NCBI RefSeq assembly: GCF_034259205.1
Contig: NZ_CP139487.1
Coordinates: forward strand, 1,798,001-1,862,000
Length of the DNA stretch: 64,000 nucleotides
From: Peredibacter starrii
Lineage (GTDB): Bacteria; Bdellovibrionota; Bacteriovoracia; Bacteriovoracales; Bacteriovoracaceae
Direction: 5' to 3'
Within the stretch, counting starts at the first letter, position 1. The number at the start of each line of letters is the position of its first letter. The notes below the pieces were generated by a model, which had not been told where the DNA came from, made no database searches, and saw nothing but the letters and a program-made list of their open reading frames with translations. Both the position numbers and the translations under genes were made by a program. Shown here piece by piece: positions 1 through 64,000 of this stretch.

Positions 1-651
1 AACAGTGTCCGGAAGATCGGTCTCTTCACTAATACCTTGGATCATGACCACTTTGCCTTCAAGAGCAAGGCCCTGGCCCGCACCGAGTTTTGCAATGTGA
101 TCACCCGGTTCACGGTCTTCACTTTGAAGATCGGTCAGGAAGCGACGGAAGCTCACAACACGTTCATAGTGATAACTTCCTGAAGGGTCACCCAGTGGAT
201 AGAAGGCGCGGCCCCCAGCTTGAGTACTTGGATCTGAATCCAGAGGAATCAGAAGTTTTCCTACGACATTATAGGCCTCATTGATATCAATGAATCCATC
301 ACCGTTTGTATCATCGGCAGCGGTCGGACATCTCGTTCCGGTATACACACCTTGCATGTGCCAGGCCTTGGGAGCTCCGGCAAACAATCTTAGATAAACA
401 AAGAGTCTGTCTTCTTTACGTGTGAAAGAAGCCGAGCCGGGAATGGTACCCACTAAGTGACCATTCATGGTTTGAAAGGTCGCCTGGTAGAATCCATCAA
501 TATTGGATCCATCAACCGCCGCTTCTTCTTGTCGCTCTACCACGTCTCCCTCAGTGGGCGACTTGCTGGAAGAAGAATCTTTTTCTCCACAGGAAGTCAT
601 AAGGGAGAGAACAGCGAGGGCAGGGAGAAGCTTTTTGGTAATTTTTTTCAT
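1..651 (-). CDS. CHRD-like lipoprotein with EF-hand-like loop (3' end cut by window edge)
   Basis: Partial gene: 217 in-frame codons are visible and the C-terminus lies outside the window. The start is the ATG at 651, preceded by AAGGAGA. The N-terminus MKKITKKLLPALAVLSLMTSC is a lipoprotein-type signal ending in a lipobox-like MTSC. The mature part resembles a CHRD-type beta domain, with the segment WHMQGVYTGTRCP (a His-x-Gln near a G-x-x-CP) followed by an EF-hand-like loop DTNGDGFIDINEA and a conserved IPLDSD. Two full-length relatives lie at 56522-57481 and 62148-63035. It sits 12 nt downstream of the glutaminase-like gene and is probably co-transcribed with it; the same pairing recurs at 62148-63886. 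Function is unknown; a periplasmic or outer-membrane, perhaps calcium-binding, partner of the enzyme is inference. Confidence 0.8.
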   Translation of the reverse strand, partial: MKKITKKLLPALAVLSLMTSCGEKDSSSSKSPTEGDVVERQEEAAVDGSNIDGFYQATFQTMNGHLVGTIPGSASFTRKEDRLFVYLRLFAGAPKAWHMQGVYTGTRCPTAADDTNGDGFIDINEAYNVVGKLLIPLDSDPSTQAGGRAFYPLGDPSGSYHYERVVSFRRFLTDLQSEDREPGDHIAKLGAGQGLALEGKVVMIQGISEETDLPDTV

Positions 652-663
652 GACATTCTCTCC

Positions 664-1518
664 TTAAATTCTTTCGTCGAAGGCCTCTAAGTACGCGCCT
701 CTGACTTCATCCATGTTGAATTTATCTTTTTGATATCCCCAGGAGTCGTACATCTGTAGGTCCGCCGGTTGATAAGTGTACATGTGTGTGCGGATGATGT
801 AGCACTCGCCTGTATAAGGGAAGTCAGCATATTCGCTGTACTTTGTGATGACCGGACAAGGGGCATCGTTACGCATGAAAATATTGGTCCACTTTGTGAA
901 TTCGATCGGGCCGCGGGAATATTTCACGTCCATTACTCGTTCAACCACTTTGTCTCCGTCCTTGATATGAACGTAAGGAGCAATGTGGAACCACCATTCA
1001 AAGTTGTAACGACGGATATAGGTACGAGTAAAGAAGATCAGGATCTTATTTGATTTTAAGCTGTGCTTTCTCCACCATTCATAACTCCAAACCATGGCAC
1101 GGTTAAAACACTGAGAGTCTTTTGGATTATAGCGTGCCTCTTTGAAATATTTCTTGGCGGTGTCCATGTCCTTGATAGTGGTAGGAACATACTCGCTGGT
1201 CGTGTTCATGGGAGTGAAGAACTTCTCATCTTCTTCTGGAGGCAGTGGTGGTGTTTCACTCGGATCCATTTTTACCACAAACCGATCATCATCCATAGTG
1301 AATGTGAACCAACGTCTGGCAGATTTTTCTGCCGTAAATTTTTTTAAAAGGGCCTGATCTTCACGTTTAACTTTCACGACATTCCCGCTCGTAAGGAAGA
1401 TCAGAATTTCATCTTGAGCAGTTTTACCGTAGTCGATGTCGTAAATTTGAGTCGTAAGTTGAGTACCAGCGAAGAGAGGCAAGCTCAGGAAACAAAACAG
1501 TAGTCCGAAAACACGCAT
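664..1518 (-). CDS. Secreted protein-glutaminase-like enzyme (Gln_deamidase_2 type)
   Basis: 284 aa. The ATG at 1518 is chosen because GGAGG lies just upstream and it starts directly at a signal peptide (MRVFGLLFCFLSLPLFAGT). The C-terminal half carries SQCFNRA (Cys137), WWFHIAPYV (His178) and RVMDVKYSRGP (Asp197). The 41- and 19-residue spacing is close to the C156/H197/D217 triad that I recall for Chryseobacterium protein-glutaminase, a papain-like enzyme that deamidates protein glutamines. By analogy it would act outside the cytoplasm on protein side chains; substrate unknown. The N-terminal ~120 residues resemble a pro-region, as in protein-glutaminase zymogens (inference). A paralogue with the same triad lies at 63044-63886, and both are followed by a CHRD-like lipoprotein. 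A transglutaminase or cysteine peptidase activity of the same fold cannot be excluded. Confidence 0.7.
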   Translation of the reverse strand: MRVFGLLFCFLSLPLFAGTQLTTQIYDIDYGKTAQDEILIFLTSGNVVKVKREDQALLKKFTAEKSARRWFTFTMDDDRFVVKMDPSETPPLPPEEDEKFFTPMNTTSEYVPTTIKDMDTAKKYFKEARYNPKDSQCFNRAMVWSYEWWRKHSLKSNKILIFFTRTYIRRYNFEWWFHIAPYVHIKDGDKVVERVMDVKYSRGPIEFTKWTNIFMRNDAPCPVITKYSEYADFPYTGECYIIRTHMYTYQPADLQMYDSWGYQKDKFNMDEVRGAYLEAFDERI

Positions 1519-1873
1519 AGAACCCTCCATTGTTTTCTACGTACGAACAGCCCATGTATCATGTGAAGTTGACCTTTTCCTGTCTACTTAAGCTCTCTCT
1601 TTAGATTCCGAAAGATGGGCGCAAAGACGGACCTTAGAAATCTGGAAAATATGCAATAAAGCTTTGAATCGTTTTAATTTTCAATTGATGGCCTGTTTTG
1701 CAGATGAGCACATGCGATCCATTAAATGCTCTGACTCCTTCATCGGAGATCAGTGTCGAGGTCCAAAAAAAGTGTAATTTTCTGACAAAGAGGTTTAATG
1801 CTCAGGTTTTCTTGCCAATCGCCAAAATAAATTTCTAGAATTATCTGTAGCCCAAAAAAACAAAGAGAGAAAA
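1519..1873. other. Divergent intergenic region
   Basis: About 355 nt separate the (-) glutaminase-like gene from the (+) permease. Apart from the promoter candidate for the permease at 1812-1841 and the SD of the glutaminase-like gene, no ORF with coding character, hairpin terminator or repeat was recognised. Confidence 0.5.
1812..1841 (+). promoter_or_regulatory. Candidate sigma-70 promoter for the APC permease
   Basis: TTGCCA (1812-1817), an 18-nt spacer and TAGAAT (1836-1841) lie 32 nt before the permease ATG, which has a GAGAG ribosome-binding site. Visual match only. Confidence 0.4.
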
Positions 1874-3238
1874 ATGTCGAAAGAACTGGTTCGAGGTCTG
1901 ACCCTCGTTGATGCCGCCTCTATCGTTGTAGGAAGTATTATTGGAACCGGTGTTTTCTTAAAAACCGCCACCATGTCGAGCCTGGTAGGTAGTCCAGGAA
2001 TGGTATTGGTCATTTGGGTGGTCGCAGGTCTGTTATCTCTCGCCGGTGCTTTGGCCTACTCTGAACTTGGAACTCTCATGCCGGACGCTGGTGGAGAGTA
2101 TGTCTATCTTAAAGAAGGTTATGGCGATATCTGGGCCTTCTTATATGGTTGGATGAGATTTTGGATCGGTTCACCGGGCTCGATTGCTGCCTATGCGGTT
2201 GGTGGCATGACTTTCCTAAGTGGGGCAGTGGATCTTTCAATCGTTGGAGGTCGTGCCGCGGCCTCTGTTATCGTGATCATTGTTTTCTCTTCGATTAATT
2301 GCCTCAGTGTTGCTTTCGGTGGTCGCGTTCAAGCGATTATGACAGGACTTAAAATTCTCATCATCATTGGCCTTTCCGCTGGCATCTTTATTTTCTCAAA
2401 TGGCGGAAGTTTTTCTCACTTAACTGAAACAACGCCTGCAATTTCTGGTTTCACTGGTTGGTCGGCATTTGGTGCTGCGACCCTGGCCGCTCTCTGGGCC
2501 TATGACGGTTGGAACAACCTTCCTATGGTGGCAGGGGAAATTAAAAACCCGCAGAGAAATATTCCGCTTTCACTTGGTTTAGGAATGCTGGTGATTCTTG
2601 CCATCTATTGTGTGGCAAATGTGGCCTACTTTTATGCGCTTCCTTTCACTGAAGTTCTAACTTCCAACTCAGATGCTTTTCCTGATGCCTATCCTGTCGC
2701 CACAAAAGCGGCCATGACTTTCCTTGGAACCTCCGGCATTACAGTTCTTTCCGCTGCCTTTGTATTTTCGGCCATGGGGGCCATGAATGGTTCAATCCTT
2801 GCGGGAGCAAGAGTTCCATATGCCATGGCAAAAGATGGATTGTTTTTTAAACAGCTGGCCAACGTTAATGACGTGACATTGGTTCCGGTGGTTTCAATTA
2901 TTATTCAAGGCATTGTTTCAATGCTTCTCGCGTTGTCTGGAACATTCGATCAGCTAACGAACTATGTCGTTTTCTCATCATGGATTTTTTATGCCATGGT
3001 GACAGGAGTGGTGTTTGTCCTTCGGAAACGTAAACCTGATGCACACCGTCCTTATAAAACTCTTGGGTATCCGGTGGTGCCGATCATCTTTATCATCCTG
3101 GCCCTGCTCCTTCTTGTGAACACTGTTTGGACCAGTCCTCGTGAATCTTTAATCGGATTGGGCTTCATCCTTTCCGGTGTTCCAGTCTTTTATCTTTTTA
3201 AAAGAAAGAGTCGCGCTTCAATGGCCCGGGTCAATTAG
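1874..3238 (+). CDS. APC-family amino acid permease
   Basis: 454 aa polytopic inner-membrane protein of the amino acid-polyamine-organocation superfamily (COG0531-like). The N-terminal stretch has the family's first helix with the glycine-rich substrate motif (VGSIIGTGVFLKTA), followed by a PDAGGEYVYLKEGYG segment typical of the LAT/SteT branch. Roughly 12 hydrophobic segments can be read through to the C-terminus, and the length fits the 430-480 aa family norm. It is expected to move amino acids by exchange or H+ symport; the substrate cannot be read from sequence. The start is ATG 1874 with GAGAG upstream. The gene is monocistronic or leads into the histidine kinase 61 nt downstream, with an extended hairpin between them. 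Confidence 0.85.
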   Translation: MSKELVRGLTLVDAASIVVGSIIGTGVFLKTATMSSLVGSPGMVLVIWVVAGLLSLAGALAYSELGTLMPDAGGEYVYLKEGYGDIWAFLYGWMRFWIGSPGSIAAYAVGGMTFLSGAVDLSIVGGRAAASVIVIIVFSSINCLSVAFGGRVQAIMTGLKILIIIGLSAGIFIFSNGGSFSHLTETTPAISGFTGWSAFGAATLAALWAYDGWNNLPMVAGEIKNPQRNIPLSLGLGMLVILAIYCVANVAYFYALPFTEVLTSNSDAFPDAYPVATKAAMTFLGTSGITVLSAAFVFSAMGAMNGSILAGARVPYAMAKDGLFFKQLANVNDVTLVPVVSIIIQGIVSMLLALSGTFDQLTNYVVFSSWIFYAMVTGVVFVLRKRKPDAHRPYKTLGYPVVPIIFIILALLLLVNTVWTSPRESLIGLGFILSGVPVFYLFKRKSRASMARVN

Positions 3239-3267
3239 CGCAAAGCAATTCAATTCAAATTAAGGTG

Positions 3268-3308
3268 CTTCTTCACTCGCTGAATGCGAAACAAGCTGAG
3301 TGAAGAAG
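3268..3308 (+). promoter_or_regulatory. Long hairpin covering the GTG start of the histidine kinase
   Basis: CTTCTTCACTCGCT (3268-3281) pairs with 3294-3308 (one bulged T at 3297) around a 12-nt loop. The 3' arm contains the GTG codon at 3300. There is no U-tract, so it is not a standard intrinsic terminator. It could sequester the start codon or stabilise the 3' end of the permease message. Confidence 0.5.
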
Positions 3309-5753
3309 TCTGAATCAGATCTAAACTCTGAGGCCCTGTTCAAAAGGATGGAGCATACCATCCTATGGTCTGTTGATCAGGACGGGCTTTTGATTAAAAG
3401 CTTCAGTCCCAATGCGGACCAAATCCTTGGTCTCATCCCCAAAAAAAATATTCTCGATTACATCCATTCGGTCGATCACGAAGAAGTTAATAAATGTTTT
3501 GGACGAGTCAAAGAAGTGCATCAGGTTGTTATGCAACATCGATTCTTTCGACCTTCCGGACAAAGTGTTTGGTTTCAAACTGAATTAAGTTACCGTCCAG
3601 AAAGTCAGGAGATCATCGGTGTCTCTCAGGACATTAGTGAAGTGAAAACTGGTTTTACTAGTGTGGCCGTAGATGAGGAAGGCGATAAACTCAGGGGGAT
3701 CTTTCAATTTTCCACTGATCTCATCTGTATTGCAGGAGTCGACGGCACTTTTAAAGAGATCAATCCCGCCTTTGAGAAGACCCTTGGCTATACCGAGCAG
3801 GAACTACTGAGCCGTAAATTTCTGGAGCTGATTCATCCGGATGATCTCGAGATTACTAAGAAGGCCCTGAAGGCGATGGACGAGGGTCATCCGATTAAGG
3901 ACTTTGAGAACCGTTATCGAAAAAAAGATGGCACCTATATCTGGCTTTCGTGGATGGGTCATCCAATTCCTGGAACTAATCTGGTCTATTCCATCGCCCG
4001 AGATATTTCAGAAAAAAAGAAAGCGGTAAAGGAACTTGAAAAACTGGTCAAAGAGACCTCGAGTGAGTTGGTTAAATCCCGCGAGTTCTTAAATCTCGTT
4101 ATCGAAAATGTCCCTCATATGATGTTTGTGAAAGACGCCAAGGAATTGCGCTTCGTACACTTCAATAAGGCCGGCGAAGATCTTTTGGGCTATAGCAAGA
4201 ATGATCTCTTAGGTAAAAATGATTATGATTTTTTTCCTAAGGAGCAGGCGGATTTTTTTACCAATAAAGACAAAGAAGTTCTCACTGGGAAAAAACTGGT
4301 TCAAATCACGGAAGAAGAAATCAGCACCAAGCATGGTAAGAAGTACCTCCGGACAAAAAAAGTTCCACTCTTAAATGAAGAAGGGGAGCCCATTTATTTA
4401 TTGGGGTTCTCTGAAGACATCACAGACTGGAAGACCGCAGCAGATCTCCGATTAGAAATGGCCCGAGAGCAAACTTTAAGTAAAGAAAAAGAACGTGCTC
4501 AACAAAAGGCCACTTTCCTCGCAAGTGTGAGTTCAGTGCTGGCCTCGTCACTTGATTTTCGAGACACACTGGAGAAACTTGCTCAGACCATAGTTCCTTT
4601 CCTGGGAGACTGGTGCTCTATTTTGTTTATAAAAGAGGAAGGAACGATCGAAAGAATTGCCATCCATCATTGGGACTTAAAAAAACAACACCTCATAGAA
4701 AAGCTCTCCCATTATCCCGGAAGTCGCACCATTTTGAATTCTCCGACTTTTCAGCAGACCCTAAAGACAGGGAAGTCCTATTTTTTTAATGATGTAACAG
4801 ATAAGGAATTGAATCGTCTGGCGCTCGATGAAGAGCATTTGAAAATCCTGCGGGAGTTGGGCACTCATTCGGCCATGGCGATACCGATCATCTATGGAGA
4901 CAAGATCTATGGCGCCATTTCACTAAACCTGGCAGATAAAGATCGAACTTATGATCAGGAAACTCTTCTGATTTCAGAGGAAGTAGGAAGAAAGGCGGGG
5001 GTCGCTATCGAGAATGCTCTTCTCTACCGAACTGCTCAAAAGGCGATTGCCGCCCGTGATGAGTTCTTATCAATTGCCTCTCATGAGCTTAAAACACCTG
5101 TCACCTCAATTAAGCTTCTCCTTCAAATGACCAGAAAGTCCGTTAATCCGGCAACTGGTGCAGGTCCTTCGGCAGAAAAACTCGCTCACGTATTAGATCA
5201 GGCCAATGATCAGGTCAATCGTCTTACGACTTTGATTGAAGATCTTCTGGATGTTTCGCGAATTGAGATGGGGAAGATATTTTACAAGTTTTTACCGCTC
5301 GATTTTTCACATCTTTTGAAAGAAGTCTGCTCTCGTTACCGGGAACATATGAAGTCGTTTCATTGTGAACTCACCTGCTCGATAGAAGATGGGCTCACTA
5401 TCCTTGGCGATAGAATGAGAATTGAACAGGTCATTATTAATCTTCTCACCAACGCCGCAAAGTATGGGGAGCAAAAACCTGTCACAGTGACTTTGAAGAA
5501 AATGTCCAACTCAGTCGTACTGGAAATTAAAGATCAAGGAATGGGGATACCCCAGGACAAGTTAAGTAAAGTTTTTGATCGATTCGAGCGCGCAGTTCAG
5601 GCCAGTAATATTTCAGGCCTTGGTCTTGGACTCTATATTTCCCGAGAAATTGTAGAGGCCCATTTGGGGAATATTTCAGTCGTAAGTGAAGTCAACAGAG
5701 GATCAACTTTTAGAGTCGAAATACCAATATACCTAGGGAACGCTTCAACATGA
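3300..5753 (+). CDS. Cytoplasmic PAS-PAS-PAS-GAF sensor histidine kinase
   Basis: 817 aa with no signal peptide or membrane segment. Domains in order: a divergent PAS at about 15-115, a clear PAS at 130-240 (GYTEQELLSRKFLELIHPDD), a third PAS at 260-385 (GYSKNDLLGKNDYDFFPKEQ), a GAF at about 403-580, HisKA with the phospho-acceptor His595 in SHELKTP, and an HATPase_c domain with N-box INLLTNAAKYG (about 708-720), G1 KDQGMGIP and G2 GLGLGLYISREI. No receiver domain is attached and no response regulator is adjacent, so the partner is unknown. The start is uncertain: GTG 3300 has no SD and lies in a hairpin; ATG 3348 would begin right at the first PAS. It overlaps the next gene by 4 nt (ATGA), indicating coupled translation. 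Confidence 0.88.
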   Translation: MKKSESDLNSEALFKRMEHTILWSVDQDGLLIKSFSPNADQILGLIPKKNILDYIHSVDHEEVNKCFGRVKEVHQVVMQHRFFRPSGQSVWFQTELSYRPESQEIIGVSQDISEVKTGFTSVAVDEEGDKLRGIFQFSTDLICIAGVDGTFKEINPAFEKTLGYTEQELLSRKFLELIHPDDLEITKKALKAMDEGHPIKDFENRYRKKDGTYIWLSWMGHPIPGTNLVYSIARDISEKKKAVKELEKLVKETSSELVKSREFLNLVIENVPHMMFVKDAKELRFVHFNKAGEDLLGYSKNDLLGKNDYDFFPKEQADFFTNKDKEVLTGKKLVQITEEEISTKHGKKYLRTKKVPLLNEEGEPIYLLGFSEDITDWKTAADLRLEMAREQTLSKEKERAQQKATFLASVSSVLASSLDFRDTLEKLAQTIVPFLGDWCSILFIKEEGTIERIAIHHWDLKKQHLIEKLSHYPGSRTILNSPTFQQTLKTGKSYFFNDVTDKELNRLALDEEHLKILRELGTHSAMAIPIIYGDKIYGAISLNLADKDRTYDQETLLISEEVGRKAGVAIENALLYRTAQKAIAARDEFLSIASHELKTPVTSIKLLLQMTRKSVNPATGAGPSAEKLAHVLDQANDQVNRLTTLIEDLLDVSRIEMGKIFYKFLPLDFSHLLKEVCSRYREHMKSFHCELTCSIEDGLTILGDRMRIEQVIINLLTNAAKYGEQKPVTVTLKKMSNSVVLEIKDQGMGIPQDKLSKVFDRFERAVQASNISGLGLGLYISREIVEAHLGNISVVSEVNRGSTFRVEIPIYLGNAST

Positions 5754-6316
5754 AAATTTTCTTTTTATTTCTATTGTTATCGTCCATGGCCTTCGCCGGT
5801 GAACAAAAAATGGCGATGATTACTTCTGAATTTGATGAGGACATCAAGACCTTCTATCTTATGACGGACGAACGTCAAATGATTGAAGGCATTCGTTATG
5901 TGACCTCTCGCCCGCCGGGGAGAGTTGTGGAAGACAGGATCATCTGGGCCGATGAAATTCTAAATGGTGGAGTCGTACTAGAAGAGCGAAATGGGATGGA
6001 AGCGGTCCGTTTAGGAGTAGAACGTTTTTCTCTTGAAACCGGTGGAACAATAAAACTTACTTATCTCTTTAATGGCATTACTGGTGAGCGAAAAGTTCAC
6101 CGACTTCTGCTCAAGAAAAACGATCAGCATTTTCTCATGACAGATTTAGCGCATAAAAATGTTAACCGATTATTTCTGGTGGCCAACCGTTCTCGTATTT
6201 TTGGAATCGTTGGCATTAAAGAAATCCTGACCTATTGGTCGGACACGGAGGACCTTTCGGTTTTCTTTCAATTGGATAATTATGATTTCTTACTAGGAGG
6301 TATCGATGCCAAATAG
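5750..6316 (+). CDS. Secreted protein of unknown function
   Basis: 188 aa. It starts with a clean Sec signal peptide (MKIFFLFLLLSSMAFA, cleavage before GEQ), so the product is probably periplasmic. The mature chain is beta-rich by eye, without cysteines or a recognisable motif, and ends in LDNYDFLLGGIDAK. Its ATG overlaps the kinase stop by 4 nt and its 3' end overlaps the BON gene by 11 nt, so the three genes form a tight operon. A role linked to the upstream sensor or the downstream BON protein is possible but cannot be shown. No family recognised. Confidence 0.75.
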   Translation: MKIFFLFLLLSSMAFAGEQKMAMITSEFDEDIKTFYLMTDERQMIEGIRYVTSRPPGRVVEDRIIWADEILNGGVVLEERNGMEAVRLGVERFSLETGGTIKLTYLFNGITGERKVHRLLLKKNDQHFLMTDLAHKNVNRLFLVANRSRIFGIVGIKEILTYWSDTEDLSVFFQLDNYDFLLGGIDAK

Positions 6317-6710
6317 AGATCAATCTAGTTTTCACACCGATCAGGGTAAATGGGACCGTCGAGATTACACGAAGGATGAGCGCATTTTTGAAGACGAGTC
6401 TGAAGAAGATCTTGATCTCTCTGCTGAAGAGGCAAACACTCCTGAACACATATCGCGACCAATTCGAGATGAGGAAATCGAACAAGTGGTTAAAGAACTT
6501 CTTCACAATAGTAATAAAATGGATGCGAGTGACGTTACCGTAACCGTCAATGACTCTCAGGTGAAGTTAAGTGGAACAATGAAATCTCAAAAAGAACGGG
6601 ACTATGCGATTGGGGTCGTCAAATTAGTGCATGGGGTGGGTGAAGTCACTTCGGAAATTATCGTGAAGACCCATGGCGGAATTCTTCCAAGCGACTTAGG
6701 GCGCGATTAA
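6306..6710 (+). CDS. BON-domain protein
   Basis: 134 aa. The start ATG 6306 is preceded by a strong AGGAGG at optimal spacing inside the end of the upstream gene. Residues 1-55 are acidic and probably disordered. Residues 58-125 form one BON domain (alpha-beta-beta-alpha-beta), recognisable from EIEQVVKELL, VNDSQVKLSGTM and VVKLVHGVGEVTSEIIV. BON domains bind phospholipid or other envelope components in OsmY-type stress proteins. Unlike OsmY there is no signal peptide, so this copy appears cytoplasmic or peripherally membrane-bound. It is the last gene of the kinase operon; no terminator was seen after it. Confidence 0.8.
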   Translation: MPNRDQSSFHTDQGKWDRRDYTKDERIFEDESEEDLDLSAEEANTPEHISRPIRDEEIEQVVKELLHNSNKMDASDVTVTVNDSQVKLSGTMKSQKERDYAIGVVKLVHGVGEVTSEIIVKTHGGILPSDLGRD

Positions 6711-6865
6711 GTGGTTACCCATGAAAGATGAAAGAAACTTAATATGAACGCCTAAAACGCCCATAATTAGAAAGATAACTTTCAACAACAAGTTTGGATT
6801 TGAGAATTTATCTAACACTTTTTCCATGGAGCGGAAAATAAACAGGTTGAATCAATAATTCAAGC

Positions 6866-6894
6866 TTGTCAGAAAAAGTTACAAATCGTACAAA
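6866..6894 (+). promoter_or_regulatory. Candidate promoter for the deacetylase-kup operon
   Basis: TTGTCA (6866-6871), 17 nt, TACAAA (6889-6894). A second possibility is TTAACT (6911-6916), 17 nt, TATGTT (6934-6939), which would end 6 nt before ATG 6946 and give a leaderless message. The gene has no clear SD, which favours the second reading. Confidence 0.35.
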
Positions 6895-6945
6895 CTTAAC
6901 GCCTTGAATCTTAACTTAAGTATGCCTAAGTAGTATGTTTTGCGC

Positions 6946-7806
6946 ATGAAATACCTCTGCTTTTTATTGTTATTTGCTCTTCAAGCTCAAGCTTCTCTTC
7001 AAGAGGTATTCCAGTATCCAGAAGATAGAACCTATACTTCTGCCGATCGTGGAATGATGCCGTATCGTGCACTTTCTCTTTATAAAAGTAATACATTTGT
7101 TCTGACTTTCGATGATGGCCCTCATCCCACTCGTACAAAACAAATTCTTGATGTTCTAAACAAGTACCAGGTGAAGGCGACATTTTTTGTACTTACTTCA
7201 AAACTAAACAATGAAACATTCCCGCTCATCAAGCGCATGCTGGACGAGGGTCATATCGTTGCTTCTCATGGACCGACTCATGATCGATCGGCGGATCTAA
7301 AGAAAGAGGAATGGAAGAAACAAACGAAACAATCATTCGTGGATCTCGCCAAATGGTACAAGCTGGCGGGCCATGAATTCACAAAGTTTTATTACCGTTT
7401 CCCATACGGGGACTATGGCACTCGCAGTGACTATCACCACATCAATGCTTTGAAAGAAGTTTCTCAGGAACTTATGGGTGAAAACTGTATTCACATGGCC
7501 TTCTGGGACGTGGACACAAGTGATTGGGTTCCAGGAATGACGGGACAAGAGGTTGCTCAAAATATTATTGCCCATAACGAGGGCGGTACTTATATTGATT
7601 TTAAACGCGTGAACGGGGTGTATGTAAAAAACCCTGTGCAGTTAAAAAATCCTCCGGCCGGAGGAGTGATCCTTCAACATGACGTTCAAGAGCCATCCAT
7701 CAATGGTCTTGAGCTGTTCATTCAATATGCCCAGGCCCGTAATATTAATCTTCCACGCATCGATGAAGTTGAAGAATTCCGAATCACCAAGAACTGCAAA
7801 CTATGA
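6946..7806 (+). CDS. Secreted polysaccharide deacetylase (NodB domain)
   Basis: 286 aa from ATG 6946, where a signal peptide begins (MKYLCFLLLFALQAQA). An in-frame TTG two codons earlier is less likely. The NodB-homology domain of carbohydrate esterase family 4 is complete by motif: TFDDGPH (Asp56 catalytic base, Asp57 metal), SHGPTHD (His108 and His112 metal ligands, H-x3-H), RFPYGDYG, WDVDTSDW and LQHD. It should remove N-acetyl groups from peptidoglycan or another amino-sugar polymer in the periplasm. In Bdellovibrio, secreted peptidoglycan deacetylases act on prey walls, so such a role is conceivable here. It overlaps kup by 4 nt (ATGA). Confidence 0.88.
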   Translation: MKYLCFLLLFALQAQASLQEVFQYPEDRTYTSADRGMMPYRALSLYKSNTFVLTFDDGPHPTRTKQILDVLNKYQVKATFFVLTSKLNNETFPLIKRMLDEGHIVASHGPTHDRSADLKKEEWKKQTKQSFVDLAKWYKLAGHEFTKFYYRFPYGDYGTRSDYHHINALKEVSQELMGENCIHMAFWDVDTSDWVPGMTGQEVAQNIIAHNEGGTYIDFKRVNGVYVKNPVQLKNPPAGGVILQHDVQEPSINGLELFIQYAQARNINLPRIDEVEEFRITKNCKL

Positions 7807-9683
7807 AATCAAATGAAGACTCGAAATTAAAACTGGGCATGGGCCTGGCCGCCCTTGGCGTTGTTTACGGTGACATCGGAACCAGTCCGCTTTACGCGTT
7901 CAAAGAATCTTTCCACCACACTCACGATCTTCTGGTAAATACCACGAACGTTTACGGGATTCTTTCCCTGATCTTTTGGTCACTCATCTCGGTGGTGTCG
8001 ATTAAGTATCTGGTGTTTATTGTTCGTGCTGATAACCAGGGAGAGGGTGGAGTTCTGGCACTAACGGCCCTGCTCCAAAATCTTTCGATTAAATCTAAAA
8101 ACCTTCTGAAGGTTTTGACTCTGTTTGGTATTTTTGGAACGGCACTTTTATATGGTGACGGGATGATTACGCCGGCGATCTCAGTACTTTCCGCTGTTGA
8201 AGGTCTGGAGTTCATTACCCCGGCCCTGCATTCTTATATCATTCCAATAACGATCGTGATTCTGATTGCGCTCTTTTCGATTCAACGGCATGGTACGGCC
8301 GTCGTCGGTAAAATTTTTGGTCCTCTGACTCTTACCTGGTTCATTATCATTGGTATCCTGGGGATTTATCAAATCACCAAGGACCCTTCGATTCTTCAAG
8401 CAGTGAATCCCTATTACGCGATAAAGTTCTTTCACGTAAATGCCTTTAAAGGTTTTACTGTACTTGGATCGGTCTTCCTCTGTGTGACCGGTGGTGAGGC
8501 CCTCTATTCGGATCTAGGTCACTTTGGTAAGGGTCCCATTCGCCTTGCCTGGTTCGCAGTGGTCCTTCCTTGTTTGATTCTTTGTTACTTTGGACAAGGT
8601 GCTCTGATCCTTCAAAATCCAGAGGCAGTGAAGAACCCTTTCTATTTAATGGCCCCTGAATGGGCCCTGATTCCACTTGTGGTCATGGCGACTCTTTCTA
8701 CATGCATTGCCTCACAGGCCCTTATTACGGGTGTTTTTTCACTAACCATGCAGGCAGTTCAACTTCAGTACATCCCACGTGTAACGATTGATCACACTTC
8801 CGAAGAAGAGTTTGGTCAGATTTATGTGAGAACGGTTAATTTCCTTCTCATGATTGCTTGTATTGTCCTGGTGTTAACTTTTAAATCATCAAGTAACCTT
8901 GCTGCGGCCTACGGTATTGCCGTAACAACCACCATGGTTATCACCACGATACTTTTCTACTTTGTGGCCAGATACGCCTGGAACTGGTCGCCACTGGTGG
9001 CATTGCCGCTTTGTGCTTTCTTCCTTGTGATTGAAGGCTCATTCTTTGGCGCGAACTTACTTAAGGTCCTTCACGGTGGTTGGTTCCCGCTTCTTGTGGG
9101 GATCATTCTTTATACTCTGATGACGACGTGGAACCGCGGACGTCAGATTCTGGCCGAGCGTATGCTCGAGTTTATTATGCCGCTTCCGGATTTCTTAACT
9201 GAGATTCGTACTAAGAGGCCGGTACGTGTCCCAGGAGTCGCGATTTATATGTCCGGGCATCCTCAATACGTGCCACCGACACTTTATCAAAGCTACCGTC
9301 ACTTTAATTGCATTCACGAGCACTTGGTGTTCCTATCGGTCCATACTTCAGATATTCCTCACGTGCCGGTTTCAAACCGTGTGAAGCTTCAGGACATTGG
9401 CCCGAACATTTATCGAATTGCCATTGAGTATGGTTTCATGGATCTGCCAAACGTTCCCCATGATCTTCAGAATCTGGTACTTGCTCATAATCTGACGCTA
9501 AAGCCGTTTGAGTCGACCTATTTTCTGGGTCGTGAGCATTTGATTGCCACTGAGAGAAAGGGAATGATGCTTTGGCGTGAGAGACTTTTCGCGGTGATGT
9601 CGAGAAACGCTCAACCTGCGACTCGCTTCTTCCAACTTCCGCGTGAGCGAGTAGTTGAGATTGGTTCAGTGATCGAGCTTTAA
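7803..9683 (+). CDS. kup: Kup-type low-affinity K+ transporter
   Basis: 626 aa, the normal length for KUP/HAK/KT transporters. The diagnostic first helix GVVYGDIGTSPLYAFKESF, then GEGGVLALTALLQ, TPAISVLSAVEGLE and GGEALYSDLGHFGKGPIRLAW are all present. About 12 transmembrane helices occupy residues 10-440 and a cytoplasmic C-terminal domain follows. It imports potassium with H+ across the inner membrane. It is translationally coupled to the polysaccharide deacetylase through an ATGA overlap, an unusual pairing with no obvious functional logic. A strong terminator follows the stop codon. Confidence 0.95.
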   Translation: MKSNEDSKLKLGMGLAALGVVYGDIGTSPLYAFKESFHHTHDLLVNTTNVYGILSLIFWSLISVVSIKYLVFIVRADNQGEGGVLALTALLQNLSIKSKNLLKVLTLFGIFGTALLYGDGMITPAISVLSAVEGLEFITPALHSYIIPITIVILIALFSIQRHGTAVVGKIFGPLTLTWFIIIGILGIYQITKDPSILQAVNPYYAIKFFHVNAFKGFTVLGSVFLCVTGGEALYSDLGHFGKGPIRLAWFAVVLPCLILCYFGQGALILQNPEAVKNPFYLMAPEWALIPLVVMATLSTCIASQALITGVFSLTMQAVQLQYIPRVTIDHTSEEEFGQIYVRTVNFLLMIACIVLVLTFKSSSNLAAAYGIAVTTTMVITTILFYFVARYAWNWSPLVALPLCAFFLVIEGSFFGANLLKVLHGGWFPLLVGIILYTLMTTWNRGRQILAERMLEFIMPLPDFLTEIRTKRPVRVPGVAIYMSGHPQYVPPTLYQSYRHFNCIHEHLVFLSVHTSDIPHVPVSNRVKLQDIGPNIYRIAIEYGFMDLPNVPHDLQNLVLAHNLTLKPFESTYFLGREHLIATERKGMMLWRERLFAVMSRNAQPATRFFQLPRERVVEIGSVIEL

Positions 9684-9694
9684 TTCTGTTCCAT

Positions 9695-9725
9695 AAAAAA
9701 AGGCCACCCAATGGGGTGGCCTTTT
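9695..9725. terminator. Bidirectional intrinsic terminator between kup and the met-zincin gene
   Basis: The perfect 9-bp GC-rich stem AGGCCACCC/GGGTGGCCT (9701-9709 with 9714-9722) has a 4-nt loop, and is flanked by an A-run on the left and a T-run on the right. It can therefore terminate the convergent genes on both strands. Confidence 0.9.
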
Positions 9726-9736
9726 CATTTTGATTA

Positions 9737-11998
9737 CTATTTACAGCTTAGTTGTTCAGCAGTGTAAAGCTCAAAGCTTGAAGCTTTTGTTGCGACTACT
9801 TTAAGAACCGCATCCAGGTTGTCCTGAGCAAGTTTCTGAGCTTCCGCTGATTCTTTAGCGTTAATCAGGTCAGAAAGTTTAGTGCTACAAAGACGTTTCT
9901 TAATGCGAGTAAGAACGTAGGCCTTCACTTCTTCTTTTGTTTCAGGACGGTCAAACTTACCGAAGAAGTTTGTCCAACTATCGGCCGTTCTTTCTGCACT
10001 TAGAGCATATGCATACATTCCAGAGATCGCCTCATCAAGCTGGGCCGCAACCTCTTCAACTTTCCAAACCGGAGCAGCGTTTGATTTTGTATCAAGTACA
10101 AGATCTAGTACGCGGTTAATGCGTGATTCCCAGAAAGAGAACGGGTCACTTGTAGCATCTGACTTCGAACACTCAGGAGACTTAAACTGCATTGAAAGCT
10201 TATCGTAACCCTGGTCTTCATCAGTACAGAACCAATCTTTATGCTTAGGAGTTACACCTTTATATCCATAAGCGATCGCCATGCGGTCATATGAACCAAT
10301 TGTGTTGAGGTAACGGAAACCACGGCCTAGATATTCCATCACTGAACGTGATACTGAACCTTCTTCACCATTTTCAACTGCGCCTAGGTTACCTTTAAAG
10401 TTGTGACGAAGACCTAGGTTGTGACCAACTTCGTGGGCCACGATCTCAAGCATATAACCTTCCATATAGGTCTCATATGTCATGCCGGCCGGAACAACTT
10501 CGAAGTGACCTTTAACGATAGGATCTTCAAGGTGGCTGCGTTGTGAGTGAACAGTCATCTCTAGGGCCTTACCCAGTTTCAATTTGAACTGAGTTTGAGT
10601 GCGCTTACTAAGTTCTTTCTGAGCGGCCACATTAAAGGCCTTTGTAAGTTCATTGGCCTTGCGAGTTTCACCTTGAGCAAGAAGTGCATTGATCTTCTTC
10701 GATTCAGCAAACCACTTAGAGTAAAGTTCAACAATCGTTGGACCTTGTACCAGAACGTTCGCTGACAGAGTTTCACCAGTGTGTTGGTTCGCGATTGATG
10801 GCCCTAGCCCTCCGTAACCAGCTTTGTTTTCAAGGTCCCACTCGATGATGTTGTAACGAATGTCACCCGGGATCAGCTGCTCTGAGCGAGGGTCATCCTT
10901 ATCAATGAACTCGTAGCTAATGAGGTCTTTACCAATAGTGTTTCTAAATTCTACGTTCCATGAATCCATGGCTCGGGCGAATGTTCCTTTAAATTCAGCT
11001 GGAACGTTCTTGATATAGTACTTAACGGGAGCGGCCGCAGTTCCGTTTGATGTCGTCGAGAAACGAGTGATCTTTTCATTGGCACTTCTTGAAGTACCGA
11101 AGAAACCAACACCTTCTGCCGCCGAACGAGAAACGAAGGCAGGGTTGAAGGCCGATCCAAGTTTAAGATACCAACGAGTCGTGAAGTCTGTGGTCTTAAT
11201 CGATGTATCTGATGGATCCGCTTTTACCGGAATCATTTTTGTTTTGATATCAAACACCAGGGTCTTTAGATCATAATCAACTTCAGTTGTTTCTGAAGAG
11301 ATCGCCTTAAGCTCAGTGTACTCACCAGTTGGATCAAGCATTGAGATCAGGTCCAGCTCACGACCGATGGCCGAAAGATCCAGGATCAACATGCCCGCTT
11401 CCTGGTTAAAACCAACGATAGGAATGCTTAGAAGTGCATTTGGTTCAGTGTCTTCAGTACACTTGGCCGAACAACCAACTAGAGTCAGTGCCGGGTTACC
11501 ATCAGGCAAGCGAGAGATAAGGGTACGAACGTGAATTGGTGAAAGGTCAGTAAGCTTTAACCCACCAAGATTTTCATTTTCTTTATCAGTGACCTTTGTG
11601 ATGACACCACCAAAAATATTCTGCTCACCAATCATACCGATCGGGAAACCTACATAAAGAGTGTTCTCGTTAGCAACTTTCATCATCTTGCGAGATTTCT
11701 GAATACTGTCAGCTGACTTAGGAGCATCCGGAAGATTATTAAGGACCGAAAGGGTCTTTGGGTTAGAGATGGAAAGGATCGACTTACTGAGGGCCATCTC
11801 TTTAAGTTGGGCCTCGTTAATGACCTGAAGTTCAACGTTTTCATCACCAATAATCTGGTTAACGTTTTGAGAATCATTAGTTACGCGATTTGATTTATTT
11901 TTTTTAGACTTAGCTTGAAAAACACTGTCTACATTACAGGCAGATGCTAGAAGGGCCAACGCAGAGACAGCAATAAGAGACGATTTCATTTTCTTCAC
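9737..11998 (-). CDS. Met-zincin-type zinc metalloprotease lipoprotein
   Basis: 753 aa if started at GTG 11998, which has GGAG 6 nt upstream; GTG 12004 and ATG 11989 are alternatives. The N-terminus MKKMKSSLIAVSALALLASAC ends in a lipobox (LASAC), so it is a lipoprotein. The zinc site is HEVGHNLGLRH (His522, Glu523, His526, His532), the HExxHxxGxxH pattern of metzincins. It is followed by NFKGN and the Met-turn region SVMEYLGRG. This resembles the met-zincin (DUF4953/DUF5117-type) family more than MMPs or astacins. About 500 residues precede the catalytic site. It is expected to degrade proteins at the cell surface or in the periplasm. Transcription ends at the shared terminator with kup. Confidence 0.85.
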   Translation of the reverse strand: MKKMKSSLIAVSALALLASACNVDSVFQAKSKKNKSNRVTNDSQNVNQIIGDENVELQVINEAQLKEMALSKSILSISNPKTLSVLNNLPDAPKSADSIQKSRKMMKVANENTLYVGFPIGMIGEQNIFGGVITKVTDKENENLGGLKLTDLSPIHVRTLISRLPDGNPALTLVGCSAKCTEDTEPNALLSIPIVGFNQEAGMLILDLSAIGRELDLISMLDPTGEYTELKAISSETTEVDYDLKTLVFDIKTKMIPVKADPSDTSIKTTDFTTRWYLKLGSAFNPAFVSRSAAEGVGFFGTSRSANEKITRFSTTSNGTAAAPVKYYIKNVPAEFKGTFARAMDSWNVEFRNTIGKDLISYEFIDKDDPRSEQLIPGDIRYNIIEWDLENKAGYGGLGPSIANQHTGETLSANVLVQGPTIVELYSKWFAESKKINALLAQGETRKANELTKAFNVAAQKELSKRTQTQFKLKLGKALEMTVHSQRSHLEDPIVKGHFEVVPAGMTYETYMEGYMLEIVAHEVGHNLGLRHNFKGNLGAVENGEEGSVSRSVMEYLGRGFRYLNTIGSYDRMAIAYGYKGVTPKHKDWFCTDEDQGYDKLSMQFKSPECSKSDATSDPFSFWESRINRVLDLVLDTKSNAAPVWKVEEVAAQLDEAISGMYAYALSAERTADSWTNFFGKFDRPETKEEVKAYVLTRIKKRLCSTKLSDLINAKESAEAQKLAQDNLDAVLKVVATKASSFELYTAEQLSCK

Positions 11999-12034
11999 AC
12001 ACACTCCGATGTTTTGTTGAGCACGGGGATCATA

Positions 12035-12046
12035 CCTAAATTTAGG
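12035..12046. promoter_or_regulatory. 12-bp perfect palindrome in the divergent promoter region
   Basis: CCTAAATTTAGG lies directly upstream of a -10-like TATGAT (complement of 12029-12034) on the metalloprotease strand. It would fall in the promoter spacer, a classical operator position. The regulator is unknown. Confidence 0.35.
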
Positions 12047-12124
12047 GTCAAGACGGAAAGCTTAGAAAAACTTACACGATTATTTATTTTTAATAGTAAT
12101 CAGGGGATTAGGGTGTCTAATTTT

Positions 12125-12183
12125 TTGACAGTCTTAGAAGAATCTTCAATCTTACCACTCACTGATCCTTATTTATCTATAAT
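12125..12183 (+). promoter_or_regulatory. Promoter elements upstream of the PLD-like gene
   Basis: A perfect TTGACA (12125-12130) has only a weak -10 (AATCTT) at 17 nt. A perfect TATAAT (12178-12183) ends 7 nt before ATG 12191 but has no good -35. The second element suggests a leaderless start; the first a conventional leader. Neither is decisive. Confidence 0.3.
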
Positions 12184-12190
12184 GAGGCCC

Positions 12191-13612
12191 ATGAAATATC
12201 TTTTTACCTTACTTCTTCTTGGTTCACTAAGCGTTTCTGCTATAGCAGAAGATAAAGATACCCTTTGGGAGAAGTTCGCTCGTTATACGATGCTGGCCGA
12301 CTCAATGGTAAAGGGAAGTCTCGATAGTCGTGGTCTTACCTTTGATACTTTATTTCAACCTAACGTCTCTACATGGACCTCCATCGCTAAAGAAATCGAT
12401 GATGCTTTAAAGAACGCTTCTTGTAAGAATGTGGACTGTGGTGATTATGAAACAGATTTTACTTTCATCACGAATTCGGCCATCTCTTCTGCTGATCACT
12501 TTGAGATCCTTGAAAATAAACGCTCTTTTGAACTTCGCCGGGAACTGATTAATAATGCTCAGTCGAGCATCCATGTTCTGGTCTGGGCGGTTTATGACGA
12601 TGAAACCGGTAAAGAGTTCGAGCAACTTCTGTATAGTGCGCTTGAGAGAAACCCTGAAATGGACATTCGTGTAATCGTGGACGGGAATATTGCCAATATG
12701 AAAGGCAAGAAGCTGCTCAAGCGCATGGAGAAAAACACGAGAGGGAAAATTAAGGTCATCCGCTGGAAAAGTAAAAAATATCGCGCCAATGGAAACCATA
12801 GAAAGCTCATGATCGTGGATAAGAAACATGTGATTGTGGGTGGAATGAATATTGGAAACAACTATTCTCATATGGGCGAGGACTCTGAGTGGAGAGATCT
12901 TGATCTCTATATCAGAGGGGACGCTTCAGGCCTGTCAGCGGATAATCGTTTTGTCGATGTCTGGAACAAGCAGCTGGATGAGTTCAAAAAGCTCCGTAGA
13001 AACCTTGATTATATGTTACCTGACTATACCGACAGACCTGCTGGTCGTGTTCCTGTCACATTTGTGGATCAGCATCCTGGCTCTGCCATCAAGAACGCTT
13101 ATCATAACATCCATACTGGAGTGGTGAAGCTTCTGCGTGATGCTCAGGAAACAGTTGATATTGAAAATGCCTATTTCATCATGGATCCGGTAATTAGAAA
13201 GGAACTTGAGAACCTCATTAAAAGAGGTGTTAAGGTCCGTATTTATACCAATTCCAAGACCAGTGTGGATGAGGGACTGGTGAGAATGTCGATCATGCAC
13301 AGTGCTCGAGGTGCCGCCGATATGGGGGCCTTGATTTATCTCAAGAAAGGTCATGAGACCCTTCACTCTAAGTATATGATTGTTGATAAAAAGATCAGTA
13401 TGATTGGAAGTTTCAACTTACATCCCAGATCCCTTCGCTTTGATGCTGAGAACGTGGCGGTAATCTTCGATAAAAACCTCTCAGAGCAGCTAACGGAGCA
13501 TTTCGAGACGGGGATTCAAGAGGCGATTCATTTCGAGCGTCCTGAGGAATATGAAGTGGACTGGGATCTCATGGGCATCCTAACTAAAAGCTTTTATTTC
13601 GACTTCTTGTAG
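12191..13612 (+). CDS. Secreted phospholipase D-like protein (two HKD motifs)
   Basis: 473 aa from ATG 12191, where a signal peptide starts (MKYLFTLLLLGSLSVSAIA). The open frame extends 59 codons further upstream, but without an SD or coding character. Two HxKxxxxD motifs form the PLD active site: HRKLMIVD (His203, Lys205, Asp210) and HSKYMIVD (His392, Lys394, Asp399), each followed by a glycine/serine-rich strand (VGGMNIG and IGSFNLHPRS). The layout matches the PLDc_2/cardiolipin-synthase-like superfamily, but the predicted export points to a periplasmic or secreted phosphodiesterase, transphosphatidylase or nuclease. In a predator it could attack prey phospholipid (inference). It is divergently transcribed from the metalloprotease. 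Confidence 0.87.
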   Translation: MKYLFTLLLLGSLSVSAIAEDKDTLWEKFARYTMLADSMVKGSLDSRGLTFDTLFQPNVSTWTSIAKEIDDALKNASCKNVDCGDYETDFTFITNSAISSADHFEILENKRSFELRRELINNAQSSIHVLVWAVYDDETGKEFEQLLYSALERNPEMDIRVIVDGNIANMKGKKLLKRMEKNTRGKIKVIRWKSKKYRANGNHRKLMIVDKKHVIVGGMNIGNNYSHMGEDSEWRDLDLYIRGDASGLSADNRFVDVWNKQLDEFKKLRRNLDYMLPDYTDRPAGRVPVTFVDQHPGSAIKNAYHNIHTGVVKLLRDAQETVDIENAYFIMDPVIRKELENLIKRGVKVRIYTNSKTSVDEGLVRMSIMHSARGAADMGALIYLKKGHETLHSKYMIVDKKISMIGSFNLHPRSLRFDAENVAVIFDKNLSEQLTEHFETGIQEAIHFERPEEYEVDWDLMGILTKSFYFDFL

Positions 13613-13683
13613 ACAACCTTAAGGGGCCTATAAGATTTCTTGAATAATTAAGGTTGGAATATATTCGGCCCGATACCACTCTT

Positions 13684-13944
13684 ATGAAAGATAATCGTTG
13701 TTTTGTATGTAAGTTTCATCAAGAGCAGACCGAATGTACTACCCATGATCAAATTTTTGATGGGAAAGGTAATTCGAAAACGCTTCCACTTTGTTACAAC
13801 CACTCAGTTGAACTTTATAAAACGGGACAGAAAAACTTTCTGCAAAAACACCGTAGCATTTTCTTAGGAAATTTTGGTTTTGAAGGGGATTTAGATTTAA
13901 TGAACTATTTCCAGACGGAACCAAAATACAGGGCCTGGACTTAA
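13684..13944 (+). CDS. Small Cys/His-rich protein, possible zinc-binding
   Basis: 86 aa from ATG 13684; an in-frame TTG at 13654 is less likely. CFVCKFH near the N-terminus and LCYNHSVELYKTG in the middle give a CxxC...CxxH-like set of ligands, suggesting a small treble-clef or zinc-ribbon fold. There is no signal peptide, so it is cytoplasmic. There is no strong SD. The stop codon lies in a hairpin shared with the convergent lipoprotein gene. Family not recognised; it is short enough that expression should be confirmed. Confidence 0.6.
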   Translation: MKDNRCFVCKFHQEQTECTTHDQIFDGKGNSKTLPLCYNHSVELYKTGQKNFLQKHRSIFLGNFGFEGDLDLMNYFQTEPKYRAWT

Positions 13945-13954
13945 ATCCAGGCCC
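13931..13954. terminator. GC-rich hairpin between convergent genes
   Basis: GGGCCTGGA (13931-13939) pairs perfectly with 13946-13954 around a 6-nt loop that contains the upstream stop codon. No T-run follows on the plus strand, so it may act as a 3'-end stabiliser or a weak terminator. Confidence 0.5.
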
Positions 13955-13962
13955 GATAGATC

Positions 13963-14259
13963 TTAATCTTCCATTCTCATTTCGTCTTTTACTTTACCTT
14001 TAGCATCGTCATATTCTTGTTTTACATCAAGCTCTTCTTTCTCAACGTCTTTTTGTTCATCACGGACGTCCTGCATTTCCTCATTTACATCCTCTTGTTC
14101 TTCACGGATGTCTTCGTTAGCTTCATCTGAGATTTGGTCAGCACGAGATTCCTCTCTTTGAATGTCACTTCCTGTGGTGCTTTTGTTTTCGCTACGGTTA
14201 CAACCGATAGAGAACACCATTAGAGAGATGAGAGACATAATTAGCATTAACGTTTTCAT
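13963..14259 (-). CDS. Small highly charged coiled-coil lipoprotein
   Basis: 98 aa. ATG 14259 has AAGGAG upstream. The signal MKTLMLIMSLISLMVFSIGC ends in a lipobox with Cys20. The mature chain is almost entirely Glu/Asp/Lys/Gln. It contains a run of exact heptads in which Asp-Val recurs every seven residues (EDV, QDV, KDV, LDV), then DDA. This predicts a long amphipathic alpha helix or coiled coil, reminiscent in size and style of Lpp-like or spacer lipoproteins, although no known family is matched. It probably forms rods anchored in the outer or inner membrane (inference). A similar charged small secreted protein lies at 15885-16136. Confidence 0.72.
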   Translation of the reverse strand: MKTLMLIMSLISLMVFSIGCNRSENKSTTGSDIQREESRADQISDEANEDIREEQEDVNEEMQDVRDEQKDVEKEELDVKQEYDDAKGKVKDEMRMED

Positions 14260-14429
14260 AAACCGCTCCTTGGTTAAGCATTATTCACTCTAAACGATAC
14301 GCTTTAGGTTATTAAACTTTAATGTCTCTCAAAATTCTAAGACCCACTAAGTCTGTCATTACCCAAGGAGTAATTAAGATTTCTGGGAGTAGTCGAAGTG
14401 CTAGCATCATTACTATCAGGAGGATGTTT

Positions 14430-14669
14430 ATGGGAAATACTCTCGAAATCATCTTAACAATCATCGCCATGAGTTTCTGGATTCTCTTCCCCATTGGGAT
14501 GTTCCTTTCAGTGAGTCGAGTTGATAAAAACACTGATCAAATCATTCGCTTAGAGCATCACGAGCAGTATTCGATGCCGGAATTCAAAACGCGCGCAAGA
14601 CCGGTTGTGCGTCATTTTGATTGGCATCACCCAATTCTGTATTTCCGTAATTGGCTGCATTACGAATAG
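14430..14669 (+). CDS. Small single-pass membrane protein
   Basis: 79 aa from ATG 14430. AGGAGG at 14418-14423 with a 6-nt gap fixes this start; the frame is open further upstream without support. Residues 5-27 are one hydrophobic helix (TLEIILTIIAMSFWILFPIG), leaving a 50-residue cytoplasmic or periplasmic tail rich in His, Arg and aromatic residues, ending HHPILYFRNWLHYE. Function unknown. It stands alone, 64 nt before the MRJP-like gene, and could share its transcript. Confidence 0.6.
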   Translation: MGNTLEIILTIIAMSFWILFPIGMFLSVSRVDKNTDQIIRLEHHEQYSMPEFKTRARPVVRHFDWHHPILYFRNWLHYE

Positions 14670-14733
14670 TCTCACTGCACATTGGACAATCGCGACCGTT
14701 TTCCTAGGATAACTCCACCATTGGAGGATTCTT

Positions 14734-15888
14734 ATGATAAAGGTCGCTTCTTTATTGCTTACTGGTTTTGTGATGGTTGGTTGCGCTTCAAAAAAAGAGC
14801 TGAAGGATTTTACCAGTAAGGACAAAGACCAATTGGTGCTTGATAAAAAAGTCGAAGGAACTCTTCCCACTGAAGTTCAACCTGAACTTCTTGAGATCGC
14901 TCAGTTCAGAGGAGTACAAGTCACAGGCATTGCCATCGCAAAAGACGGACGAATGTTTGCGAGTTTTCCTCGTTGGCGCTCGGACGTTCCTTTCTCTGTG
15001 GTAGAAATCATGCCGGATGGAACTCACAGACCATATCCTAATGAATCCTGGAACACGTGGAATGGGAAACCGGAAAAAAATCACTTTACTTGTGTTCAGT
15101 CTGTTCAGGTTCATGGGAACTCCCTCTACGTTTTAGATCCAAGTAGCCCGGAAATGAAGGAAGTTATAGGGAAGGCCAAGCTTTATGAATTTGATCTTGC
15201 GACCAATAAATTAAAGCGCACCTATGAATTTGATGAGACGGTGGCACCTAAGACCTCATATCTGAATGACCTACGAGTGGATGATGAGACCAAGAAAATT
15301 TTCATCACTGATTCCGGGATCGGCGGCATTGTTGTTCTGGATATGAAAACCGGTGAAGCGCGCCGCTTTCTGGATAAGCATCCTTCAACTAAATCTGAAA
15401 ACGTGACTTTAACGGTGGAGAAGAAAGAATTTCTAAAAGCAGATGGTGCCAAACCTCAGATCCATTCAGATGGAATCGCCTTATCTCCCGTTGATAATAA
15501 ACTCTACTACCATGCTCTAACTGGTTATACGCTTTACCGCGTACCGGTCGATGCTCTCGCTACATCAGCAAAAGATGAGACTCAGGTGATTAAGAAAGTA
15601 GAGAAGTTAGGAGTAACACCCGCTCCGGATGGAATGATTTTTGATAAGAATGGAAATCTCTATATGGCCGATCTCGAGCGAAATGCCGTGGCCTATCGAA
15701 CACCAAGTGGTGAGATGAAAATTCTGATTCAGGATGAAAGAATTAAATGGCCCGATACTTTTACCATTGATGCCCATAATAATCTCATCTTCACTGACTC
15801 TTTACTTCAGGACGCTCCTGCCGGGAAGCCAGTGGATGAGATGACTTTCAGAATTTATAAGGTGGCACTTCCGAAGTCCACTAATTAG
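14734..15888 (+). CDS. MRJP/yellow-like beta-propeller lipoprotein
   Basis: 384 aa lipoprotein: MIKVASLLLTGFVMVGC with a lipobox at Cys17; start ATG 14734 behind GGAGG. The mature domain has the hallmarks of the major royal jelly protein/yellow family, a six-bladed propeller: GVQVTGIAIAKDGRMFASFP, then RWRSDVPFSVVEI, YLNDLRVD, ITDSGIGGIVVLD, HSDGIALSP and DGMIFDKNGNLYMADL. Bacterial members are often annotated as L-dopachrome tautomerase-related, but their substrates are unknown; SMP-30/gluconolactonase is the nearest alternative fold. It is presumably periplasmic and membrane-anchored. The stop overlaps the convergent gene by 4 nt. Confidence 0.82.
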   Translation: MIKVASLLLTGFVMVGCASKKELKDFTSKDKDQLVLDKKVEGTLPTEVQPELLEIAQFRGVQVTGIAIAKDGRMFASFPRWRSDVPFSVVEIMPDGTHRPYPNESWNTWNGKPEKNHFTCVQSVQVHGNSLYVLDPSSPEMKEVIGKAKLYEFDLATNKLKRTYEFDETVAPKTSYLNDLRVDDETKKIFITDSGIGGIVVLDMKTGEARRFLDKHPSTKSENVTLTVEKKEFLKADGAKPQIHSDGIALSPVDNKLYYHALTGYTLYRVPVDALATSAKDETQVIKKVEKLGVTPAPDGMIFDKNGNLYMADLERNAVAYRTPSGEMKILIQDERIKWPDTFTIDAHNNLIFTDSLLQDAPAGKPVDEMTFRIYKVALPKSTN

Positions 15889-16136
15889 GGTTGATCCATT
15901 GTTTTCCGTTCATTCGGAAGTAACTTTGGATCAGAAAGCGGAACATCTTGATGTTTCTTTTCTTTCTCTAATTGTTTTTTTCTTTCATCCAGGGCCTCTT
16001 CCTGCTCTTCTATTTCGGCCTCTTCTTTTTGGATAGTATCCGGAGTCATATGGTTTTCATCCGGGACATATTCTCCAACGGCGAAGACGGTAGGAGTAAT
16101 TAATAGAGTAAGAATGCTTGATAGAAATAATTTCAT
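15885..16136 (-). CDS. Small secreted charged protein
   Basis: 83 aa from ATG 16136, which has AAGGAGG at the right distance and starts a signal peptide (MKLFLSSILTLLITPTVFA). The mature 64 residues are strongly charged, with an E/K/Q-rich stretch (AEIEEQEEALDERKKQLEKE) that should form a helix or coiled coil, then a Pro-rich tail. No cysteine follows the signal, so it is not a lipoprotein. Function unknown. Its 3' end overlaps the MRJP-like gene by 4 nt. Confidence 0.65.
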   Translation of the reverse strand: MKLFLSSILTLLITPTVFAVGEYVPDENHMTPDTIQKEEAEIEEQEEALDERKKQLEKEKKHQDVPLSDPKLLPNERKTMDQP

Positions 16137-16348
16137 TCCATCCTCCTTGGTTAAAATCATTTTAATCCTTATAAACATTACGTCCGCTGAAGTTGTACAA
16201 AAGTCGGCCATCTTCATTTTAAATTTTGAATCCATTATTTTTCATTCAGAACTCATGGGTGTAACTTAAAAGTAAGTTCAGGAGTGTGACTCAAGAGAAG
16301 TTGAAAAGCATCATTTGAAAAGCACAATGTAGAAATACATCTTGGACG

Positions 16349-16380
16349 AAATGGCCATCGTAAGATGGCCATTTATTTTT
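16349..16380 (+). terminator. Terminator-like hairpin immediately before the PDZ lipoprotein SD
   Basis: AAATGGCCATC (16349-16359) pairs perfectly with 16364-16374 over a GTAA loop and is followed by ATTTTT, ending where the GGAGG of the next gene begins (16381). No gene on the plus strand lies upstream, so this is either a leader attenuator or the end of an unannotated small RNA from the 16140-16350 region. Confidence 0.6.
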
Positions 16381-16391
16381 GGAGGTTACCC

Positions 16392-17207
16392 ATGAACTGG
16401 AAGTGGTTAATCCTGATTTCTGCCATTGCTTGTTCAAGTAATGATCCAACTCCCTATCAAAAAGCAAAAAAAGGTCGAGGCTTTGATGACCGTGAAGAAG
16501 ACGGCATTCGAATCTCAAACTTCCGCGCGAACTCTTACACGAAAGTGGCCAATGCCCGTCTCTATGCTGAATTCCATGCGATAGAAAATTGTAAGAACGA
16601 GGCCGGAAGAACCGCCAATATTCTTGATATCTATGATCGCACAGAGGCAAAAGAAATTACTCGCACCACAGGCAGTGCCTTTGGACCGACGTACTATGGT
16701 GGTTACGGTATGTATCCCTACTATAGTCGATATTCGACGTTTGGAGTGGGGGCCAGTTTCAATACCATCTCCACTGATACCTGGAATGAGACTTTGGTCT
16801 ATCCCAACATAGACGTGCTTTATACTTGTGAAGCGGAAGTGTGGCGACCGAAGGTCATGTTTCGGGAAGTGCCGGCGGATGAGATGAAGCACTTAGTGAA
16901 GGATTTAAAAGGTGGCCTTCAGGTACAGAAGGTCATCGCCGATTCACCTAACCATAATGTTCTGGATGAAGGTGATATTATTTTAAGGGCGAATGGAGTA
17001 CGTATTGATCGAGTTTATCAACTCATTCATTTATTCAGTGATAAATCCCGTCAGGTGAAGGTGGAGTTCTTACGTGAAGGTCAGAAGAAAACTGCCACTC
17101 TTAAATCAGACAACGTCACAAGCTTTGTCGGCGAGGCCGAAAAGAAAATCATCGGTGATGCTTGTAAAAAGAAAGACGTGAAAGAAAATAAACTTTGTAA
17201 AAATTAG
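16392..17207 (+). CDS. PDZ-domain lipoprotein
   Basis: 271 aa. ATG 16392 has GGAGG 6 nt upstream and begins MNWKWLILISAIAC, a short signal with a lipobox Cys14. Residues 20-165 contain a Gly/Tyr-rich segment (about 98-125) and no recognised domain. Residues 170-245 form a PDZ domain (GGLQVQKVIADSPNHNVLDE, then GDIILRANGVRI and a final strand KVEFLREGQKKTATL). There is no protease triad, so this is a stand-alone PDZ adaptor rather than a DegP-type protease. It is probably periplasmic and membrane-anchored, binding C-termini of envelope proteins. A terminator-like hairpin upstream suggests attenuation. The C-terminus has two cysteines that may form a disulfide. Confidence 0.75.
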   Translation: MNWKWLILISAIACSSNDPTPYQKAKKGRGFDDREEDGIRISNFRANSYTKVANARLYAEFHAIENCKNEAGRTANILDIYDRTEAKEITRTTGSAFGPTYYGGYGMYPYYSRYSTFGVGASFNTISTDTWNETLVYPNIDVLYTCEAEVWRPKVMFREVPADEMKHLVKDLKGGLQVQKVIADSPNHNVLDEGDIILRANGVRIDRVYQLIHLFSDKSRQVKVEFLREGQKKTATLKSDNVTSFVGEAEKKIIGDACKKKDVKENKLCKN

Positions 17208-17236
17208 GAACCACCGAGTGGTGGTCCTAATTTTTT
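17204..17236. terminator. Bidirectional intrinsic terminator
   Basis: A stem of about 11 bp formed by TTAGGAACCACC and GGTGGTCCTAA, with one bulge, is followed by T6 on the plus strand and preceded by AAAAATT, which reads as a T-run on the minus strand. It separates the convergent PDZ and Pro/Ser-rich genes and includes the PDZ gene's stop codon. Confidence 0.75.
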
Positions 17237-17666
17237 AGTATGTGGTTGGGGCACTTGGACCCACACCAGTTGCTGCTGGAACGAAAGGTCTGCTTTCAGG
17301 AACTGAGCTTGGAGTATTAGCAGGAGCTCGTGGAGTCACGGTATCATAGTTGGAAGTAGGTGTGGTTCCGAGAGATCCTCGGGGGATATCGCCTGATGCG
17401 CTTCCGCCCATTGGATTAGTCGTATCTTGCATTTGTTCTTGTTGCAATGTTTGATCGAAATTATTTCCTCGAGGAATGGTATTGCTTGGAATGTTCGTTG
17501 GTGCAGTGGTTGAATTTGCCCCACCCATTGCCCCGCCAAAACCAACTCCGGAAGGATTATTTGATGTATCTATATTACTCGAGCCTGGCATTCCCGTCGC
17601 CGTGGTCTGGGCGCCAACCTGGGCCGCAAAGAGAATCATCGCGACCGATAAAATCATTTTTTTCAT
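17235..17666 (-). CDS. Secreted Pro/Ser/Thr/Gly-rich low-complexity protein
   Basis: 143 aa from ATG 17666, with AGGAGG 6 nt upstream and a signal peptide MKKMILSVAMILFAAQVGAQ. The mature chain is of low complexity (Asn, Pro, Ser, Thr, Gly) without cysteines or charged blocks and ends GPSAPTTY. It appears intrinsically disordered and exported. No family recognised; a periplasmic or surface linker-type protein is possible. Confidence 0.6.
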   Translation of the reverse strand: MKKMILSVAMILFAAQVGAQTTATGMPGSSNIDTSNNPSGVGFGGAMGGANSTTAPTNIPSNTIPRGNNFDQTLQQEQMQDTTNPMGGSASGDIPRGSLGTTPTSNYDTVTPRAPANTPSSVPESRPFVPAATGVGPSAPTTY

Positions 17667-17707
17667 GAACACCTCCTGGCACTTTATGAGGTGCAAGGTC
17701 GATGCCG

Positions 17708-18544
17708 CTAGAGGGCCAGCGTTGATTCTTGAGTAAGTGAGGAAAGCCAGCCAAGAATATTGTCTTTGTCTTGTATGAGGCCCTTATATTTTAATATCGC
17801 CTCATCCATGCTCTCAATACATTGATTGATGAGTTTCAGATCTTCTACAGGAAGAGTTTCTACATCAGTAAATGTGGTCTTGATGGTGAAGCCGATGAGC
17901 TTTTCTGAAATAGGAAAAAGCGTCTGTCTTTCCATTCGAATAAAAAGTTTGGGATTTAACGGATCAAATGATCGCCCTTGCCACTCTTCCATAGGCATAC
18001 CGATTGGAGGAATTGGATGGTGATTCAAGCGATTATCAGTGGCCACTCCCCAAGCAAAGCGCTCCATCGCTCCACGTTTTTGTATCTGCTCAAACATTTT
18101 AGGGGCCGCTTTTGAGATGGCATCAATATGAGGAATAGGTGCATGAGAATCTAAGAAGCTTTTGCCGATTTTTTTATGAGCGTCCCAGTGATTAGGGGAC
18201 ATGAGATGAATCAACGCCAGCCACTCTTTCCCGTCTTCCATTTTCCAAACCGAGAAGTCTTCCGGTACTTGTGAGATTAAAAAATCAATCTCGTCCTTAA
18301 AGATGCCCTCGTAAAGCGTTTTAGGAATGAGAGTTCTGAGTTTGTGCGTGATGAGTTCTAATTCAGAAAATGTAAGGCCCACAGAATCTGGATAGTGCTT
18401 ATCAATTCCTTCCGTGCGGGCCTGGATTTTATTTTGTAAGTAGCGAGTGAGCTCAGGCTCAGGTAAGAAGATGGGTCTTGCCTCGAGAGGCTTTAGCCCG
18501 GCCGTAATAATGAATTTTCCGTTCTGCCAAGGACGATCATTCAT
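17708..18544 (-). CDS. DUF3445 (heme-dependent oxidative N-demethylase-like) protein
   Basis: 278 aa. Matches what I know of the DUF3445/HODM alpha-subunit-like family: a central HLMSPNHWDAHKKIGKSF segment followed by HAPIPHID, and the C-terminal RMERQTLFPISEKLIGFTIKT. Fungal and bacterial members are proposed to be heme-dependent oxidative demethylases acting on small amines, but activity is not established for most. No signal peptide, so it is cytoplasmic. There is no SD; a TATAGA hexamer ends 6 nt before the ATG, suggesting a leaderless message. It stands apart from its neighbours in function. Confidence 0.75.
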   Translation of the reverse strand: MNDRPWQNGKFIITAGLKPLEARPIFLPEPELTRYLQNKIQARTEGIDKHYPDSVGLTFSELELITHKLRTLIPKTLYEGIFKDEIDFLISQVPEDFSVWKMEDGKEWLALIHLMSPNHWDAHKKIGKSFLDSHAPIPHIDAISKAAPKMFEQIQKRGAMERFAWGVATDNRLNHHPIPPIGMPMEEWQGRSFDPLNPKLFIRMERQTLFPISEKLIGFTIKTTFTDVETLPVEDLKLINQCIESMDEAILKYKGLIQDKDNILGWLSSLTQESTLAL

Positions 18545-18550
18545 GGCGCT

Positions 18551-18556
18551 TCTATA
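18551..18556 (-). promoter_or_regulatory. -10-like TATAGA for a leaderless DUF3445 transcript
   Basis: The hexamer ends 6 nt before ATG 18544, so the predicted +1 falls on the start codon. The matching -35 is poor. Confidence 0.35.
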
Positions 18557-18594
18557 TCAGGGAGCGTTTACGAAAAAAAGTCCGAAATTTTGCG

Positions 18595-19002
18595 TTAAAT
18601 GTTAACGTTCATCATTTTCAAAGTGTTAGGCCCGAAACGATCGGTAAATTGAATCGCAAGATTCTCCGTCGCCTCATCGCTTCCTTTAACTTCGATAAAC
18701 ATATCAAAGAGAGTGCGCTTCGCCTTAAGTTCAATCACGCCGTTATTGAGCTTCCAGGTACCGTTCCCGTCGCCGAGATTAGGGAGGTTGTAATAAAAGC
18801 GATTGTCCTCATAAAGAGCGATCTCAATCGGGTAGCTATTGTTCACGATGGACTTATCTAAAGTGAGGTTAGGGTCCTTTGGCATATTTTTCGAATTCAC
18901 GAATTTTGTCAGGGCCGAATCTTGAACTTTATAGAGTTTGGTCGCTTCTTGTTTTCCACAAGAGATGAGTAGCATTAAGGGCATGAGCATTAAGTATTTC
19001 AT
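18595..19002 (-). CDS. Small lipoprotein of unknown function
   Basis: 135 aa from ATG 19002 (an in-frame TTG two codons upstream is less likely). The N-terminus MKYLMLMPLMLLISC has a lipobox Cys15. The mature domain contains GDGNGTWKLNNGVIELKAKR, a lipocalin-like pattern in which a computed value is compared with a graph of small beta strands. No family was recognised with confidence. No SD; a TACCAT element sits 7 nt before the ATG. It is 39 nt downstream of the lytic transglycosylase gene and might share its transcript. Confidence 0.65.
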   Translation of the reverse strand: MKYLMLMPLMLLISCGKQEATKLYKVQDSALTKFVNSKNMPKDPNLTLDKSIVNNSYPIEIALYEDNRFYYNLPNLGDGNGTWKLNNGVIELKAKRTLFDMFIEVKGSDEATENLAIQFTDRFGPNTLKMMNVNI

Positions 19003-19041
19003 ACCCAAAATGGTAACTAGGTTTCAATTTGATCGGCAAGC

Positions 19042-19701
19042 TTATAATCTGCCTGTTTTCTTCCCCATGTCTTTGTAGAAGGCGATGTAGCGCTTCATAA
19101 CGTGGATTGGATAGTCCTTTGGATAAACATTGCGAGAAACGGCGTTTTTAACAGACTTAGGTCCCATATTGTAGGCCGCTAGATAAAGCTGGCCATGACC
19201 TTCGAACTTGTTACGTAACCAAGAAAGGTAAGCAACACCCAGTTTAATATTGGCAACTGGATCACGAAGAGTTCTTTCTCCGTGAAATTTTGTTTTTAAA
19301 ATATCAGACATCCACTGGCCTGTTGTCGGACGGATTTGCATCATACCGATTTCACCAACCGGGCCCACTGCTAGTGGATTAAAGCTTGATTCACCTGAAA
19401 TTACTGCCATTACAAAGTATGGATCTAGAGAGTTCTTAGCAGATTCTTCGATAATCGTTTTAGCAATAGTGTAAGCACGGTATTTGAAAGAATTTGGAAG
19501 ACGCTTTTTAACCACTTCGTGGATGTTCTTCTCAATGTCTTTACGTGTTTCAAAACGAGACACGATACTTTTCTTATAGCTTGCACCCATAAGTTCACGA
19601 GCGTGCTCCACTCTACGAACACTCGCAATTTCACGAGTAGGAAGAGTAGAAGCGAAAGTCATACCTGAAGAAAGGATCAAAAGTGTAAATAGTGTTTTCA
19701 T
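19042..19701 (-). CDS. Secreted lytic transglycosylase (SLT domain)
   Basis: 219 aa with signal peptide MKTLFTLLILSSGMTFA. Residues about 75-215 form an SLT/goose-lysozyme-like domain: ISGESSFNPLAVG with catalytic Glu104, then GEIGMMQIRPTTG, NIKLGVAYL and the AYNMGPKSV motif. It should cleave the MurNAc-GlcNAc bond of peptidoglycan to 1,6-anhydro ends in the periplasm. Size and the lack of extra domains resemble MltE/EmtA-like or Slt70 C-terminal-only enzymes. It may serve cell-wall turnover or prey-wall entry (inference). The start is ATG 19701; the SD is weak. Confidence 0.9.
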   Translation of the reverse strand: MKTLFTLLILSSGMTFASTLPTREIASVRRVEHARELMGASYKKSIVSRFETRKDIEKNIHEVVKKRLPNSFKYRAYTIAKTIIEESAKNSLDPYFVMAVISGESSFNPLAVGPVGEIGMMQIRPTTGQWMSDILKTKFHGERTLRDPVANIKLGVAYLSWLRNKFEGHGQLYLAAYNMGPKSVKNAVSRNVYPKDYPIHVMKRYIAFYKDMGKKTGRL

Positions 19702-19811
19702 ACCTGACTAAGGAGCAAGGTTTATGCCAACTAAAAGGCCCTAAGTTGTGGATTTTGAGGGGGAGGTTTGGTCAGGCCTTAGCCACTGCCTGTCTTTTGG
19801 CCAGTGGTTCA

Positions 19812-19841
19812 TTGAGTTTCGAGGGGTTGGGTGACTAAGAT
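19812..19841 (+). promoter_or_regulatory. Candidate promoter giving a leaderless LMF-like transcript
   Basis: TTGAGT (19812-19817), 18 nt, TAAGAT (19836-19841). The -10 ends 5 nt before ATG 19847, and no SD is present. Confidence 0.35.
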
Positions 19842-19846
19842 AAGCC

Positions 19847-21274
19847 ATGGATATCCTATCCGCAGATAACTATGTAATGGCCCGTATGATCTTCGACCGT
19901 ACTTTGGGGGCGATCTACTTTATTGCGTTTTTAAGCGCCTATAACCAGTTTCCTGCACTCTTAGGGGAGCATGGATTGCTGCCAGTGCCGGACTTTGTGA
20001 AGCGAGTGAAGTTCCGTCAATTTCCTACGGTCTTTCATTGGAAGTACTCGGACTCCATGCTGAAAATCATGTGTGGGGTGGGAATGTTGTTAGGACTGCT
20101 TCTGACTTTTGGCGCCTTTGATTATGCACCAATTGTTGTTCATATGCTTTCGTGGCTCACTCTTTATGGACTGTATCTGTCTCTAGTGAGTGTGGGGCAA
20201 GACTTCTATGGCTTTGGTTGGGAGACCATGCTTCTCGAAGCTGGATTCTTTGCGGCCTTCATGGGTCCTTATTGGGTAACACCTTCTTGGATACCGATTC
20301 TTATTTTGCGTTGGATGCTTTATCGAACTGAGATGGGTGCGGGGCTGATTAAACTTCGCGGCGACCAGTGTTGGAGGGATCTGACTTGTTTGTATTATCA
20401 TCACGAGACGCAGCCATTACCAAATCCATTAAGTCGTTATTTTCATCATTTGCCAAAATGGTTTCATCGCTTTGGAGTGGTCTTTAGTCACTTCTGTCAG
20501 TTGGTGGCGCCCTTTGGTTTATTTTTCCCACAACCCATTGCAGCTGTGGCGGGATTCTTTTTGATCTTTCATCAAATGATTCTGGTGGTGAGTGGAAATT
20601 ACTCGTGGCTTAACTGGCTCACTATTGTTTTAGGTGTTCTTGCTTTTAGTGATGGAGGAATCGCAACGACTCCGGCCCCTTTGTGGTTTCAGATTATTCA
20701 GATAGGGATTGGTGTGCTCGCGATCTTTCTCAGTTACCGTCCATTTTTAAATTTCTTCCAGAAGCGTCAGTATATGAATTACTGCTGGAACCGCTGGCAT
20801 CTCGTTGGTGCGTATGGGGCCTTTGGAAGTGTGACGAAAGAGCGGTATGAAATTGTAATTGAAGGGACTGATGAGATCTCTCCGGATGAAAAGACTGTTT
20901 GGAAAGAATATGGTTTCCGTGGAAAACCAGTAGAGCTTAATCGCACGCCACCAGTTGTGGCCCCTTATCATCTCCGACTTGATTGGATGATTTGGTTTTT
21001 ACCATTTGGAGTTTTAGTTGGGGACGATGACATTTATGTCCAAGGACATGATCTGTGGTTTGTGCGTTTTATGCTCAAGCTTCTACGAAATGATAAGCGA
21101 CTTTTGAAATTACTTCGTCACAATCCGTTTCCAGATGATCCGCCGGTGTGGGTGAGGGCCAAGTTTTATCAATACCACTTCACAGAAAGTGGAGAGAAGA
21201 ACATTTGGAAGAGAACCTACAAAGGAGAGTATTGTCCGGAGCTCTCGCTTAAGAGTTTGCCAGGCCTTGTATAA
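19847..21274 (+). CDS. Lipase maturation factor (LMF1)-like membrane protein
   Basis: 475 aa polytopic membrane protein matching the LMF family known from the vertebrate ER lipase-folding factor and many bacteria. Family features seen: RMIFDRTLGAIYFIAFLSAY with the N-terminal helix, GEHGLLPV, QDFYGFGWETMLLEAGFF, LRWMLYRTEMGAGLIKLRGD, a CWRDLTCLYYHHETQPLPNP block, and a soluble C-terminal beta-rich domain from about residue 320. Vertebrate LMF1 helps dimeric lipases fold; the bacterial role is not defined but probably concerns folding or export of envelope lipases. Its 3' end overlaps mgsA by 26 nt (convergent). Confidence 0.88.
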   Translation: MDILSADNYVMARMIFDRTLGAIYFIAFLSAYNQFPALLGEHGLLPVPDFVKRVKFRQFPTVFHWKYSDSMLKIMCGVGMLLGLLLTFGAFDYAPIVVHMLSWLTLYGLYLSLVSVGQDFYGFGWETMLLEAGFFAAFMGPYWVTPSWIPILILRWMLYRTEMGAGLIKLRGDQCWRDLTCLYYHHETQPLPNPLSRYFHHLPKWFHRFGVVFSHFCQLVAPFGLFFPQPIAAVAGFFLIFHQMILVVSGNYSWLNWLTIVLGVLAFSDGGIATTPAPLWFQIIQIGIGVLAIFLSYRPFLNFFQKRQYMNYCWNRWHLVGAYGAFGSVTKERYEIVIEGTDEISPDEKTVWKEYGFRGKPVELNRTPPVVAPYHLRLDWMIWFLPFGVLVGDDDIYVQGHDLWFVRFMLKLLRNDKRLLKLLRHNPFPDDPPVWVRAKFYQYHFTESGEKNIWKRTYKGEYCPELSLKSLPGLV

Positions 21275-21623
21275 GAAGGTCCGCCGTCTTTTGATTACAG
21301 GCCATCGGGATGTCATACACGACTGCAATTCTCAGGAGTGCTTTTACATCCACATCATGAGGATGTGGAGCAAGAGGGTCCCAGAAGAAAATCACGGCAT
21401 CGATTTTACCTTCCGCAATTCCCGCACCAATTTGCTGATCACCACCTAGAGGACCGCTTTTGAATTTCACCACACTCATGCCAGTGGCCTCTTCAACCCG
21501 TTTTCCAGTCGTTCCTGTGGCAAATAAATTAAATTTCTCTAGTTCTAGTTGGTGAAGCTTGGCCCAGCTAACCATATTGTTTTTCAAGTTGTCGTGAGCG
21601 ATGAGGGCAATATTCTTTTTCAT
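21249..21623 (-). CDS. mgsA: Methylglyoxal synthase
   Basis: 124 aa, slightly shorter than E. coli MgsA (152 aa) at both ends. Catalytic residues align by spacing: His10 (E. coli His19), Asp62 in GPLGGDQQIG (Asp71), His89 (His98) and Asp92 (Asp101). It converts dihydroxyacetone phosphate to methylglyoxal and phosphate in the cytoplasm, a bypass of lower glycolysis that relieves phosphate stress and sugar-phosphate accumulation. ATG 21623 has AAGG upstream. It overlaps the convergent LMF-like gene by 26 nt. No glyoxalase gene is nearby. Confidence 0.95.
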   Translation of the reverse strand: MKKNIALIAHDNLKNNMVSWAKLHQLELEKFNLFATGTTGKRVEEATGMSVVKFKSGPLGGDQQIGAGIAEGKIDAVIFFWDPLAPHPHDVDVKALLRIAVVYDIPMACNQKTADLLIQGLANS

Positions 21624-21713
21624 ATGAAAAACCTTATTAAAATAGTCCGAGAGGAAAATTAGGCATTTAAACTTTAAAGGCTAATTTAACAACTCATAAA
21701 GACGATAGGACAT

Positions 21714-24700
21714 ATGTCAGTAAATCTCAAGAGTTACTTGGAAATGATCAAGACAAGCTTTCTAACAATTTTAATCCTGATGTTTGTTACTAGTTGTAAC
21801 AACGTAGGAAATATTTTTGGTGGAAACATTGTGGTTAATGTTAAAGACAAAGATCATCCACCTTACATTGAACAAGTAAAAGTTCAGAACGATCAAATCG
21901 TAGTCAGCGGAAAAAATCTCGATCGAGTGGTTCTTGCTAAAGTTGGATCGCATGATTTTCAAATTGAATCAAAGACATCAGATAAGCTTATTTTGAATGC
22001 TAAGAGTGCATTGAGTTTCTTAGTGGGAAGCGCTTTAAATTTAGTTGTTTCAAACTCGGAAGCATCAGCCACTTTTCCTCTGACTTTTGAATTACAAAAT
22101 GGGCAAGTGACTGCTTCTAAGCTTCATCATATGAATGCTTCAACTGGTGACTTCTTACAATTTAATGGTTCAGCATGGGCACCGGCTTCTCTTTCTACTA
22201 ATCAGGTTTATGTTGGGACTTATAATGCGACAACTGATACTCCCAATCTTTCGGCGGGAGTAGCGGCGGCCGGAACTTACTATATTGTAACAACTGCGGG
22301 CACTCAGGATCTTGGTTCCGGCATCATGAACTTTGATGTTGGTGACTGGGTAATCTCCGATGGGACGAACTGGAGTAAAGTGGCAGTTGGGACAAACACT
22401 GTTTCTAACTTCAATGGTAGAACGGGTGCTGTGGTTCCGTTGTCTGGTGATTATTCGTGGAGCATGCTGACGAAGGCGGCCGGAAAACTGACTGGTTCTA
22501 AGCTTCAGGAAATTGCCGATGTTGATGTCGCTGGCATTCAAGATGGGGACATGCTTATTTGGAATGCCGGAGCTCTAAAATGGGAAAGTGCTCCTCAACC
22601 ATCAGTCTCAATTCCTGCGGGATCTGTGACTAACACTCAACTTGCTACCAGTGCAGTTGATTCTTCTAAAATTGTGGATGGATCGATTGTTAATGCTGAT
22701 ATCTCAGCGACTGCGGCGATTGATCAATCGAAGATCAGCAATCTCACAACAGATTTAAGCAATAAAGAACCGAAGATCACTGCGGGAACTGCTGCTCAAT
22801 ACTGGAGTGGAACTAAGGCCTGGCAGAATTTAAATCCGGCCGTGATTGGTTCAACACTTACGGGTTACTCTGCTTCTGCCGGAGCGATCACTGCGGCCGA
22901 TTCAATCTTATCTGCCATTAATAAACTTAGTGGCAATATTGGTCTGGCGACTGCTTCTCAAGGGAACTACGTCTTGAAAGCAGGGGACACCATGAGTGGG
23001 CCACTTGCGATGGGTGGAAATAAAGTAACTGGTGTTGCTGATCCAACTGCGCTTCAAGATGCTGCTACAAAAAATTATGTCGATACACAATTAAGCAGTA
23101 ACTCATATTGGGCCAAGACTGGTTCTGATATCAACTATAGTGCCGGTCAAGTCGGTGTGGGAGTCGCTTCTTTCTATCCGGACATGAAGCTTCAAATTGA
23201 ACAGCGTTTAACCAACGCGGTAGGAAGAGCTTTAAATGCAGACACAAGACAGCACTCATCCGCTAACGGAAACTTCAGTGCTCTAGGGGGAGTATTTAAG
23301 GCACAGGCAACTGTAGATGCAGGGGTGACTAACTCTGGCTCAGTAAGTGGTTCATGGAGTGTGGGGTTCAGAAATAATATTCCAGGAACAATTGATAACG
23401 GAACACTTGCTTCGCTCCGTGCTGCTTATTTTCAGTATGGTCATTACGATACTGAAGCTGCATCGGCTCCGAGCACGACGGAAGTCATCGGTCTTTATCT
23501 TTCGCCATATTATAAGAAAGGGACCATCACGAATCTCTATGATATTTATGCTCACCCTGGTTCACCTGGTGGAACAGTCACAAACTTTTATGGTCTCTTC
23601 TTTGGTGGATCACATAAGAAGCACTATCTAGAAGGGAACTTAGGTTTAAATAAAACAGATCCAACTGAGAAGTTGGATGTGATTGGTAACATCGCTGTTG
23701 ATGGAAAAGTTCGTTTTAAATCAGATAACACCAACTTCGTTGAACTAAGAGCGCCTGCAAGTTTAGCTGGAACAATTGCTTTCAATCTTCCGGGAACTGC
23801 CGGATCTTCAGGACAGGCCCTTGTGACTGATGGTGCGGGAAATCTTTCTTGGTCAACAGTATCATCAGGTGCCATCGCGGATGGTTCTGTTAGTTACGCA
23901 AAATTAAATCTTGCCAATGGTGATATTCCTCTCGCAAAACTTGCAGGTGCTTCAGACGTCACCAAGTATCTGAAAGGGGACAAGAGCTGGGGCACATTCA
24001 TCACGGATGTTTTAGCTTCGACTTTTGCGACAGTCACCCCATTGAACACGGCGATTGCCAATGGTGATTCATTACAAACAGTGGTGAATAAAACTCAGGG
24101 ACAAATTAATAATCTAGTTACCAACTCGTTAAATAAAACCGGAACAGATTCGGTCACAGGAACCATGACGATTGCTCCGGCGGGAATGCTTAAAATTTCC
24201 ACCACTGCTTCTGGCGCGGATCTGACTGAAGCGACCAACGTTCAGTATGTGCAAAATTATGTGCAGTCATTCGGTCAGTGGGACAAAAACGGTTCGGCGC
24301 TTTATACAAATAAATTCGTGGGATTTAATAACAATAGTCCATCTACATTTTTCCACGCCATTGGCACCGGTAGTGCAGATGATGATTTGATGATCGATTC
24401 CTTCAGTGATACTGCAGAATCTGCCATTATGCTCAGACGTGCTCGTGGGACAGCTGCGGCACCAACTCCGCCACTGGCCAATGATCGACTCGGCTTTTTA
24501 GGTTTCCGCGCTTTGACTGCGGCCCCAAATACTTATGTTGAAATGGCACGAGTACAAGGATTGGCCGAAACAGACATTGCAACATCAATGACAGGGTTCC
24601 TGCAATTTTGGACTCGTAATAATGGTTCTTATACTGAGAAAATGCGCATTACTGGTGCGGGGAACGTGGGGATTGGAACCACAACTCCAGATAAAAAACT

Positions 24701-26186
24701 CGTTGTAACTGATACTGCTGTTACTGCGGATGGTGCAAGATCTCCTGTTGCTGAATTCAATGCTACTGCTACTGCCGCGTCTGGAGGGGCCAAACGAGGG
24801 ATCGTCCTCTATGGTGCGGGATTTACCGGAAGTTTAGGGATTGGTAAAAACACCAATGCTCCTTTGCATTTCTTGTCTTTTGCCGGAACAGAGCTTGCGA
24901 CCATTATGGATAATGGTAATTTCGGAATTGGAGTTAATGCTCCTTCTTATCCACTTCAAGTAGAAACTACTAATACAGATACCTCTTCAGCTTCTCAGAT
25001 CGCGCAAGCTGTAAACGTCTTTAACTTGAACCCAACTGCCGCGAGTTCGGCCAATTATTATTCTCACTACAACGTCACTAAGCCGATGGGCGCGCAGAAT
25101 TTTACCGGTTATATCCAAGGTGACCGAGTGATTATTGATAATGCCAATACAGGAACCATCGCTAATATTTATGGTCAATATACTGCGGTTACCAATACAT
25201 CTACAGGAACGGTGACATTGGCCAATGGTAGTAGAAACAATGTTATTAATTCTTCATCCGGAATAATCACCAGCGCACGAGGTGGATCATTCGGAGTTCA
25301 GAACAGTGGTACAGGGACGATCACCAATGCGTATGGTTTACAAGTTGATCCTCTTAGTAATGCATCCGGTACGGTGACAAATTATTATGGTCTACATATT
25401 GGAGGTAGCGGTACCGTTGCCACAAATAGATGGGGCGTTTACGTTGCCGATGGCGCGAACTATTTTGGAGGCACAGTAGGTATTGGAACGACTCCATCCT
25501 TGGCCTCAGGATTACATGTTAAAGGAACAGGTGGGATTGCTGCCTTTCAGGCCGCTGGCACAACTGACCATGGTTACATCACGTTCTTCGTTGATACAGA
25601 CAACCCAAATACTCGCTCTGGATACATTGGATATCCTTCCGCTGGTTCTACCGTACTTACAGTCTCAAACGAGCTGGGAAATGCAGTTCAAATCGGTCAT
25701 TCATCTCTTAAAAACGATTTAGTGGTAAACGGCACGGCCACCACTTGTGCCATCGGTAATGGTGTTGCATCGACCAGCTGTACCTCTGATGCTCGCTTGA
25801 AAGATAATGTTCGTGTGATCCCGGATGCCCTTCGAAAATTTTTAAATCTTGAAGGTGTGTTCTTTGATTGGAACAAAAACGCAAACACTCCAGGCAAACC
25901 TGGTATGGGTGTGATCGCTCAGAAAGTAGAGAAGGAATTTCCTCTTGCTGTAACAACAGATAAGAAAACTGGTTACAAGCAAGTCGACTACGCTTCTTTA
26001 ATTTCTCCTTTGATCGAGGCCTTCAAATCTTTTTATCAGGAATTCCAGGGCACCAAACGCTCGATCGCGTCTTATGAGAAAAAACAGGTTGAACTTGAAA
26101 GCCGCGTGAAAACTCTTGAAGAGCAGAACAAGCAACTACTCAATATTATTTGTCGTAAAGATCCTGCCGCCTGCAAAGCTCCCTAG
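21714..26186 (+). CDS. Giant tail-fibre-like lipoprotein with S74 autoprotease chaperone domain
   Basis: 1490 aa. The start is ATG 21714 (AGGA nearby; ATG 21744 is an alternative). The signal ends in a lipobox (FVTSC), so it is membrane-anchored. An N-terminal IPT/TIG-like domain (about 45-130) is followed by phage-tail-fibre-type segments, including TAANGDS-type linkers, TATAAIDQSKI-like short repeats and glycine-rich beta repeats such as GTITNAYGL and GTVTNYYGL in two clusters (about 610-650 and 1140-1250). The C-terminus is a Peptidase_S74 intramolecular chaperone: TSDARLKDN with Ser1358 and Lys1363, then a coiled coil (1440-1475). Self-cleavage before Ser1358 would release 133 residues after trimerisation. 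A surface adhesin or receptor-binding fibre, possibly prey recognition, is inferred. Confidence 0.83.
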   Translation: MSVNLKSYLEMIKTSFLTILILMFVTSCNNVGNIFGGNIVVNVKDKDHPPYIEQVKVQNDQIVVSGKNLDRVVLAKVGSHDFQIESKTSDKLILNAKSALSFLVGSALNLVVSNSEASATFPLTFELQNGQVTASKLHHMNASTGDFLQFNGSAWAPASLSTNQVYVGTYNATTDTPNLSAGVAAAGTYYIVTTAGTQDLGSGIMNFDVGDWVISDGTNWSKVAVGTNTVSNFNGRTGAVVPLSGDYSWSMLTKAAGKLTGSKLQEIADVDVAGIQDGDMLIWNAGALKWESAPQPSVSIPAGSVTNTQLATSAVDSSKIVDGSIVNADISATAAIDQSKISNLTTDLSNKEPKITAGTAAQYWSGTKAWQNLNPAVIGSTLTGYSASAGAITAADSILSAINKLSGNIGLATASQGNYVLKAGDTMSGPLAMGGNKVTGVADPTALQDAATKNYVDTQLSSNSYWAKTGSDINYSAGQVGVGVASFYPDMKLQIEQRLTNAVGRALNADTRQHSSANGNFSALGGVFKAQATVDAGVTNSGSVSGSWSVGFRNNIPGTIDNGTLASLRAAYFQYGHYDTEAASAPSTTEVIGLYLSPYYKKGTITNLYDIYAHPGSPGGTVTNFYGLFFGGSHKKHYLEGNLGLNKTDPTEKLDVIGNIAVDGKVRFKSDNTNFVELRAPASLAGTIAFNLPGTAGSSGQALVTDGAGNLSWSTVSSGAIADGSVSYAKLNLANGDIPLAKLAGASDVTKYLKGDKSWGTFITDVLASTFATVTPLNTAIANGDSLQTVVNKTQGQINNLVTNSLNKTGTDSVTGTMTIAPAGMLKISTTASGADLTEATNVQYVQNYVQSFGQWDKNGSALYTNKFVGFNNNSPSTFFHAIGTGSADDDLMIDSFSDTAESAIMLRRARGTAAAPTPPLANDRLGFLGFRALTAAPNTYVEMARVQGLAETDIATSMTGFLQFWTRNNGSYTEKMRITGAGNVGIGTTTPDKKLVVTDTAVTADGARSPVAEFNATATAASGGAKRGIVLYGAGFTGSLGIGKNTNAPLHFLSFAGTELATIMDNGNFGIGVNAPSYPLQVETTNTDTSSASQIAQAVNVFNLNPTAASSANYYSHYNVTKPMGAQNFTGYIQGDRVIIDNANTGTIANIYGQYTAVTNTSTGTVTLANGSRNNVINSSSGIITSARGGSFGVQNSGTGTITNAYGLQVDPLSNASGTVTNYYGLHIGGSGTVATNRWGVYVADGANYFGGTVGIGTTPSLASGLHVKGTGGIAAFQAAGTTDHGYITFFVDTDNPNTRSGYIGYPSAGSTVLTVSNELGNAVQIGHSSLKNDLVVNGTATTCAIGNGVASTSCTSDARLKDNVRVIPDALRKFLNLEGVFFDWNKNANTPGKPGMGVIAQKVEKEFPLAVTTDKKTGYKQVDYASLISPLIEAFKSFYQEFQGTKRSIASYEKKQVELESRVKTLEEQNKQLLNIICRKDPAACKAP

Positions 26187-26208
26187 TAAAAAATACTTAA
26201 GAAATCTC

Positions 26209-26235
26209 TAAATCTTCTACTTAGTTCTCCGATAA
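26209..26235 (+). promoter_or_regulatory. Sigma-28 (FliA)-type promoter of cheY-cheX
   Basis: TAAATCTT (26209-26216), exactly 11 nt, then TCCGATAA (26228-26235). The enterobacterial sigma-28 consensus is TAAAGTTT-N11-GCCGATAA: 6/8 and 7/8 match with ideal spacing. The predicted start is near 26242, leaving a 20-nt leader with AAGGGG before ATG 26263. Confidence 0.6.
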
Positions 26236-26262
26236 GAATTCATCACAAGAAGGGGTGGATAT

Positions 26263-26661
26263 ATGTTTGATCCAAAAACAAAAGTGCTAGTAGTCGACGA
26301 TATGCTTACAATGAGAAAGATCGTAACAAAGATCCTAAGAGAGCTTGGTTTCACAGATATCGTGGAAGCGGCCGACGGTCTTGAAGCTTGGGAAAAAACA
26401 AAAGACGGTTCTGTTGGTCTGATCATCTCAGACTGGAACATGCCAAATTGTACAGGTCTTGATTTCTTGAAGCGTGTACGCGCTGATCAGAAACTTGGTA
26501 AAACTCCTTTTCTACTTGTGACAGCGGAAGCTGAAGGTCACCAGGTAGCAGAAGCAATTAAGAGTGGTGTTGACCAATATGTGGTGAAACCATTCTCTAA
26601 AGAAGGCCTTAAGGCCAAGTTAGAGCTTGCTTATAAGAAGTTCCAATCTAAAGCAGCTTAA
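26263..26661 (+). CDS. cheY: Chemotaxis response regulator CheY
   Basis: 132 aa single receiver domain. Residue numbers match E. coli CheY exactly: acidic pair Asp12/Asp13, phospho-acceptor Asp57 in IISDWNMP, Thr87, Tyr106 and Lys109 in VVKPFS. The N-terminal VVDDMLTMRKIVTKILRELG is very close to classical CheY. It should bind the flagellar switch (FliM) when phosphorylated. It is preceded by a sigma-28-type promoter and followed after 5 nt by cheX, so phosphorylation and dephosphorylation functions are co-expressed. No cheA is in the window. Confidence 0.93.
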   Translation: MFDPKTKVLVVDDMLTMRKIVTKILRELGFTDIVEAADGLEAWEKTKDGSVGLIISDWNMPNCTGLDFLKRVRADQKLGKTPFLLVTAEAEGHQVAEAIKSGVDQYVVKPFSKEGLKAKLELAYKKFQSKAA

Positions 26662-26666
26662 TTTGC

Positions 26667-27497
26667 ATGGCGACGACTCCAGGTTTTCTTATCGAAAAGG
26701 CCGAAGGCTATACGGTAGTAAAGCTTTCGGGGAGCTTGGAGTTTCCGCACGCAAAGACTTTCGAGGGAGAAATCGATGGAATCTCTAACAATGCCGATGG
26801 TCACATCTTCATTAATTGTGAGCATCTTACGTCTTTTTCTAAGGACTGGATAAGAATCTTCCTTAGATTACAGATCAATCTGAAAAGTAATGAAAAATCT
26901 CTGAAGCTCATCCATGTGAGTCCGGGGTTGATGAATCTCCTCAAACGTGAGGGGATCGATTCTACCTTCAAAATCGCGCCAACTCTGAAGGACGCCTTGG
27001 ATGAGTCCGGAGCTCCCCAAAAACGTTCTCTCGACACTGAATTCATCAATCCATTTCTGACCGCCACTTTGCATGTTCTAAATGTGCAGGCACAAATCAC
27101 TGCGAAGGCAGGACCTATTTATAAAAAGAAAGCTACGGATTCTTTTTATGGAGATGTTTCTGGTGTGATTGGTATTGTGAGTGATGCGTTTAATGGTTCA
27201 GTGGTGATTAGTTTTCCTGAGCAGACTTTTTTAAAGATCATGTCCGGGATGCTGGGGGAAGAGTACACTGAAATCACCAAAGACATTCTGGATGGTGCCG
27301 GTGAAATTACCAACATGATTTTCGGTCAGGCGAAGGTCGTGCTGAACGAGAAGGGTTACGGGATTAAAACTGCTATTCCTTCTGTCGTCTCTGGTAAAGA
27401 TCACTCTCTGCATGGGGTCACCAAAGGCCCGGTCATTGTCGTGCCATTTGAAAGCACAGGTGGCAATTTTTTTGTCGAAATTTGCTTATCCGCTTAA
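26667..27497 (+). CDS. cheX: STAS-like/CheX fusion, putative CheY phosphatase
   Basis: 276 aa. Residues 1-100 look like a STAS or STAS-like module (GYTVVKLSGSLEFPHAKTFE, NADGHIFINCEHLTSFSKDW). Residues about 125-276 are a CheX domain with YGDVSGVIGIV and the phosphatase signature DGAGEITNMIFGQ (Glu and Asn placed as in the ExxN motif of CheC/CheX). CheX dimers dephosphorylate CheY-P. The N-terminal STAS-like half could localise or regulate it. It lies 5 nt after cheY in one operon behind a sigma-28 promoter. The start is ATG 26667; a weak SD lies inside the cheY end. Confidence 0.83.
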   Translation: MATTPGFLIEKAEGYTVVKLSGSLEFPHAKTFEGEIDGISNNADGHIFINCEHLTSFSKDWIRIFLRLQINLKSNEKSLKLIHVSPGLMNLLKREGIDSTFKIAPTLKDALDESGAPQKRSLDTEFINPFLTATLHVLNVQAQITAKAGPIYKKKATDSFYGDVSGVIGIVSDAFNGSVVISFPEQTFLKIMSGMLGEEYTEITKDILDGAGEITNMIFGQAKVVLNEKGYGIKTAIPSVVSGKDHSLHGVTKGPVIVVPFESTGGNFFVEICLSA

Positions 27498-27543
27498 GTC
27501 AGTTAAGCGCGCCCTCTGCCTTTCTTTGATTCAAACCAAATTT

Positions 27544-27549
27544 TAAAAT
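27544..27549 (+). promoter_or_regulatory. -10-like TAAAAT for a leaderless LOG-family transcript
   Basis: TAAAAT ends 6 nt before ATG 27556; no SD is seen, and the -35 is not convincing. Confidence 0.3.
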
Positions 27550-27555
27550 GATCAG

Positions 27556-28329
27556 ATGCGGGAAGAAAGCAAAGCTTCTAACAGATCTGATTGGGGAACC
27601 TCATCTCGTACCGAAGAAGAACGGGTCTTTTTAGAGGGGCCCAAAGCTCGTTCAAATGAGTTTTACCACGCCTTTCGGGTGTTCTCCGAAATGATCCAGG
27701 GCTTTCGCACATTTCAATTCGTGGGCCCTTGTGTGACGGTCTTTGGCTCTGCCCGGTTTGATGAAAAGCATGAGTATTATCAGCTTGCCATGGAAATGGG
27801 CGAGGAGCTGGTCCGCAAAGGCTTTACCGTTATGACCGGCGGTGGACCGGGAATCATGGAAGCGGCCAATCGGGGGGCCAAAAAACTCGGTGGTTGCTCA
27901 GTTGGCTGCAACATTACTTTGCCCAAAGAGCAGCGTCCCAACGTCTATTTGGACGTCTGGATGGAGTTTAAATATTTTATGGTGAGAAAGTTCATGCTGG
28001 CCAAATACTCCTATGGCTTTGTGGCCATGCCGGGAGGTTTTGGAACCTTGGATGAACTTTTCGGCGTTCTCACTCTGATCCAGACCAAGAAAATTGAGGG
28101 GTTTCCAGTAGTATTAATCGGTACGGAATTCTGGAAGCCACTTCGAAATCTCATTGAAGAGCGTTTGGTTGAGGCGAAAACTATCAATCCAGAAGATACC
28201 AAAACGATTTTCTTTACCGACTCGCCTTTAGAGGCCGCAGAGTTTATCCAGGCAATTGCCACAGATCGTTTTCAACTCAAGATTCGCCCAATGAAAATCC
28301 TGGGTGAAAGGGCCATAAGACAGGCATAA
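27556..28329 (+). CDS. LOG-family protein (cytokinin riboside monophosphate phosphoribohydrolase-like)
   Basis: 257 aa. Carries the Lonely Guy/TIGR00730 signatures GGGPGIMEAANRGA and AMPGGFGTLDE, with VTVFGSARF at the Rossmann start. Bacterial LOG proteins hydrolyse nucleoside 5'-monophosphates such as AMP to base and ribose 5-phosphate, or are still mis-annotated as lysine decarboxylase. The N-terminal ~45 residues (EESKASNRSDW... RVFLEGPKARSNEF) extend beyond the minimal fold, as in the type-II longer members. No signal peptide; cytoplasmic. It is not clearly linked to its neighbours. Confidence 0.85.
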   Translation: MREESKASNRSDWGTSSRTEEERVFLEGPKARSNEFYHAFRVFSEMIQGFRTFQFVGPCVTVFGSARFDEKHEYYQLAMEMGEELVRKGFTVMTGGGPGIMEAANRGAKKLGGCSVGCNITLPKEQRPNVYLDVWMEFKYFMVRKFMLAKYSYGFVAMPGGFGTLDELFGVLTLIQTKKIEGFPVVLIGTEFWKPLRNLIEERLVEAKTINPEDTKTIFFTDSPLEAAEFIQAIATDRFQLKIRPMKILGERAIRQA

Positions 28330-28356
28330 TTATTTTTTTATGGTCTTATTTTCTCT

Positions 28357-28385
28357 TTGCAAAAGACGATATTAACCATTATCTT
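28357..28385 (+). promoter_or_regulatory. Candidate promoter of the 68-aa gene
   Basis: TTGCAA (28357-28362), 17 nt, TATCTT (28380-28385); the expected start precedes the GGAGA SD at 28396. Confidence 0.4.
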
Positions 28386-28404
28386 CCACAGCCACGGAGA
28401 GAGC

Positions 28405-28611
28405 ATGAAAGAACGATTTAAAACACCACACACTTTTGACATGAGCGAATACTTTTTCGGTCGCACATACGTTTTAGGTGGTCGTGATTACGATCGTGAA
28501 GAAAAAGAAATCAAGAAACTCCCTGAAATCGAAGTTCGCGGAGATAAAAAAATCTCTATGGAACTAGATTGGTCATTCCTAAAATCTCGTACCAGAACAC
28601 GTCTTCGTTAA
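28405..28611 (+). CDS. Small basic protein of unknown function
   Basis: 68 aa from ATG 28405, with GGAGA 4 nt upstream and a candidate promoter at 28357-28385. Highly charged (Lys/Arg/Asp/Glu), with an aromatic N-terminal half (FDMSEYFFGRTYVLGGRDYD) and an Arg-rich tail KSRTRTRLR. No signal peptide, transmembrane segment, cysteine or known motif. Separate promoter and SD make expression credible. Function unknown. Confidence 0.55.
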   Translation: MKERFKTPHTFDMSEYFFGRTYVLGGRDYDREEKEIKKLPEIEVRGDKKISMELDWSFLKSRTRTRLR

Positions 28612-28646
28612 TCCCTCTCATTTAGTGCGGATAGAAACCTTGCACA

Positions 28647-28676
28647 TTGCTGGCCCACTGCCGGCGTCTCTACAAT
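28647..28676 (+). promoter_or_regulatory. Candidate promoter of the polytopic membrane gene
   Basis: TTGCTG (28647-28652), 18 nt, TACAAT (28671-28676), 41 nt before ATG 28717. Confidence 0.35.
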
Positions 28677-28696
28677 TGTGGTCATACGTCAAAAAA

Positions 28697-28708
28697 CCTT
28701 TGCAAAGG
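28697..28708. promoter_or_regulatory. Palindrome CCTTTGCAAAGG overlapping the SD
   Basis: A perfect 12-bp palindrome centred on TTGCAA; its right end is part of the AAGGAG SD of the gene at 28717. It may be an operator or chance. The same TTGCAA core occurs in the TonB operator-like repeats at 38551-38569. Confidence 0.25.
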
Positions 28709-28716
28709 AGCACGAT

Positions 28717-29553
28717 ATGGCCAAATTTTATTCAAGTGATTCCCCGCTCGAAGTTGACTCTGAATCATCTCACGCCTTAATCAGTCTGCGCGCAATCGGC
28801 GCAGGCCTCGTTATCAGCTTTTTCACCATGACCGGCCTTCTTGGCCTGGGTCTCGCTTTTGGAGGCATTGGGCTTGAAGATGGATTTTCCGCTAAAAGCG
28901 CCGGAGTCTTCACTGGTGTTTGGTTTATTGTTTCTGCATTAATCTCCATTTTCGTCGGCAGTTACTTTGCCGCTCGAGTTTCTAAGTTTCGTTTGGGCCG
29001 TGTGGGCTCCGCTCAAGGTCTCGTCATTGCGGCCTTGTTTCTAGGATTCTTCCTTTATCAAACTGTCGCCGCCATTAGCTCCGCCGGAAGTCTTGCTGGC
29101 TCCGCCATCGGAAAAACTGCGGGCGCTTTAGGTCAAGGTGCTTCAATGGCCTCTCAAAATGATGCCATAACCGGAACCCTACGCGGGATCACTCAAGACG
29201 CTTTAGGCGACTTGAATCTCCGTTCAAATCCAACTGAACTTGCTCAGTCCATTGGCGGACGTCTCCTTCGCGGTGATACCGAAGGTGCTAAAAACATCCT
29301 CGCTCGCGAAGCCGGCATCACTCCAACTGAGGCCGATTCAAGAATTGCTATCATGAAAAGCCAAGTTGATAAGGCCATGACTGATGCCCGTGAGGGTACA
29401 GCCACAGCTCTTAAATCAACTGGCTGGTCACTATTCTTGTTAGTGGCACTTGGTGCAATTGCTTCAATTCTAGGTGGGGCACTGGGATCAGTGGCCAACT
29501 TTAGAAGACCTCTCGTTCGAGAAGGTTATTTCAACCGCGAAGTTCGTGCTTAG
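28717..29553 (+). CDS. Polytopic membrane protein of unknown function
   Basis: 278 aa from ATG 28717 behind AAGGAG. Hydrophobic segments at about 22-45, 65-87, 98-120 and 240-265 suggest four membrane helices. Between the third and fourth lies a 115-residue soluble region rich in Ala/Gly/Thr (NDAITGTLRGITQDALGDLN and ARDA-type helices). The ends are polar. No conserved motif or cysteine is seen. Resembles the many uncharacterised Gly/Ala-rich inner-membrane proteins of Bdellovibrio relatives. The 3' end overlaps the HNH gene by 23 nt (convergent). Confidence 0.7.
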   Translation: MAKFYSSDSPLEVDSESSHALISLRAIGAGLVISFFTMTGLLGLGLAFGGIGLEDGFSAKSAGVFTGVWFIVSALISIFVGSYFAARVSKFRLGRVGSAQGLVIAALFLGFFLYQTVAAISSAGSLAGSAIGKTAGALGQGASMASQNDAITGTLRGITQDALGDLNLRSNPTELAQSIGGRLLRGDTEGAKNILAREAGITPTEADSRIAIMKSQVDKAMTDAREGTATALKSTGWSLFLLVALGAIASILGGALGSVANFRRPLVREGYFNREVRA

Positions 29554-30388
29554 TTTCAGGGCGGGTCAATCCCGCCCTTATTCTTGCTCGCTGATTGCAG
29601 GGTGAGCATAATATTCTCAGATTATCGTTGCTACTTGGTCCTCCCATTGAAAAGGGAAGAATATGGTCATAATGTAAATTGCGAACAGAACCGCAGTTGG
29701 TGCATTTTTTATCTCGCGCGTACACGTCTCTTTTTACGGAAGCTGGAATTGCTCTTCCTACTTTCGCTGGCGAAAGTGATTGTCTCGGTTTGGTCTGTTT
29801 GAATTTAGATTTCTCCACAGCCTTGATGGCCTCTTTCGCCATAAATTGCACGAGCTGATCCATGTCGAGATCTTTGCCGATTAGGTCTTTAAGTTTTTCA
29901 ACATATGCCATCGTTTCATCAGTCAAAACAAATGCGACTTGTATTTTATCTTTTGAAACACGTTTCTTTTTATCTTTTGGTTTGTCTTCTTTGCCAGTTA
30001 TTTCAAAAAGCTTTTTCTCACATTCGTTCTTAGTCAAATTCTCGACTTCTTTCAAAACCTCACGACGTTCATTTGGATCTTCAATGAATTGATTCACTAA
30101 TGAAATATTCGTGAGATTTAAGCTTCCATCTTCGATTTTTGCTTCAATCTCGGGCATTTCTGCCAACGCTCGAGCGGCAACGATTCGTCTTTGGGCCGCG
30201 CCTTCTGAATAACCTAATTCATGTACGCAATAAGCGAAAAGCGACGAATATTTTAAGTCGCAATAGAGCTTTCTTCTCTCTATTTCTTTCAAGTGATGAA
30301 GAAGTTTAGTCGTGGCACTTCTTTCAGCGCTCACTAACTTTTTTGTGTCACCCAGTAAAATTTTATTTGCAAGATGTTTTAGTCTCAT
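29531..30388 (-). CDS. HNH endonuclease family protein
   Basis: 285 aa. The C-terminal HNH/McrA-type domain is complete: IPASVKRDVYARDKKCTNCG, LHYDHILPFSMGG, SNDNLRILCSPCN, with two CxxC zinc-like pairs and the His-Asn-His core. Residues 20-110 form a helical region (EIERRKLYCDLKYSSLFAYC, YSEGAAQRRIVAARALAEMP) typical of DUF222-like/HNH proteins common in Bdellovibrionota. It could nick or cut DNA in mobile or host-defence roles; target unknown. Distinctive regulation: a consensus promoter with direct repeats in the spacer, no leader, and an 18-bp near-palindrome within the gene and again upstream. Start ATG 30388. Confidence 0.8.
   Translation of the reverse strand: MRLKHLANKILLGDTKKLVSAERSATTKLLHHLKEIERRKLYCDLKYSSLFAYCVHELGYSEGAAQRRIVAARALAEMPEIEAKIEDGSLNLTNISLVNQFIEDPNERREVLKEVENLTKNECEKKLFEITGKEDKPKDKKKRVSKDKIQVAFVLTDETMAYVEKLKDLIGKDLDMDQLVQFMAKEAIKAVEKSKFKQTKPRQSLSPAKVGRAIPASVKRDVYARDKKCTNCGSVRNLHYDHILPFSMGGPSSNDNLRILCSPCNQRARIRAGLTRPETKHELRG
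29760..29777. repeat. 18-bp near-palindrome in the HNH gene
   Basis: ACTTTCGCTGGCGAAAGT (16 of 18 positions self-complementary) matches 30449-30466 in inverted orientation at 17/18 positions. The pair flanks most of the HNH gene. Confidence 0.6.
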
Positions 30389-30394
30389 GCTAGA

Positions 30395-30423
30395 AAGATA
30401 CGGAAATTGTACGGATATGTCAA
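30395..30423 (-). promoter_or_regulatory. Strong leaderless promoter of the HNH gene with direct repeats in the spacer
   Basis: On the minus strand: TTGACA (30423-30418), a 17-nt spacer and TATCTT (30400-30395). The -10 ends 6 nt before ATG 30388, so transcription should begin at the start codon. On the minus strand TCCGTA occurs twice 11 nt apart (complement of 30410-30415 and 30399-30404) inside the spacer and at the -10 edge, as expected for an operator. Confidence 0.6.
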
Positions 30424-30448
30424 CTGCAAAAAAAGGAGGTTCAATTTC

Positions 30449-30466
30449 ACTTCCGCCAGCGAAAGT
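30449..30466. repeat. Second copy of the 18-bp inverted site, upstream of the HNH promoter
   Basis: ACTTCCGCCAGCGAAAGT; its reverse complement differs at one position from the copy at 29760-29777. It lies about 26 nt upstream of the HNH -35. Confidence 0.55.
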
Positions 30467-30595
30467 AAAAAGTATGGCAAACCTTTAAGCCTCATCAGGT
30501 GATAGCAATATGTTAGAAAGGATTTCCTATTACTGGGGACAAAGTGGCTCCATGTAATTTCAGAGGTGTAAGTAGCTATCTGAATAGAATTGAAC

Positions 30596-30601
30596 TATAT
30601 C
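30596..30601 (+). promoter_or_regulatory. -10-like TATATC for a leaderless DMT transcript
   Basis: The hexamer ends 7 nt before ATG 30609; no SD is present. Confidence 0.3.
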
Positions 30602-30608
30602 AGCGTCC

Positions 30609-31532
30609 ATGAATTTGGAACGCAAGAGTTCACTCTACATTTTGGTAGCTTGTTTGCTGTGGGCATTGGACCTGCTGGTTCGTTATCCCATCTCGCTTAA
30701 AATGGGTTACGTGAGCATTGTGTTCATCGAGAGCTTTATTGGTTTATTCCTCGTTACTCCGTGGCTCATCAAAAATGGTAGAAAAGAGCTCGCAAAATTT
30801 TCTAAGAACGATTGGATTTTGGCGGTCTTTTTGGGTGGTATTGGAATGAGTGTGGCGGGATATTTATCGACTGCCTGTATTCAAAAGGCCTCACCGGGGA
30901 CATTTTCATTCTTTCAGATTTTTCAGCCATTCTTTGTGATTTTTATGGCGGGAATTCTACTGAAGGAAAAGCTAGATAATCAATATCTGTACTGGGGAAT
31001 TTGGGTGCTTCTAAGTGCGGTTCTGATTTTTTCTCAGGATCTGGAACTTATGTTTACGAGCCAGGAAATGATTGTTGGTGATTTTCTGATTGCGCTTTCG
31101 ACCATGCTGATTTGGGGCCTTTGTACGATTGCTGCGAAAAAGCTTTTGCAAAAGCATAGTCCAGAAGCACTAGTGGCCGTGAGATGGGCATTTGCATTTA
31201 TCTTTGCGGTGATAATTCTTTTGGGTGAAAAAGAGCGACCGGCATTTGATATTCTTTTCCAGTGGGAAGTGGGAATTAGATTTTTATTTATTGGAGCGAT
31301 TGCAGGAATTGCGTCGATGTACTTTTACTATTCAGGACTTAAAAATCTTCCGGCCGGAAAAGTTTCAATTTTTGAACTTTCTTTCCCGGCGTTTGGAATG
31401 ATTTTTTCGGCGATTTATACTTTTGAAAGCCTGACGATTTTTCAAATCGTAGGAGCTACTTCATTCTTTATGTTCATTCTGTTCATGCTTTCGAGGCAGG
31501 AATCAGAGCGAGCCACCGTAAAAACACGTTAA
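30609..31532 (+). CDS. EamA-family DMT transporter
   Basis: 307 aa with ten predicted membrane helices arranged as two EamA repeats (about 8-140 and 155-295), including the paired PFF/GILLKEKLD and PAFGMIFSAIYTFE signatures at the ends of the two halves. RhaT/YdcZ-like drug/metabolite exporters move amino acids, nucleosides or other metabolites. Substrate unknown. Predicted leaderless start at ATG 30609. The 3' end overlaps the LD-carboxypeptidase gene by 30 nt (convergent), with no terminator. Confidence 0.88.
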   Translation: MNLERKSSLYILVACLLWALDLLVRYPISLKMGYVSIVFIESFIGLFLVTPWLIKNGRKELAKFSKNDWILAVFLGGIGMSVAGYLSTACIQKASPGTFSFFQIFQPFFVIFMAGILLKEKLDNQYLYWGIWVLLSAVLIFSQDLELMFTSQEMIVGDFLIALSTMLIWGLCTIAAKKLLQKHSPEALVAVRWAFAFIFAVIILLGEKERPAFDILFQWEVGIRFLFIGAIAGIASMYFYYSGLKNLPAGKVSIFELSFPAFGMIFSAIYTFESLTIFQIVGATSFFMFILFMLSRQESERATVKTR

Positions 31533-32438
31533 TTCGGGTTTAGCACCCAGTTTTAAAATTGTGTTGGTGTTGAATGGAAGTGGATAATTGAGTTTATGTC
31601 CGTGGCCACAAGGCAGACCCTTAAGCACTGGGTAAGGCACGCGGGCAGCAAATCGTTTCATTGCCACGAGTGAAAGATCACGACCGTCTTTTTCCAATCC
31701 CTCTGTGAAATCTCCAAAGACCACGGCCTTGAGGCCCTTATCGATGAGTTTTGCCTGAACCATTTGTTCAAGCATGCGATCGATAGAGTAGCCACGTTCC
31801 GCCACGTCCTCGATGAAAAGGATTTTTCCTTTAGCATCAAGTTCCCAAGCGGTACCAAGGGAAGACTGAATAATGCGCAGGTTTCCGCCCACGATTGAAC
31901 CCTTCACGAGTTTGGTATCGCGGGCGAGATCGTTCAATGGTTTGAGATTTTTGAACACGCGTTCCTGACGTTCGCCGTAGATCATTTGGGTCAAAAATTT
32001 GCGATCCACGGTATTTTTGTTCTCAGGAGAGAGCTGGCTAATCGTGCGTCCATGAATGGTGGGCCAGTTCCACTGCTTGTTGAAAAACATGTGAAGGGAA
32101 GTGATGTCACTGAACCCTACGAAGAGCTTTGGTCTTTTTGGCGGACGAAGCTTCAGGAGGTGAGGGATCAGGCGCATACTGCCGTAACCGCCGCGAAGGC
32201 ACCAAATGGCCTTGGAGTCGGAGTAGATGGCGTTTTTTAAATGCTCAAGTTGAGTTTTTAAAGGAGCAGCGAAGAACACGTCAGTGTTGATCATGCCAGG
32301 TTGCACGCGAGGAATAAGTCCAACAGAGCGGACCCACTCAATTCCATTGTCCATTTTCTCCAAAGGAGAGTTGGAAGCGGGAGCAATAATGTCGACGATG
32401 TCGTTTTTTTCGAGGAACTGCCAAGTAGATTTTTTCAT
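31503..32438 (-). CDS. LD-carboxypeptidase (peptidase S66)
   Basis: 311 aa from ATG 32438, the first Met that aligns with the family start. The S66 triad is visible: Ser110 in VGFSDIT, Glu210 in FIEDV and His279 in GLPCGHGHK, with spacing 100 and 69 (Pseudomonas LdcA: 115, 217, 285). CLRGGYGSMRLIP is also diagnostic. It removes the terminal D-Ala from tetrapeptide cell-wall fragments (or hydrolyses microcin-type peptides in MccF-like members) in the cytoplasm. It lies 14 nt downstream of a large orphan secreted protein gene and may be co-transcribed with it. Cell-wall recycling or prey peptidoglycan use is the likely role. Confidence 0.9.
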   Translation of the reverse strand: MKKSTWQFLEKNDIVDIIAPASNSPLEKMDNGIEWVRSVGLIPRVQPGMINTDVFFAAPLKTQLEHLKNAIYSDSKAIWCLRGGYGSMRLIPHLLKLRPPKRPKLFVGFSDITSLHMFFNKQWNWPTIHGRTISQLSPENKNTVDRKFLTQMIYGERQERVFKNLKPLNDLARDTKLVKGSIVGGNLRIIQSSLGTAWELDAKGKILFIEDVAERGYSIDRMLEQMVQAKLIDKGLKAVVFGDFTEGLEKDGRDLSLVAMKRFAARVPYPVLKGLPCGHGHKLNYPLPFNTNTILKLGAKPELTCFYGGSL

Positions 32439-32452
32439 GAATCTATTTTGGA

Positions 32453-34609
32453 CTATTTGATTCCCCAGGTCTCGAAAATTTTGCTCGAACGGAAGAATTC
32501 TCGGTAAACGCAAGCACGGTCATTGAGATCGAGCTTGAAAGTCTCCTGAGAAATAGTAAGGCTTTCCGGTCCGCCATTGACCATTGAATTGAGTTTCATA
32601 CCAACACACAGATTGGTGTTCACATAGTTTTGGGCGTCCGGCACCGATAAAAGGAGGAAGCAAAGTTCAGTACGAGCATAGCGTTTGGCGCGAGCAATTG
32701 TGCCCTTTGAAGTACGCTCTTCGAACTCGAGTTTAGACAGAATGCGATTGATGTTCTTTCCGAAGATATCAGCGAATGAATTAAGGTTACTGATCGTCAC
32801 GGGCTGAGCACGGTTAATGTCCGCACGGATCAGGGCGAGGTTATCAGTGCCGCTCATCTTAGTGATGGTTTCCGTGAAGCGTTCGGCAGCAAGGAGCTGG
32901 GCCACGACCACTTGGTCTTCTGGAGGACTGTTCTCTAAAAGCTCAAGAAGGGCGAGGCGCACGATCATATCCATACGGGATTGAATCACCACAGTTCCGT
33001 ATTGCAACTGAGCGAGGTCATAGATCGCCTCAACCGGAGAATTACCATGAATCTTGTCGTTCATGATGATGGCGTTTTCAGTGATGGTATAGATTTCTTT
33101 TAGCTTCTCAAGTGTGCTGGCGTAGAGCTTCGTAAAAGCAATGTCACGCTCACGCGGAGGATTTGCTTCGAGAAACTCAGTTAAGCGCTTCAGAGAATCC
33201 ATCGGAGAAATTTTCCAACGGTTTCCAGTGCGGTCATAGGCACTTGAAAGAGTTTGAAGAGCATCTGGTTGAAGAACTTGTGTAAGCTCCTGGTTCACAC
33301 GGTTACGCGCTCGAGCGATCCATTCAATGTAGTTTTTAAGAACATCATCCAGGGTCGGGTTAAAACCCGGAGGTTTTACCCAAGCGTCGATAGTGTAGTA
33401 GGCACCAACAGTGTCACGGATATCGCGGTTATCATCTAGTCCGATTAAGAAATAGGGAGAGTAGCCGTAAGAGAGCACGTCATAGAATGGGTTTCTAAAA
33501 CTGGTTTCAGTCGGGGGAATAAGTGACTTAATAATACTGCGAAGGAAGTTCCAGCGTTCATTTAGATCAGTATAGCCCTGATAGATCTTACGGTTTTCTT
33601 CGATGAGACCAAGGCCGTAGGCCTCAAGTGATCGAACGAAATTTTCGCGGGTAAATACGTTACTCTGGCGGCTGGCGTCCGCGGTGGTTGTTGGAGTCAC
33701 ACCACTTCTGATTTTGTTTAACCATTCGATCAGAACTGGAATCTCGCGATCATTCAAACGAATGGCCGCACCAAGACCTGAGCCAATGATGGGATATTGT
33801 CTTTGGTTGGCCTTGAATACCAGGAAAGACTCTGCGTCTCGCATCTGGCACCAGCGGTCTGACATTGTTTCAAGAGCACACTTATAGGCCTCGACCGCAA
33901 TTGAGTTATCCGAGATGTTTCTGATTTCGCGGCTTGAGCGGTAACGTCTCACTCCTTCGATGGTTTCACCCATGAAAGCGGCACCGGCGGTAAGACCAAT
34001 TCCTAAAACCGGGTTAACCACTGATACGGTGGCACCAATTGAAGAAACAACTGAAGTCGCAGTATTAAGAACAGTCGGGTGCTTAGAGATACATTTCTGG
34101 TTGCCGCTAATTTGAGCGAATGTTGCATTAGCAGTGAGGACCACATTGCTTAGAGCGGTGACCTTGTCCTGACTAAGCAATTCATACTGGGCCTTATCAC
34201 GGCCAAGAAGGCCCGCGCGAGTGACCTGAAGATCACGAAGAGTCTTGTTGATTTCAGCGAGAGTAGTCGAATTAGACGTTTGAGAAATTTGCAGAAGAAG
34301 TTCTTGTTCTTGAGAATTTAGTTCCGCGATTTTTGATTGCGTTTCGTTGGTCTTCTCTAGGTTCTGAAGTTGTTGAGTAAGAATTCCCAGTTGGGCCACG
34401 GCCCCGCCAACGCTTCGGCAATCTGGATCCTGAGAAATACTCTTTAGCGCTTCAATCAGAGCAGTTGAATCAGCAAGAGCAGCGCGAGTCCATTCACCTT
34501 GTGTGCGACAGTTGGCCGAAAAATAAGTGAGGAGATCTCTGCCAGGAATTTCCTCGGCAAATACTTGTCCAGAGACCAACATGATCAAAACAAAAAGAGA
34601 CTTCATCAT
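32453..34609 (-). CDS. Large secreted protein of unknown function
   Basis: 718 aa from ATG 34609 (a second Met follows). A signal peptide precedes EEIPGRDLLTYFSANC. The chain is helix-rich: a predicted coiled coil at about 60-150 (repeated Leu/Gln/Glu: LTQQLQNLEKTNETQSKIAE), a hydrophobic segment near 175-215 (VVSSIGATVSVVNPVLGIGL), and a long alpha-helical C-terminus. Five or more cysteines are scattered, suggesting disulfides. No family is recognised. No SD; a TAGAAC element lies 8 nt before the ATG. Exported by inference, with a possible membrane-inserted segment. It lies upstream of the LD-carboxypeptidase gene. Confidence 0.7.
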   Translation of the reverse strand: MMKSLFVLIMLVSGQVFAEEIPGRDLLTYFSANCRTQGEWTRAALADSTALIEALKSISQDPDCRSVGGAVAQLGILTQQLQNLEKTNETQSKIAELNSQEQELLLQISQTSNSTTLAEINKTLRDLQVTRAGLLGRDKAQYELLSQDKVTALSNVVLTANATFAQISGNQKCISKHPTVLNTATSVVSSIGATVSVVNPVLGIGLTAGAAFMGETIEGVRRYRSSREIRNISDNSIAVEAYKCALETMSDRWCQMRDAESFLVFKANQRQYPIIGSGLGAAIRLNDREIPVLIEWLNKIRSGVTPTTTADASRQSNVFTRENFVRSLEAYGLGLIEENRKIYQGYTDLNERWNFLRSIIKSLIPPTETSFRNPFYDVLSYGYSPYFLIGLDDNRDIRDTVGAYYTIDAWVKPPGFNPTLDDVLKNYIEWIARARNRVNQELTQVLQPDALQTLSSAYDRTGNRWKISPMDSLKRLTEFLEANPPRERDIAFTKLYASTLEKLKEIYTITENAIIMNDKIHGNSPVEAIYDLAQLQYGTVVIQSRMDMIVRLALLELLENSPPEDQVVVAQLLAAERFTETITKMSGTDNLALIRADINRAQPVTISNLNSFADIFGKNINRILSKLEFEERTSKGTIARAKRYARTELCFLLLSVPDAQNYVNTNLCVGMKLNSMVNGGPESLTISQETFKLDLNDRACVYREFFRSSKIFETWGIK

Positions 34610-34675
34610 AGATGGGCGTTCTATCAAAAATGAGAAGACTTTCTGAACTAAAAAATCCTGCGGTTTGGAAAATAT

Positions 34676-35236
34676 TTATGGTTTAAGGTATTGAAAATAG
34701 GAACCCAGAAGCTTCGCCTGGGCTTCATCTGTCCAGCGGTCTCCGAGGTGCAGATGTCTTTCCGGTACGATGCCGTACTTTCCTTTAAGAATCTCGGAAA
34801 TCCTAGGGTGAGGTTTAAGTTCCTGGGTCTCTTTTAAGCAATCGATGACAGTACCTTCTAGGCCCAGTTTTCTGAGCTTCACGGCACCTCCGTGATCGGT
34901 TAGAAAGTAGACGTCCTTCTGGAGTGAACGAAGCCAAAGACGAAGTTCAAGCGGGACCAGTGTTTCATCCAAAAGTGATTCGAGATAGGTCTCAAATTCA
35001 GCAACGTCAGAAGGAAGAATCTCAACCATCTGACCTTTACGGCGGTTCTCCCATTTCTTTCTGATTTGAAGAAAGCGCAGAGAGCGAATTGGTGAGCGGA
35101 AAAAGTTTTTTCTCCAACGAGCTTCCACCGTTTTCAAAGGATAAAGTGTTCCATCGATATCAAAGGATACCGAACGAATCTCGTGAGCTTCGATAAAGAG
35201 ACTCAGCTCTTTTAATTTATCGGAGAGGCTTTTCAT
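34676..35236 (-). CDS. HAD-superfamily hydrolase
   Basis: 186 aa. Motif I is SFDIDGTLYPL (Asp26 nucleophile, Asp28 acid/base), motif II FLTDHG, the Lys region ELKPHP, and motif III HLGDRWTDEAQAK. The insertion between I and II is helical (RRKGQMVEILPS), a C1-type cap. HAD phosphatases of this size dephosphorylate small metabolites. It is the last gene of the desaturase-acyltransferase-GH3 operon; its ATG lies 20 nt inside the GH3 gene, so translation is coupled. This suggests that the pathway makes or releases a phosphorylated intermediate (inference). Confidence 0.8.
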   Translation of the reverse strand: MKSLSDKLKELSLFIEAHEIRSVSFDIDGTLYPLKTVEARWRKNFFRSPIRSLRFLQIRKKWENRRKGQMVEILPSDVAEFETYLESLLDETLVPLELRLWLRSLQKDVYFLTDHGGAVKLRKLGLEGTVIDCLKETQELKPHPRISEILKGKYGIVPERHLHLGDRWTDEAQAKLLGSYFQYLKP

Positions 35237-36650
35237 AAAGTGGCATGACCTTAAACTGTGATTCCCATTTTACTTTTTGACCCATGAGTTCCGCAAAGGC
35301 AGAAACACTAAGGGCCTCAACCTTCAGTGGCAACAAACGACCTGACTGAATTTTAGAGCTGTATTCCGAATTAATCGAACACAGAATTTCGTTCGCAGCT
35401 ACTTCAAGTTGGGGGAACTCTTTCTTTGGTCCAATTAAATTCAAAACGTATTGGGCCTGATCGCCAAGCATGCGGCCATATAATGAAAGGTAAAGGTCTT
35501 CCAGACCAAAACGTTTTCGTAGTTTCTGATAGAGAAGAAGGCACTGATCTTCAGAGATTTTCTCTCCTGTCATTGAGGCCGTGACATTTCTTCGACGTTT
35601 GAAGCGAAGGTCAGGTAGCCCATTCACAAAACCAACAACTTCAAATTCATCCTGAGTATCGTATCGATCAAGTCCCCAAATGTCGCTGATAATAAGAGTG
35701 TAGGTCTCATTTACTTCCAATTCGCGAACGATCTCTCCGTCTTTTAAAAACTCTGGCGCCACACCTTTCATCGTCGGAAGAAAATGCAATTTCCCTTTCA
35801 CGCGATGAGGGAGAGTCTCGATGGTTTCTGTGCTCATCGAATACATCGGAATGAAAACTAGTTTCGGATATTTCTCTCGCAGTCTTTCCAGAAAAGGGGC
35901 CACGTAACCACCGTCCCAGGTAATCATACCTATGAGATCAGGAGCGAGCGCCTCAAGAGAAAATTTCTCTTCTTGGATGAGTTTTTCTAAACGCTGAGAA
36001 CCATCAGTGAGACGCAGGAGTTCTGAATTCTTTAAACACTTCTTTAAGCTCTCTCGAATGAGGGGCCATTCATTTTGAACTTCATCTAAAAAATGCGTCA
36101 GAGTTGAAGGATTGGTGGCGTAGAAAAATCGAGGAGAGGTCACCGCAATAAGTGCCACTCGGGTTGAAAGAAGACCAATTTCGCGACGAAGTTGATGGCC
36201 CGCGGGAGTGGTCAGAAAACGGTAAGGGGCCTGCAAGAGCTCCACCAAATTTGGTTCCTTGTCTTGAAGCATACCTGAGGTAAGAGATGAATCATCGTCT
36301 ACCGAGGAAAAGACAAAGAAGGTCTTTCGTCCTCTATAAGGAGAAGTCAAAGTGATCATACTTTTAAGAAACGTTTTCTGCACGAGTTTCATTCGAGTGG
36401 CAGTGTAGGGAACGGTCTTCGGAACATTTCTCGTGCCGGAGGTTTGTGCAATAAAGATTTTCTCACCGCTTTGGCGGGCCATTCTTTGGAGGCGCTCTTT
36501 TTGATTTTCAAACCCAGAGGGCATAGTATTGGAAGAGAAGTGATTGTTCCGCTTACGTACGAGCCAATTTTCTACCTGAATGACTTTCGCCAAGAAAAAG
36601 AAAACAATTCGTAAGAGTTCTCTTAGAAAAGCATTACGAATCGAGTTCAT
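35217..36650 (-). CDS. GH3-family acyl-acid amido synthetase
   Basis: 477 aa from ATG 36650 (AGGA upstream; the frame is open another 25 codons). Matches GH3 auxin-responsive-promoter family proteins, adenylate-forming acyl-acid amido synthetases: AQTSGTRNVPKTVPYT (ATP P-loop-like motif), TLTSPYRGRKTFFVF, and the central FIPMYSMSTETIETLPHR with VNETYTLIISDIWGLDRYDT. Plant GH3s conjugate jasmonate, auxin or benzoates to amino acids; bacterial ones have unknown substrates. Operon partners (desaturase, acyltransferase, HAD phosphatase) suggest activation or amidation of an unsaturated fatty acid. It overlaps the upstream gene by 17 nt and the downstream HAD gene by 20 nt. Confidence 0.83.
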   Translation of the reverse strand: MNSIRNAFLRELLRIVFFFLAKVIQVENWLVRKRNNHFSSNTMPSGFENQKERLQRMARQSGEKIFIAQTSGTRNVPKTVPYTATRMKLVQKTFLKSMITLTSPYRGRKTFFVFSSVDDDSSLTSGMLQDKEPNLVELLQAPYRFLTTPAGHQLRREIGLLSTRVALIAVTSPRFFYATNPSTLTHFLDEVQNEWPLIRESLKKCLKNSELLRLTDGSQRLEKLIQEEKFSLEALAPDLIGMITWDGGYVAPFLERLREKYPKLVFIPMYSMSTETIETLPHRVKGKLHFLPTMKGVAPEFLKDGEIVRELEVNETYTLIISDIWGLDRYDTQDEFEVVGFVNGLPDLRFKRRRNVTASMTGEKISEDQCLLLYQKLRKRFGLEDLYLSLYGRMLGDQAQYVLNLIGPKKEFPQLEVAANEILCSINSEYSSKIQSGRLLPLKVEALSVSAFAELMGQKVKWESQFKVMPLYEKPLR

Positions 36651-37677
36651 GGAGAATTTCCTGAAACTCAGATTGAAATTTATCAAGAAGCTCCTGAGCA
36701 TCTTTTCTTGCAACCGTTTCATCAAAGGTCAGTGTCACGTAAGTCTGATTATCTTTAGTAAAAGCAAAAATACCTCCATGATGTTTTTCATGAAGGTTTG
36801 TAATGCCATAAAGGGTCTTTATTCCCCTAAATCGATTCAGGCGATCTTCCAGATGAGAAAGAGAGATCGTTCCCCAATCGGCCCAAGGTCGGTTAAGCCA
36901 AAGTTTCAAAAGTTTTTGATTGAGGGGAGTGAGATTCAATGTCAGAGGCGGAAGAGCAACTTCACCACTATGGAAGGCCTCAATCTTCTGACGTCGGATG
37001 TGCTTCAATTCTTCTCTAAGTGTTATCTTCTTTCGACTTGGATAAAGTCTCATGCGTGATAATCCATTTCCAAATCCCTGCCAAAAAATCTTTCGGACAT
37101 TCACTGGGATCCAAAGGGCCTTAGCACGATGAGGTAGGCTGCGAAGTAGGGCGAGGCTCAAGATATCATTCAGGACGAGCCCTTCCGGAAGTTCCGGGTG
37201 AGTCAGTGTCAGAGTAATAAACTGCCGTTTGTCGGTTACTGCGAGATGATTCATCCACCCCTTCGTGGGAAGAACATTTCTGTAAGGCGAATCTTTTTTA
37301 GGCGGAAGTTTTCGATAGGCAATTTCACCTTCAATACCATGGCCCGTAAGCAGGACCTCGAGAAAAAGGAGCATAGATAGAGCATCACCCAGATAGTGAG
37401 ACATCTTCAGTGCGAGGGTCTTCTCATGAATGATTCCCAACTCAAGTTGAAATTTATCCTGAAGAGGGACAAGTGAGAATTCTTCGAGAGAATGATAAGT
37501 ATTAAGGAAAACCGGAAATTTATTCGTCTCAGGATAAAGCTTCTGCGCGATCTGAATCCGCTCAAGGATTAATTTCTGTGAGGGAATCGTGGTCAACTCA
37601 ATGGCAATGATACAATCCATTCTGCGAATGGAACCGGCACCCAGCTCAATGAGATCACTTAAAAGCCTCGATCTCAT
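36634..37677 (-). CDS. Condensation/CAT-fold acyltransferase-like protein
   Basis: 347 aa. Contains HYLGDAL with His94 and Asp98, the HxxxD(G) active-site pattern of the CoA-dependent acyltransferase superfamily that includes NRPS condensation domains, CAT, PapA and WS/DGAT enzymes. The glycine of the usual HxxxDG is Ala here, and the preceding residue is Ser rather than the second His of the strict HHxxxDG. A C-terminal strand TKDNQTYVTLTFDETV matches the family's DFG-like region. It is expected to transfer an acyl chain to an amine or alcohol. ATG 37677 overlaps the desaturase stop by 4 nt. Co-operonic with GH3 and a fatty-acid desaturase. Confidence 0.68.
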   Translation of the reverse strand: MRSRLLSDLIELGAGSIRRMDCIIAIELTTIPSQKLILERIQIAQKLYPETNKFPVFLNTYHSLEEFSLVPLQDKFQLELGIIHEKTLALKMSHYLGDALSMLLFLEVLLTGHGIEGEIAYRKLPPKKDSPYRNVLPTKGWMNHLAVTDKRQFITLTLTHPELPEGLVLNDILSLALLRSLPHRAKALWIPVNVRKIFWQGFGNGLSRMRLYPSRKKITLREELKHIRRQKIEAFHSGEVALPPLTLNLTPLNQKLLKLWLNRPWADWGTISLSHLEDRLNRFRGIKTLYGITNLHEKHHGGIFAFTKDNQTYVTLTFDETVARKDAQELLDKFQSEFQEILHELDS

Positions 37678-38441
37678 AATCGGATGATGTCGCGTTTAAA
37701 CACCGGTCCTTTTTTAATATAAGGACGAAGCTGCAGCCAACCCAAGTGCGGCCTCATATGATGAGCTCGGTGCATAGAAAGACCGAGCGTGAACCAATAC
37801 ATGAGTGCTCCATGATAATCATGCGAGCGTACTTCCTGTGGTCCAACTTCATGCCCTTCGTGGGTCTTAACTGCGAAAGGGTACCAGAGTAAAAAAGAAT
37901 TCAGGATCTGCGCTGGTACGAGTCCTAAGAGCACGCGCTCCCATCCTACGAAATAAGAAATAGTTCCAAAAATAGCGAAGTAGACCACGTAGCTTAGAAG
38001 AATTTCTAAAATCACCGACTGAGAAAGCAAAGAATTGTTTTTAAGCCACATGATCCAGTGGTGAGGCATTGCAAGGGCCCTTCCCGGAAACTGCCACCAG
38101 TGATCCATCTTTAATAAGAGATCCGGATCTTTTCCATCCTCATTAGTAAATGAATGATGATAGCGATGAGTGATTCGAAATTGAGCATTTGGAACCGCGA
38201 TAGGGATAAAGCTTATTCGCCCCCACCAGATGTTTTGAAGTTTAGTGTCTCCTAAAACTCCATGCGAAGCTTCGTGTCCCATTACTCCACATAAAAAAAG
38301 GAGGTAAGCACGAAAAAGGACATCCAGAATCCAAAGGGCCCCGGTTGGAGTCCAGAAGTATTGGGCAAGCGAAACCACCACCAGAGCGATGATAATTCCA
38401 CGATTGATAACGATATTTTGAAGGCGTTCCAGTTTTTGCAT
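37674..38441 (-). CDS. Membrane fatty-acid desaturase
   Basis: 255 aa with about four membrane helices and the three histidine clusters of the membrane desaturase/hydroxylase family: HEASH (His56-60), HRYHH (His92, 95, 96) and HRAHH (His224, 227, 228). The di-iron centre introduces a cis double bond or hydroxyl into an acyl chain. Short relative to typical 300-350-aa acyl-lipid desaturases, closer to beta-carotene hydroxylase- or small desaturase-type members. First gene of the (-) operon; TAGAGT ends 7 nt before the ATG with no SD. Possible substrate: the acyl chain used by the following acyltransferase and GH3 enzyme. Confidence 0.85.
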   Translation of the reverse strand: MQKLERLQNIVINRGIIIALVVVSLAQYFWTPTGALWILDVLFRAYLLFLCGVMGHEASHGVLGDTKLQNIWWGRISFIPIAVPNAQFRITHRYHHSFTNEDGKDPDLLLKMDHWWQFPGRALAMPHHWIMWLKNNSLLSQSVILEILLSYVVYFAIFGTISYFVGWERVLLGLVPAQILNSFLLWYPFAVKTHEGHEVGPQEVRSHDYHGALMYWFTLGLSMHRAHHMRPHLGWLQLRPYIKKGPVFKRDIIRL

Positions 38442-38519
38442 GGGCCGGACTCTACCATGAGAGGCAATTCAAGGGCCTTACGCTGTATTTTTAACACAAC
38501 CCGCTATAAAAATCGGGTC

Positions 38520-38548
38520 TTTACAATAAGATAGGAAGCGAATAGGAT
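38520..38548 (+). promoter_or_regulatory. Candidate promoter of the TonB receptor gene
   Basis: TTTACA (38520-38525), 17 nt, TAGGAT (38543-38548). The predicted start falls directly on the operator-like repeat that follows. Confidence 0.45.
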
Positions 38549-38550
38549 AA

Positions 38551-38569
38551 TTGCAAATGACTTGCAAAT
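38551..38569 (+). promoter_or_regulatory. Operator-like tandem TTGCAAAT repeat
   Basis: TTGCAAAT occurs at 38551-38558 and 38562-38569, exactly 11 bp (one helical turn) apart, each with a palindromic TTGCAA core. It lies at or just after the expected transcription start of the TonB receptor. A binding site for the nearby Fur/Zur-type regulator is plausible but unproved. Confidence 0.45.
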
Positions 38570-38580
38570 TAGGGATACCG

Positions 38581-40563
38581 ATGAAAGCTACTGTAATTTT
38601 ACCTCTCGCTCTTTACGCCTCTTACTCACTTGCTCATGAAACAAAACTTGAAGAAATTGAAGTTATCGAACACGAAGAGACCCAAGGTCTCGTTGATTTC
38701 GTACCGAGTGTGACGAAGTTAACTGGTGCTGAACTTACAAAAAAACGTCAACCAAGTATTGGTGACACTCTCTCAAGTGAAGCAGGAATTCAAAGCACAC
38801 AATTTGGACCGAACGCCAGCCGTCCGGTGATTCGTGGTCTTGATGGAGATCGCGTTCGTATTCTTCAAAACAGCCTTGGTACTCTGGATGCTTCAACTCA
38901 GAGTTTAGATCACGCTATTCCAGTAGATGTTTTGACGATTGATCAGATGGAAATCGTTCGCGGGCCAATGAGTCTTCTTTACGGAGCTTCAGCGGTGGGT
39001 GGTGTAGTGAATCTCGTGACCAATCGTATTCACTATAATTATGAAGAGGGCTTCTTCTCGAAGTTTCTTGTTCAAGGCGAGACTGTTAATAACGGTCTAA
39101 GCTCGGCCGCTCATTTGAACTACGGTAAAGATAAGTGGATGTTCCATGTTGATGGTTCAACCAGAAATCTAGGTGACACTGAAATTCCGGGATACGCTCG
39201 TTCAAGTAAACTTCGTCAGACGGATCCTCAACCGAACGAAGCGAAAGATAAACTTCCTAACAGTTTTAACCAACAGGACAACATAGCCGTTGGTGTTTCG
39301 AAGATTTTTGATCGCGGATACGCAGGTGTTTCATTTAATCACTTCAATACTTTTTACGGTTCAGTTGCTGATCCTGAAGTAAGTATTGATATGACTCAAA
39401 ACCGTTTTGAATTTCACGGTGAATACCGTCCGGAGTCTTCTTCAATTCGTAAGATTAAATTGAAGTCGGCCCAGTCTGATTATTTCCATAAAGAGCTTGA
39501 AGGTTCTGAAACAGGAACCGTGTTCCGTAACCGCGGAAATGAAACTCGCCTCGAAGGTATTAACAAAAACGGGAATGTTCGTGGAGTTTCAGGGATTCAA
39601 ACTCAAATCTTTAATTTCAGCGCTAAAGGTGAGGAAGCTTTCCTTCCGACTTCCGACAATACAAAGCTTTCTCTCTTCACTTTCCAGGAAATTGATTACG
39701 GGAAAAACGCGCTTCGTTTTGGTGCTCGTTTAGAAAACTCTGATATCAAGAAAAAAGCGTCTGACAACTTTGGCCCAAGTGATGAGAAGAGCTATCTGGG
39801 AATGAACGCTTCTCTAGGTCACTGTTATGATTTCTCTAAGTCAAATACACTTGAGACGTCTCTTTCATATACTGAGAGAGCGCCAAACTTCCAGGAACTC
39901 TATGCTAGTGGTGCTCACCTTGCGACTGGGATTTTTGAACAAGGGGATTCGCAGTTAACGAAAGAGAAGGCGACAGCAGTTGAAGTGACTTATAAAAGCC
40001 GTACGGACAAAAACCAATTCACGGCCAGTGTTTACTCTCAAGTATTCAAAAACTACATTGCTTTAAATCCTACCGGTGTAGTGGATGTAGATAGCGGTCT
40101 TTTTATCTCTGAATACGATCAAGTAGATGCTTTGTTCTACGGTCTTGATCTTGATAACAAGAGCGAGCTTAAAAAGACTGATAAAGGTGCCATTAACCTT
40201 ATTGGTAAGTTTGACTTCGTTCGTGCAAAGAACACGGATGATGGTTCAAACCTTCCACGCATTTCTCCGCCAAGAGTAACTGCGGGTCTTGAGTACGCGA
40301 CTGATAAGTGGACTGTGGATGGGGAAGTTCAGTACGTTGCTGAACAGACTAAGACAGCTCCAAACGAAACAAGAACTGCTGATTACACGCTGACAAACAT
40401 TGGTTATAGCTACAATATCGTTGGAAACCTGACATCACTTAATCTCTTCGCACGCGTAAGAAACCTATTTGATGTGGAAGCACGTAACCACGTCTCAACG
40501 CTTAAAGATATTGCTCCACTTCCTGGACGCAACTTTATCGCAGGCGCTCAATTTCAATTCTAA
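38581..40563 (+). CDS. TonB-dependent outer-membrane receptor, ZnuD-like
   Basis: 660 aa from ATG 38581, where a signal peptide starts (MKATVILPLALYASYSLA). A TonB box (EIEVIEHEE) and plug domain (GDTLSSEAGIQSTQFGPNAS, RPVIRGLDGDRVRILQNS, DQMEIVRGPMSLLYGASAVG) are followed by a 22-strand barrel ending in aromatic F (GAQFQF). Similarity in style is closest to ZnuD/zinc receptors, though the His-rich loop of Neisseria ZnuD is absent. It faces, tail to tail, a Fur-family gene with a His-rich arm. A metal (probably zinc) import role across the outer membrane is supported by this context. The promoter has an operator-like tandem repeat. Confidence 0.88.
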   Translation: MKATVILPLALYASYSLAHETKLEEIEVIEHEETQGLVDFVPSVTKLTGAELTKKRQPSIGDTLSSEAGIQSTQFGPNASRPVIRGLDGDRVRILQNSLGTLDASTQSLDHAIPVDVLTIDQMEIVRGPMSLLYGASAVGGVVNLVTNRIHYNYEEGFFSKFLVQGETVNNGLSSAAHLNYGKDKWMFHVDGSTRNLGDTEIPGYARSSKLRQTDPQPNEAKDKLPNSFNQQDNIAVGVSKIFDRGYAGVSFNHFNTFYGSVADPEVSIDMTQNRFEFHGEYRPESSSIRKIKLKSAQSDYFHKELEGSETGTVFRNRGNETRLEGINKNGNVRGVSGIQTQIFNFSAKGEEAFLPTSDNTKLSLFTFQEIDYGKNALRFGARLENSDIKKKASDNFGPSDEKSYLGMNASLGHCYDFSKSNTLETSLSYTERAPNFQELYASGAHLATGIFEQGDSQLTKEKATAVEVTYKSRTDKNQFTASVYSQVFKNYIALNPTGVVDVDSGLFISEYDQVDALFYGLDLDNKSELKKTDKGAINLIGKFDFVRAKNTDDGSNLPRISPPRVTAGLEYATDKWTVDGEVQYVAEQTKTAPNETRTADYTLTNIGYSYNIVGNLTSLNLFARVRNLFDVEARNHVSTLKDIAPLPGRNFIAGAQFQF

Positions 40564-41030
40564 GACTTAGAACATTTGGAACAAACACCGGTGAACTCAA
40601 GCCGGTGTTCCATATCTTTGAAACCCAGTTTTGCAATGGCCTTCTCAAAGGGGCCCAGATCACAGTGTTCGATGGACTGAATGTCCCCGCAAACGCGGCA
40701 ACGAACATGATGGTGGTGATGGTGATGATGATCGTGATGATCATGCTTGTCCTGAACCAATTCATAACGAAAGAAACCTTCGTCTAAATTTACTTCGTGG
40801 ACCAAGTGCTTTTCTTTGTACTGAGTGATACTGCGGAAAACGGTTGAAACGTCACAGGTCTCATCCAGTTTCCCGTGAATTTCTGGAACGGACAGGGGCT
40901 TCTGAGATTCAGAAAGAATCTGAAGGATCTTGATCTTCACCTTGGTCCTATTGAGACCCTTCTCGGTCAGTAGATCCTTAGCGGCCGCTTCAGTTAAATG
41001 TTCATGTCCACAATTTTTTCCCATGGCCAT
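40560..41030 (-). CDS. Fur/Zur-family metalloregulator with His-rich insert
   Basis: 156 aa. A winged helix (RTKVKIKILQILSESQKPLS, ...CDVSTVFRSITQYKEKHLVHEV) is followed by a metal/dimerisation domain with a run of about ten histidines (DHHHHHHHHV), then CRVC and CSKC pairs that should bind structural zinc. This is the pattern of Zur-type repressors. Divergent from the CPA antiporter and convergent (4-nt overlap) with the TonB receptor. ATG 41030 is used because a -10 TATAAT ends 8 nt before it; ATG 41024 with AAGG upstream is the alternative. It probably senses Zn2+ and controls the TonB receptor. Confidence 0.88.
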   Translation of the reverse strand: MAMGKNCGHEHLTEAAAKDLLTEKGLNRTKVKIKILQILSESQKPLSVPEIHGKLDETCDVSTVFRSITQYKEKHLVHEVNLDEGFFRYELVQDKHDHHDHHHHHHHHVRCRVCGDIQSIEHCDLGPFEKAIAKLGFKDMEHRLEFTGVCSKCSKS

Positions 41031-41038
41031 ACCTTAGC

Positions 41039-41046
41039 ATTATAAT
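41039..41046. promoter_or_regulatory. Shared palindromic -10 box of divergent fur and antiporter genes
   Basis: ATTATAAT is its own reverse complement. Read to the right it gives TATAAT at 41041-41046, 7 nt before ATG 41054; read to the left TATAAT at 41044-41039, 8 nt before ATG 41030. The plus-strand -35 is TTCCCA at 41018-41023; no clear -35 exists on the minus strand. Both genes would be leaderless or nearly so. Confidence 0.5.
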
Positions 41047-41053
41047 AGAGGCT

Positions 41054-42115
41054 ATGAAACAAATTCTTGGCGGGGCCCTCCTGCAACTCATCATGGGTGC
41101 TCTTTTGAAAGCGTTTGCTCCAGTATCTTGGGGGCTTGAAGGCCTTTTGGGGTGGAGTTCTTATACGGTCATCGGATTATTCTTGATGGTGGGACTTCAG
41201 ATTCACCTGAAGAAATTTGCCAAGGACTTAGGACTTTGTGCCGTTCTGGTTCTAGTGACGACTTTGGTTCCCATGGTGTTTTTCTATTACATGGGCCTGG
41301 GATTTGGCCTGGATCACTTAGGGTCTCTCACGGTAGCGGTGGTTCTCACAACAACAGGCACCGGTGTTACCATTCAAACTCTTTTAAATCTTGGCATGCT
41401 TCATTCGCGGGCCGGCCAATTTCTAACTCTCGTTTCGGCCTTGGATGATATTCCGGCCACGATGTTTATGACTTACTTATTATTTCAAAATAAGACAGAG
41501 GTTGTGACGACCAGCGGTTCTGGCATTGAACTCTATCTGATTGCAGGCGCGGTGGTGAGTTTTGTGTTTATTCATCTCGTGAAGAATCGCTGGGGACTTT
41601 CGCTTTTATTTTTGATCTTCTCAATCTGTGTCGCAAAATTTCTAGAAGGTCATCATGTTTCGGCGGTGATGGGTGGGTTGTTTGCAGGATTTTTCTTGTC
41701 CTTCATCCTGGGTGATAAAGTGGATATCACTGAAGAACCACTGGATAAAATGCTAAAACCTCTTTTGCCTTTCTATATGATCTTCATCGGTATGAAACTT
41801 TCACCGGAAATTCTCACGAGTTCCCGTGCCCTTATTATGTCGGTGTCACTTGTCGTTGTGGCGGTGATTTCAAAATACGTTTGCACCTATTATCTCATGA
41901 AAAAGAGAGAGGACCTAAGTCCTAAAGTCATTTCATGGGGAATGGTTCCTCGGGGAATTCCGGGATTTGCTTTCGCTTCGGCATCAGTCGCGGGTGGACT
42001 TATCTCGCAGGAGACTTTTACGATTCTGGTGCTTGTGGTTTCAGTTTCAACCTGGATCGGTCTTCTTGGTCTTGAAGTCACACTAAGGGATAAAGTACTC
42101 CGCCACACCACCTAG
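41054..42115 (+). CDS. CPA2-type cation:proton antiporter
   Basis: 353 aa with about 11-12 hydrophobic segments. The family motifs TTTGTGVTIQTLLNLG and SALDDIPATMFMTYLL are present; the Asp-Asp pair in the latter is the ion-binding DD motif of electrogenic antiporters. The C-terminal GMVPRGIPGFAFASASV resembles the last conserved helices. Slightly short for Na+/H+ exchangers (usually 380-430). It should exchange Na+ or K+ for protons across the inner membrane. Divergent from fur with a shared -10; 33-nt convergent overlap with the giant cadherin gene. Confidence 0.85.
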   Translation: MKQILGGALLQLIMGALLKAFAPVSWGLEGLLGWSSYTVIGLFLMVGLQIHLKKFAKDLGLCAVLVLVTTLVPMVFFYYMGLGFGLDHLGSLTVAVVLTTTGTGVTIQTLLNLGMLHSRAGQFLTLVSALDDIPATMFMTYLLFQNKTEVVTTSGSGIELYLIAGAVVSFVFIHLVKNRWGLSLLFLIFSICVAKFLEGHHVSAVMGGLFAGFFLSFILGDKVDITEEPLDKMLKPLLPFYMIFIGMKLSPEILTSSRALIMSVSLVVVAVISKYVCTYYLMKKREDLSPKVISWGMVPRGIPGFAFASASVAGGLISQETFTILVLVVSVSTWIGLLGLEVTLRDKVLRHTT

Positions 42116-45100
42116 ACCGTTTTGTTCGAACGCGAAGATGATTGAACGATTAGTAGGGTTGAAGTCCATGCTTCGACCTTTACAGTTAAGGTTGGTCATA
42201 CTCCACGCCAGATTGCCCATGTCGGTTTGGGTTGTGATGTTATAGCGACGGATTCGTCCAGAGTTACAGTAGTAGAAATTTTCCACTCCATCCAGCTTAA
42301 CATACACGAAACTGTCATCAATATTGTTCGAGGTCGAACCGATCTTCTTGATATTTCCTGCTTGAGTAAATTCATAGATATCTTTCTGAGTACCACCATT
42401 CACGATGGCCGTGATCCATCTTAAATTTTCACTGTCCCATTGGAAGCGGAAGAATGTGTCCCAGTATGGCATTTCACAGTTTGCAGCACTGGTCGAAGTG
42501 GTGGCATCACATGTGCGACGATCGTTACTATCAGCAGGGAAACCTAAGACCCCGGCGATATGAGACTGGCGGAAACCATCGTTTGCATCATAAGACTTGA
42601 CCATAAAGTCTTCATAACGATTTAGGGTCGTATTAATTCTCATTCTGGTCATCATGAGTTGGTTGTTACCAAAGCCCATAATGAGACCACGGTTAAGGAA
42701 GTTACCGTTGTTAGCGGCAACGTTTAGGCCCAACTCATTATCCGCCGATGCATAATGAACACCAGTCGTACTACCTATAACGTTTTCAAACTTTCCTGTT
42801 GCACGGTTAAGTTTAAGTGTGAAACCGTAACCTGAACTTGCCTGAGATATATAAACATCTCCGTTGACTCTGTTTACGTCCATCCAGCTTGTATCAACAA
42901 CACTATAAGTGTTAGCGTCGACCGCCGTGTTTGAGCCTCGTGAGGCACCGTCACCTGCAATAATATTAATATTGCCTTCGATCGTGAATTCCTTCACGTA
43001 GTAACCACCAACATCGTTGACGATGATTTTTCCGTTGTTAAGTCTGTGCACGCGGGTCACTTCACTAAAGCGGGCATTCAGAGCATTGACGGCGTTACCA
43101 TAGGTCAATCTCTGACCAAAGAGGGACTTCACTTTTCCATCACTATCAATGGTCCTTATTACTCCACGGTCGGTGAAGTACATTTTTCCTGTGCTAGTAA
43201 CAAAGAAGTTCTGAATATCAATCATACAGGCCGTTGCTAAGGTTCCATCAGCACATTCACCTCTGGTACCCTGGCCGAGAATACGTGTGTACGTACCGTC
43301 GAAATTGATTCGGTTAATAAATGAGCGGGCACCTGAAACGTAAGCAATACCGTCCATACCGGTGTAATTCATGTAAGTGTATGAACGGTGAAGGTCATCC
43401 TTGGGAGCGATGGCCTCAAAGGTAATTGGGTCGTAATAGGCACGGGCATAACGATCATCAATCTGATTACAACCTGGGAAAGAGAGGTCATGAAGTGTCG
43501 TTGCTGTTACTCCTGTGAGTTGAGAATTCAAAGGATCAAAAGCGATACCGGGATGAAGCACTCGACAGAGCGAAAGATCCTGGGTGCTCACATAAGAGTC
43601 ACCAATACCAGTGAGGTATTTAGAAATAACCTGGCCGGTACCGGCCTTATAGATACGTATACGATAAGTTGCTGTGGTATTCGGTTTATAGGCCAATTCA
43701 GAGTTAAAGTAGATGTCACCGTTTGGTGTTGCAAAGAACACCATACTCGAGGCCGACCAATCACCATTTGTCGCGTGAGAGTAAATGCTCACGTCTCTTG
43801 GATTTGGAACAGTGTCTGAGGTAACAGCACCACCACCAATGATAGTTTCAATTGTTGGAGTTGATAAATTCAGATCAACACGGCGGATGCGGTCGCGGTC
43901 CATGATAAGAAGTCGGTTCTGATAATCCAGAGTGATTTTTACCGGATATTTTAGCGTGGCATTCACTGCCGGACCACCGTCACCAGAGCTGGTTCCAGTT
44001 GTTGGAATGAAGATCTTCTGTTTACCGTCGGATTGATCAATGGTGATAATTCCGCGCTTATAATCGGCAAAGTAGAATTGACCATCATCTGTTACAACGA
44101 TCGTTCCTGGATCGGTATAATCTGACAAGCGACGAGTAAAGAACATGGCAGTCTGTGCTGATCCACCAAGACCAGATTCAGAGTTACCGGCGATGATCTT
44201 GATTAACCCGGCGTTTAGTGGGTTAGAGATCAATTGATTTGAAACGTCACCGGCATCAGTTACTTTCACTCGGATTTTATATGAAGTATTAAGTGGAGAT
44301 CCACCTGTCCATTTATAACAGCCTTCATTTGCTCCAAGAGTCACTCCGGTACAACCGTAGTTGGCGTTGTTTAACCCAGACACGAACTGAGTGAAGTTGA
44401 TCTCATCCGGAGTATAAGAAAGTGATATCGCGCCGGCCGGAAGAGTAATGTTATCAGTTGCTTTCCAACGGATGAAAACATCTGAACCGGCCGGAACTTC
44501 AGACTGAGCTCTGGTTGGAGGGATAGGTGAGTTTGCAATGTTAGCGGCGGCCACGTCCCAAACAGTTGGTGGAATTCCTGGATCATAAGAGTGATTGATC
44601 TTATCTGTTGATTCAGTTCCCGCACCTGAGTTTGAGATATTAGAGATGTTACCGGCCTCATCTTTTACCCAGACAAAAATATCATAGGTCTTTGGTGTCC
44701 ATCCAATTAGGATTGAATAATTTGAAAGACTCAAGGTCTGGGTCAGAACTTTACCAATAACTGGACCATTGATGGCGATGAAACATGAATCATCTGCCGC
44801 TGGTTGAATTGATAAATCTGATTTCACACAAACATGAGAAAGATATACATCCACGTTCTGAGAAGTCGCGGTGATGTTGACTGGAATATAACTTGAACGA
44901 GATGGATCCGCGGCCGTCGTTGTGAACGCACTAACAGTTGGAGCATTTGTTTCACGAATCCAGGTCCCCACGACAGTGGTTGAGTTAAATGGAGAAACTG
45001 TGAAGGCCTGCTTAAAGGTATAAGCACGAGTGGCGTCAGTTGCATTCGATGCTGTCGTGAAAGACCAGTTACCGGCCGTACAAGTAGCAGTCGTCGTTTG

Positions 45101-48100
45101 AGCACCGGTGACGTTAATGGTGTAACCATTTTCACATGTACCAGTGAAAGTCACAGTATTGGTATTTGTTTTAAGAAGAGCAGTATTAATCTTCAATGCT
45201 GGACCGGTGGTATCGCGGGTCCAGTTAAAGATGATTTGAGCAGTATTACCGGCAGAATCGGTTTGTTTAATGGTGTAAGAGCGAAGGCCATCAGTTGTCA
45301 CAGTTGGAGTGGTCCATGACCAGCTTGAGGCCGAACATGAAATGGTATCAGTGGCGGCACCGGTGATTACGATTGGGTTTGTGCCTTCACAGGTCCCAGT
45401 GAAAGTAAGAGCACTTAAGTTATTAGTGAGTGCCTTCGTTTGACCAGTGCTCGCCGCTACTGGGTTAGTGGTAGTGAAGTTTGGAGGAGTCGCATCGCGA
45501 GTCCAGGCAAGTGTTAGTGGAGGAGTCGAAACGTTACCAGCAGCGTCCGTTTGAACTAAGTTATAAGAATATGTGCCATCCACTGTTTTTGAACCTGGTG
45601 TCCAGGTCCATGTACCACTGGTACAAGCAAAAGTCGTTGTCTGCGAACCTGACACTGAAATAGTGTAATTGCCTTCGCAAGTACCACCCCAGGCGTTTGG
45701 TATGTTGTTTTTCGTAAAGTCAGGTGAGTTACCAGTTGTTTTTGTAATGACCGGGGCAACTTCATCACGGATAAGGTTGCGACTAACAGTGGTGACGTTT
45801 CCTACTGCATCCGTTTGAGATACAGTAATTGTTTTGTTACCATCACCATCTGAGAAGTTCACCGTTTGAGAATAAGTCCCACCAGAACATGTGATACTAA
45901 AATCAGCTTGAATACTTCCAGTGAAAGAAATGCTTCTGCCCGTCTCACAAGCACCGGTAATGGTGGCCTGAGTTTTATGATAAGAATTCACGGCCGGAGC
46001 AGTAATCGTTAAAACCGGAGGAGTGGAGTCGATCGCAAAAGCGGTCGAAGTCACGGTATTGGTATTACCAGCTCGGTCAGTGAAACTCACTCTGAACTGA
46101 GCGGCAGCAGTAGTTACCGATGGCACCGTCCATGAACGGGTAAAAGCAGTGGCACTTAAAGATGGACCTGCAGTGGATGCAGTTGTTCCTACGGTTGACC
46201 AGGCAGTTCCGTTATAGGCCTCAACCGTAAAATTAAGTGACGCTGTTGTATAAGTCTCGGTTGCGGTCCACGCCAGAGAATATGTCGCTCCACCTTGAAG
46301 AGTCGGAGGAAGAGTTAAACTCATGGTTGGAAGAACTGTATCGTAATAAATCGTAAAATCAGTTGAAGTCAGAGACACGTTACCATAAGAATCCTTCGCC
46401 CAAACTTTTACAGTGTGTGCACCTTGAGTTGTTCCCATGGTGTAAGTAATGGCATTGGCCGTCGTGCTACAAGTTTGCCATCCGGCCGCTCCCGCAGTTG
46501 GGGCCGCGCCTTCATTCACAAAAAGCGAAGGCGTATCCGTACACGAAGTAGCGGTGAAGGTCACTCCCGTTACTTTTGTATACTGAGGAGAGGTAAGAGT
46601 TAATAGAGGCGCAGGAGCAGCGGTCTTATCGTTGACCGTAATAGTGACTGTCGCTGGTGTGACCGCATTGGCGATAGTGTCGTAGGCCACGAAGGTAAAG
46701 CTGTCGGTGCCATTGAAGTTAGCGTTCGAGATATAATTACAAGTCAGATCCGTCCCGTATGAACCAGTTGTAATACAGCCAGAAAGAGTACCGTTGGCCG
46801 GAGCCGTCACAATTTTATAAGTAAGTGCACCACCATCAATATCTGTGGCCGGTGAAAGAGTGATCGCCAGGTTTGTATTATCATTTGTTGTAAAAGTTTG
46901 GTTGGCCGCCATGACTGGTGGATCATTCACTGGAGTCACCGTAATGGTCACTGTGGCAGTATTTGAATTCGCTGAACCATCATTCACGCGATAAGTGAAA
47001 GTGTCTGTTCCATTGAAGTTCGCGTTCGGAGTATAAGTACAGGCACGACTTGTTCCGCCCGTACAGGTCAAAGTTCCGTTTGCTGGATCTGTGAGTTTGA
47101 CATAAGTAAGAGTGTTCCCCTCAATATCGGTACCGGCATTAAGAGTAATATTAAGAGCTGTGTCCTCGGCGGTTGTCACACTTTGAGTGGCGGCAACGGT
47201 TGGTGCATCGTTAACGGCCGCAATATTAAATGTGATTGTCGCTGTCGTTGTCGATTCTAATAGTGAGTCATAGACCTTGTAAGTCAATGTATCCGTGCCG
47301 TTCACGTTAGCATTCGGGGTGTAATCACAAACTCTATCAGTTGTATAAGAACCCGTGACAATACAATTTGAAAGTGTTCCTTTTGTCGGAGCAGTAATTA
47401 AAATATACGAGAGTGTTTGGGCCGGAACATCAATGTCAGAACCTGCGTTGATAGTGAAGGAAGCAGGAGTATCTTCAGTCACTGCCACAGATTGGTTAGC
47501 ACCTGGAACTGGTGGATCGTTAATAGGGGTCACAGTAATAGTAACAGTGGCAGTCGTTGAAGAAAGAGCTCCATCACTTACGTTATATGTAAATGTATCG
47601 GTGCCATTAAAGTTTGCATTTGGGGTATAGGTACAGGCGCGGCTTGTTCCACCAGTACAAGTTAAAGTTCCATCAGTTGGATTAGTAAGTTTCACATAAG
47701 TGAGTGTCGTTCCTTCGACGTCAGCGCCGGCATTGAGAGTAATACTAAGTGCTGTATCTTCATTGGTTGAAACTGATTGAGTTGCACCAAGAGTTGGAGC
47801 ATCGTTTACCGGAGTAATATTAATGGTAATTGTCGCAAGGCCAGTTGAGTCCACCAGACCATCATTGGCGCGATAAGTGAAGGTGTCAGTGCCATTGGCA
47901 TTGAGATTCGGAGTATAAGTACAGTTCCTCACTGTTCCATAGGCCGCATCTGTAATACAACCAGATAGAGTACCTTTCGTTGGGTTTGAAATGATTTTGT
48001 AACCAAGAGTCTGGGCCGGAACGTCCACATCCGTCGCGGTATTGATCGTAAAGTTCGCGGCCGTATCTTCATTGGTTGTAATGGTCTGATTCGCGCCAAT

Positions 48101-51100
48101 CACTGGAGGATCGTTATCGCCTGCGACGGTGATGGTTACAGTTGCGATCGTTGAATCAAGAGATCCATCATTCACTTTATAGGTGAAGGTCGTCGAACCA
48201 TCAAAGTTTAGGTCTGGTGTAAAAGTACAGGCCGTGCTGGTTCCACCAGTACAAGTAAGTGTTCCATCTGCAGGTTGCGAGACGATGATATAGGTAAGGG
48301 GATTGCCTTCCACGTCTGTACCTGGATTCAGGTTGAAGTTAAGAGCAGTATCTTCTGGAGTTGAAAGACTCTGAGTCGCGGCCAGTGTTGGAGCATCGTT
48401 AACGGCCGCAATATTGATGGTGATGGTCCCATTTGAAACGGAATCAGTTACTGAATCATAGACCTTATACGTAAAACTATCAGTACCCGTGGCATTTAAT
48501 GTCGGTGTATAAACGCAAGTGAGATCATTGCTGTAACTTCCGGCCGTAATACAGCCGGAAAGAGCTCCTTTAGTTGGAGCAGTTACGAGTTTATAAGACA
48601 GAGTCTGGGCCGGAACATCCACATCAGAGCCGGAGTTAATCGTAAAATTAAGAACGGTATCTTCATTGGTGGCCAAAGTTTGGTTGGCCGCGGGAACCGG
48701 CGGATCGTTTACTGGATTAACTGTAATCGAAACCGTTTCAATGTTTGAAGATAAAGTGGCGTCGTTTGCCTTGTAGGTGAAAGAATCAGCACCATTGTAG
48801 TTAAGTGCTGGAGTGTAAGTACAAGAAGTATTGGTTCCAGTACATGTTAAAGTTCCGTGGGCCGGTGGCGTGACGACACTATAAGTAAGAGCATCGTTTT
48901 CGGTATCAGAACCTGCAAGAAGAGCAAAAGTCAGGGCCGTATCTTCATTCGTACTGATACTTTGCGGACCAGGGAGTGTTGGCGCATCGTTAATCGCCAG
49001 TACTGTAACATTCACAGTTCCGATATTAGAGTCGGCGGTGGCATCATTAGACTTGATAGTGAACGTATCGTTCCCCGCGTAGTTTGTCGTTGGGGTATAA
49101 GTACAAACGTAGTCCGAAGTTACTGTCTGACAATTCGAGATCACCCCATGAAGTGGAGAGCTCACTACCGAGTAGGTTAAGAAGTCACTATCAAGGTCAC
49201 TAATCGGTCCAAAGTTAATTTGCACCGGAGTATCTTCCATCGTGGTTTTAGTTTGTGTTGCAATCACTTGTGGAGGATTATTAGTTGATTGCATAGTCAG
49301 TGGTGTAGAGAAAGTATCATTACCACAAGTGATGGTGGCACTTGCAGTTCTTGTTCCTTTTAGGGCCGGTTTGGCCTTAAGACCAACTGTACATCCAGCA
49401 GTTCCGATGGTTGTTCCATTACAGTTATCATCAGTGATTATGAACTCAGAAGCATTTGTTCCAACGATGGTCACTGGTCCACAAAGCTTGGTATTAACCG
49501 CACCAGAGTTGGTAAACTCAAGGATGAACACAGTACTCTCTGACTTATTTAACACCTGCCCCATATCCATATTGAGTGGATTAGAGCCAAGGATAGGGCG
49601 TTGAATTTCAAAAGCAGGGGACTCCTTAATCGTTTGGTGCCCAAGTGTATCTGTATAAGTGATTTTTAATTTGGCAGCACTCGTGTTGATATTCGGAATA
49701 TGAAAATTGGTTCTGAACTCAGTTTCGTCGTGAGGTCCATTAGAAACATTCACTGCCGGAAGGTTTGCCCAAGTTGAACCATCAAAGAACTGAATATTAA
49801 AGAACTGAGAGCTTGCAGAGTTTCTTTCAGTCAGAGTCCATTTAAACTCCGAGTCTTCGTCTGAAATAAATCCTAGTTGCATATCCAGGAATTCAATAAC
49901 TGGAGCAGTAGTATCCAGTTCAACTGTGAGTGTACTTGGAACGGGAGATACTCGATCGGCAGCGTCCTTACTCCAGAGCTTAAGCGTAATTGGTCCATCC
50001 GCCGCAGTGGTAAGAGTGTGGTTCACTAATTGAACAGGTCCACTTTGACAGCTTAATGTGAAATCACCATCAACTGGCAGGACATCATTTTCAGTAATAG
50101 CGAGTTTACTGAAAGATTCACAGGCCGAATAAACTGAATCCACCAAAGCACCTGTATTCATGTTTAAAACAAGTGAACGTGTATCAGATGGATTATTTGA
50201 GGCGGCATTCAAGGCAAGTGCCGGTGGAAGTGAAGGACGACCATCAGTCACTGCCACATTGAATTTCACTTCATGATAAGGCATTGAACGATCTACGAGA
50301 TCGTCACTTGAGTTCTTCGAGCCGATAATTAAAGTGATTTCCTGATTGGCGCGACTGTTGGCCGAAGGTGTATACGTCCAATCCGCAGTCGTCGCAAAAA
50401 CTTCACCATCAACTTGCCACTCGTAAGCGACAGTATATTGCGTGTTCCAGTGGAAAGTTTTAACTCCATAATTGACAGGAATCATTTCAGTCACGCTGGC
50501 CGTAAGTGAAATTTCATTCACGTCAGGTGCTGCTTCAGTTAATTCGTTAACAGCACCACCCTGAAAAGTAGATTGGAAATCTGACTTAAGGGCATTCTCG
50601 TTAAAGATAATGTCATAGACTCGTTCAAAGTCATCTGCCGGAAGAGAGCGTTTGCTGATTTCGTTATACAGATTTTCAATGGCGTCAGCTGTGGTGTTAG
50701 AAAGAGCACCGGCAATTCTTGTGTTAACAACTTTCGATACCAGAGTCGTGGTCTGATCGAGGTTTTGATCTTTATAAAAACTAGAGATGATTCGCTGATA
50801 GTTGATCTCACAGCCCTTGGTCTCAAGCATGTACCGGTTTGGAGTTTTAAGATCTAGATTTAAATCTACTGGATCGAAATCAAACGTGGTGGCACCTCCA
50901 AGATTTGCTTCCTTCACAGGTCTGTCTCTTAAAACAGACATATCTGTTAGATCGAGAAGAAGAACTCTTGGATTCGTACAGTTATTGGCATAGGCCTCAT
51001 CAATGAGGGCCAGAGGTGATCGATAAGCGATAATTCCCACCAAAGGGGTGACCTTACCTTTTAAGTAAGGTGTCACTGTTTTGCTGGAAGTAGGAGAAGT

Positions 51101-51631
51101 TTCAGTTGTCGTAGTAGAGGAACCAGTTGTGGTCCCAGTTGTTTGAGAGGTACCAGGGTAGCCCACATTTGAAAACGACATACCTGGCATACTTGTACCA
51201 GTCGTGGTTTTTGATGTATCAGTGTTTGATGTCGTTCCAGATTTTTCTGGGTTCGAGTAAGACCGAGATACAGAAGGAGCAGAGTAGCTTCTGCCTGAAT
51301 CTGAAATACTCACACCAGGTGCTTTTATGAGTTCTTTTTCATCTTTCTCAAATTTCTCATCTTCATCTTTGCGACGACTTTGCTCAGAGTTTGAAACATG
51401 ATTTGAAATGAAATTTCTTTTTGCGATTTCTGGATTTATTAGCTCGCGTTTCTTAGCTGCGGGACTGCGATAAGTTTTGATGGTTTGACCAGCGACCTTA
51501 AGTGAATACTCGTACTCAACTTCGCTATTACTTACGTTAGGCGGAGGCCTGCGTGTGAAAAAAAAATATCCGCTTAAACCAGTGATGGCTATTAAGGTGC
51601 ACGGGATAAGGTATTGTTTCAACACGCTCAT
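42083..51631 (-). CDS. Giant cadherin-like/Ig-like surface protein with C-terminal NHL-like propeller
   Basis: 3182 aa. An N-terminal helix (about 7-25) anchors it in the membrane or directs export; no lipobox. Residues 90-190 are Ser/Thr-rich. An ASH/choice-of-anchor-D-like domain lies at about 690-775. Nine cadherin-like domains (about 785-1670) share the NDPP/NDAP junctions and TPNANFNGTDTFTY motifs, and alternate between two length classes. Bacterial Ig-like repeats (GTCENGYTINVTGAQTTT-type) follow to about 2480. The C-terminal 700 residues resemble NHL-type beta-propeller repeats (GDGGPAVNATLKYPVKITLD, LLIMDRDRIRRVDL). A calcium-dependent adhesin or surface fibre is inferred. Its 3' end overlaps the antiporter gene by 33 nt. 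Confidence 0.82.
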   Translation of the reverse strand: MSVLKQYLIPCTLIAITGLSGYFFFTRRPPPNVSNSEVEYEYSLKVAGQTIKTYRSPAAKKRELINPEIAKRNFISNHVSNSEQSRRKDEDEKFEKDEKELIKAPGVSISDSGRSYSAPSVSRSYSNPEKSGTTSNTDTSKTTTGTSMPGMSFSNVGYPGTSQTTGTTTGSSTTTTETSPTSSKTVTPYLKGKVTPLVGIIAYRSPLALIDEAYANNCTNPRVLLLDLTDMSVLRDRPVKEANLGGATTFDFDPVDLNLDLKTPNRYMLETKGCEINYQRIISSFYKDQNLDQTTTLVSKVVNTRIAGALSNTTADAIENLYNEISKRSLPADDFERVYDIIFNENALKSDFQSTFQGGAVNELTEAAPDVNEISLTASVTEMIPVNYGVKTFHWNTQYTVAYEWQVDGEVFATTADWTYTPSANSRANQEITLIIGSKNSSDDLVDRSMPYHEVKFNVAVTDGRPSLPPALALNAASNNPSDTRSLVLNMNTGALVDSVYSACESFSKLAITENDVLPVDGDFTLSCQSGPVQLVNHTLTTAADGPITLKLWSKDAADRVSPVPSTLTVELDTTAPVIEFLDMQLGFISDEDSEFKWTLTERNSASSQFFNIQFFDGSTWANLPAVNVSNGPHDETEFRTNFHIPNINTSAAKLKITYTDTLGHQTIKESPAFEIQRPILGSNPLNMDMGQVLNKSESTVFILEFTNSGAVNTKLCGPVTIVGTNASEFIITDDNCNGTTIGTAGCTVGLKAKPALKGTRTASATITCGNDTFSTPLTMQSTNNPPQVIATQTKTTMEDTPVQINFGPISDLDSDFLTYSVVSSPLHGVISNCQTVTSDYVCTYTPTTNYAGNDTFTIKSNDATADSNIGTVNVTVLAINDAPTLPGPQSISTNEDTALTFALLAGSDTENDALTYSVVTPPAHGTLTCTGTNTSCTYTPALNYNGADSFTYKANDATLSSNIETVSITVNPVNDPPVPAANQTLATNEDTVLNFTINSGSDVDVPAQTLSYKLVTAPTKGALSGCITAGSYSNDLTCVYTPTLNATGTDSFTYKVYDSVTDSVSNGTITINIAAVNDAPTLAATQSLSTPEDTALNFNLNPGTDVEGNPLTYIIVSQPADGTLTCTGGTSTACTFTPDLNFDGSTTFTYKVNDGSLDSTIATVTITVAGDNDPPVIGANQTITTNEDTAANFTINTATDVDVPAQTLGYKIISNPTKGTLSGCITDAAYGTVRNCTYTPNLNANGTDTFTYRANDGLVDSTGLATITINITPVNDAPTLGATQSVSTNEDTALSITLNAGADVEGTTLTYVKLTNPTDGTLTCTGGTSRACTYTPNANFNGTDTFTYNVSDGALSSTTATVTITVTPINDPPVPGANQSVAVTEDTPASFTINAGSDIDVPAQTLSYILITAPTKGTLSNCIVTGSYTTDRVCDYTPNANVNGTDTLTYKVYDSLLESTTTATITFNIAAVNDAPTVAATQSVTTAEDTALNITLNAGTDIEGNTLTYVKLTDPANGTLTCTGGTSRACTYTPNANFNGTDTFTYRVNDGSANSNTATVTITVTPVNDPPVMAANQTFTTNDNTNLAITLSPATDIDGGALTYKIVTAPANGTLSGCITTGSYGTDLTCNYISNANFNGTDSFTFVAYDTIANAVTPATVTITVNDKTAAPAPLLTLTSPQYTKVTGVTFTATSCTDTPSLFVNEGAAPTAGAAGWQTCSTTANAITYTMGTTQGAHTVKVWAKDSYGNVSLTSTDFTIYYDTVLPTMSLTLPPTLQGGATYSLAWTATETYTTASLNFTVEAYNGTAWSTVGTTASTAGPSLSATAFTRSWTVPSVTTAAAQFRVSFTDRAGNTNTVTSTAFAIDSTPPVLTITAPAVNSYHKTQATITGACETGRSISFTGSIQADFSITCSGGTYSQTVNFSDGDGNKTITVSQTDAVGNVTTVSRNLIRDEVAPVITKTTGNSPDFTKNNIPNAWGGTCEGNYTISVSGSQTTTFACTSGTWTWTPGSKTVDGTYSYNLVQTDAAGNVSTPPLTLAWTRDATPPNFTTTNPVAASTGQTKALTNNLSALTFTGTCEGTNPIVITGAATDTISCSASSWSWTTPTVTTDGLRSYTIKQTDSAGNTAQIIFNWTRDTTGPALKINTALLKTNTNTVTFTGTCENGYTINVTGAQTTTATCTAGNWSFTTASNATDATRAYTFKQAFTVSPFNSTTVVGTWIRETNAPTVSAFTTTAADPSRSSYIPVNITATSQNVDVYLSHVCVKSDLSIQPAADDSCFIAINGPVIGKVLTQTLSLSNYSILIGWTPKTYDIFVWVKDEAGNISNISNSGAGTESTDKINHSYDPGIPPTVWDVAAANIANSPIPPTRAQSEVPAGSDVFIRWKATDNITLPAGAISLSYTPDEINFTQFVSGLNNANYGCTGVTLGANEGCYKWTGGSPLNTSYKIRVKVTDAGDVSNQLISNPLNAGLIKIIAGNSESGLGGSAQTAMFFTRRLSDYTDPGTIVVTDDGQFYFADYKRGIITIDQSDGKQKIFIPTTGTSSGDGGPAVNATLKYPVKITLDYQNRLLIMDRDRIRRVDLNLSTPTIETIIGGGAVTSDTVPNPRDVSIYSHATNGDWSASSMVFFATPNGDIYFNSELAYKPNTTATYRIRIYKAGTGQVISKYLTGIGDSYVSTQDLSLCRVLHPGIAFDPLNSQLTGVTATTLHDLSFPGCNQIDDRYARAYYDPITFEAIAPKDDLHRSYTYMNYTGMDGIAYVSGARSFINRINFDGTYTRILGQGTRGECADGTLATACMIDIQNFFVTSTGKMYFTDRGVIRTIDSDGKVKSLFGQRLTYGNAVNALNARFSEVTRVHRLNNGKIIVNDVGGYYVKEFTIEGNINIIAGDGASRGSNTAVDANTYSVVDTSWMDVNRVNGDVYISQASSGYGFTLKLNRATGKFENVIGSTTGVHYASADNELGLNVAANNGNFLNRGLIMGFGNNQLMMTRMRINTTLNRYEDFMVKSYDANDGFRQSHIAGVLGFPADSNDRRTCDATTSTSAANCEMPYWDTFFRFQWDSENLRWITAIVNGGTQKDIYEFTQAGNIKKIGSTSNNIDDSFVYVKLDGVENFYYCNSGRIRRYNITTQTDMGNLAWSMTNLNCKGRSMDFNPTNRSIIFAFEQNGLGGVAEYFIP
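46630..49272 (-). repeat. Nine cadherin-like repeats in a two-domain (about 594-bp) super-repeat
   Basis: Domain junctions (NDPP/NDAP codons) fall near 49272, 48986, 48704, 48395, 48110, 47801, 47516, 47209, 46922 and 46630. Intervals alternate at about 285 and 309 bp. The short type carries LTCTGGTSRACTYTPN, the long type DVDVPAQTLSY and a Cys-x-Thr insert. Confidence 0.75.
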
Positions 51632-51735
51632 AAAAGATAAATCGGTTTTTATTAGAAGAATCTTTAAATATGTGCGTGTTTAAAACAATTAGGCAAAAAC
51701 TTCTAAATTCAACACCTTATGTTTGTATAGAGTTT

Positions 51736-54675
51736 CTATTTGGTTTTCTGGGCCTGAATACCCAGAATCATCTTTAAAGCCGAGTAGGAATAGGCCCTAC
51801 GAGCCTTAAGATACTCATGCTCGAGATTCTTGAACTGATCCGATCGGATATTTTGATGGGCAATTTTCTTATCTAAAATTTGTTGGGCCTCAAGGGACAT
51901 AGAGGCGTAATTAACCTTCAATTCTTTTTCAATCTCGACACCATTTTCGAGAACTTTGAATTTAAGGGTGAGGCCTTGTTCTTTTAACTTCTGAAGAGTG
52001 GTGAGATCTGTTTCATTCTTATTCATAAAACTAATGATCTCCTGGTTAATTTCCTGACCCTCAGTTTGTTTATCAGAAGAATGAATCATATTTGTTTCGA
52101 CAATGATCTCACCGCGATTTGCCTCACGAGGGGCACCGGCCATAGAGCTACTTCTGCTTCCAGAAACACTGGCGATGGCACGACCGGCATTCTGTCCACC
52201 AGTTGAAGTTGAGCGAGATGAATCACTGTAGTGGGGTCCTGCACTTGAACCATCTGTTCCACCGGTATAACTTCCTGTGGAAGTTCCACCAGAGTAGTCT
52301 CTATTGATGGAAGACTCATCTGATAGTTCGGCCACCGCTTCAACAGGAGTAGATTTCTTTTTAAGAGCGTCCTGATACTGCTTCTCGAGGGCCTGATAAC
52401 TTTCTTCAAGAGATTTGATCTTAGAGCGGTCATTTTCTCGCATGAGATTCATGATTTTCTCATTATCATTAGCGAGTTCATTCTTCAGGCGAATGAGTTC
52501 TTTAACATCTTCGTCCTTGGTATTAGAAATTAATTTATCAACCGTTTTATCATTATCTTTGTCAGATAGATAATCTTTCAATTGGTCACGCATGGCCTTG
52601 GATTCAACCGTTGGTGCTGCGGCCGCCAGCGTTGTTGGCAAGATGGTTGGCGCACTTGAGAATTGTTCATGCGGGACTGAGGCCTCTGTCGGGGTAGAGA
52701 TGGCCTCGGCCACATTACGTGCGACTGAACTTTCAGGTTTCAGAATTTGTCCGAGTTTAGTGGTGGTGAAATTCTCACCGCGAGAGATTTCTTTTGCGAT
52801 GACCGAAGAGGAATCTCTTTTTTCGTTCGATAGTCCGGTCAGTGTTGTAATGACCTCTCTCATGCGACCGTTTGGACTTGAGCTTAGAGCTCGGTAGGTA
52901 CCACTGAAGCCGTTGTCCTGTTTACTGATAGGGTTCAATTTCCGGTTAAGGTAATCGGAGCGATTTAACCAATCACTGATACCAAAAGAGAGTTTATTAA
53001 ACGCTCCCTTTGATTCAATCTCAGGCATTTGACACAGGAGCAGATCTTTAAGAGGAAGGTTCGACTTCCCAATGATCTGAGTCATGAGCTTATTGATATC
53101 GTCACGTTTCACGCGTTTGATGTGATCTTCGTCTGGGGTACAGACCGCCTGGGCAAGATTGGCACGGAGTTTTTGACAACGAGTGGAGAAGTGATTGCTT
53201 AATAGTTTAGAATCGTTCTCCAGAAGCGACATGAGATTAGGATTTTTGTCGTAGGAATTTTTACGTTTTACATTCAGCTGATTAAATAGGGCCCTGTCAG
53301 TGAGTATCGCTTTTAAACCAGGATGTGCTCCCACTGCGACTTTATAGGTGTCACGGATGAACTGGGGATAATCATCAGTGTTATTTGTTCTGAGAGTTCC
53401 ATTGAGTTCTTTGAAAATCGTTTCATTCTTATTCTCGCGAATAAGTCTTACCCAGAAATTTTGAATTTCGTTAGATTTTTCTTCCTGAAGAATGCGGCCC
53501 AACGCCTGGCCCGGACTCTGTCCATCACGGAGTTTATTTTCAAATTCGATCTTGAGGACCGGATCATTAAGAACACCATTGATGACAGTATTCATGAATG
53601 TCACTTCAGGCGCTTTCTTTGAAGCACCATTTCGAATCATGTCATATTCAGTTCTGGTAAATGTCTTTTGAGGTCCAACATCCATCATTTCCTGATCAGG
53701 TTTAATGTTCAGGATGAATTCATCAATCTTGGCGAACTTCCCAGCAAGAGTAGGACTCTTACTCATGTCATCACCGAAGGAACTTAGAAGCTCTTTGGTT
53801 CTTTTTTCGTAGACTTCTTTAGGGACTTTTGAAGTCGCACATGCTGATTCAATGGCCTCTTGAAATCCGGCGGCGTCATTACATTGAAGATCAGAGGCCT
53901 CAGCTTCAGAGGTACCAAGCGCATTGAATTTGTTTGTAAGGTAATACCTCACGTCTTCCATGTTGGAAGCGTAAGCATTCAAGAATTTCTTTCCGACAGC
54001 ATTGTAGATAAGACCATTAATTCGATCTCTCTCAAGTTTCATTTCTTCTGCGAGTCTTGTCTTCCCTAGATGAGCATAGTCTTTCTTGATTTTTTGATTG
54101 AGACACTTACAGTCATTTTCTCCGTAGACAGGAGCTGCATTTACCAAAACGCTTCCTCCTCCGACTGAAGGATGATTTAAAATATCAGAGATCGATTCGA
54201 GGGACATTATGACGGGAGAGTTGATGGCATTACATTCGTTATACTTACTCAAAAATTCTTTATTCTGACATTGGTCGAGTTGTTTACTGCTAACATTCTT
54301 ATCTTTTGGCTCGTGTTCGCTCAGAGTGGGTGCCACTCCTGTATAGACGCTTTTCATGGCATTTTGAACGTCACCACCAGCGTCGTTTTTTTCCACCTTA
54401 TTTAGCTTTGCAAGTTCACCCTCGCAATACGTCTTGGCGTCTCTAGGAGAATCCAGACGAATACGAGTGTCCATACAAATGAAGGGTAATGAGGTGCCTA
54501 AATATTCGGGATAATCTTGTGAGAGTAAAAAACAACTCTCATTTTCATTGTAATCCTGCTTCGAAGTGGCCGAACTTAATACCTTCTCACAGAATGACTT
54601 TCTCAACAAAGGAAGAGCGTAGACTGGAGAGTTCCAGACTATAAAGCTCAGTAATGCGAGAGTTAAGAGTTTCAT
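51736..54675 (-). CDS. Very large secreted protein of unknown function
   Basis: 979 aa with signal peptide MKLLTLALLSFIVWNSPVYA and GAGG upstream of ATG 54675. The first half is cysteine-containing and mostly alpha-helical (for example CQNKEFLSKYNECNAINSP). The second half has a Ser/Gly/Thr-rich low-complexity linker near 815-870 (GGTSTGSYTGGTDGSSAGP) between coiled-coil stretches (LKNELANDNEKIMNLMREND). No catalytic motif or known domain was recognised. It precedes the giant cadherin gene by 104 nt on the same strand and may be part of the same secretion or surface system (inference). Confidence 0.7.
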   Translation of the reverse strand: MKLLTLALLSFIVWNSPVYALPLLRKSFCEKVLSSATSKQDYNENESCFLLSQDYPEYLGTSLPFICMDTRIRLDSPRDAKTYCEGELAKLNKVEKNDAGGDVQNAMKSVYTGVAPTLSEHEPKDKNVSSKQLDQCQNKEFLSKYNECNAINSPVIMSLESISDILNHPSVGGGSVLVNAAPVYGENDCKCLNQKIKKDYAHLGKTRLAEEMKLERDRINGLIYNAVGKKFLNAYASNMEDVRYYLTNKFNALGTSEAEASDLQCNDAAGFQEAIESACATSKVPKEVYEKRTKELLSSFGDDMSKSPTLAGKFAKIDEFILNIKPDQEMMDVGPQKTFTRTEYDMIRNGASKKAPEVTFMNTVINGVLNDPVLKIEFENKLRDGQSPGQALGRILQEEKSNEIQNFWVRLIRENKNETIFKELNGTLRTNNTDDYPQFIRDTYKVAVGAHPGLKAILTDRALFNQLNVKRKNSYDKNPNLMSLLENDSKLLSNHFSTRCQKLRANLAQAVCTPDEDHIKRVKRDDINKLMTQIIGKSNLPLKDLLLCQMPEIESKGAFNKLSFGISDWLNRSDYLNRKLNPISKQDNGFSGTYRALSSSPNGRMREVITTLTGLSNEKRDSSSVIAKEISRGENFTTTKLGQILKPESSVARNVAEAISTPTEASVPHEQFSSAPTILPTTLAAAAPTVESKAMRDQLKDYLSDKDNDKTVDKLISNTKDEDVKELIRLKNELANDNEKIMNLMRENDRSKIKSLEESYQALEKQYQDALKKKSTPVEAVAELSDESSINRDYSGGTSTGSYTGGTDGSSAGPHYSDSSRSTSTGGQNAGRAIASVSGSRSSSMAGAPREANRGEIIVETNMIHSSDKQTEGQEINQEIISFMNKNETDLTTLQKLKEQGLTLKFKVLENGVEIEKELKVNYASMSLEAQQILDKKIAHQNIRSDQFKNLEHEYLKARRAYSYSALKMILGIQAQKTK

Positions 54676-54828
54676 ACATCCTCAGCGGACTTTTCGTCGC
54701 AATCGCAAGAATTCTTAAGGAATATTCCGAAAGGGATTGTATTAACTTCGTTTTAACAATGATTGAAAAGCTAGTGAATTTTCAGAAAGAGGGACATAAT
54801 AAGGTCATACTTTTTTGACGAGGTTTAA

Positions 54829-56502
54829 ATGGATTTTTACCAAGTTCCACCAAGTATCGGTAATCAGTATTCCGAAGATCATATTTTACAATCAATTCTA
54901 AAACGTCATCTTCCTGCAAACATTTTTGCGGAAATCGAACCAGAGTTAAAAAAATTTGGTGAAAGAGTAGTGAAGGAAATGGAGCCCCTGGCCCAAGAGG
55001 CGGAAGCGAATCCACCAATTCACGTACCATATGATCCCTGGGGAAAGAGGGTAGATGAAATCAAAACTACTAAGGCCTGGGATCGATTACACGAAATTGC
55101 TTCGGAAGAAGGCATCGTGGCCACGGGGTATGAAAGAAAAAGTGGAGAGTATTCTCGTCTTCATCAATTTGCAAAATTATATCTCTATCATCCTTCTTCT
55201 GCGATTTACTCTTGTCCTCTTGCCATGACTGACGGTGCCGCCAGAGTGATTGAACTTTTTGGAAGTCCGGAGATGAAGAAGAAGGCCTATGCCAATCTTC
55301 TTTCACGAGATCCGAAGACCTTCTGGACCTCTGGTCAGTGGATGACAGAAAGAACAGGTGGTTCAGATGTGAGTGGTACTTCAACCGTGGCCAAAAAAGT
55401 AGGGGATCACTATGAACTTCATGGTGTGAAGTGGTTTACGTCGGCCACAACTTCTCAGATGGCCATGACACTCGCTCGCATCGAAGGCGAAGAAAAACTC
55501 AGCATGTTTTATGTCGAACTTAGAAACGCTAAGGGAGAACTTCAAAACATTCGGATTAATCGTTTGAAAGATAAATTAGGTACAAAGGCCCTTCCGACTG
55601 CCGAATTAACTCTGGAAGGAACACCGGCGGTGCTTGTGGGAGAGTCTGGAAAGGGAGTGAAAACCATTGCCACTCTTTTTAACATTACTCGTCTCTACAA
55701 TGCTTGTTGCTCAGTCGGTTACATGCACCGGGGAATCGCTCTTTCGCTCGATTATGCCAAGAAAAGAAAGGCCTTCGGCAAATTCATTATTGATCATGGT
55801 CTTCATCTTGAAACCATGGCCGATCTTCATGTTCGATTCGAAGCTTGCATGCAAATGACTTTCCATGCGGCAGTTCTGCTTGGAAAAGAAGAAATGGGAA
55901 AGGCGACTGAAATCGAAAGCGGAACACTTCGTCTTTTGATCCCATTGGTGAAACTTTTTACTGCGAAAGAAGGTGTTGCTATTAGTTCAGAGGTCATCGA
56001 ATCTTTCGGCGGCGCTGGTTATGTGGAAGACACGGGCCTTCCTCAAATTTTAAGAAACGCTCAGGTTCTTGCCATCTGGGAAGGAACAACGAATGTGCTT
56101 TCACTGGACGCTTTAAGAGCGATCAAAAAAGAAAATGCAGCACCCGCATTCTTAAAAGATATTGAAATGCGCTTGGGCCAAGTGAAGCATCCTGAACTTC
56201 AAGGCATGAAAGAAAAAACCTTGAAGGCATTGGGTGATATTCAAAAAGTATTTGTGAACGCGGCAAAACTCACTGAAGAAGATCTTAATACTAAAGCACG
56301 CTCACTTGCGATGGGCCTTTCTCGCACTTACAATTCTTCTCTTATGCTCGAACATGCTGAATGGGGTCTTTCTCAAAATGATTCTTCGGGAGCTATTTCG
56401 GCTAAGAGATGGTTTGAACAAGAACTCTTTCATCTGGAACTTGCAGGTGAAGAGAGAAGAAATGATTCACGAACAATTCTAAGAACAGGGCCAGTGCGCT
56501 AG
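54829..56502 (+). CDS. AidB-like acyl-CoA dehydrogenase
   Basis: 557 aa, longer than standard ACADs (about 390). N-terminal extension of about 70 residues, then the ACAD core: WMTERTGGSDVSGT (FAD/substrate), KWFTSATTSQMAMTLA, RLYNACCSVGYMHRGIALS, SFGGAGYVEDTGLPQILRN and the base region AIWEGTTNVLSLDALR. The length and these variants fit the AidB/ACAD10-11-like group rather than a fatty-acid oxidation enzyme. AidB is linked to protection of DNA from alkylation in E. coli, but its substrate is unsettled. Monocistronic with GAGG 6 nt before ATG 54829. Confidence 0.87.
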   Translation: MDFYQVPPSIGNQYSEDHILQSILKRHLPANIFAEIEPELKKFGERVVKEMEPLAQEAEANPPIHVPYDPWGKRVDEIKTTKAWDRLHEIASEEGIVATGYERKSGEYSRLHQFAKLYLYHPSSAIYSCPLAMTDGAARVIELFGSPEMKKKAYANLLSRDPKTFWTSGQWMTERTGGSDVSGTSTVAKKVGDHYELHGVKWFTSATTSQMAMTLARIEGEEKLSMFYVELRNAKGELQNIRINRLKDKLGTKALPTAELTLEGTPAVLVGESGKGVKTIATLFNITRLYNACCSVGYMHRGIALSLDYAKKRKAFGKFIIDHGLHLETMADLHVRFEACMQMTFHAAVLLGKEEMGKATEIESGTLRLLIPLVKLFTAKEGVAISSEVIESFGGAGYVEDTGLPQILRNAQVLAIWEGTTNVLSLDALRAIKKENAAPAFLKDIEMRLGQVKHPELQGMKEKTLKALGDIQKVFVNAAKLTEEDLNTKARSLAMGLSRTYNSSLMLEHAEWGLSQNDSSGAISAKRWFEQELFHLELAGEERRNDSRTILRTGPVR

Positions 56503-56512
56503 CACTGACCCT
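56487..56512. terminator. Hairpin between convergent genes
   Basis: AGGGCCAGTGC (56487-56497) and 56502-56512 pair with one mismatch around a GCTA loop. The stop codon of the dehydrogenase (TAG, 56500-56502) lies in and beside the loop. No U-tract. Confidence 0.4.
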
Positions 56513-56521
56513 GAATTCAAA

Positions 56522-57481
56522 TTAAGGATTTGGTGAGCCAGCAGTTGTACCAGTTGTACCACCAGTCGTTCCGCCAGTTGTACCACCCGTAGTTCCACCA
56601 GTTGTACCACCAGTCGTTCCGCCAGTTGTACCACCTGTAGTTCCGCCAGTTGTGCCACCTGTAGTTCCACCAGTTGTGCCACCTGTAGTTCCACCTGTAG
56701 TTCCACCTGTAGTTCCACCTGTGGTTCCACCAGTTGTGCCACCTGTAGTTCCGCCAGTTGTACCACCTGTAGTTCCACCAGTTGTACCACCATCAGCAAC
56801 ACGCTCAATCACACCACAGGCAATTGGGAATGTTGTATTAACTGGAAGATTGTCCGCTGAGGCCACAGTTGAAGGAAGAGGAATCGCGCGAGGAACACCA
56901 TGAATGATTACCACTTTACCTTCTAGATTAAGCTCTTCACCCGCTGGGAGTTTTGTAATGATGTCATCTGTTGTCGCATCTGGAAGTTGAAGATCCGCCA
57001 ACATCTGAGCATAAGAAGTTGATTCATTGTAATTGTAGCTCGAACCAGATGGGAAATTAGGGAAACCACCGGCCTGAGATGAAAGATCCGCATCAAGCGG
57101 AACAAGCACTGAACCCGCAACTGCCAGGGCCTCAGGTGCATCAATGAAAGTGTCTGAGTTAGCGTCCGCTGCGGCCGTAGGACAAGCAGAACCAGTTGTG
57201 ATGAACTGATAGTGTGTGCCTGATGGTGCGCCAGACATTTGTACTGTTGCTGTTAATTCATCACCAGCAATAGTGAAATCAGCAGTTCCTGCCACAGTAC
57301 CAGCAACAGTGGCGTTAACAGGAGTCAGAACCGCACGATACGATCCTTCTTGCTGTTGTTGCTGCTGTTGTGATGAATCACTGCTGTCATCGTCGTCACT
57401 TCCGCAAGCGGCAACGAAAGTAAGCATACAGGTACCTAGTACGAATGGCGTGATCATTTCCAGCTTGGATTTTCTTTTCAT
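56522..57481 (-). CDS. CHRD-like lipoprotein with poly-Gln and tandem repeat tail
   Basis: 319 aa from ATG 57481 (AAGGAG upstream). The signal ends in a lipobox (TFVAAC), then a Ser/Asp block and seven glutamines. The domain at about 50-235 matches the CHRD-like lipoproteins at 1-651 and 62148-63035: GTHYQFITTGSACP, the EF-hand-like DANSDTFIDAPEA and LVPLDADLSSQAGG. The C-terminal tail is about 20 copies of a four-residue GGTT unit encoded by a 12-bp DNA repeat, likely a flexible surface extension whose length can vary. Unlike its two relatives it has no glutaminase-like gene beside it. It sits between the ACAD and the metalloprotease. Confidence 0.78.
   Translation of the reverse strand: MKRKSKLEMITPFVLGTCMLTFVAACGSDDDDSSDSSQQQQQQQEGSYRAVLTPVNATVAGTVAGTADFTIAGDELTATVQMSGAPSGTHYQFITTGSACPTAAADANSDTFIDAPEALAVAGSVLVPLDADLSSQAGGFPNFPSGSSYNYNESTSYAQMLADLQLPDATTDDIITKLPAGEELNLEGKVVIIHGVPRAIPLPSTVASADNLPVNTTFPIACGVIERVADGGTTGGTTGGTTGGTTGGTTGGTTGGTTGGTTGGTTGGTTGGTTGGTTGGTTGGTTGGTTGGTTGGTTGGTTGGTTGGTTGTTAGSPNP
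56543..56792 (-). repeat. 12-bp tandem repeat (about 20 copies) coding GGTT units
   Basis: CCACCAGTTGTA-like 12-mers with variable third positions. The first part also shows a 48-bp higher-order period, and the remainder 24-bp periodicity, as expected from slippage and gene conversion. Because the unit is a multiple of three, copy change alters tail length, not frame. Confidence 0.85.
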
Positions 57482-57659
57482 GTAGAACTCCTTTTCATTA
57501 AAAATGTGCTCCGGCACAAATTGACGGATGAATAAAAAGCAAGTTCAAGGCCAAGTACAAGTGTCTGGAATTTTAGGTAATGCAATTTATCGGTTATAAC
57601 TGCGACGGAGGCAGAGCGGGCCATCACAAGAGGGAAAAATTGTATATTGGAGTGGAGAG

Positions 57660-57695
57660 AAAAAGTCGGGCTGCAAAGTGTTTTTGCAACCCGAC
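57660..57695 (-). terminator. Intrinsic terminator of the metalloprotease gene
   Basis: GTCGGGcTGCAAA (57665-57677) pairs with 57683-57695 with one mismatch; on the minus strand a TTTTT run follows. It lies just downstream of the stop of the 57708-59435 gene. Confidence 0.75.
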
Positions 57696-57707
57696 ATTGG
57701 CAGAAAA

Positions 57708-59435
57708 TTACTTTTTAGAAACGTATTTATCCAGAGACATCTCTGTTTCAGTACCATCTGGTAGTTGAAGCTTATAACCGATCACAGTCTGGCCATTGAG
57801 CTGAGGAAGACTATCGATCAGTGTAGGAACAGTATAAAGAGTGATCTTATCTACTGCAGGTACACCTAGAATTGCTACCAGCATTTTACGCTTAACTTCC
57901 ATCTCAACTGCCTTACCAGATAAGCGCTCGCCGTTAAATGTTAAAGTAGCGTCTTTCTCCGTTAGAGATTTTAGTTTGTAGGCCATTGCAAGCTGGCCCT
58001 TGTTATCTTTCAGCTGAACAAAGTTAACGAGCTTCGAGACGAAGTCTTGTGCCAGAGAAGAAGATTGAGCGGCCATCTTCGCAAGGCGAGAAACTTCTTC
58101 TGTTTCTTTATGGTCTGTTACAAGCTTCTTATCTAAAGAGTAAAAACCAAGGTAGTTACCACGTTCAGCATCAAGAGCAATCCAGTATGGAGTCGATACA
58201 TCTTCTGATTCTTTCGCTGCCAGGATCGCAAATTGAGTATCAGAAATCTTCACCGTCTTTAGGAGACTGAAGTTATTTTCATGAACTCTTGCCACTCCAT
58301 AAGTCTTTGCCATTTCCTCAGTCAGAGTTTCACGAACTTTGAAACCGATGTAAGACTGAGATGGAATTGAGCTTGATAGGAAATTTGTGTTAGCAAGTTT
58401 AATTGCTTTTCCTTCAAGGGACAGGTTCCAGGTCGCACGGGCCTCGGACATGGCACTTGAATCCAGAAGTGTTTCAATACGAGCAAGCATCTTTTCTTTG
58501 AAGTCATGAACTGCGTTGTATGGATTCTTATTAAGATCCAATACCGCATCGATTACCAGACGATCGTATTCTTCTTTATTTTGTGTCAGCTTACGAGTTT
58601 CCCAAAGAGCGTATGAAACTCGTTCCCCTAGGTCATGGACTTCCATACCTGGAGAGTAAACTTTCGGAGTTCTGTTACTGGCCACCATGCTTGAAGCGTC
58701 TCTTAGAGGCTTACCTTGTAGCATCACCATACCGATTTTCGGGTTATCAAGGAAGATGTTGGCGATATAGTCAGCGAAACCTTCATTTAGACCGCTGATC
58801 TCATCGTTCACTGCATTTGGATATAAGTGCTGGAACAAATAGTGAGAGGCCTCGTGAGCAATTACCGATGGATCGAAACCGCTTCGGTTAATTTTTCCGG
58901 CCATAAGCTTAAACAATAAGTTCTTGTTCGCTGGCAGGAAAGAAAGTGTTGTGTCCTGAGGATTAAAGAAAGCGTTGTTAGTAAGCTTCTTACCATCTTC
59001 ACGTACATCTCGGTTAGTCATCACTCGCAGATGCTTATCCAGACGGAAGTTAAGTTTTGATTCAACAAAATCAAAGTAGCGATTTACCCAGAAATAAACG
59101 TTGGCCTGTTCAATAACGTTCCAATCGTCCTTATTTGAGATCTCGCCGTTTTTAAGTTTAAGGGTGTCTTTGTTATTACAGTCCTGGTAACAAACCACGA
59201 ACATGCTTTCTTGTAGGAAGCTTTTCGGGAAAGTTTTTGAATAGGCATATGTAGGATCGCCAACTACTTCGTTGCCCATGAGTGCAGCAGGAACCTGATC
59301 TGCTTTGGCCTTTACCCAGATTTGCGCTTGCTCGGCCTCAGAATATTTGCTGACGACCGGTAGCTCGAGGGCCGAAGCTGCCTGGGAAAGAGTAATAAGT
59401 ACTACTAGGGGTAATAATTTTTTTGTTTTTTTCAT
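57708..59435 (-). CDS. Secreted gluzincin-type metalloprotease
   Basis: 575 aa from ATG 59435, where a signal peptide begins (MKKTKKLLPLVVLITLSQAASA). The zinc site is HEASH in VIAHEASHYLFQHL, with the third ligand Glu in GLNEGFADYIA about 18 residues on, the gluzincin arrangement seen in thermolysin- and neutral-zinc-metallopeptidase-like families. About 165 residues precede the catalytic motif and 370 follow; no further domain was recognised. Exported by inference. CATAAT ends 6 nt before the ATG without an SD, suggesting a leaderless message. Terminated by the hairpin at 57660-57695. Confidence 0.78.
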   Translation of the reverse strand: MKKTKKLLPLVVLITLSQAASALELPVVSKYSEAEQAQIWVKAKADQVPAALMGNEVVGDPTYAYSKTFPKSFLQESMFVVCYQDCNNKDTLKLKNGEISNKDDWNVIEQANVYFWVNRYFDFVESKLNFRLDKHLRVMTNRDVREDGKKLTNNAFFNPQDTTLSFLPANKNLLFKLMAGKINRSGFDPSVIAHEASHYLFQHLYPNAVNDEISGLNEGFADYIANIFLDNPKIGMVMLQGKPLRDASSMVASNRTPKVYSPGMEVHDLGERVSYALWETRKLTQNKEEYDRLVIDAVLDLNKNPYNAVHDFKEKMLARIETLLDSSAMSEARATWNLSLEGKAIKLANTNFLSSSIPSQSYIGFKVRETLTEEMAKTYGVARVHENNFSLLKTVKISDTQFAILAAKESEDVSTPYWIALDAERGNYLGFYSLDKKLVTDHKETEEVSRLAKMAAQSSSLAQDFVSKLVNFVQLKDNKGQLAMAYKLKSLTEKDATLTFNGERLSGKAVEMEVKRKMLVAILGVPAVDKITLYTVPTLIDSLPQLNGQTVIGYKLQLPDGTETEMSLDKYVSKK

Positions 59436-59441
59436 GGGCCC

Positions 59442-59447
59442 ATTATG
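59442..59447 (-). promoter_or_regulatory. -10-like CATAAT for a leaderless metalloprotease transcript
   Basis: On the minus strand CATAAT ends 6 nt before ATG 59435; no SD, and no convincing -35. Confidence 0.35.
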
Positions 59448-59562
59448 TTCCAAAGCTTCATTGGGATGGAGCCCCGTTGAAGATCTTTCATGAGGGTGTC
59501 AAAAGTTTAGACACCGGAAATTTTCACATGCTTTTTCTCTTTTTAATCATTGCTTAATTCGA

Positions 59563-60213
59563 ATGGTTCATACTCCGGACATGGAAAAACAAACAGCAAG
59601 ACGTCCTCTTAAGAGTCGTCAAACCGCATGGGCCAAAACTCTCTCTCGAATGATCGCTCAGGCGGGTATATCACCTAATATGATTTCTTTTATGAGTATG
59701 GTGTTCGCCGCACTTTCTCTGGGGTCGGCTCTTATTGGAGCTAAAACCGGGGAGCGGATGTATCCCATCTTGGCGGCCCTTTTTATTCAGATGAGGCTCA
59801 TTTGTAATCTCATGGATGGAATGGTGGCGGTTGAATTTGGAAAAAAATCCAAGACCGGGGATCTCTGGAATGATGTGCCTGACCGCTTTGCGGATGTGGC
59901 GATTATTTTGGGAGCAGGTTACTTGTCACAACAATATCCTTTCGCCATTGAGCTCGCCTGGGCAAATGGAACTCTCGCTGTCATGACAGCTTATCTTCGC
60001 GTGCTGGGCGCATCCCTGGCCTCTCCTCACTACTATATTGGACCAATGGCCAAGCCTCATCGTATGGCCATTCTCACGGCAGCTTTTATCGGTGAGGCCA
60101 TTTATCCCGGAGGCGCACTCCTTTATGGTGCACTCATCATCATGGTGGTGGGTCAGGTCGTAACATGCGGCCGTCGTTTAAGTCGCATTACTGTTGATTT
60201 GGAAAATACATGA
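59563..60213 (+). CDS. CDP-alcohol phosphatidyltransferase-family protein with a variant motif
   Basis: 216 aa with about 5-6 membrane helices. The CDP-OH_P motif is present but altered: NLMDGMVAVEFGKKSKTGDL then WNDVPDRF. With ATG 59563 as residue 1, the four motif aspartates map to Asn82, Asp85, Asn103 and Asp107; the usual AR dipeptide is Ala89-Val90, and Gly86 and Gly99 are kept. I recall a YnbA-like subgroup with this NxxDG...NxxxD form. It probably transfers a phosphatidyl or other phosphoalcohol group. First gene of a four-gene operon, with a 4-nt overlap to cdsA. ATG 59581 is an alternative start; neither has an SD. Confidence 0.78.
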   Translation: MVHTPDMEKQTARRPLKSRQTAWAKTLSRMIAQAGISPNMISFMSMVFAALSLGSALIGAKTGERMYPILAALFIQMRLICNLMDGMVAVEFGKKSKTGDLWNDVPDRFADVAIILGAGYLSQQYPFAIELAWANGTLAVMTAYLRVLGASLASPHYYIGPMAKPHRMAILTAAFIGEAIYPGGALLYGALIIMVVGQVVTCGRRLSRITVDLENT

Positions 60214-61175
60214 ACTTAGAAACACTTCAATCTTATGCAGAATATTTAACTACTCCTGTGGCCCAGGTCATGGGGGGAATTTTTGCGGTTCTAATTGTTG
60301 TGACCGCTGCTTTCTATCTGGCACGAGCGATCAAAGGACCAACGAAACTCATCAAAGAATTAATCGAGCGAACTCTCTCGTGGTGGATGATCCTGACGGG
60401 CTTTACGGTCACCATTTTCTTCTCAAAAATGTTCGCCACCATCGCCCTTGCATTCCTTGCCTTTGTGGCCTTCAGAGAACTCACAAGTCGTCTCAATTTA
60501 AGAATGTCAGATCGTAGAACACTTCTTTGGTGTTATCTCGCAATTCCGTTTCAGTTCTTCGCCGCTTACATCGAGTGGTATGGAATGTTCATTATCTTTA
60601 TTCCGGTGATTATGTTCGTGGGTCTTGCCATGAGAAGTGTGGCCCATGGAGATGTTAAGGGTATCACGGCCTCACTGGGGATCATCCACTGGTCGGCAAT
60701 GCTTACGATCTTTTCACTTTCTCATCTTGCTTACATGCTTTCACTTCCGGAGAAGGCAGGATATGCGGCCGGGAACGGTGGGATGATTTTGTGGCTGGTT
60801 CTAATCACCGAATGTAATGATATCTTCCAATTCACTTGGGGAAAACTCTTCGGAAAACACAAAATTCTTCCAAGTGTGAGTCCAAATAAAACGGTTGAAG
60901 GTTTTGTGGGCGGCCTCATTTCTACCGTGGCACTGGGATATTCACTGTCTTTTCTTCTACCCATTGATTCAACTAAAACGATGATTCTATCAATCTTACT
61001 CGCGTTCTCTGGCTTCATGGGAGACGTAACGATCTCTGCCATTAAACGCGATCTAGGGATTAAAGACATGGGGTCAACGATTCCGGGTCATGGTGGGATC
61101 ATGGACCGAATTGATTCATTGGCCTTCAACGCTCTCATTTGTTTTCACTTAATCAGATACTGGAGTTATCTATGA
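60210..61175 (+). CDS. cdsA: Phosphatidate cytidylyltransferase (CdsA family)
   Basis: 321 aa with about eight membrane helices. The C-terminal CDS signature is intact: SAIKRDLGIKDMGSTIPGHG then GIMDRID. It makes CDP-diacylglycerol from phosphatidic acid and CTP, the donor for CDP-alcohol transferases. ATGA overlaps on both sides (59563-60213 and 61172-61801) put it between a CDP-alcohol transferase and a PlsC-type acyltransferase. This reads as a small phospholipid-making operon like E. coli ynbAB. The gene may be a second, specialised CdsA rather than the housekeeping enzyme. Confidence 0.87.
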   Translation: MNLETLQSYAEYLTTPVAQVMGGIFAVLIVVTAAFYLARAIKGPTKLIKELIERTLSWWMILTGFTVTIFFSKMFATIALAFLAFVAFRELTSRLNLRMSDRRTLLWCYLAIPFQFFAAYIEWYGMFIIFIPVIMFVGLAMRSVAHGDVKGITASLGIIHWSAMLTIFSLSHLAYMLSLPEKAGYAAGNGGMILWLVLITECNDIFQFTWGKLFGKHKILPSVSPNKTVEGFVGGLISTVALGYSLSFLLPIDSTKTMILSILLAFSGFMGDVTISAIKRDLGIKDMGSTIPGHGGIMDRIDSLAFNALICFHLIRYWSYL

Positions 61176-61801
61176 GAATTTTTGCACGATTTGTTTTATA
61201 TCGTCTGATTCTTAGACCATTTCTTTCTCTTATTATCGGAGTGAAATTCCCCAAGGCCTCTGCTTTTCCTGAGGGACAATTCATTCTGGTTTCCAATCAC
61301 AATTCCCATTTGGATACAGTGTCTCTATTGTGTTCGCTTCCAGTGAAGCGCCTGGGAGATGTTCATCCTGCGGCCGCCGCAGATTATTTTGCCCGCAATA
61401 AAGTCATGGCGACCCTATGTGAGTTCTTTCTCAATACGGTTTTTGTACGAAGAAAGGGCGAGGGTGGACAAGTACTAAAACCTCTGGATGAACTTGATAT
61501 GCATGTGAAGAGTGGTAAGTCGCTTATTCTTTTCCCTGAGGGAACTCGTGGACTACCGGAGCAGATCGTAGACTTTAAATGTGGTGCTGCCGTTTTATTG
61601 CAAAGAAACCCTCATGTGAAGCTGGTTCCTGTGTTTATGATTGGTATGGGCAAGGCCATGCCTAAGGGTGGGCTTCCAATTCCTTCAGAATGCGAAATCA
61701 GAATCGGAACTTCATCAATTGATGATTCGGTGAGAAGTCGTCCTGTGATGGAATTAACGGCATTTATTCAAGACGAAGTTCTTCGTTTAAAGGAAGTATG
61801 A
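61172..61801 (+). CDS. PlsC-type 1-acylglycerol-3-phosphate acyltransferase
   Basis: 209 aa from ATG 61172, with GGAG 6 nt upstream. Active-site motif NHNSHLD (His43, Asp48) with FPEGTRG near residue 120 defines the LPLAT/PlsC family. An N-terminal hydrophobic stretch anchors it to the inner membrane. It would esterify lysophosphatidic acid to phosphatidic acid, the substrate of the CdsA encoded just upstream. ATGA overlaps at both ends of the gene show tight translational coupling. Confidence 0.85.
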   Translation: MRIFARFVLYRLILRPFLSLIIGVKFPKASAFPEGQFILVSNHNSHLDTVSLLCSLPVKRLGDVHPAAAADYFARNKVMATLCEFFLNTVFVRRKGEGGQVLKPLDELDMHVKSGKSLILFPEGTRGLPEQIVDFKCGAAVLLQRNPHVKLVPVFMIGMGKAMPKGGLPIPSECEIRIGTSSIDDSVRSRPVMELTAFIQDEVLRLKEV

Positions 61802-62151
61802 GCAATCAAACCTGGCCCATCATTTTAAACTTTATTGCTTCCTTGTTGGGAGCGGTAGGGCAGTGGCTCTATAAGCTTGGCGCTAAAGACCTTAAAGAGA
61901 TACCGATATATAAAAACCTTCCTTTTTTAGGTGGCATGTTTTCCTTTCTCATTGTGATGGGGCTATTTATGGTGGCCTTCCGTCTTGGTGGAAGAATTTC
62001 AGTGACCTTTCCAGTTTATGCTTTGACTTTCGTCTGGGGCACTATGATTGGCGTGTTCGTTGATAAGGAACCATTCAATTCCATGCAGGCCCTTGGTGTG
62101 GGCCTGGTGTTTGTTGGTGTGGCAATTGTTGGTGGAATGGCAACGCGCTAG
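61798..62151 (+). CDS. Small EamA/SMR-like four-helix membrane protein
   Basis: 117 aa with four hydrophobic helices and the length of an SMR/half-EamA protein (similar to ArnE/ArnF or EmrE-like proteins): WPIILNFIASLLGAVGQWLY and VYALTFVWGTMIGVFVDKEP. SMR-like partners of lipid operons can flip lipid-linked sugars, which fits a lipid-synthesis context (inference). It is coupled to plsC by a 4-nt overlap and converges on the CHRD lipoprotein gene with a 4-nt overlap. Confidence 0.75.
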   Translation: MSNQTWPIILNFIASLLGAVGQWLYKLGAKDLKEIPIYKNLPFLGGMFSFLIVMGLFMVAFRLGGRISVTFPVYALTFVWGTMIGVFVDKEPFNSMQALGVGLVFVGVAIVGGMATR

Positions 62152-63035
62152 ATACTTCCAGTCTCCGGAGGGTCTATCTCGTTATCGTCCTCTCCATAGT
62201 TTCCGCCCGTAGAGGTCGTAGTCGTTGATGAAGCAAAGTCAGCTCCGTCGTCCACGCCACTTGATCCCCCAATGCTCTCACCACCTGGAAACTTGATTCC
62301 GGTTTGATCGTTATCAATTCTTCCTGGAACTGAAGTGACTTTAGAAATCACTCCACATGCGATGGGAATGGCCTGGAAATTCGTGAGTCTTCCACGAGGG
62401 GCGACAGTATCAGGTAGTGGAACGTCTTTTGAAACTCCAGTAATGATGATCACATTTCCTGAAAGTTGCAGCGTCTCATTGGCATTTAACTTAACGAAAT
62501 CATCCTGAAGATTAATGTCTTCTTCTTTTAGGTCAGTCATGAGCTTCTCAAAGTTTGCGACCTGAGAGTAGAAGTAATAACCATAATCATCGGCCACTGG
62601 AAATGTTCCCCAGCCCATGCGCTGGGAGTTTAGATCCTCATCCAGCGGAACAATAATTTCTTTATAGACTTCAGCGCCTTCAATGGCATCGATATAACCA
62701 TCTCGGTTAAGATCGTCATCCATCGTTGGACATCTTTTACCCACGTGAATATTTTGAACGTGAAGTATACCCGCCGGACCACCGGAGAATCTTACGTCGG
62801 CGACGAATTCATTTTTATCTTTAACGAGTGTTAAAGATCCATTTACGTCTTTTGAAAGAGTGGGATTAACCGGTCGAAGAAGTGCCTGATAGGTCCCCAT
62901 CATCTCTGTTTCAAGTGGATTAGGAACAGGAGGTTGCACAACTGGTTTACTTTCACTTCCTCCGCCGCCACCACCGCCATTACAAGAAACAAGTGAGGTC
63001 AGAAGAATTAAATGTGAGATTGCCTTACGATTCAT
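62148..63035 (-). CDS. CHRD-like lipoprotein with EF-hand-like loop
   Basis: 295 aa. ATG 63035 has AGGAG upstream. The signal MNRKAISHLILLTSLVSC ends in a lipobox (LVSC), followed by a glycine run. The domain at about 45-240 matches 1-651 and 56522-57481: LHVQNIHVGKRCP, the EF-hand-like DLNRDGYIDAIEG and IVPLDEDLNSQ. The C-terminus is Ser/Gly/Thr/Asp-rich (SSTTTTSTGGNYGEDDNEID). It lies 8 nt downstream of the glutaminase-like gene (63044-63886), mirroring the pair at 1-1518. The CHRD name is a resemblance judgement. Confidence 0.8.
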   Translation of the reverse strand: MNRKAISHLILLTSLVSCNGGGGGGGSESKPVVQPPVPNPLETEMMGTYQALLRPVNPTLSKDVNGSLTLVKDKNEFVADVRFSGGPAGILHVQNIHVGKRCPTMDDDLNRDGYIDAIEGAEVYKEIIVPLDEDLNSQRMGWGTFPVADDYGYYFYSQVANFEKLMTDLKEEDINLQDDFVKLNANETLQLSGNVIIITGVSKDVPLPDTVAPRGRLTNFQAIPIACGVISKVTSVPGRIDNDQTGIKFPGGESIGGSSGVDDGADFASSTTTTSTGGNYGEDDNEIDPPETGSI

Positions 63036-63043
63036 GGCTCCTC

Positions 63044-63886
63044 CTAAAGGGTAATGTCCATGGCCTCAAGGAAGGCCTGCTTAACTTCCGGTTCCATCCA
63101 GTGAGATTTTTCAATTCCAGTCAGGTCCCTTTGTTCAAGATCAACCGGCTGATAATAGTACATGCTGGATTTCATCACGAAACATGTTCCGCTCTCTGGA
63201 AAGTTAGCGTGATCAGAATATTTCTCAACCACCGGACAATCGGCATAGTCGCGCATGAAGATATCGGTCCAAGTCTTTAACTTAATCGGGCCTCTGGCAT
63301 ACTTAATATCCATTACTCGTTCTTTCATTTCGCCATTGATATTGACGTGGGCCATTGGTGCCACGTGGAACCACCATTGAAATTTAAATTTACGAATGTA
63401 CTTACGCGTGAAGAACAACCACACTTTTGAAGAGTAGAGTTGGTGTTTGATTCTCCAGTCATAGGCCCAGACATGGGCGCGATTAAAACATTGGGATTCT
63501 TTATGATTTGTTCTGGCCTCATAAAACATGGAACGCGCTTGATCCATGGATTTTAAGTAGGAAGGTCTATAAGGCGCGTCTGAGAAATGAAGCATCTTTT
63601 CATGTGAAGTGGGCAAGGGAGCGGCGATCTCTTCCAGTTTTAGGATCTCTCTCTTTTCATTTAAGGTGACGCGAAACCAGGTCTTCTTTTTAATCGCTTC
63701 ACGAAGTTGAAGCAGGACGTTTTTGTCGAAGTTCTTAAATCTCACCACGTCACCACTAGCAAGGAAGATCAAGGGTTCTTCATTGCCCTGAGCACCCATA
63801 TCGATATCATGTATCTGAGTTGATAACTGAGTATTGGCCATGAGGGGCAGCGATATAAGGACGAGAAGGAGAAGCAAGAAGCGCAT
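63044..63886 (-). CDS. Secreted protein-glutaminase-like enzyme, paralogue of 664-1518
   Basis: 280 aa from ATG 63886 (GGGAGG just upstream). Signal peptide MRFLLLLLVLISLPLMANT. The triad is conserved with the same spacing as the paralogue: Cys133 (SQCFNRA), His174 (WWFHVAP) and Asp193 (RVMDIKYARGP), 41 and 19 residues apart. Most conserved blocks recur: FFTRKYIRKFKFQWWF, RGPIKLKTWTDIFMRD, YQPVDL. The N-terminal segment is likewise probably a pro-region. Followed by a CHRD-like lipoprotein. Probably deamidates protein glutamine outside the cytoplasm; substrate unknown. Confidence 0.72.
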   Translation of the reverse strand: MRFLLLLLVLISLPLMANTQLSTQIHDIDMGAQGNEEPLIFLASGDVVRFKNFDKNVLLQLREAIKKKTWFRVTLNEKREILKLEEIAAPLPTSHEKMLHFSDAPYRPSYLKSMDQARSMFYEARTNHKESQCFNRAHVWAYDWRIKHQLYSSKVWLFFTRKYIRKFKFQWWFHVAPMAHVNINGEMKERVMDIKYARGPIKLKTWTDIFMRDYADCPVVEKYSDHANFPESGTCFVMKSSMYYYQPVDLEQRDLTGIEKSHWMEPEVKQAFLEAMDITL

Positions 63887-64000
63887 AAAACCTCCCATGG
63901 TTATGCGAAAAATCAGGAGCAATATTGTCTGAAAAGAAGCATCCCTGTCATCTAAAGCCTAACCAAAGCTAAGACACTTACTGCACCTGCATTAGGTACG

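Follow-up and report, generated by a model that had tools for sequence, protein, structure and literature searches.

Protein-glutaminases are known mainly as food enzymes. The structurally characterised members from Chryseobacterium proteolyticum (EC 3.5.1.44; PDB 3a54, 3a56 and 2zk9) and Flavobacterium (FBPG, 8z3i) are laid out as a signal peptide, a pro-domain and a catalytic domain. According to the accessible part of one study, the Chryseobacterium lactis enzyme has the triad C156-H197-D217, and the pro-domain of the known protein-glutaminase shields its active pocket (PMC13298967). The closest published gene architecture that we found for the locus described here comes from Bacteroides, where secreted papain-fold C10 proteases are transcriptionally coupled to staphostatin-like proteins encoded within a few bp; some of these are predicted lipoproteins and have been proposed to protect the producer (PMC3462683, in the part available). 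Our literature search, which covered mainly papers outside subscription journals, found no link of protein-glutaminases to Bdellovibrio or Bacteriovorax. Queries joining protein-glutaminase with superoxide dismutase (SOD), lipoprotein or operon gave nothing on the gene pair reported below among the best matches, and a related search returned mostly food-enzyme work.

The window (the whole 64,000-nucleotide stretch of Peredibacter starrii DNA analysed here) carries near its start a genuine reverse-strand gene, PG1, whose frame is open from 664 to 1530 with a likely ATG start at 1518 preceded by GGAGG, giving a product of 284 residues. The nearest named records are mostly metagenome-assembled genomes of the Bacteriovoracaceae, a family placed in the Bdellovibrionota that includes predators of bacteria. 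The features of PG1 are as follows.

664-1518, reverse strand: PG1, secreted protein-glutaminase-like precursor of 284 residues (PF18626 match, AlphaFold2 model, alignment with 3a56)
1468-1518, reverse strand: signal-peptide-like N-terminus, residues 1-17 (hydrophobic stretch ending in the AXA-like LFA, by eye)
1249-1467, reverse strand: N-terminal OB-like domain, residues 18-90, equivalent of the pro-region (model residues 1-75; aligns with 3a56, 3a54 and 8z3i)
1198-1248, reverse strand: low-confidence linker, residues 91-107, candidate proteolytic activation site (model residues 74-90, pLDDT below 50)
667-1188, reverse strand: catalytic domain, residues 111-284 (alignment with 2zk9)
1108-1110, reverse strand: codon of Cys137, the predicted nucleophile
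985-987, reverse strand: codon of His178, aligned to H197
928-930, reverse strand: codon of Asp197, aligned to D217

PG1 belongs to the same Pfam family as the Chryseobacterium and Flavobacterium enzymes, scoring 42.3 bits against PF18626 (Gln_deamidase_2; gathering cut-off 25, E 9.5e-11). Against the NCBIfam equivalog PG_glutam_Chrys it reaches 14.9 bits, below the cut-off of 250, and phmmer against PDB sequences recovers protein-glutaminase only at E 0.16; because of these two values we judge PG1, by sequence, to be a remote PF18626 member. By its equivalog score it is not an ortholog of the Chryseobacterium enzyme. A sequence profile (A1) searched against the PDB likewise gave protein-glutaminases at E 0.14 only. 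An AlphaFold2 model built from a 19-sequence alignment, numbered from after the first 17 residues, had a pLDDT of 86.4 and a pTM of 0.81. Foldseek against the PDB placed protein-glutaminases in all of the top 6 of 369 matches (E 8e-11 to 4e-5), these being all six at E <= 0.001. Model residues 1-266 superpose on residues 22-281 of pro-protein-glutaminase 3a56, pro-domain included (Z 16.1, 210 residues, rmsd 4.9), with comparable results for FBPG 8z3i (Z 15.4) and for mature protein-glutaminase 2zk9 (Z 12.8, 139 residues aligned, rmsd 3.2). PG1 thus resembles the solved enzymes in layout, triad spacing and overall fold including the pro-domain, while differing in its shorter pro-domain and in an identity of just 14-17% over the fold. 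In the model, the N-terminal domain consists of five strands and one helix. Its likeness to a toxin B subunit was discarded, as the AB5 B-subunit matches (Z < 8) reflect the common OB barrel and the domain aligns to the protein-glutaminase pro-region.

The putative triad comprises C137 in SQCFNRA, H178 in WWFHIAPYV and D197 in RVMDVKYSRGP, spaced 41 and 19 residues apart compared with 41 and 20 in C156-H197-D217. H178 and D197 align directly to H197 and D217 of protein-glutaminase in the phmmer alignment, and Cys137 is connected through a bridging paralog (L074) that aligns both to the protein-glutaminase cysteine in the PDB and, in the paralog alignment, to C137. All three positions are identical in the 12 PF18626 copies of this genome and do not vary among the 19 relatives that were aligned (C120/H161/D180 when the first 17 residues are left off the numbering), and the triad is therefore not a chance arrangement. 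The preliminary description, made from the letters of the DNA, had named these residues, motifs and spacings, which hold on the 284-residue frame, and had cited the C156/H197/D217 triad of the Chryseobacterium enzyme, which agrees with the accessible part of PMC13298967 and to which the PG1 residues correspond. Its signal peptide is visible by eye as a hydrophobic N-terminal stretch, its pro-region-like N-terminus is matched by the alignment with 3a56, and its reading as a protein-glutaminase-like enzyme agrees with the PF18626 score, the six best Foldseek matches and the fold. Computation therefore supports the fold, the triad and the pro-domain equivalence, and the model is best read as that of a secreted deamidase zymogen.

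PG1 is one of many. The genome (4.15 Mb, one contig) contains 12 PF18626 genes, all above the cut-off, ten of them beyond the two in the window, and the same search found none in 14 control genomes. Two copies that lie close together (L076:5183-8175; G000:C1:3849182-3852174) are 42.6% identical and keep the triad in products without the N-terminal pro-like domain. Every one of the 26 genomes of the genus (25 relatives and this one) carries PF18626, with 2-14 copies among the matches listed; a second survey, scoring at most 12 candidates, gives a mean of 6.8. Again among the matches listed, the 68 other genomes of the family with a match average 2.7 copies (maximum 10), and a genus of another family (g71) has 1-4 copies in each of its 24 listed genomes. 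In many other family genomes (G027:C1:2218108-2218410 and similar) the domain lies, among the matches listed, inside frames of ~510-730 residues, where it is probably fused to something else. The supposed rarity of such glutamine deamidases does not extend to this phylum, where at least 221 of 368 genomes have PF18626; what is unusual is the multi-copy state (12 copies here, 2-14 in the genus) and the co-inherited lipoprotein gene described next, both of them beyond the region that the preliminary description covered.

Downstream of PG1 lies a lipoprotein gene, LP1, whose Shine-Dalgarno sequence AAGGAG (660-665) overlaps the PG1 stop codon (664-666). A second complete pair, absent from the preliminary description, occupies 62148-63922 of the reverse strand.

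1-651, continuing beyond the window (G000:C1:1797344-1798651), reverse strand: LP1, lipoprotein of 435 residues, 12 bp after PG1
63044-63886, open from 63922, reverse strand: PG2, second PF18626 precursor of the window (43.5 bits, 46-47% identical to PG1)
62148-63035, reverse strand: LP2, lipoprotein partner of PG2, 295 residues, 8 bp downstream of PG2

Just past the window end (L067:5995-8687; G000:C1:1862994-1865686), four neighbouring proteins of 166-215 residues share a stretch of ~70-80 residues, 50-57% identical in most pairs.

Two further PGs of this genome (L073 and L075) have an LP partner, and 8 of the 12 have none downstream; at least 7 of its 14 LP copies are orphans with no PG next door, so the two genes are not strictly dependent on each other. 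Across relatives, LP is the next gene on the same strand for 60 of 136 PGs among the matches listed (genera g1 and g10 only, two entries from this genome added, compared with 150 LP entries), and a pair is seen in 11 of the 15 judgeable loci among 16 reference loci, one of which runs off its contig; the reference loci (L050-L065) overlap the surveyed genomes, so these two counts are not independent. With loci L098 and L103 added, all 26 genomes of the genus hold at least one pair. Both frames are complete in 48 of the 56 pairs fetched, and in these PG and LP are separated by a median of 1 bp. Distances among PGs and among LPs correlate at r = 0.89 over 59 pairs (the 56 fetched less L163, whose PG frame is split, plus four from this genome, with eight LPs being frames that run off the fetched stretch), a value to be read knowing that linkage alone yields correlated trees. 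When LPs were shuffled among the pairs within each genome, r never exceeded 0.38 in 2000 trials, and the nearest lineage in our genome agrees for PG and LP in 50 of 55 cases. The pairs span four paralogous lineages that diversified together. In the PG tree the paired genes form two clades that stay paired across genomes, and on 31 rows the paired state needs two changes, with several long branches leaving the order of events unsure. The PG/LP pair is a conserved, co-inherited genetic unit.

LP matches no Pfam family above the cut-off. The AlphaFold2 model of LP2 (13-sequence alignment, pLDDT 82) is a Cu/Zn-SOD barrel, with 89 Foldseek matches at E <= 0.001, the best 50 of which are all of the SOD fold (SOD, the SOD-like clock protein EA4 and CCS); it shares 116 aligned residues with Cu/Zn SOD (3km1, 9m58) at Z 11.4 and rmsd 2.5. 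The sequence profile of LP, searched against the PDB, gives chiefly EF-hand-loop matches at E >= 0.11. Among 67 LP sequences (59 paired and 8 orphan), the lipobox cysteine C18 and D108 of the EF-hand-like loop are present in all 67, and conservation is complete or almost complete for two more cysteines, the DxNxDGxIDxxE loop and Gln94. Unlike Cu/Zn SOD, LP has no Pfam SOD match, an added EF-hand-like loop and no conserved histidine metal site: at the positions which we take to be the SOD metal ligands the Cu/Zn histidines are not conserved across the 67, H92 (63 of 67, LP2 numbering) forming the sole near-conserved histidine column and H97 coming next (36 of 67). An active SOD was rejected on the ligands and the Pfam result. 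The cysteine pair and the CGVI end resemble the SOD disulfide. Gln94 was considered as a pseudo-substrate tied to pairing and dropped; it is invariant in all 59 paired LPs and in all 8 orphans as well, and so cannot be ascribed to pairing. Gln138 of the SQ motif is kept in only 47 of 59 paired LPs. Paired and orphan copies do not differ in their invariant residues, which gives no hint of a pair-specific interface. Two orphan lipoproteins of the SOD-fold family (L109:4523-5518 and L112:4591-5604) end in long, stalk-like low-complexity repeats (TTGG, GDN). Among the matches listed, every genome of the genus (26 of 26) has LP, as do 2 genomes of a single further genus, which brings the family total to at least 28 of 129 genomes; a search of 22 genomes belonging to other families in the phylum listed no LP.

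We infer from the above how the pair may work. PG1 would leave the cytoplasm by way of its signal peptide as a protein-glutamine glutaminase-like zymogen, its Cys-His-Asp site covered by the N-terminal OB-like domain. Cleavage in the disordered linker would free the catalytic domain, which would then deamidate glutamine side chains within proteins, the most plausible substrates in a predator being prey proteins or extracellular ones. The next cistron would, through apparent translational coupling, yield LP1, a membrane-anchored Cu/Zn-SOD-like barrel that carries an EF-hand-like loop. LP1 most likely binds the co-encoded PG1 and keeps its activity in check within the envelope of the producing cell. 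The inhibitory role is proposed by analogy with the C10-protease pairs of Bacteroides. Like Btp-Bti and Bfp-Bfi, and like staphopain-staphostatin, PG/LP would couple a secreted cysteine enzyme of the papain-like superfamily, present in several copies, to a putative inhibitor gene a few bp away (PMC3462683, in the part available); PG1, in contrast, is of the protein-glutaminase family, and LP, a putative inhibitor, is SOD-like and not staphostatin-like. Neither of the solved protein-glutaminase systems offers a parallel to a genome with 12 copies or to a downstream SOD-fold lipoprotein gene. That PG1 is a secreted protein-glutaminase-like zymogen we regard as very probable; the full proposal, in which LP1 is its self-protecting inhibitor, is tentative and falls a little short of an even chance.

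The enzyme could share the fold and catalyse something else, as a transglutaminase or a cysteine peptidase: triad and fold are common to transglutaminases and papain-like enzymes (PMC9396377 and PMC10318531, in the parts available), and the identity of PG1 to tested enzymes is low. With every significant PDB match a protein-glutaminase and the pro-domain matching too, we consider this very improbable. It might instead be a purely nutritional exoenzyme that aids the digestion of prey protein, LP being incidental. An amino-acid permease (PF13520; 1874-3238, forward strand) is divergent from PG1 and adjoins it, and the relatives in L051, L052 and L054, their relatedness judged from N-terminal sequence only, apparently have it as a neighbour too; in most of the 16 reference loci no such neighbour is seen, and digestion would leave both the multiplied, distinct lineages and the pair unexplained, which makes this account quite improbable as well.

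Self-protecting inhibition is, by the Bacteroides analogy, the most likely role for LP, and anchoring is its main rival. There, PG1 would still be a deamidase, with LP anchoring or escorting it at the outer membrane of the predator, perhaps in a Ca2+-dependent way, and the enzyme acting at predator-prey contact. The invariant lipobox cysteine and EF-hand-like loop fit such a role, some LP copies bear long low-complexity tails like surface stalks, and stoichiometric coupling and co-inheritance suit it equally well; the eight PGs without LP and the existence of orphan LPs speak against it, and we hold it to be unlikely. The same eight PGs and orphan LPs count against a strictly dedicated inhibitor. 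LP might also have a job of its own, for instance as a Ca2+-binding envelope protein of a degenerate SOD type, with the unit kept only by shared regulation. The orphans, at least half of the LP copies in this genome, and the equal conservation of paired and orphan LPs would favour this, while pairing retained in four paralogous lineages and in all genomes of the genus at a median 1-bp spacing speaks against it; we deem it rather improbable.

Returning to the inhibitor proposal, LP may, in a wider and more doubtful extension, be the founding member of a protein family that inhibits protein-glutaminases or confers immunity to them. Such a protein would be an envelope-anchored SOD barrel with a degenerate metal site and a calcium loop, and would allow a predatory lineage to maintain its multi-copy deamidase arsenal in four co-evolving cognate pairs. 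If LP is indeed an inhibitor, its fold would be new among inhibitors, and it could serve to control an industrial enzyme. A lineage from a family of predators with up to 14 protein-glutaminase genes, some of them with a conserved gene partner, offers a direct route to the role that these enzymes play for the bacteria that make them.

Follow-up and report, generated by a model that had tools for sequence, protein, structure and literature searches.

Closest described systems

To our knowledge, DUF222-HNH genes are abundant repeats, some of them in the LexA regulon of M. tuberculosis, and their function is not settled. The 13E12 or REP13E12 repeats of Mycobacterium are described as encoding multi-copy DUF222-HNH proteins, some belonging to the LexA regulon, with traits of mobile elements (PMC5005354, PMC4181829, PMC10589994). 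The 13E12 repeat family of M. tuberculosis is the nearest functional parallel to the gene reported here, as both show a dispersed multi-copy gene, a C-terminal HNH domain, a DUF222-like N-terminal part and a link to LexA. However, our protein falls under the DUF222 cut-off, and we considered it as distant kin and did not file it as a member. The mycobacterial family was compared by description only, and in the mostly non-subscription literature covered we found no description of matched palindromes at or inside 13E12 genes, nor of palindromes linked to such HNH genes.

REPIN/RAYT systems likewise associate a gene family with short imperfect palindromes, which stand alone or form inverted pairs spaced by about 100 bp. 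There the protein is a Y1/HUH transposase, whereas here it is an HNH protein, a LexA box lies between the paired ends, and no conserved GTAG or CGTC tag stands beside the palindrome in the flanks inspected by eye. The DNA-binding domains of ParB, Noc and KorB may share with our protein the predicted fold of residues 18-135, but here no CTP-binding N-terminal domain was matched, an HNH domain is fused and there are many copies per genome. IscB/Cas9-type HNH nucleases were among the best sequence matches of the HNH part (NCBIfam IscB, 34.2 bits against a cut-off of 175 bits; PDB 9k2z); only that part matched, and neither a RuvC part nor a guide RNA was seen.

We analysed a stretch of 64,000 nt (hereafter, the window) of the Peredibacter starrii genome, which is a single contig of 4,153,408 bp. 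Our main reading, to which we assign a probability of about 0.6, is that its HNH gene belongs to a SOS-controlled selfish (mobile) gene family, in which a ParB-like domain would recognise an 18-bp palindrome and the HNH domain would cut DNA in order to spread. If this is true, it would be a mobile nuclease tied to DNA damage in which ParB-type recognition serves a selfish element. The system is small and testable: it has a probable LexA operator, a candidate palindrome site and a predicted fold for DNA binding, and there are gene-less derivatives and unoccupied sites to compare.

The HNH gene and its surroundings

The features of the gene, in coordinates of the window, are the following.

29531..30388, minus strand: ORF of 285 aa for the DNA-binding/HNH protein (ORF and Pfam)
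30395..30423, minus strand: promoter TTGACA-17-TATCTT, whose -10 ends 6 nt before the ATG
30399..30415, minus strand: putative LexA (SOS) box TCCGTACAATTTCCGTA, over the -10, a direct repeat common to SOS genes
30449..30466, no strand: upstream palindrome U, ACTTTCGCTGGCGGAAGT on the gene strand, at the left end of the DNA common to ten copies
29984..30388, minus strand: N-domain, codons 1-135, helical, ParB/Noc-like DNA-binding fold in the model, weak DUF222 match
29792..29965, minus strand: possible ribbon-helix-helix domain, codons 142-199, weak (VIA Z 3.2-4.5)
29760..29777, no strand: internal palindrome I, ACTTTCGCTGGCGAAAGT, encoding LSPAK in the disordered interdomain linker
29564..29752, minus strand: HNH nuclease domain, codons 213-275, with two CxxC zinc-binding pairs
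29556..29580, no strand: hairpin rich in G+C at the element's right end; most copies have a similar one at the 3' end

The HNH domain of the window protein was detected by Pfam with an E-value of 8.7e-9. The initial annotation of this DNA had placed TTGACA-17-TATCTT 6 nt before the ATG; we found it there and nowhere else in the window, where shuffling predicts 0.09 occurrences. Since the gap from the -10 to the ATG is of 6 nt and is constant within +/-1 nt across ten close copies, the mRNA is probably leaderless. At the other end, the last 23 bp (29531-29553) of a convergent neighbour gene (28678-29553, plus strand) are overlapped by the HNH ORF, and because of this overlap the last residues of the window protein are unlike those of the other copies. 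The hairpin at 29556..29580 is likely a terminator shared with this neighbour.

The 18-bp near-palindrome reported at 29760-29777, with an inverted copy at 30449-30466, was also recovered: U is I inverted, with one mismatch. Besides these two, no match to ACTTTCGCTGGCGAAAGT with up to three mismatches occurs in the window, where 0.05 were expected. The two sites had been described as flanking the gene, but I sits within it, between the DNA-binding part and the HNH domain; moreover, no clear palindrome marks the right end of the element in this genome, which means that the pair U and I does not enclose the gene in full. The similarity among full copies starts at about U (30449..30466). The repeated unit, of about 0.9 kb, comprises palindrome U, the LexA-box promoter, the ORF with internal palindrome I and the terminator hairpin.

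A probable LexA box in the promoter

The hexamer TCCGTA does occur twice, 11 bp apart, at 30399-30415 in the HNH promoter, as had been noted. We scanned the genome for TTGAC-N4-MCGTA-N2-TTTT-MCGTA at up to two mismatches, with the reversed pattern as control, and obtained 17 places against 0. The core TMCGTA-N5-TMCGTA has 21 exact places, namely at 10 HNH copies, 5 short elements, recN (2), recA, umuDC, dinB and one gene that we take, from its sequence and outside NCBIfam, to be GFA-like; the box of lexA is one mismatch away. Places of the SOS box are L250, L270, L248, L252 and L268 (443938, 923734, 366266, 1607461 and 3615016 of the genome, respectively). RecA, LexA, RecN, UmuDC and DinB were named via NCBIfam, the matches of RecN, UmuD and UmuC being under the curated cut-offs. 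At one mismatch the core gave 36 rows versus 24 control rows, and because this control was not clean we used only the exact boxes and lexA.

In nine relatives, the exact pattern gave 59 rows versus 6 control rows. There we examined 28 loci, of which 22 were at SOS genes (recA 3, lexA 4, recN 6, umuDC 7, dinB 2), five at HNH genes and one at neither. Beyond the close clade the box is also found at the HNH genes of the genomes G094, G095, G097, G102 and G080, and none of the HNH copies examined outside the genus has it.

As the same repeat precedes recA, recN, umuDC, dinB and lexA here and the SOS genes of relatives, we take TMCGTA-N5-TMCGTA as the probable LexA box in this genus of Bacteriovoracaceae. 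This predicted box is a direct repeat, unlike the TTAC-N3-GTAA published for Bdellovibrio bacteriovorus (PMC8565304). With high confidence, the HNH genes would be under SOS control. The initial annotation had suggested autoregulation; a regulated promoter is indeed what we see, but the TCCGTA repeats shared with SOS genes indicate that the main control is probably LexA and not the protein itself, while U, beside the promoter, may contribute some autoregulation.

Copies of the palindrome in the genome

A genome-wide count of the 18-mer, which had been proposed as a check, gave 42 places at up to one mismatch, far above chance: the reversed pattern gave 0 at up to two mismatches. Of the 42 sites, 17 belong in our assignment to HNH copies (19 if two sites with two mismatches are added) and eight to the paired short elements; a tandem array of 54-bp units has four, and the other 13 are single. 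By a rough caller of ORFs of 70 codons or more, nine of the single sites are clearly intergenic, two are in ORFs shorter than 100 codons, one falls within the final 45 bp of an ORF and another inside a long ORF. All ten close copies have U, and nine have an intact I, which in the remaining one (L046) is interrupted by some 15 additional nt. Inspection by eye of the flanks of the ten copies revealed no target-site duplication, which counts against movement as a transposable element.

The short gene-less elements, five in number, carry U, then the LexA box, then an inverted palindrome. In four of them the site starts are 95-107 bp apart, and the fifth is longer, with a degenerate left copy. RNA folding of these elements gave no common structure.

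Inverted pairs about 100 bp apart resemble REPINs, and the genome has four Y1_Tnp genes. On this view a RAYT (Y1/HUH) transposase would mobilise the palindromes (ACTTTCGC) as ordinary REP/REPIN repeats, which simply invaded the HNH genes. This explanation is disfavoured, and we consider it highly improbable: the Y1_Tnp genes have no palindrome closer than about 50 kb, the G096 genome has ten palindromes and no Y1_Tnp match, and the positions of U and I are fixed in paralogs and orthologs. Two genes of Y1/RAYT type (L221:1434, L222:948) have a different hairpin nearby, about ATATGCCCC...GGGGCATAT, which we considered as a separate REP family.

Host parS sites were also tried as a source of the palindromes and rejected, only five weak parS-like places being found, none overlapping a palindrome.

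Several arrangements of the sites were recorded in passing. At L067:3570-3805 (3180569-3180804 of the genome) four tandem 54-bp repeats, or five with a degenerate one, each contain the palindrome, and this array directly precedes a short LexA-box element. A 25-bp tandem array with the palindrome variant ACTTTCTCCAGCGGCAGT lies at L044:3689-3881 (1235188), and a palindrome-like word is found in 18-bp tandem repeats inside a predicted ORF around 3448 of L060 (2666947). The loci L063:3710-3729 and L068:3410-3429, 0.5 Mb apart, have a common left flank of about 20 bp, TGTCCAAAAGGTGCCAGGTT, by the palindrome site, hinting at a longer repeat or an insertion target.

The gene family and its evolution

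Ten homologs of the window protein are encoded in the same genome. Nine are 76-89% identical to it, one being truncated after residue 211, and the tenth is 47% identical, hence 11 HNH genes, ten of them close paralogs and one remote. The remote gene (L051:3926-4723; 1985425-1986222 of the genome) lacks both the LexA box and the palindrome. The copy L048 stops at I, its HNH domain having been lost. HNH-only fragments in G096 were considered as breakage at the internal palindrome, a reading that we dropped, as the fragments stop at contig ends.

Homologs at E <= 0.001 were found in 64 of 129 genomes of the family, many of them weak, and in 14 of 26 genomes of the genus; other family genomes have up to 19 scored HNH copies. 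Plasmid and viral collections gave only HNH-domain matches to the window protein, and PADLOC only weak matches to the HNH part. A tree built from 42 proteins places our genome's ten close copies in one group (support 100/97), and the pairs from G082, G096 and G094 each group together (100/100). Copies cluster by genome, which indicates that each lineage amplified its own. The units have multiplied separately in several genomes of one genus, with gene-less derivatives and single palindromes alongside.

Among eight full copies, dN/dS was 0.02-0.12 in 26 of 28 pairs, the other two having no dS estimate, and dS was 0.8-3. Such values point to strong purifying selection on every copy compared; a dS of about 1 or more suggests an old divergence, and our genome gives no sign of a recent burst, a point against the selfish-element reading.

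This selection, together with the tight SOS wiring of the copies, could be expected of a nuclease that serves the host, or of a self-destruct system, whose copies are kept to cut or mark the chromosome at the roughly 40 palindromes after damage. The distribution of the sites would also fit, as 22 of 28 palindrome loci are in the central half of the contig (p 0.004), which would be distant from the origin and lie around the terminus, to judge from weak parS-like sites close to the end of the contig. We nevertheless considered a host-serving nuclease as unlikely, because the gene is absent from 12 of 26 genus genomes, amplification went genome by genome, a site lies within the nuclease's own gene and gene-less copies of the element ends occur. 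The family is, in our judgement, quite probably a mobile one.

Co-variation and constraint of the palindrome

We counted the palindrome in the 26 genus genomes with the query ACTTTCGCCGGCGAAAGT at up to two mismatches. There were 42 sites in our genome, 17 in G082, 10 in G096, four each in G081 and G087, one in each of four genomes and none in 17. More than one site is found in only five of the 26 genomes, all five with HNH copies; the 12 genomes without HNH have 0 or 1. The centre of the palindrome is CA or TG in our genome (TA in two sites), and CG in G082 and G096 with one exception (CA, in G082). Within the internal site, proline is encoded by CCA in our genome and by CCG in G082 and G096. 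The palindrome changes alike at gene-internal and scattered sites between relatives.

The S-L-S-P-A-K codons have zero synonymous differences in eight copies, even though dS between copies is 0.8-3, and form the longest such run of the gene, while 44 of 217 usable codon columns have none; random draws of five codon columns were equally invariant in 57 of 200000 cases. A second invariant run, of five codons, is near the start codon.

Other lineages have palindromes that differ from this one and yet are matched, as at both ends of the two HNH copies of G094. Sites of the G094 palindrome number six in G094 itself, where four belong to the two HNH copies, and six in G084; two genomes have one each and 22 have none. 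At the two G084 loci inspected, which are away from the HNH genes of G084, no HNH homolog was found. Beyond the close clade we counted perfect palindromes whose arms have a length of at least 9 over 77 loci: there were 8 upstream, 4 in the gene and 2 at the end, against 1.1, 0.85 and 0.25 expected, respectively. The excess is clear and concerns a minority of loci, and some of these palindromes may be terminators; most HNH homologs beyond the close clade have no matched palindrome pair.

Predicted fold and DNA binding

The structure was modelled from ten aligned sequences (mean pLDDT 76), a single-sequence model with pLDDT 42 being discarded. The model has a helical N-domain (pLDDT mostly >90), two weak strands plus two helices, a disordered linker (196-212), part of which is encoded by the internal palindrome, and the HNH domain. 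In VIA-align, the first 14 rows for the N-domain were all DNA-binding domains of ParB, Noc, Spo0J, KorB or SopB, with Z from 9.2 to 4.5 (best 7bnr_B, Z 9.2, rmsd 2.7, 101 aligned), and the remaining ones for this region had Z of 4.1 and lower; by the aligner's own notes, Z below about 13 can be meaningless for helical domains. Residues 147-200 matched one MatP row (Z 4.5) and others as ribbon-helix-helix.

Foldseek gave nothing at E <= 0.001 (best 0.17, ParB at E 0.19), and a profile of the N-domain against PDB sequences found no ParB. Among 37 N-domains there was one match to HTH_ParB (E 0.016). For DUF222, the window protein scored 16.2 bits, below the Pfam cut-off of 24.4; 18 of 38 full proteins matched at E <= 0.1. 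With the N-domains alone, 25 of 37 reached E <= 5, the best of them 1.4e-5. All 38 full proteins have the C-terminal HNH domain.

ParB/Noc-type DNA-binding domains bind palindromes, and both parS and the Noc site (NBS) are palindromes with TTTC, as in the palindrome here. It is fairly likely that the N-domain binds the palindrome. A correlation between the recognition helix and the palindrome sequence is no more than suggestive, the G094 protein that we compared having L in place of the R67 of nearly all the others. That the palindrome is this protein's own site, as the initial annotation had proposed, gains indirect backing from the ParB/Noc-like N-domain, the co-variation and the synonymous constraint, while nothing spoke for the role in immunity proposed along with it.

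The same fold, the possible ribbon-helix-helix part with MatP among its matches, and the dispersal of palindromic sites far from the presumed origin would suit a SOS-induced chromosome organiser of the ParB/Noc/MatP kind with an HNH domain, the scattered palindromes being structural binding sites and not scars of movement. We considered this quite unlikely: the ParB CTP-binding domain had no Pfam match in the window protein or the 38 full proteins, our protein beginning with the predicted DNA-binding fold, and ten similar genes, patchy in the genus, would not be expected for a nucleoid factor.

Putative insertion sites and proposed mechanism

Genes for citrate synthase (gltA) were found in 22 of 26 genomes, and two of the 22 (G082 and G096) have an HNH copy at the 3' end, within the inspected flank of 0.5-1.5 kb (0.25 kb in G096 itself, where the contig ends). 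In G096 the junction of the element is inside the gltA terminator stem, whose left arm ends ...CGCAAGAG with the element next; in relatives the terminator hairpin is whole, and gltA of our genome has no element. This presence and absence could also be due to loss.

The insertion inside a host terminator stem in G096, the HNH fold and the lack of a transposase domain recall a free-standing homing-type HNH gene. Such a gene would cut unoccupied terminators or palindromes and enter them when the double-strand break is repaired; the palindrome would then serve for recognition only, and the element ends as such would not be acted on. The short inverted-palindrome elements, however, suggest action on the ends themselves, and make this version very unlikely in our judgement.

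We return to the SOS-controlled selfish gene and describe how it might work. LexA would repress the HNH gene until DNA damage. The protein would then dimerise on the palindrome via its ParB/Noc-like N-domain, perhaps helped by the ribbon-helix-helix domain, and the HNH domain would nick or cut DNA at or near the palindrome; for cutting at the palindrome in particular we put the chances slightly short of even. Repair or recombination would copy the unit, or any DNA between two inverted palindromes, to new places, and new copies would favour gene ends and terminators.

Tentatively, and with rather more doubt, this may be a new class of SOS-triggered bacterial mobile element without a classical transposase, built on a ParB/Noc-like-HNH protein, with a palindrome at its end and in its own linker, which also moves gene-less pairs and whose palindrome drifts with the protein by lineage. 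The SOS-regulated DUF222-HNH (13E12) repeats of mycobacteria would then be explained in the same way.

Finally, by eye, the G096 elements (L133, L134, L135, L136, L137, L155) seem to bear further terminal inverted repeats, about TATTACCC..CATCTT, one at the right end and the other about 30 bp beyond U on its outer side.

Follow-up and report, generated by a model that had tools for sequence, protein, structure and literature searches.

GH3-initiated lipid synthesis was described in 2025 in JBC: in the planctomycete Singulisphaera acidiphila, the GH3-like protein OlsH N-acylates ornithine with a free fatty acid at the expense of ATP, after which the alpha/beta hydrolase OlsI attaches a second acyl chain to the ornithine product by O-acylation (PMC12493201). 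In that study, OlsH was active only in extracts. Bacterial GH3s are widespread, and OlsH is the only one with an assigned reaction in the open-access literature that we searched. The locus considered here lies in a 64,000-nt stretch of Peredibacter starrii DNA (positions 1,798,001 to 1,862,000 of NZ_CP139487.1, hereafter the window; the genome is a single contig of 4.15 Mb) and contains genes for a desaturase/hydroxylase-like protein (DES), a putative acyltransferase (AT), a GH3-like enzyme (GH3), and a HAD phosphatase-like protein (HAD). Like the OlsH/OlsI(/OlsG) system, it combines a GH3-like first enzyme carrying three nucleotide motifs with a candidate second acyltransferase (PMC12493201). 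In contrast to that system, its GH3 is not matched by the OlsH model, its AT is of the HxxxD/condensation type whereas OlsI is an alpha/beta hydrolase, and the operon lacks an N-methyltransferase and adds a desaturase and a HAD phosphatase. No alpha/beta hydrolase of the OlsI type was found in the conserved four-gene unit, and identity with the OlsH/OlsI pathway was rejected on this ground and by the family models.

We propose, with a probability of roughly 45%, that the four genes form a single operon whose product would be a lipid-like acyl conjugate, made by a GH3-first aminolipid or acyl-conjugate pathway analogous to OlsH/OlsI. A compact conserved unit of four genes is a small testable case for the products of other GH3s, and its product would add a lipid or signal to the Bacteriovoracaceae, relatives of bacterial predators.

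Results

All four open reading frames are on the minus strand of the window and start with ATG: DES (37674–38441, 255 amino acids), AT (36634–37677, 347 amino acids), GH3 (35217–36650, 477 amino acids), and HAD (34676–35236, 186 amino acids). These coordinates agree with those of a preliminary description made from the sequence, and the overlaps that it reported, 4 nt for DES/AT, 17 nt for AT/GH3, and 20 nt for GH3/HAD, are exact. A longer alternative GH3 frame opens with TTG at 36725; the start near 36650 was preferred because it is supported by alignment with two orthologues. Judged by gene layout, the operon promoter is presumably located in the intergenic region (38442–38550, minus strand) between DES and a divergent gene for a ZnuD-like TonB receptor; a scan of the operon strand for sigma-70–like promoters found no site.

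Conservation of the set was assessed in 369 species-level genomes of the phylum, and a wider collection was scanned with degenerate patterns. In G084, a species of the same genus, all four genes occur in the order seen in the window, with identities of 70% (DES), 45% (AT), 46% (GH3), and 50% (HAD). The same order is found in a genome from another family of the phylum (G325), where the genes are split across two contig ends: contig C22 (L081) ends with DES (44% identity), AT (26%), and the N terminus of GH3, while the end of contig C370 (L123) carries the GH3 C terminus followed by HAD (29%). The GH3 portion on L123 ends with WESQFK.LPLY, which is common to the GH3 subfamily of the window, and we infer that the two contig ends belong together. 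The junction overlaps are tight in all three genomes and their values differ (4/17/20 nt in the window, 20/−3/26 nt in G084, and 4/4/4 nt in G325); therefore, coupling has been kept while the exact overlaps changed. The four genes are probably co-translated, and the earlier view that they are made together fits a real, conserved unit with tight junctions in three genomes. None of the genes flanking the other operon loci has a homologue shared with the window, and chance adjacency of the four genes is ruled out, since their order is maintained in three genomes whose flanking genes are unrelated. The preliminary description had named failure of the genes to co-occur and loss of the ATP-binding residues of GH3 as grounds for abandoning its reading; both were checked, and neither applies: the four genes occur together in three genomes, which belong to two families, and GH3 keeps all three nucleotide motifs (see below).

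Across the 369 genomes, DES orthologues are confined to the window genome, G084, and G325, with AT and GH3 adjoining each time, and strong HAD orthologues within the class occur only in the window genome and G084. A scan of the wider collection with the single GH3 gave no match, and one with a three-row GH3 alignment returned only two genus relatives. Plasmid searches yielded one distant Streptomyces GH3 (29% identity) and no desaturase. The survey thus found one three-genome set, in which two of the three genomes are incomplete. Its spread is narrow and patchy, yet the four genes behave as one inherited unit.

A possible remnant of the operon was detected in a further genome, G097, where GH3 stands alone and a DES fragment lies directly upstream on the same strand (L055:1832–1885, minus strand). 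The fragment, RIRATHRYHHCFTNED, matches the second histidine box of DES and scores 33.5 bits, compared to at most 26.6 bits in 300 shuffled queries. Searches of this genome, the assembly of which is 89% complete, found no AT and no HAD. The locus is best read as a decayed copy of the operon.

The GH3 of the window resembles acyl-acid amido synthetase–like adenylating enzymes: it scores above the cut-off with PF23571 and PF03321 (38.0 and 25.6 bits against 23.6), while PF23572 (19.3 bits) falls just below. The three nucleotide motifs, defined as in PMC12493201, are TSGTRNVPK (motif I, residues 70–78), YSMSTE (motif II, 270–275), and GLDRYDTQD (motif III, 326–334), and K467 lies within WESQFK. 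In 15 GH3s of the phylum, the TSG triplet, E275, R329-Y330, and D334 do not vary. An hmmsearch with a profile of GH3 and its two orthologues retrieved JAR1 (E = 1.3e-8). The AF2 model (pLDDT 79) was aligned by VIA-align to GH3.12 with a Z score of 23.0 (3.6 Å, 383 residues); Z scores with plant GH3s are mostly 21–23, while the best non-GH3 structures, PaaK-type ligases, reach 17.0. The enzyme is therefore predicted to have an amido-synthetase fold. While the fold is shared with the plant amido synthetases JAR1 and GH3.12, identity to them is ~17%, the plant SSGT/YGSSE/GLYRYxxGD motifs are divergent in the window GH3, with GLDRYDTQD as motif III, and the gene has a bacterial operon setting. By its fold, GH3 may also yield a thioester instead of an amide; the ANL superfamily also includes CoA ligases. 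The OlsH model (NF052613, cut-off 620 bits) did not match GH3 or its two orthologues at E = 1, its best score across the window genome was 12.8 bits at another locus, and orthology of GH3 with OlsH was rejected by this NCBIfam model.

The similarity to plant hormone amido synthetases, which are nearest to the GH3 model, raises the alternative of a diffusible small molecule, an N-acyl amino acid or an acyl ester (a signal, surfactant, or antibiotic) with one acyl chain, which AT would cap or release. Plant GH3s yield small conjugates, and patchy spread, here 3 of 369 genomes, is typical of accessory metabolites. However, the conserved unit includes no exporter, regulator, or thioesterase, and DES together with the WS/DGAT-like AT points to long acyl chains; we consider a small conjugate unlikely.

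The window AT has no Pfam match, and its assignment is based on relatives and on the predicted fold. Invariant positions include H94 and D98 (SHYLGD), ND (170–171), and FGN (202–204). The relatives in L080 and L081 match Condensation (7e-4 and 0.003), WS_DGAT_cat (0.006), and TIGR02946 (1.7e-6), and their Condensation and WS/DGAT matches fall at the HxxxD active site. The HHxxxDG site reads HHAIGDG and HHVLCDG in the relatives and SHYLGDA in the window AT, which keeps the catalytic His and Asp and has Ser in place of the first His and Ala in place of Gly. The WS/DGAT family models TIGR02946 and PF03007 did not match the window AT, and the L080 relative scores 27 versus 310 bits. The predicted AT model resembles condensation-fold chains (for the C-terminal part, Z = 10.8, root mean square deviation of 4.0 Å, 165 residues aligned); since its confidence is low (pLDDT 56), only the fold class was used. 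PDB sequence searches with AT and DES returned nothing usable. AT is thus indirectly assigned as a putative HxxxD acyltransferase related to the WS/DGAT-condensation superfamily, with which it shares the catalytic His/Asp, the ND and GN motifs, and, according to the low-confidence model, the fold; it differs from known members in being shorter, in its altered HHxxxDG site, and in falling below every family model. The family is not confined to the operon, since a distant AT relative in G348 (L080:6171–10121) lies amid genes for two FA_hydroxylases and an FA_desaturase with no GH3 nearby. An AT match in G362 was a short fragment of a different protein and was dropped.

The WS/DGAT matches of the AT relatives are also what a neutral lipid or wax pathway would predict. 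Here, GH3 would act as an acyl-CoA/ACP ligase, HAD would dephosphorylate a precursor to an alcohol or diacylglycerol, AT would esterify it, and DES would tune saturation. Triacylglycerol synthesis follows the same logic, a phosphatase step and then acyl transfer, and in the fold comparison PaaK-type CoA ligases rank second behind the GH3s. Yet the fold comparison favors GH3 enzymes (Z of 21–23 versus 17), and the WS/DGAT match is missing from the window AT itself, so we regard this alternative as more unlikely than a small conjugate.

HAD scores 24.1 bits against PF00702, just under the cut-off of 26.4, while its orthologues score 28.2 and 59.3 bits. The phosphatase motifs are DIDGT (residues 26–30), T113 (in FLTDHG), K141 (in LKPH), and GDRWTD (165–170). 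In the genus orthologue, each of the four catalytic motifs is either retained or changed conservatively, with Ser at the position of T113.

DES belongs to PF00487 both by score (62 bits, 9e-17; cut-off 29.7) and by its three histidine boxes, HEASH (56–60), HRYHH (92–96), and HRAHH (224–228), in keeping with a membrane di-iron fatty acid desaturase/hydroxylase-like protein. Residues H56, H60, H92, H95, H96, H224, H227, and H228 are invariant in the three orthologues. The nearest NCBIfam model is CrtR (NF045688), at 25.1 bits for the window protein and 52.4 bits for that of G325; these scores are far below the equivalog cut-off of 475 bits for a CrtR beta-carotene hydroxylase. Carotenoid tailoring, in which DES would be a CrtR-like hydroxylase/ketolase and AT would esterify the hydroxylated carotenoid with GH3-activated acids, is the least probable alternative. 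It gains some support from CrtR being the nearest model and from crtB-type genes, which all three operon genomes carry and which were absent from searches of the 89% complete genome of G097 with its decayed operon, but the CrtR scores are low, the carotenoid genes of the window genome (crtB, crtI, a polyprenyl synthetase, and two lycopene cyclases; L126:13622–15407 and L127:1–5022, across the contig origin) are ~1.8 Mb from the operon and have an FA_hydroxylase of their own, and GH3 and HAD, for which we know of no role in carotenoid esters, are left unexplained.

Discussion

Starting from the observed gene content and order, conservation of the unit, catalytic motifs, and GH3 fold, we infer all reactions, substrates, and the order of steps of the proposed acyl-conjugate pathway by analogy. 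In the first step, GH3 would use ATP to adenylate a fatty or other acyl acid and would then form an amide between its acyl group and an amine, which is probably an amino alcohol or an amino acid. AT would next esterify a hydroxyl of the product with a second acyl group taken from CoA or ACP, a role like that of OlsI carried out by an unrelated fold. DES would desaturate or hydroxylate an acyl chain. HAD would remove a phosphate from a phosphorylated amine substrate or intermediate, perhaps freeing the hydroxyl that AT acylates. The acyl-conjugate reading is weakened because the OlsH model misses GH3, the AT active site lacks its first His, and the AT superfamily is assigned indirectly; the crtB-type genes present in all three operon genomes also allow another substrate for DES and AT. 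It is tentative, and rather doubtful, that the operon provides another GH3-dependent way of making a double-acylated amino lipid, or makes an undescribed lipid class, by means of a non-OlsH GH3 together with a desaturase, a phosphatase, and an O-acyltransferase of the HxxxD type.

The product envisaged in the preliminary description was an unsaturated N-acyl or ester conjugate serving as a signal or lipid. An acyl conjugate or lipid is still the best reading, with both an N-acyl or ester linkage and unsaturation tentative; the nearest NCBIfam model of DES is a CrtR-type hydroxylase. The accompanying statement that no described pathway contains these four genes held in the open-access literature, itself weak evidence; the logic of the operon, however, has had a precedent since 2025, when GH3-initiated lipid synthesis by OlsH/OlsI was described (PMC12493201).

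Other GH3s of the phylum are closer to OlsH. Several are matched by the OlsH model at 69–120 bits, and four of these are fused to an OlsE-like hydroxylase. The fusions, found in several genera, join an OlsE-like ornithine lipid hydroxylase (116–173 bits) to an OlsH-like GH3 (69–86 bits) and are located at L059:4442–6913, L060:4698–7166, L061:892–3567, and L089:1348–3930, some of them adjoining enolase-like and methyltransferase genes. This architecture suggests a hydroxylated aminolipid step carried out by one protein. A second GH3 of the window genome lies near 4.12 Mb (L056:1128–9918) in a conserved cluster, also present at L066:1732–11057, with genes for Rieske oxygenases, an AurF-like protein, a ferredoxin, an FA_hydroxylase (OlsE-like in L066), a hexapeptide protein, and a short-chain dehydrogenase. 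An interpretation of this class-wide cluster as a sphingolipid (SPT/ACP) locus was discarded, since the Pfam matches are to Rieske, AurF-like, Fer2, FA_hydroxylase, and hexapeptide families. Because GH3s are fused to or lie beside OlsE-like hydroxylases, the combination of a GH3 with a membrane di-iron oxygenase, also seen in the window operon, recurs in the phylum. In contrast to the operon, the oxygenase of the fusions and clusters belongs to PF04116, their GH3s are ~20–25% identical to that of the window, and no HxxxD or HAD partner was seen at these loci. At least two other GH3 lineages of the phylum are thus linked to membrane di-iron oxygenases, with the window operon as a separate third.

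Upstream of the operon (38551–41030), the divergent ZnuD-like TonB receptor gene adjoins a gene for a Fur-family regulator that contains a histidine run, DHHDHHHHHHHH. Farther along the window (42083–51631), a 3182-residue adhesin-like protein with many similar repeats (NEDTAL...TFTYK...) is encoded.
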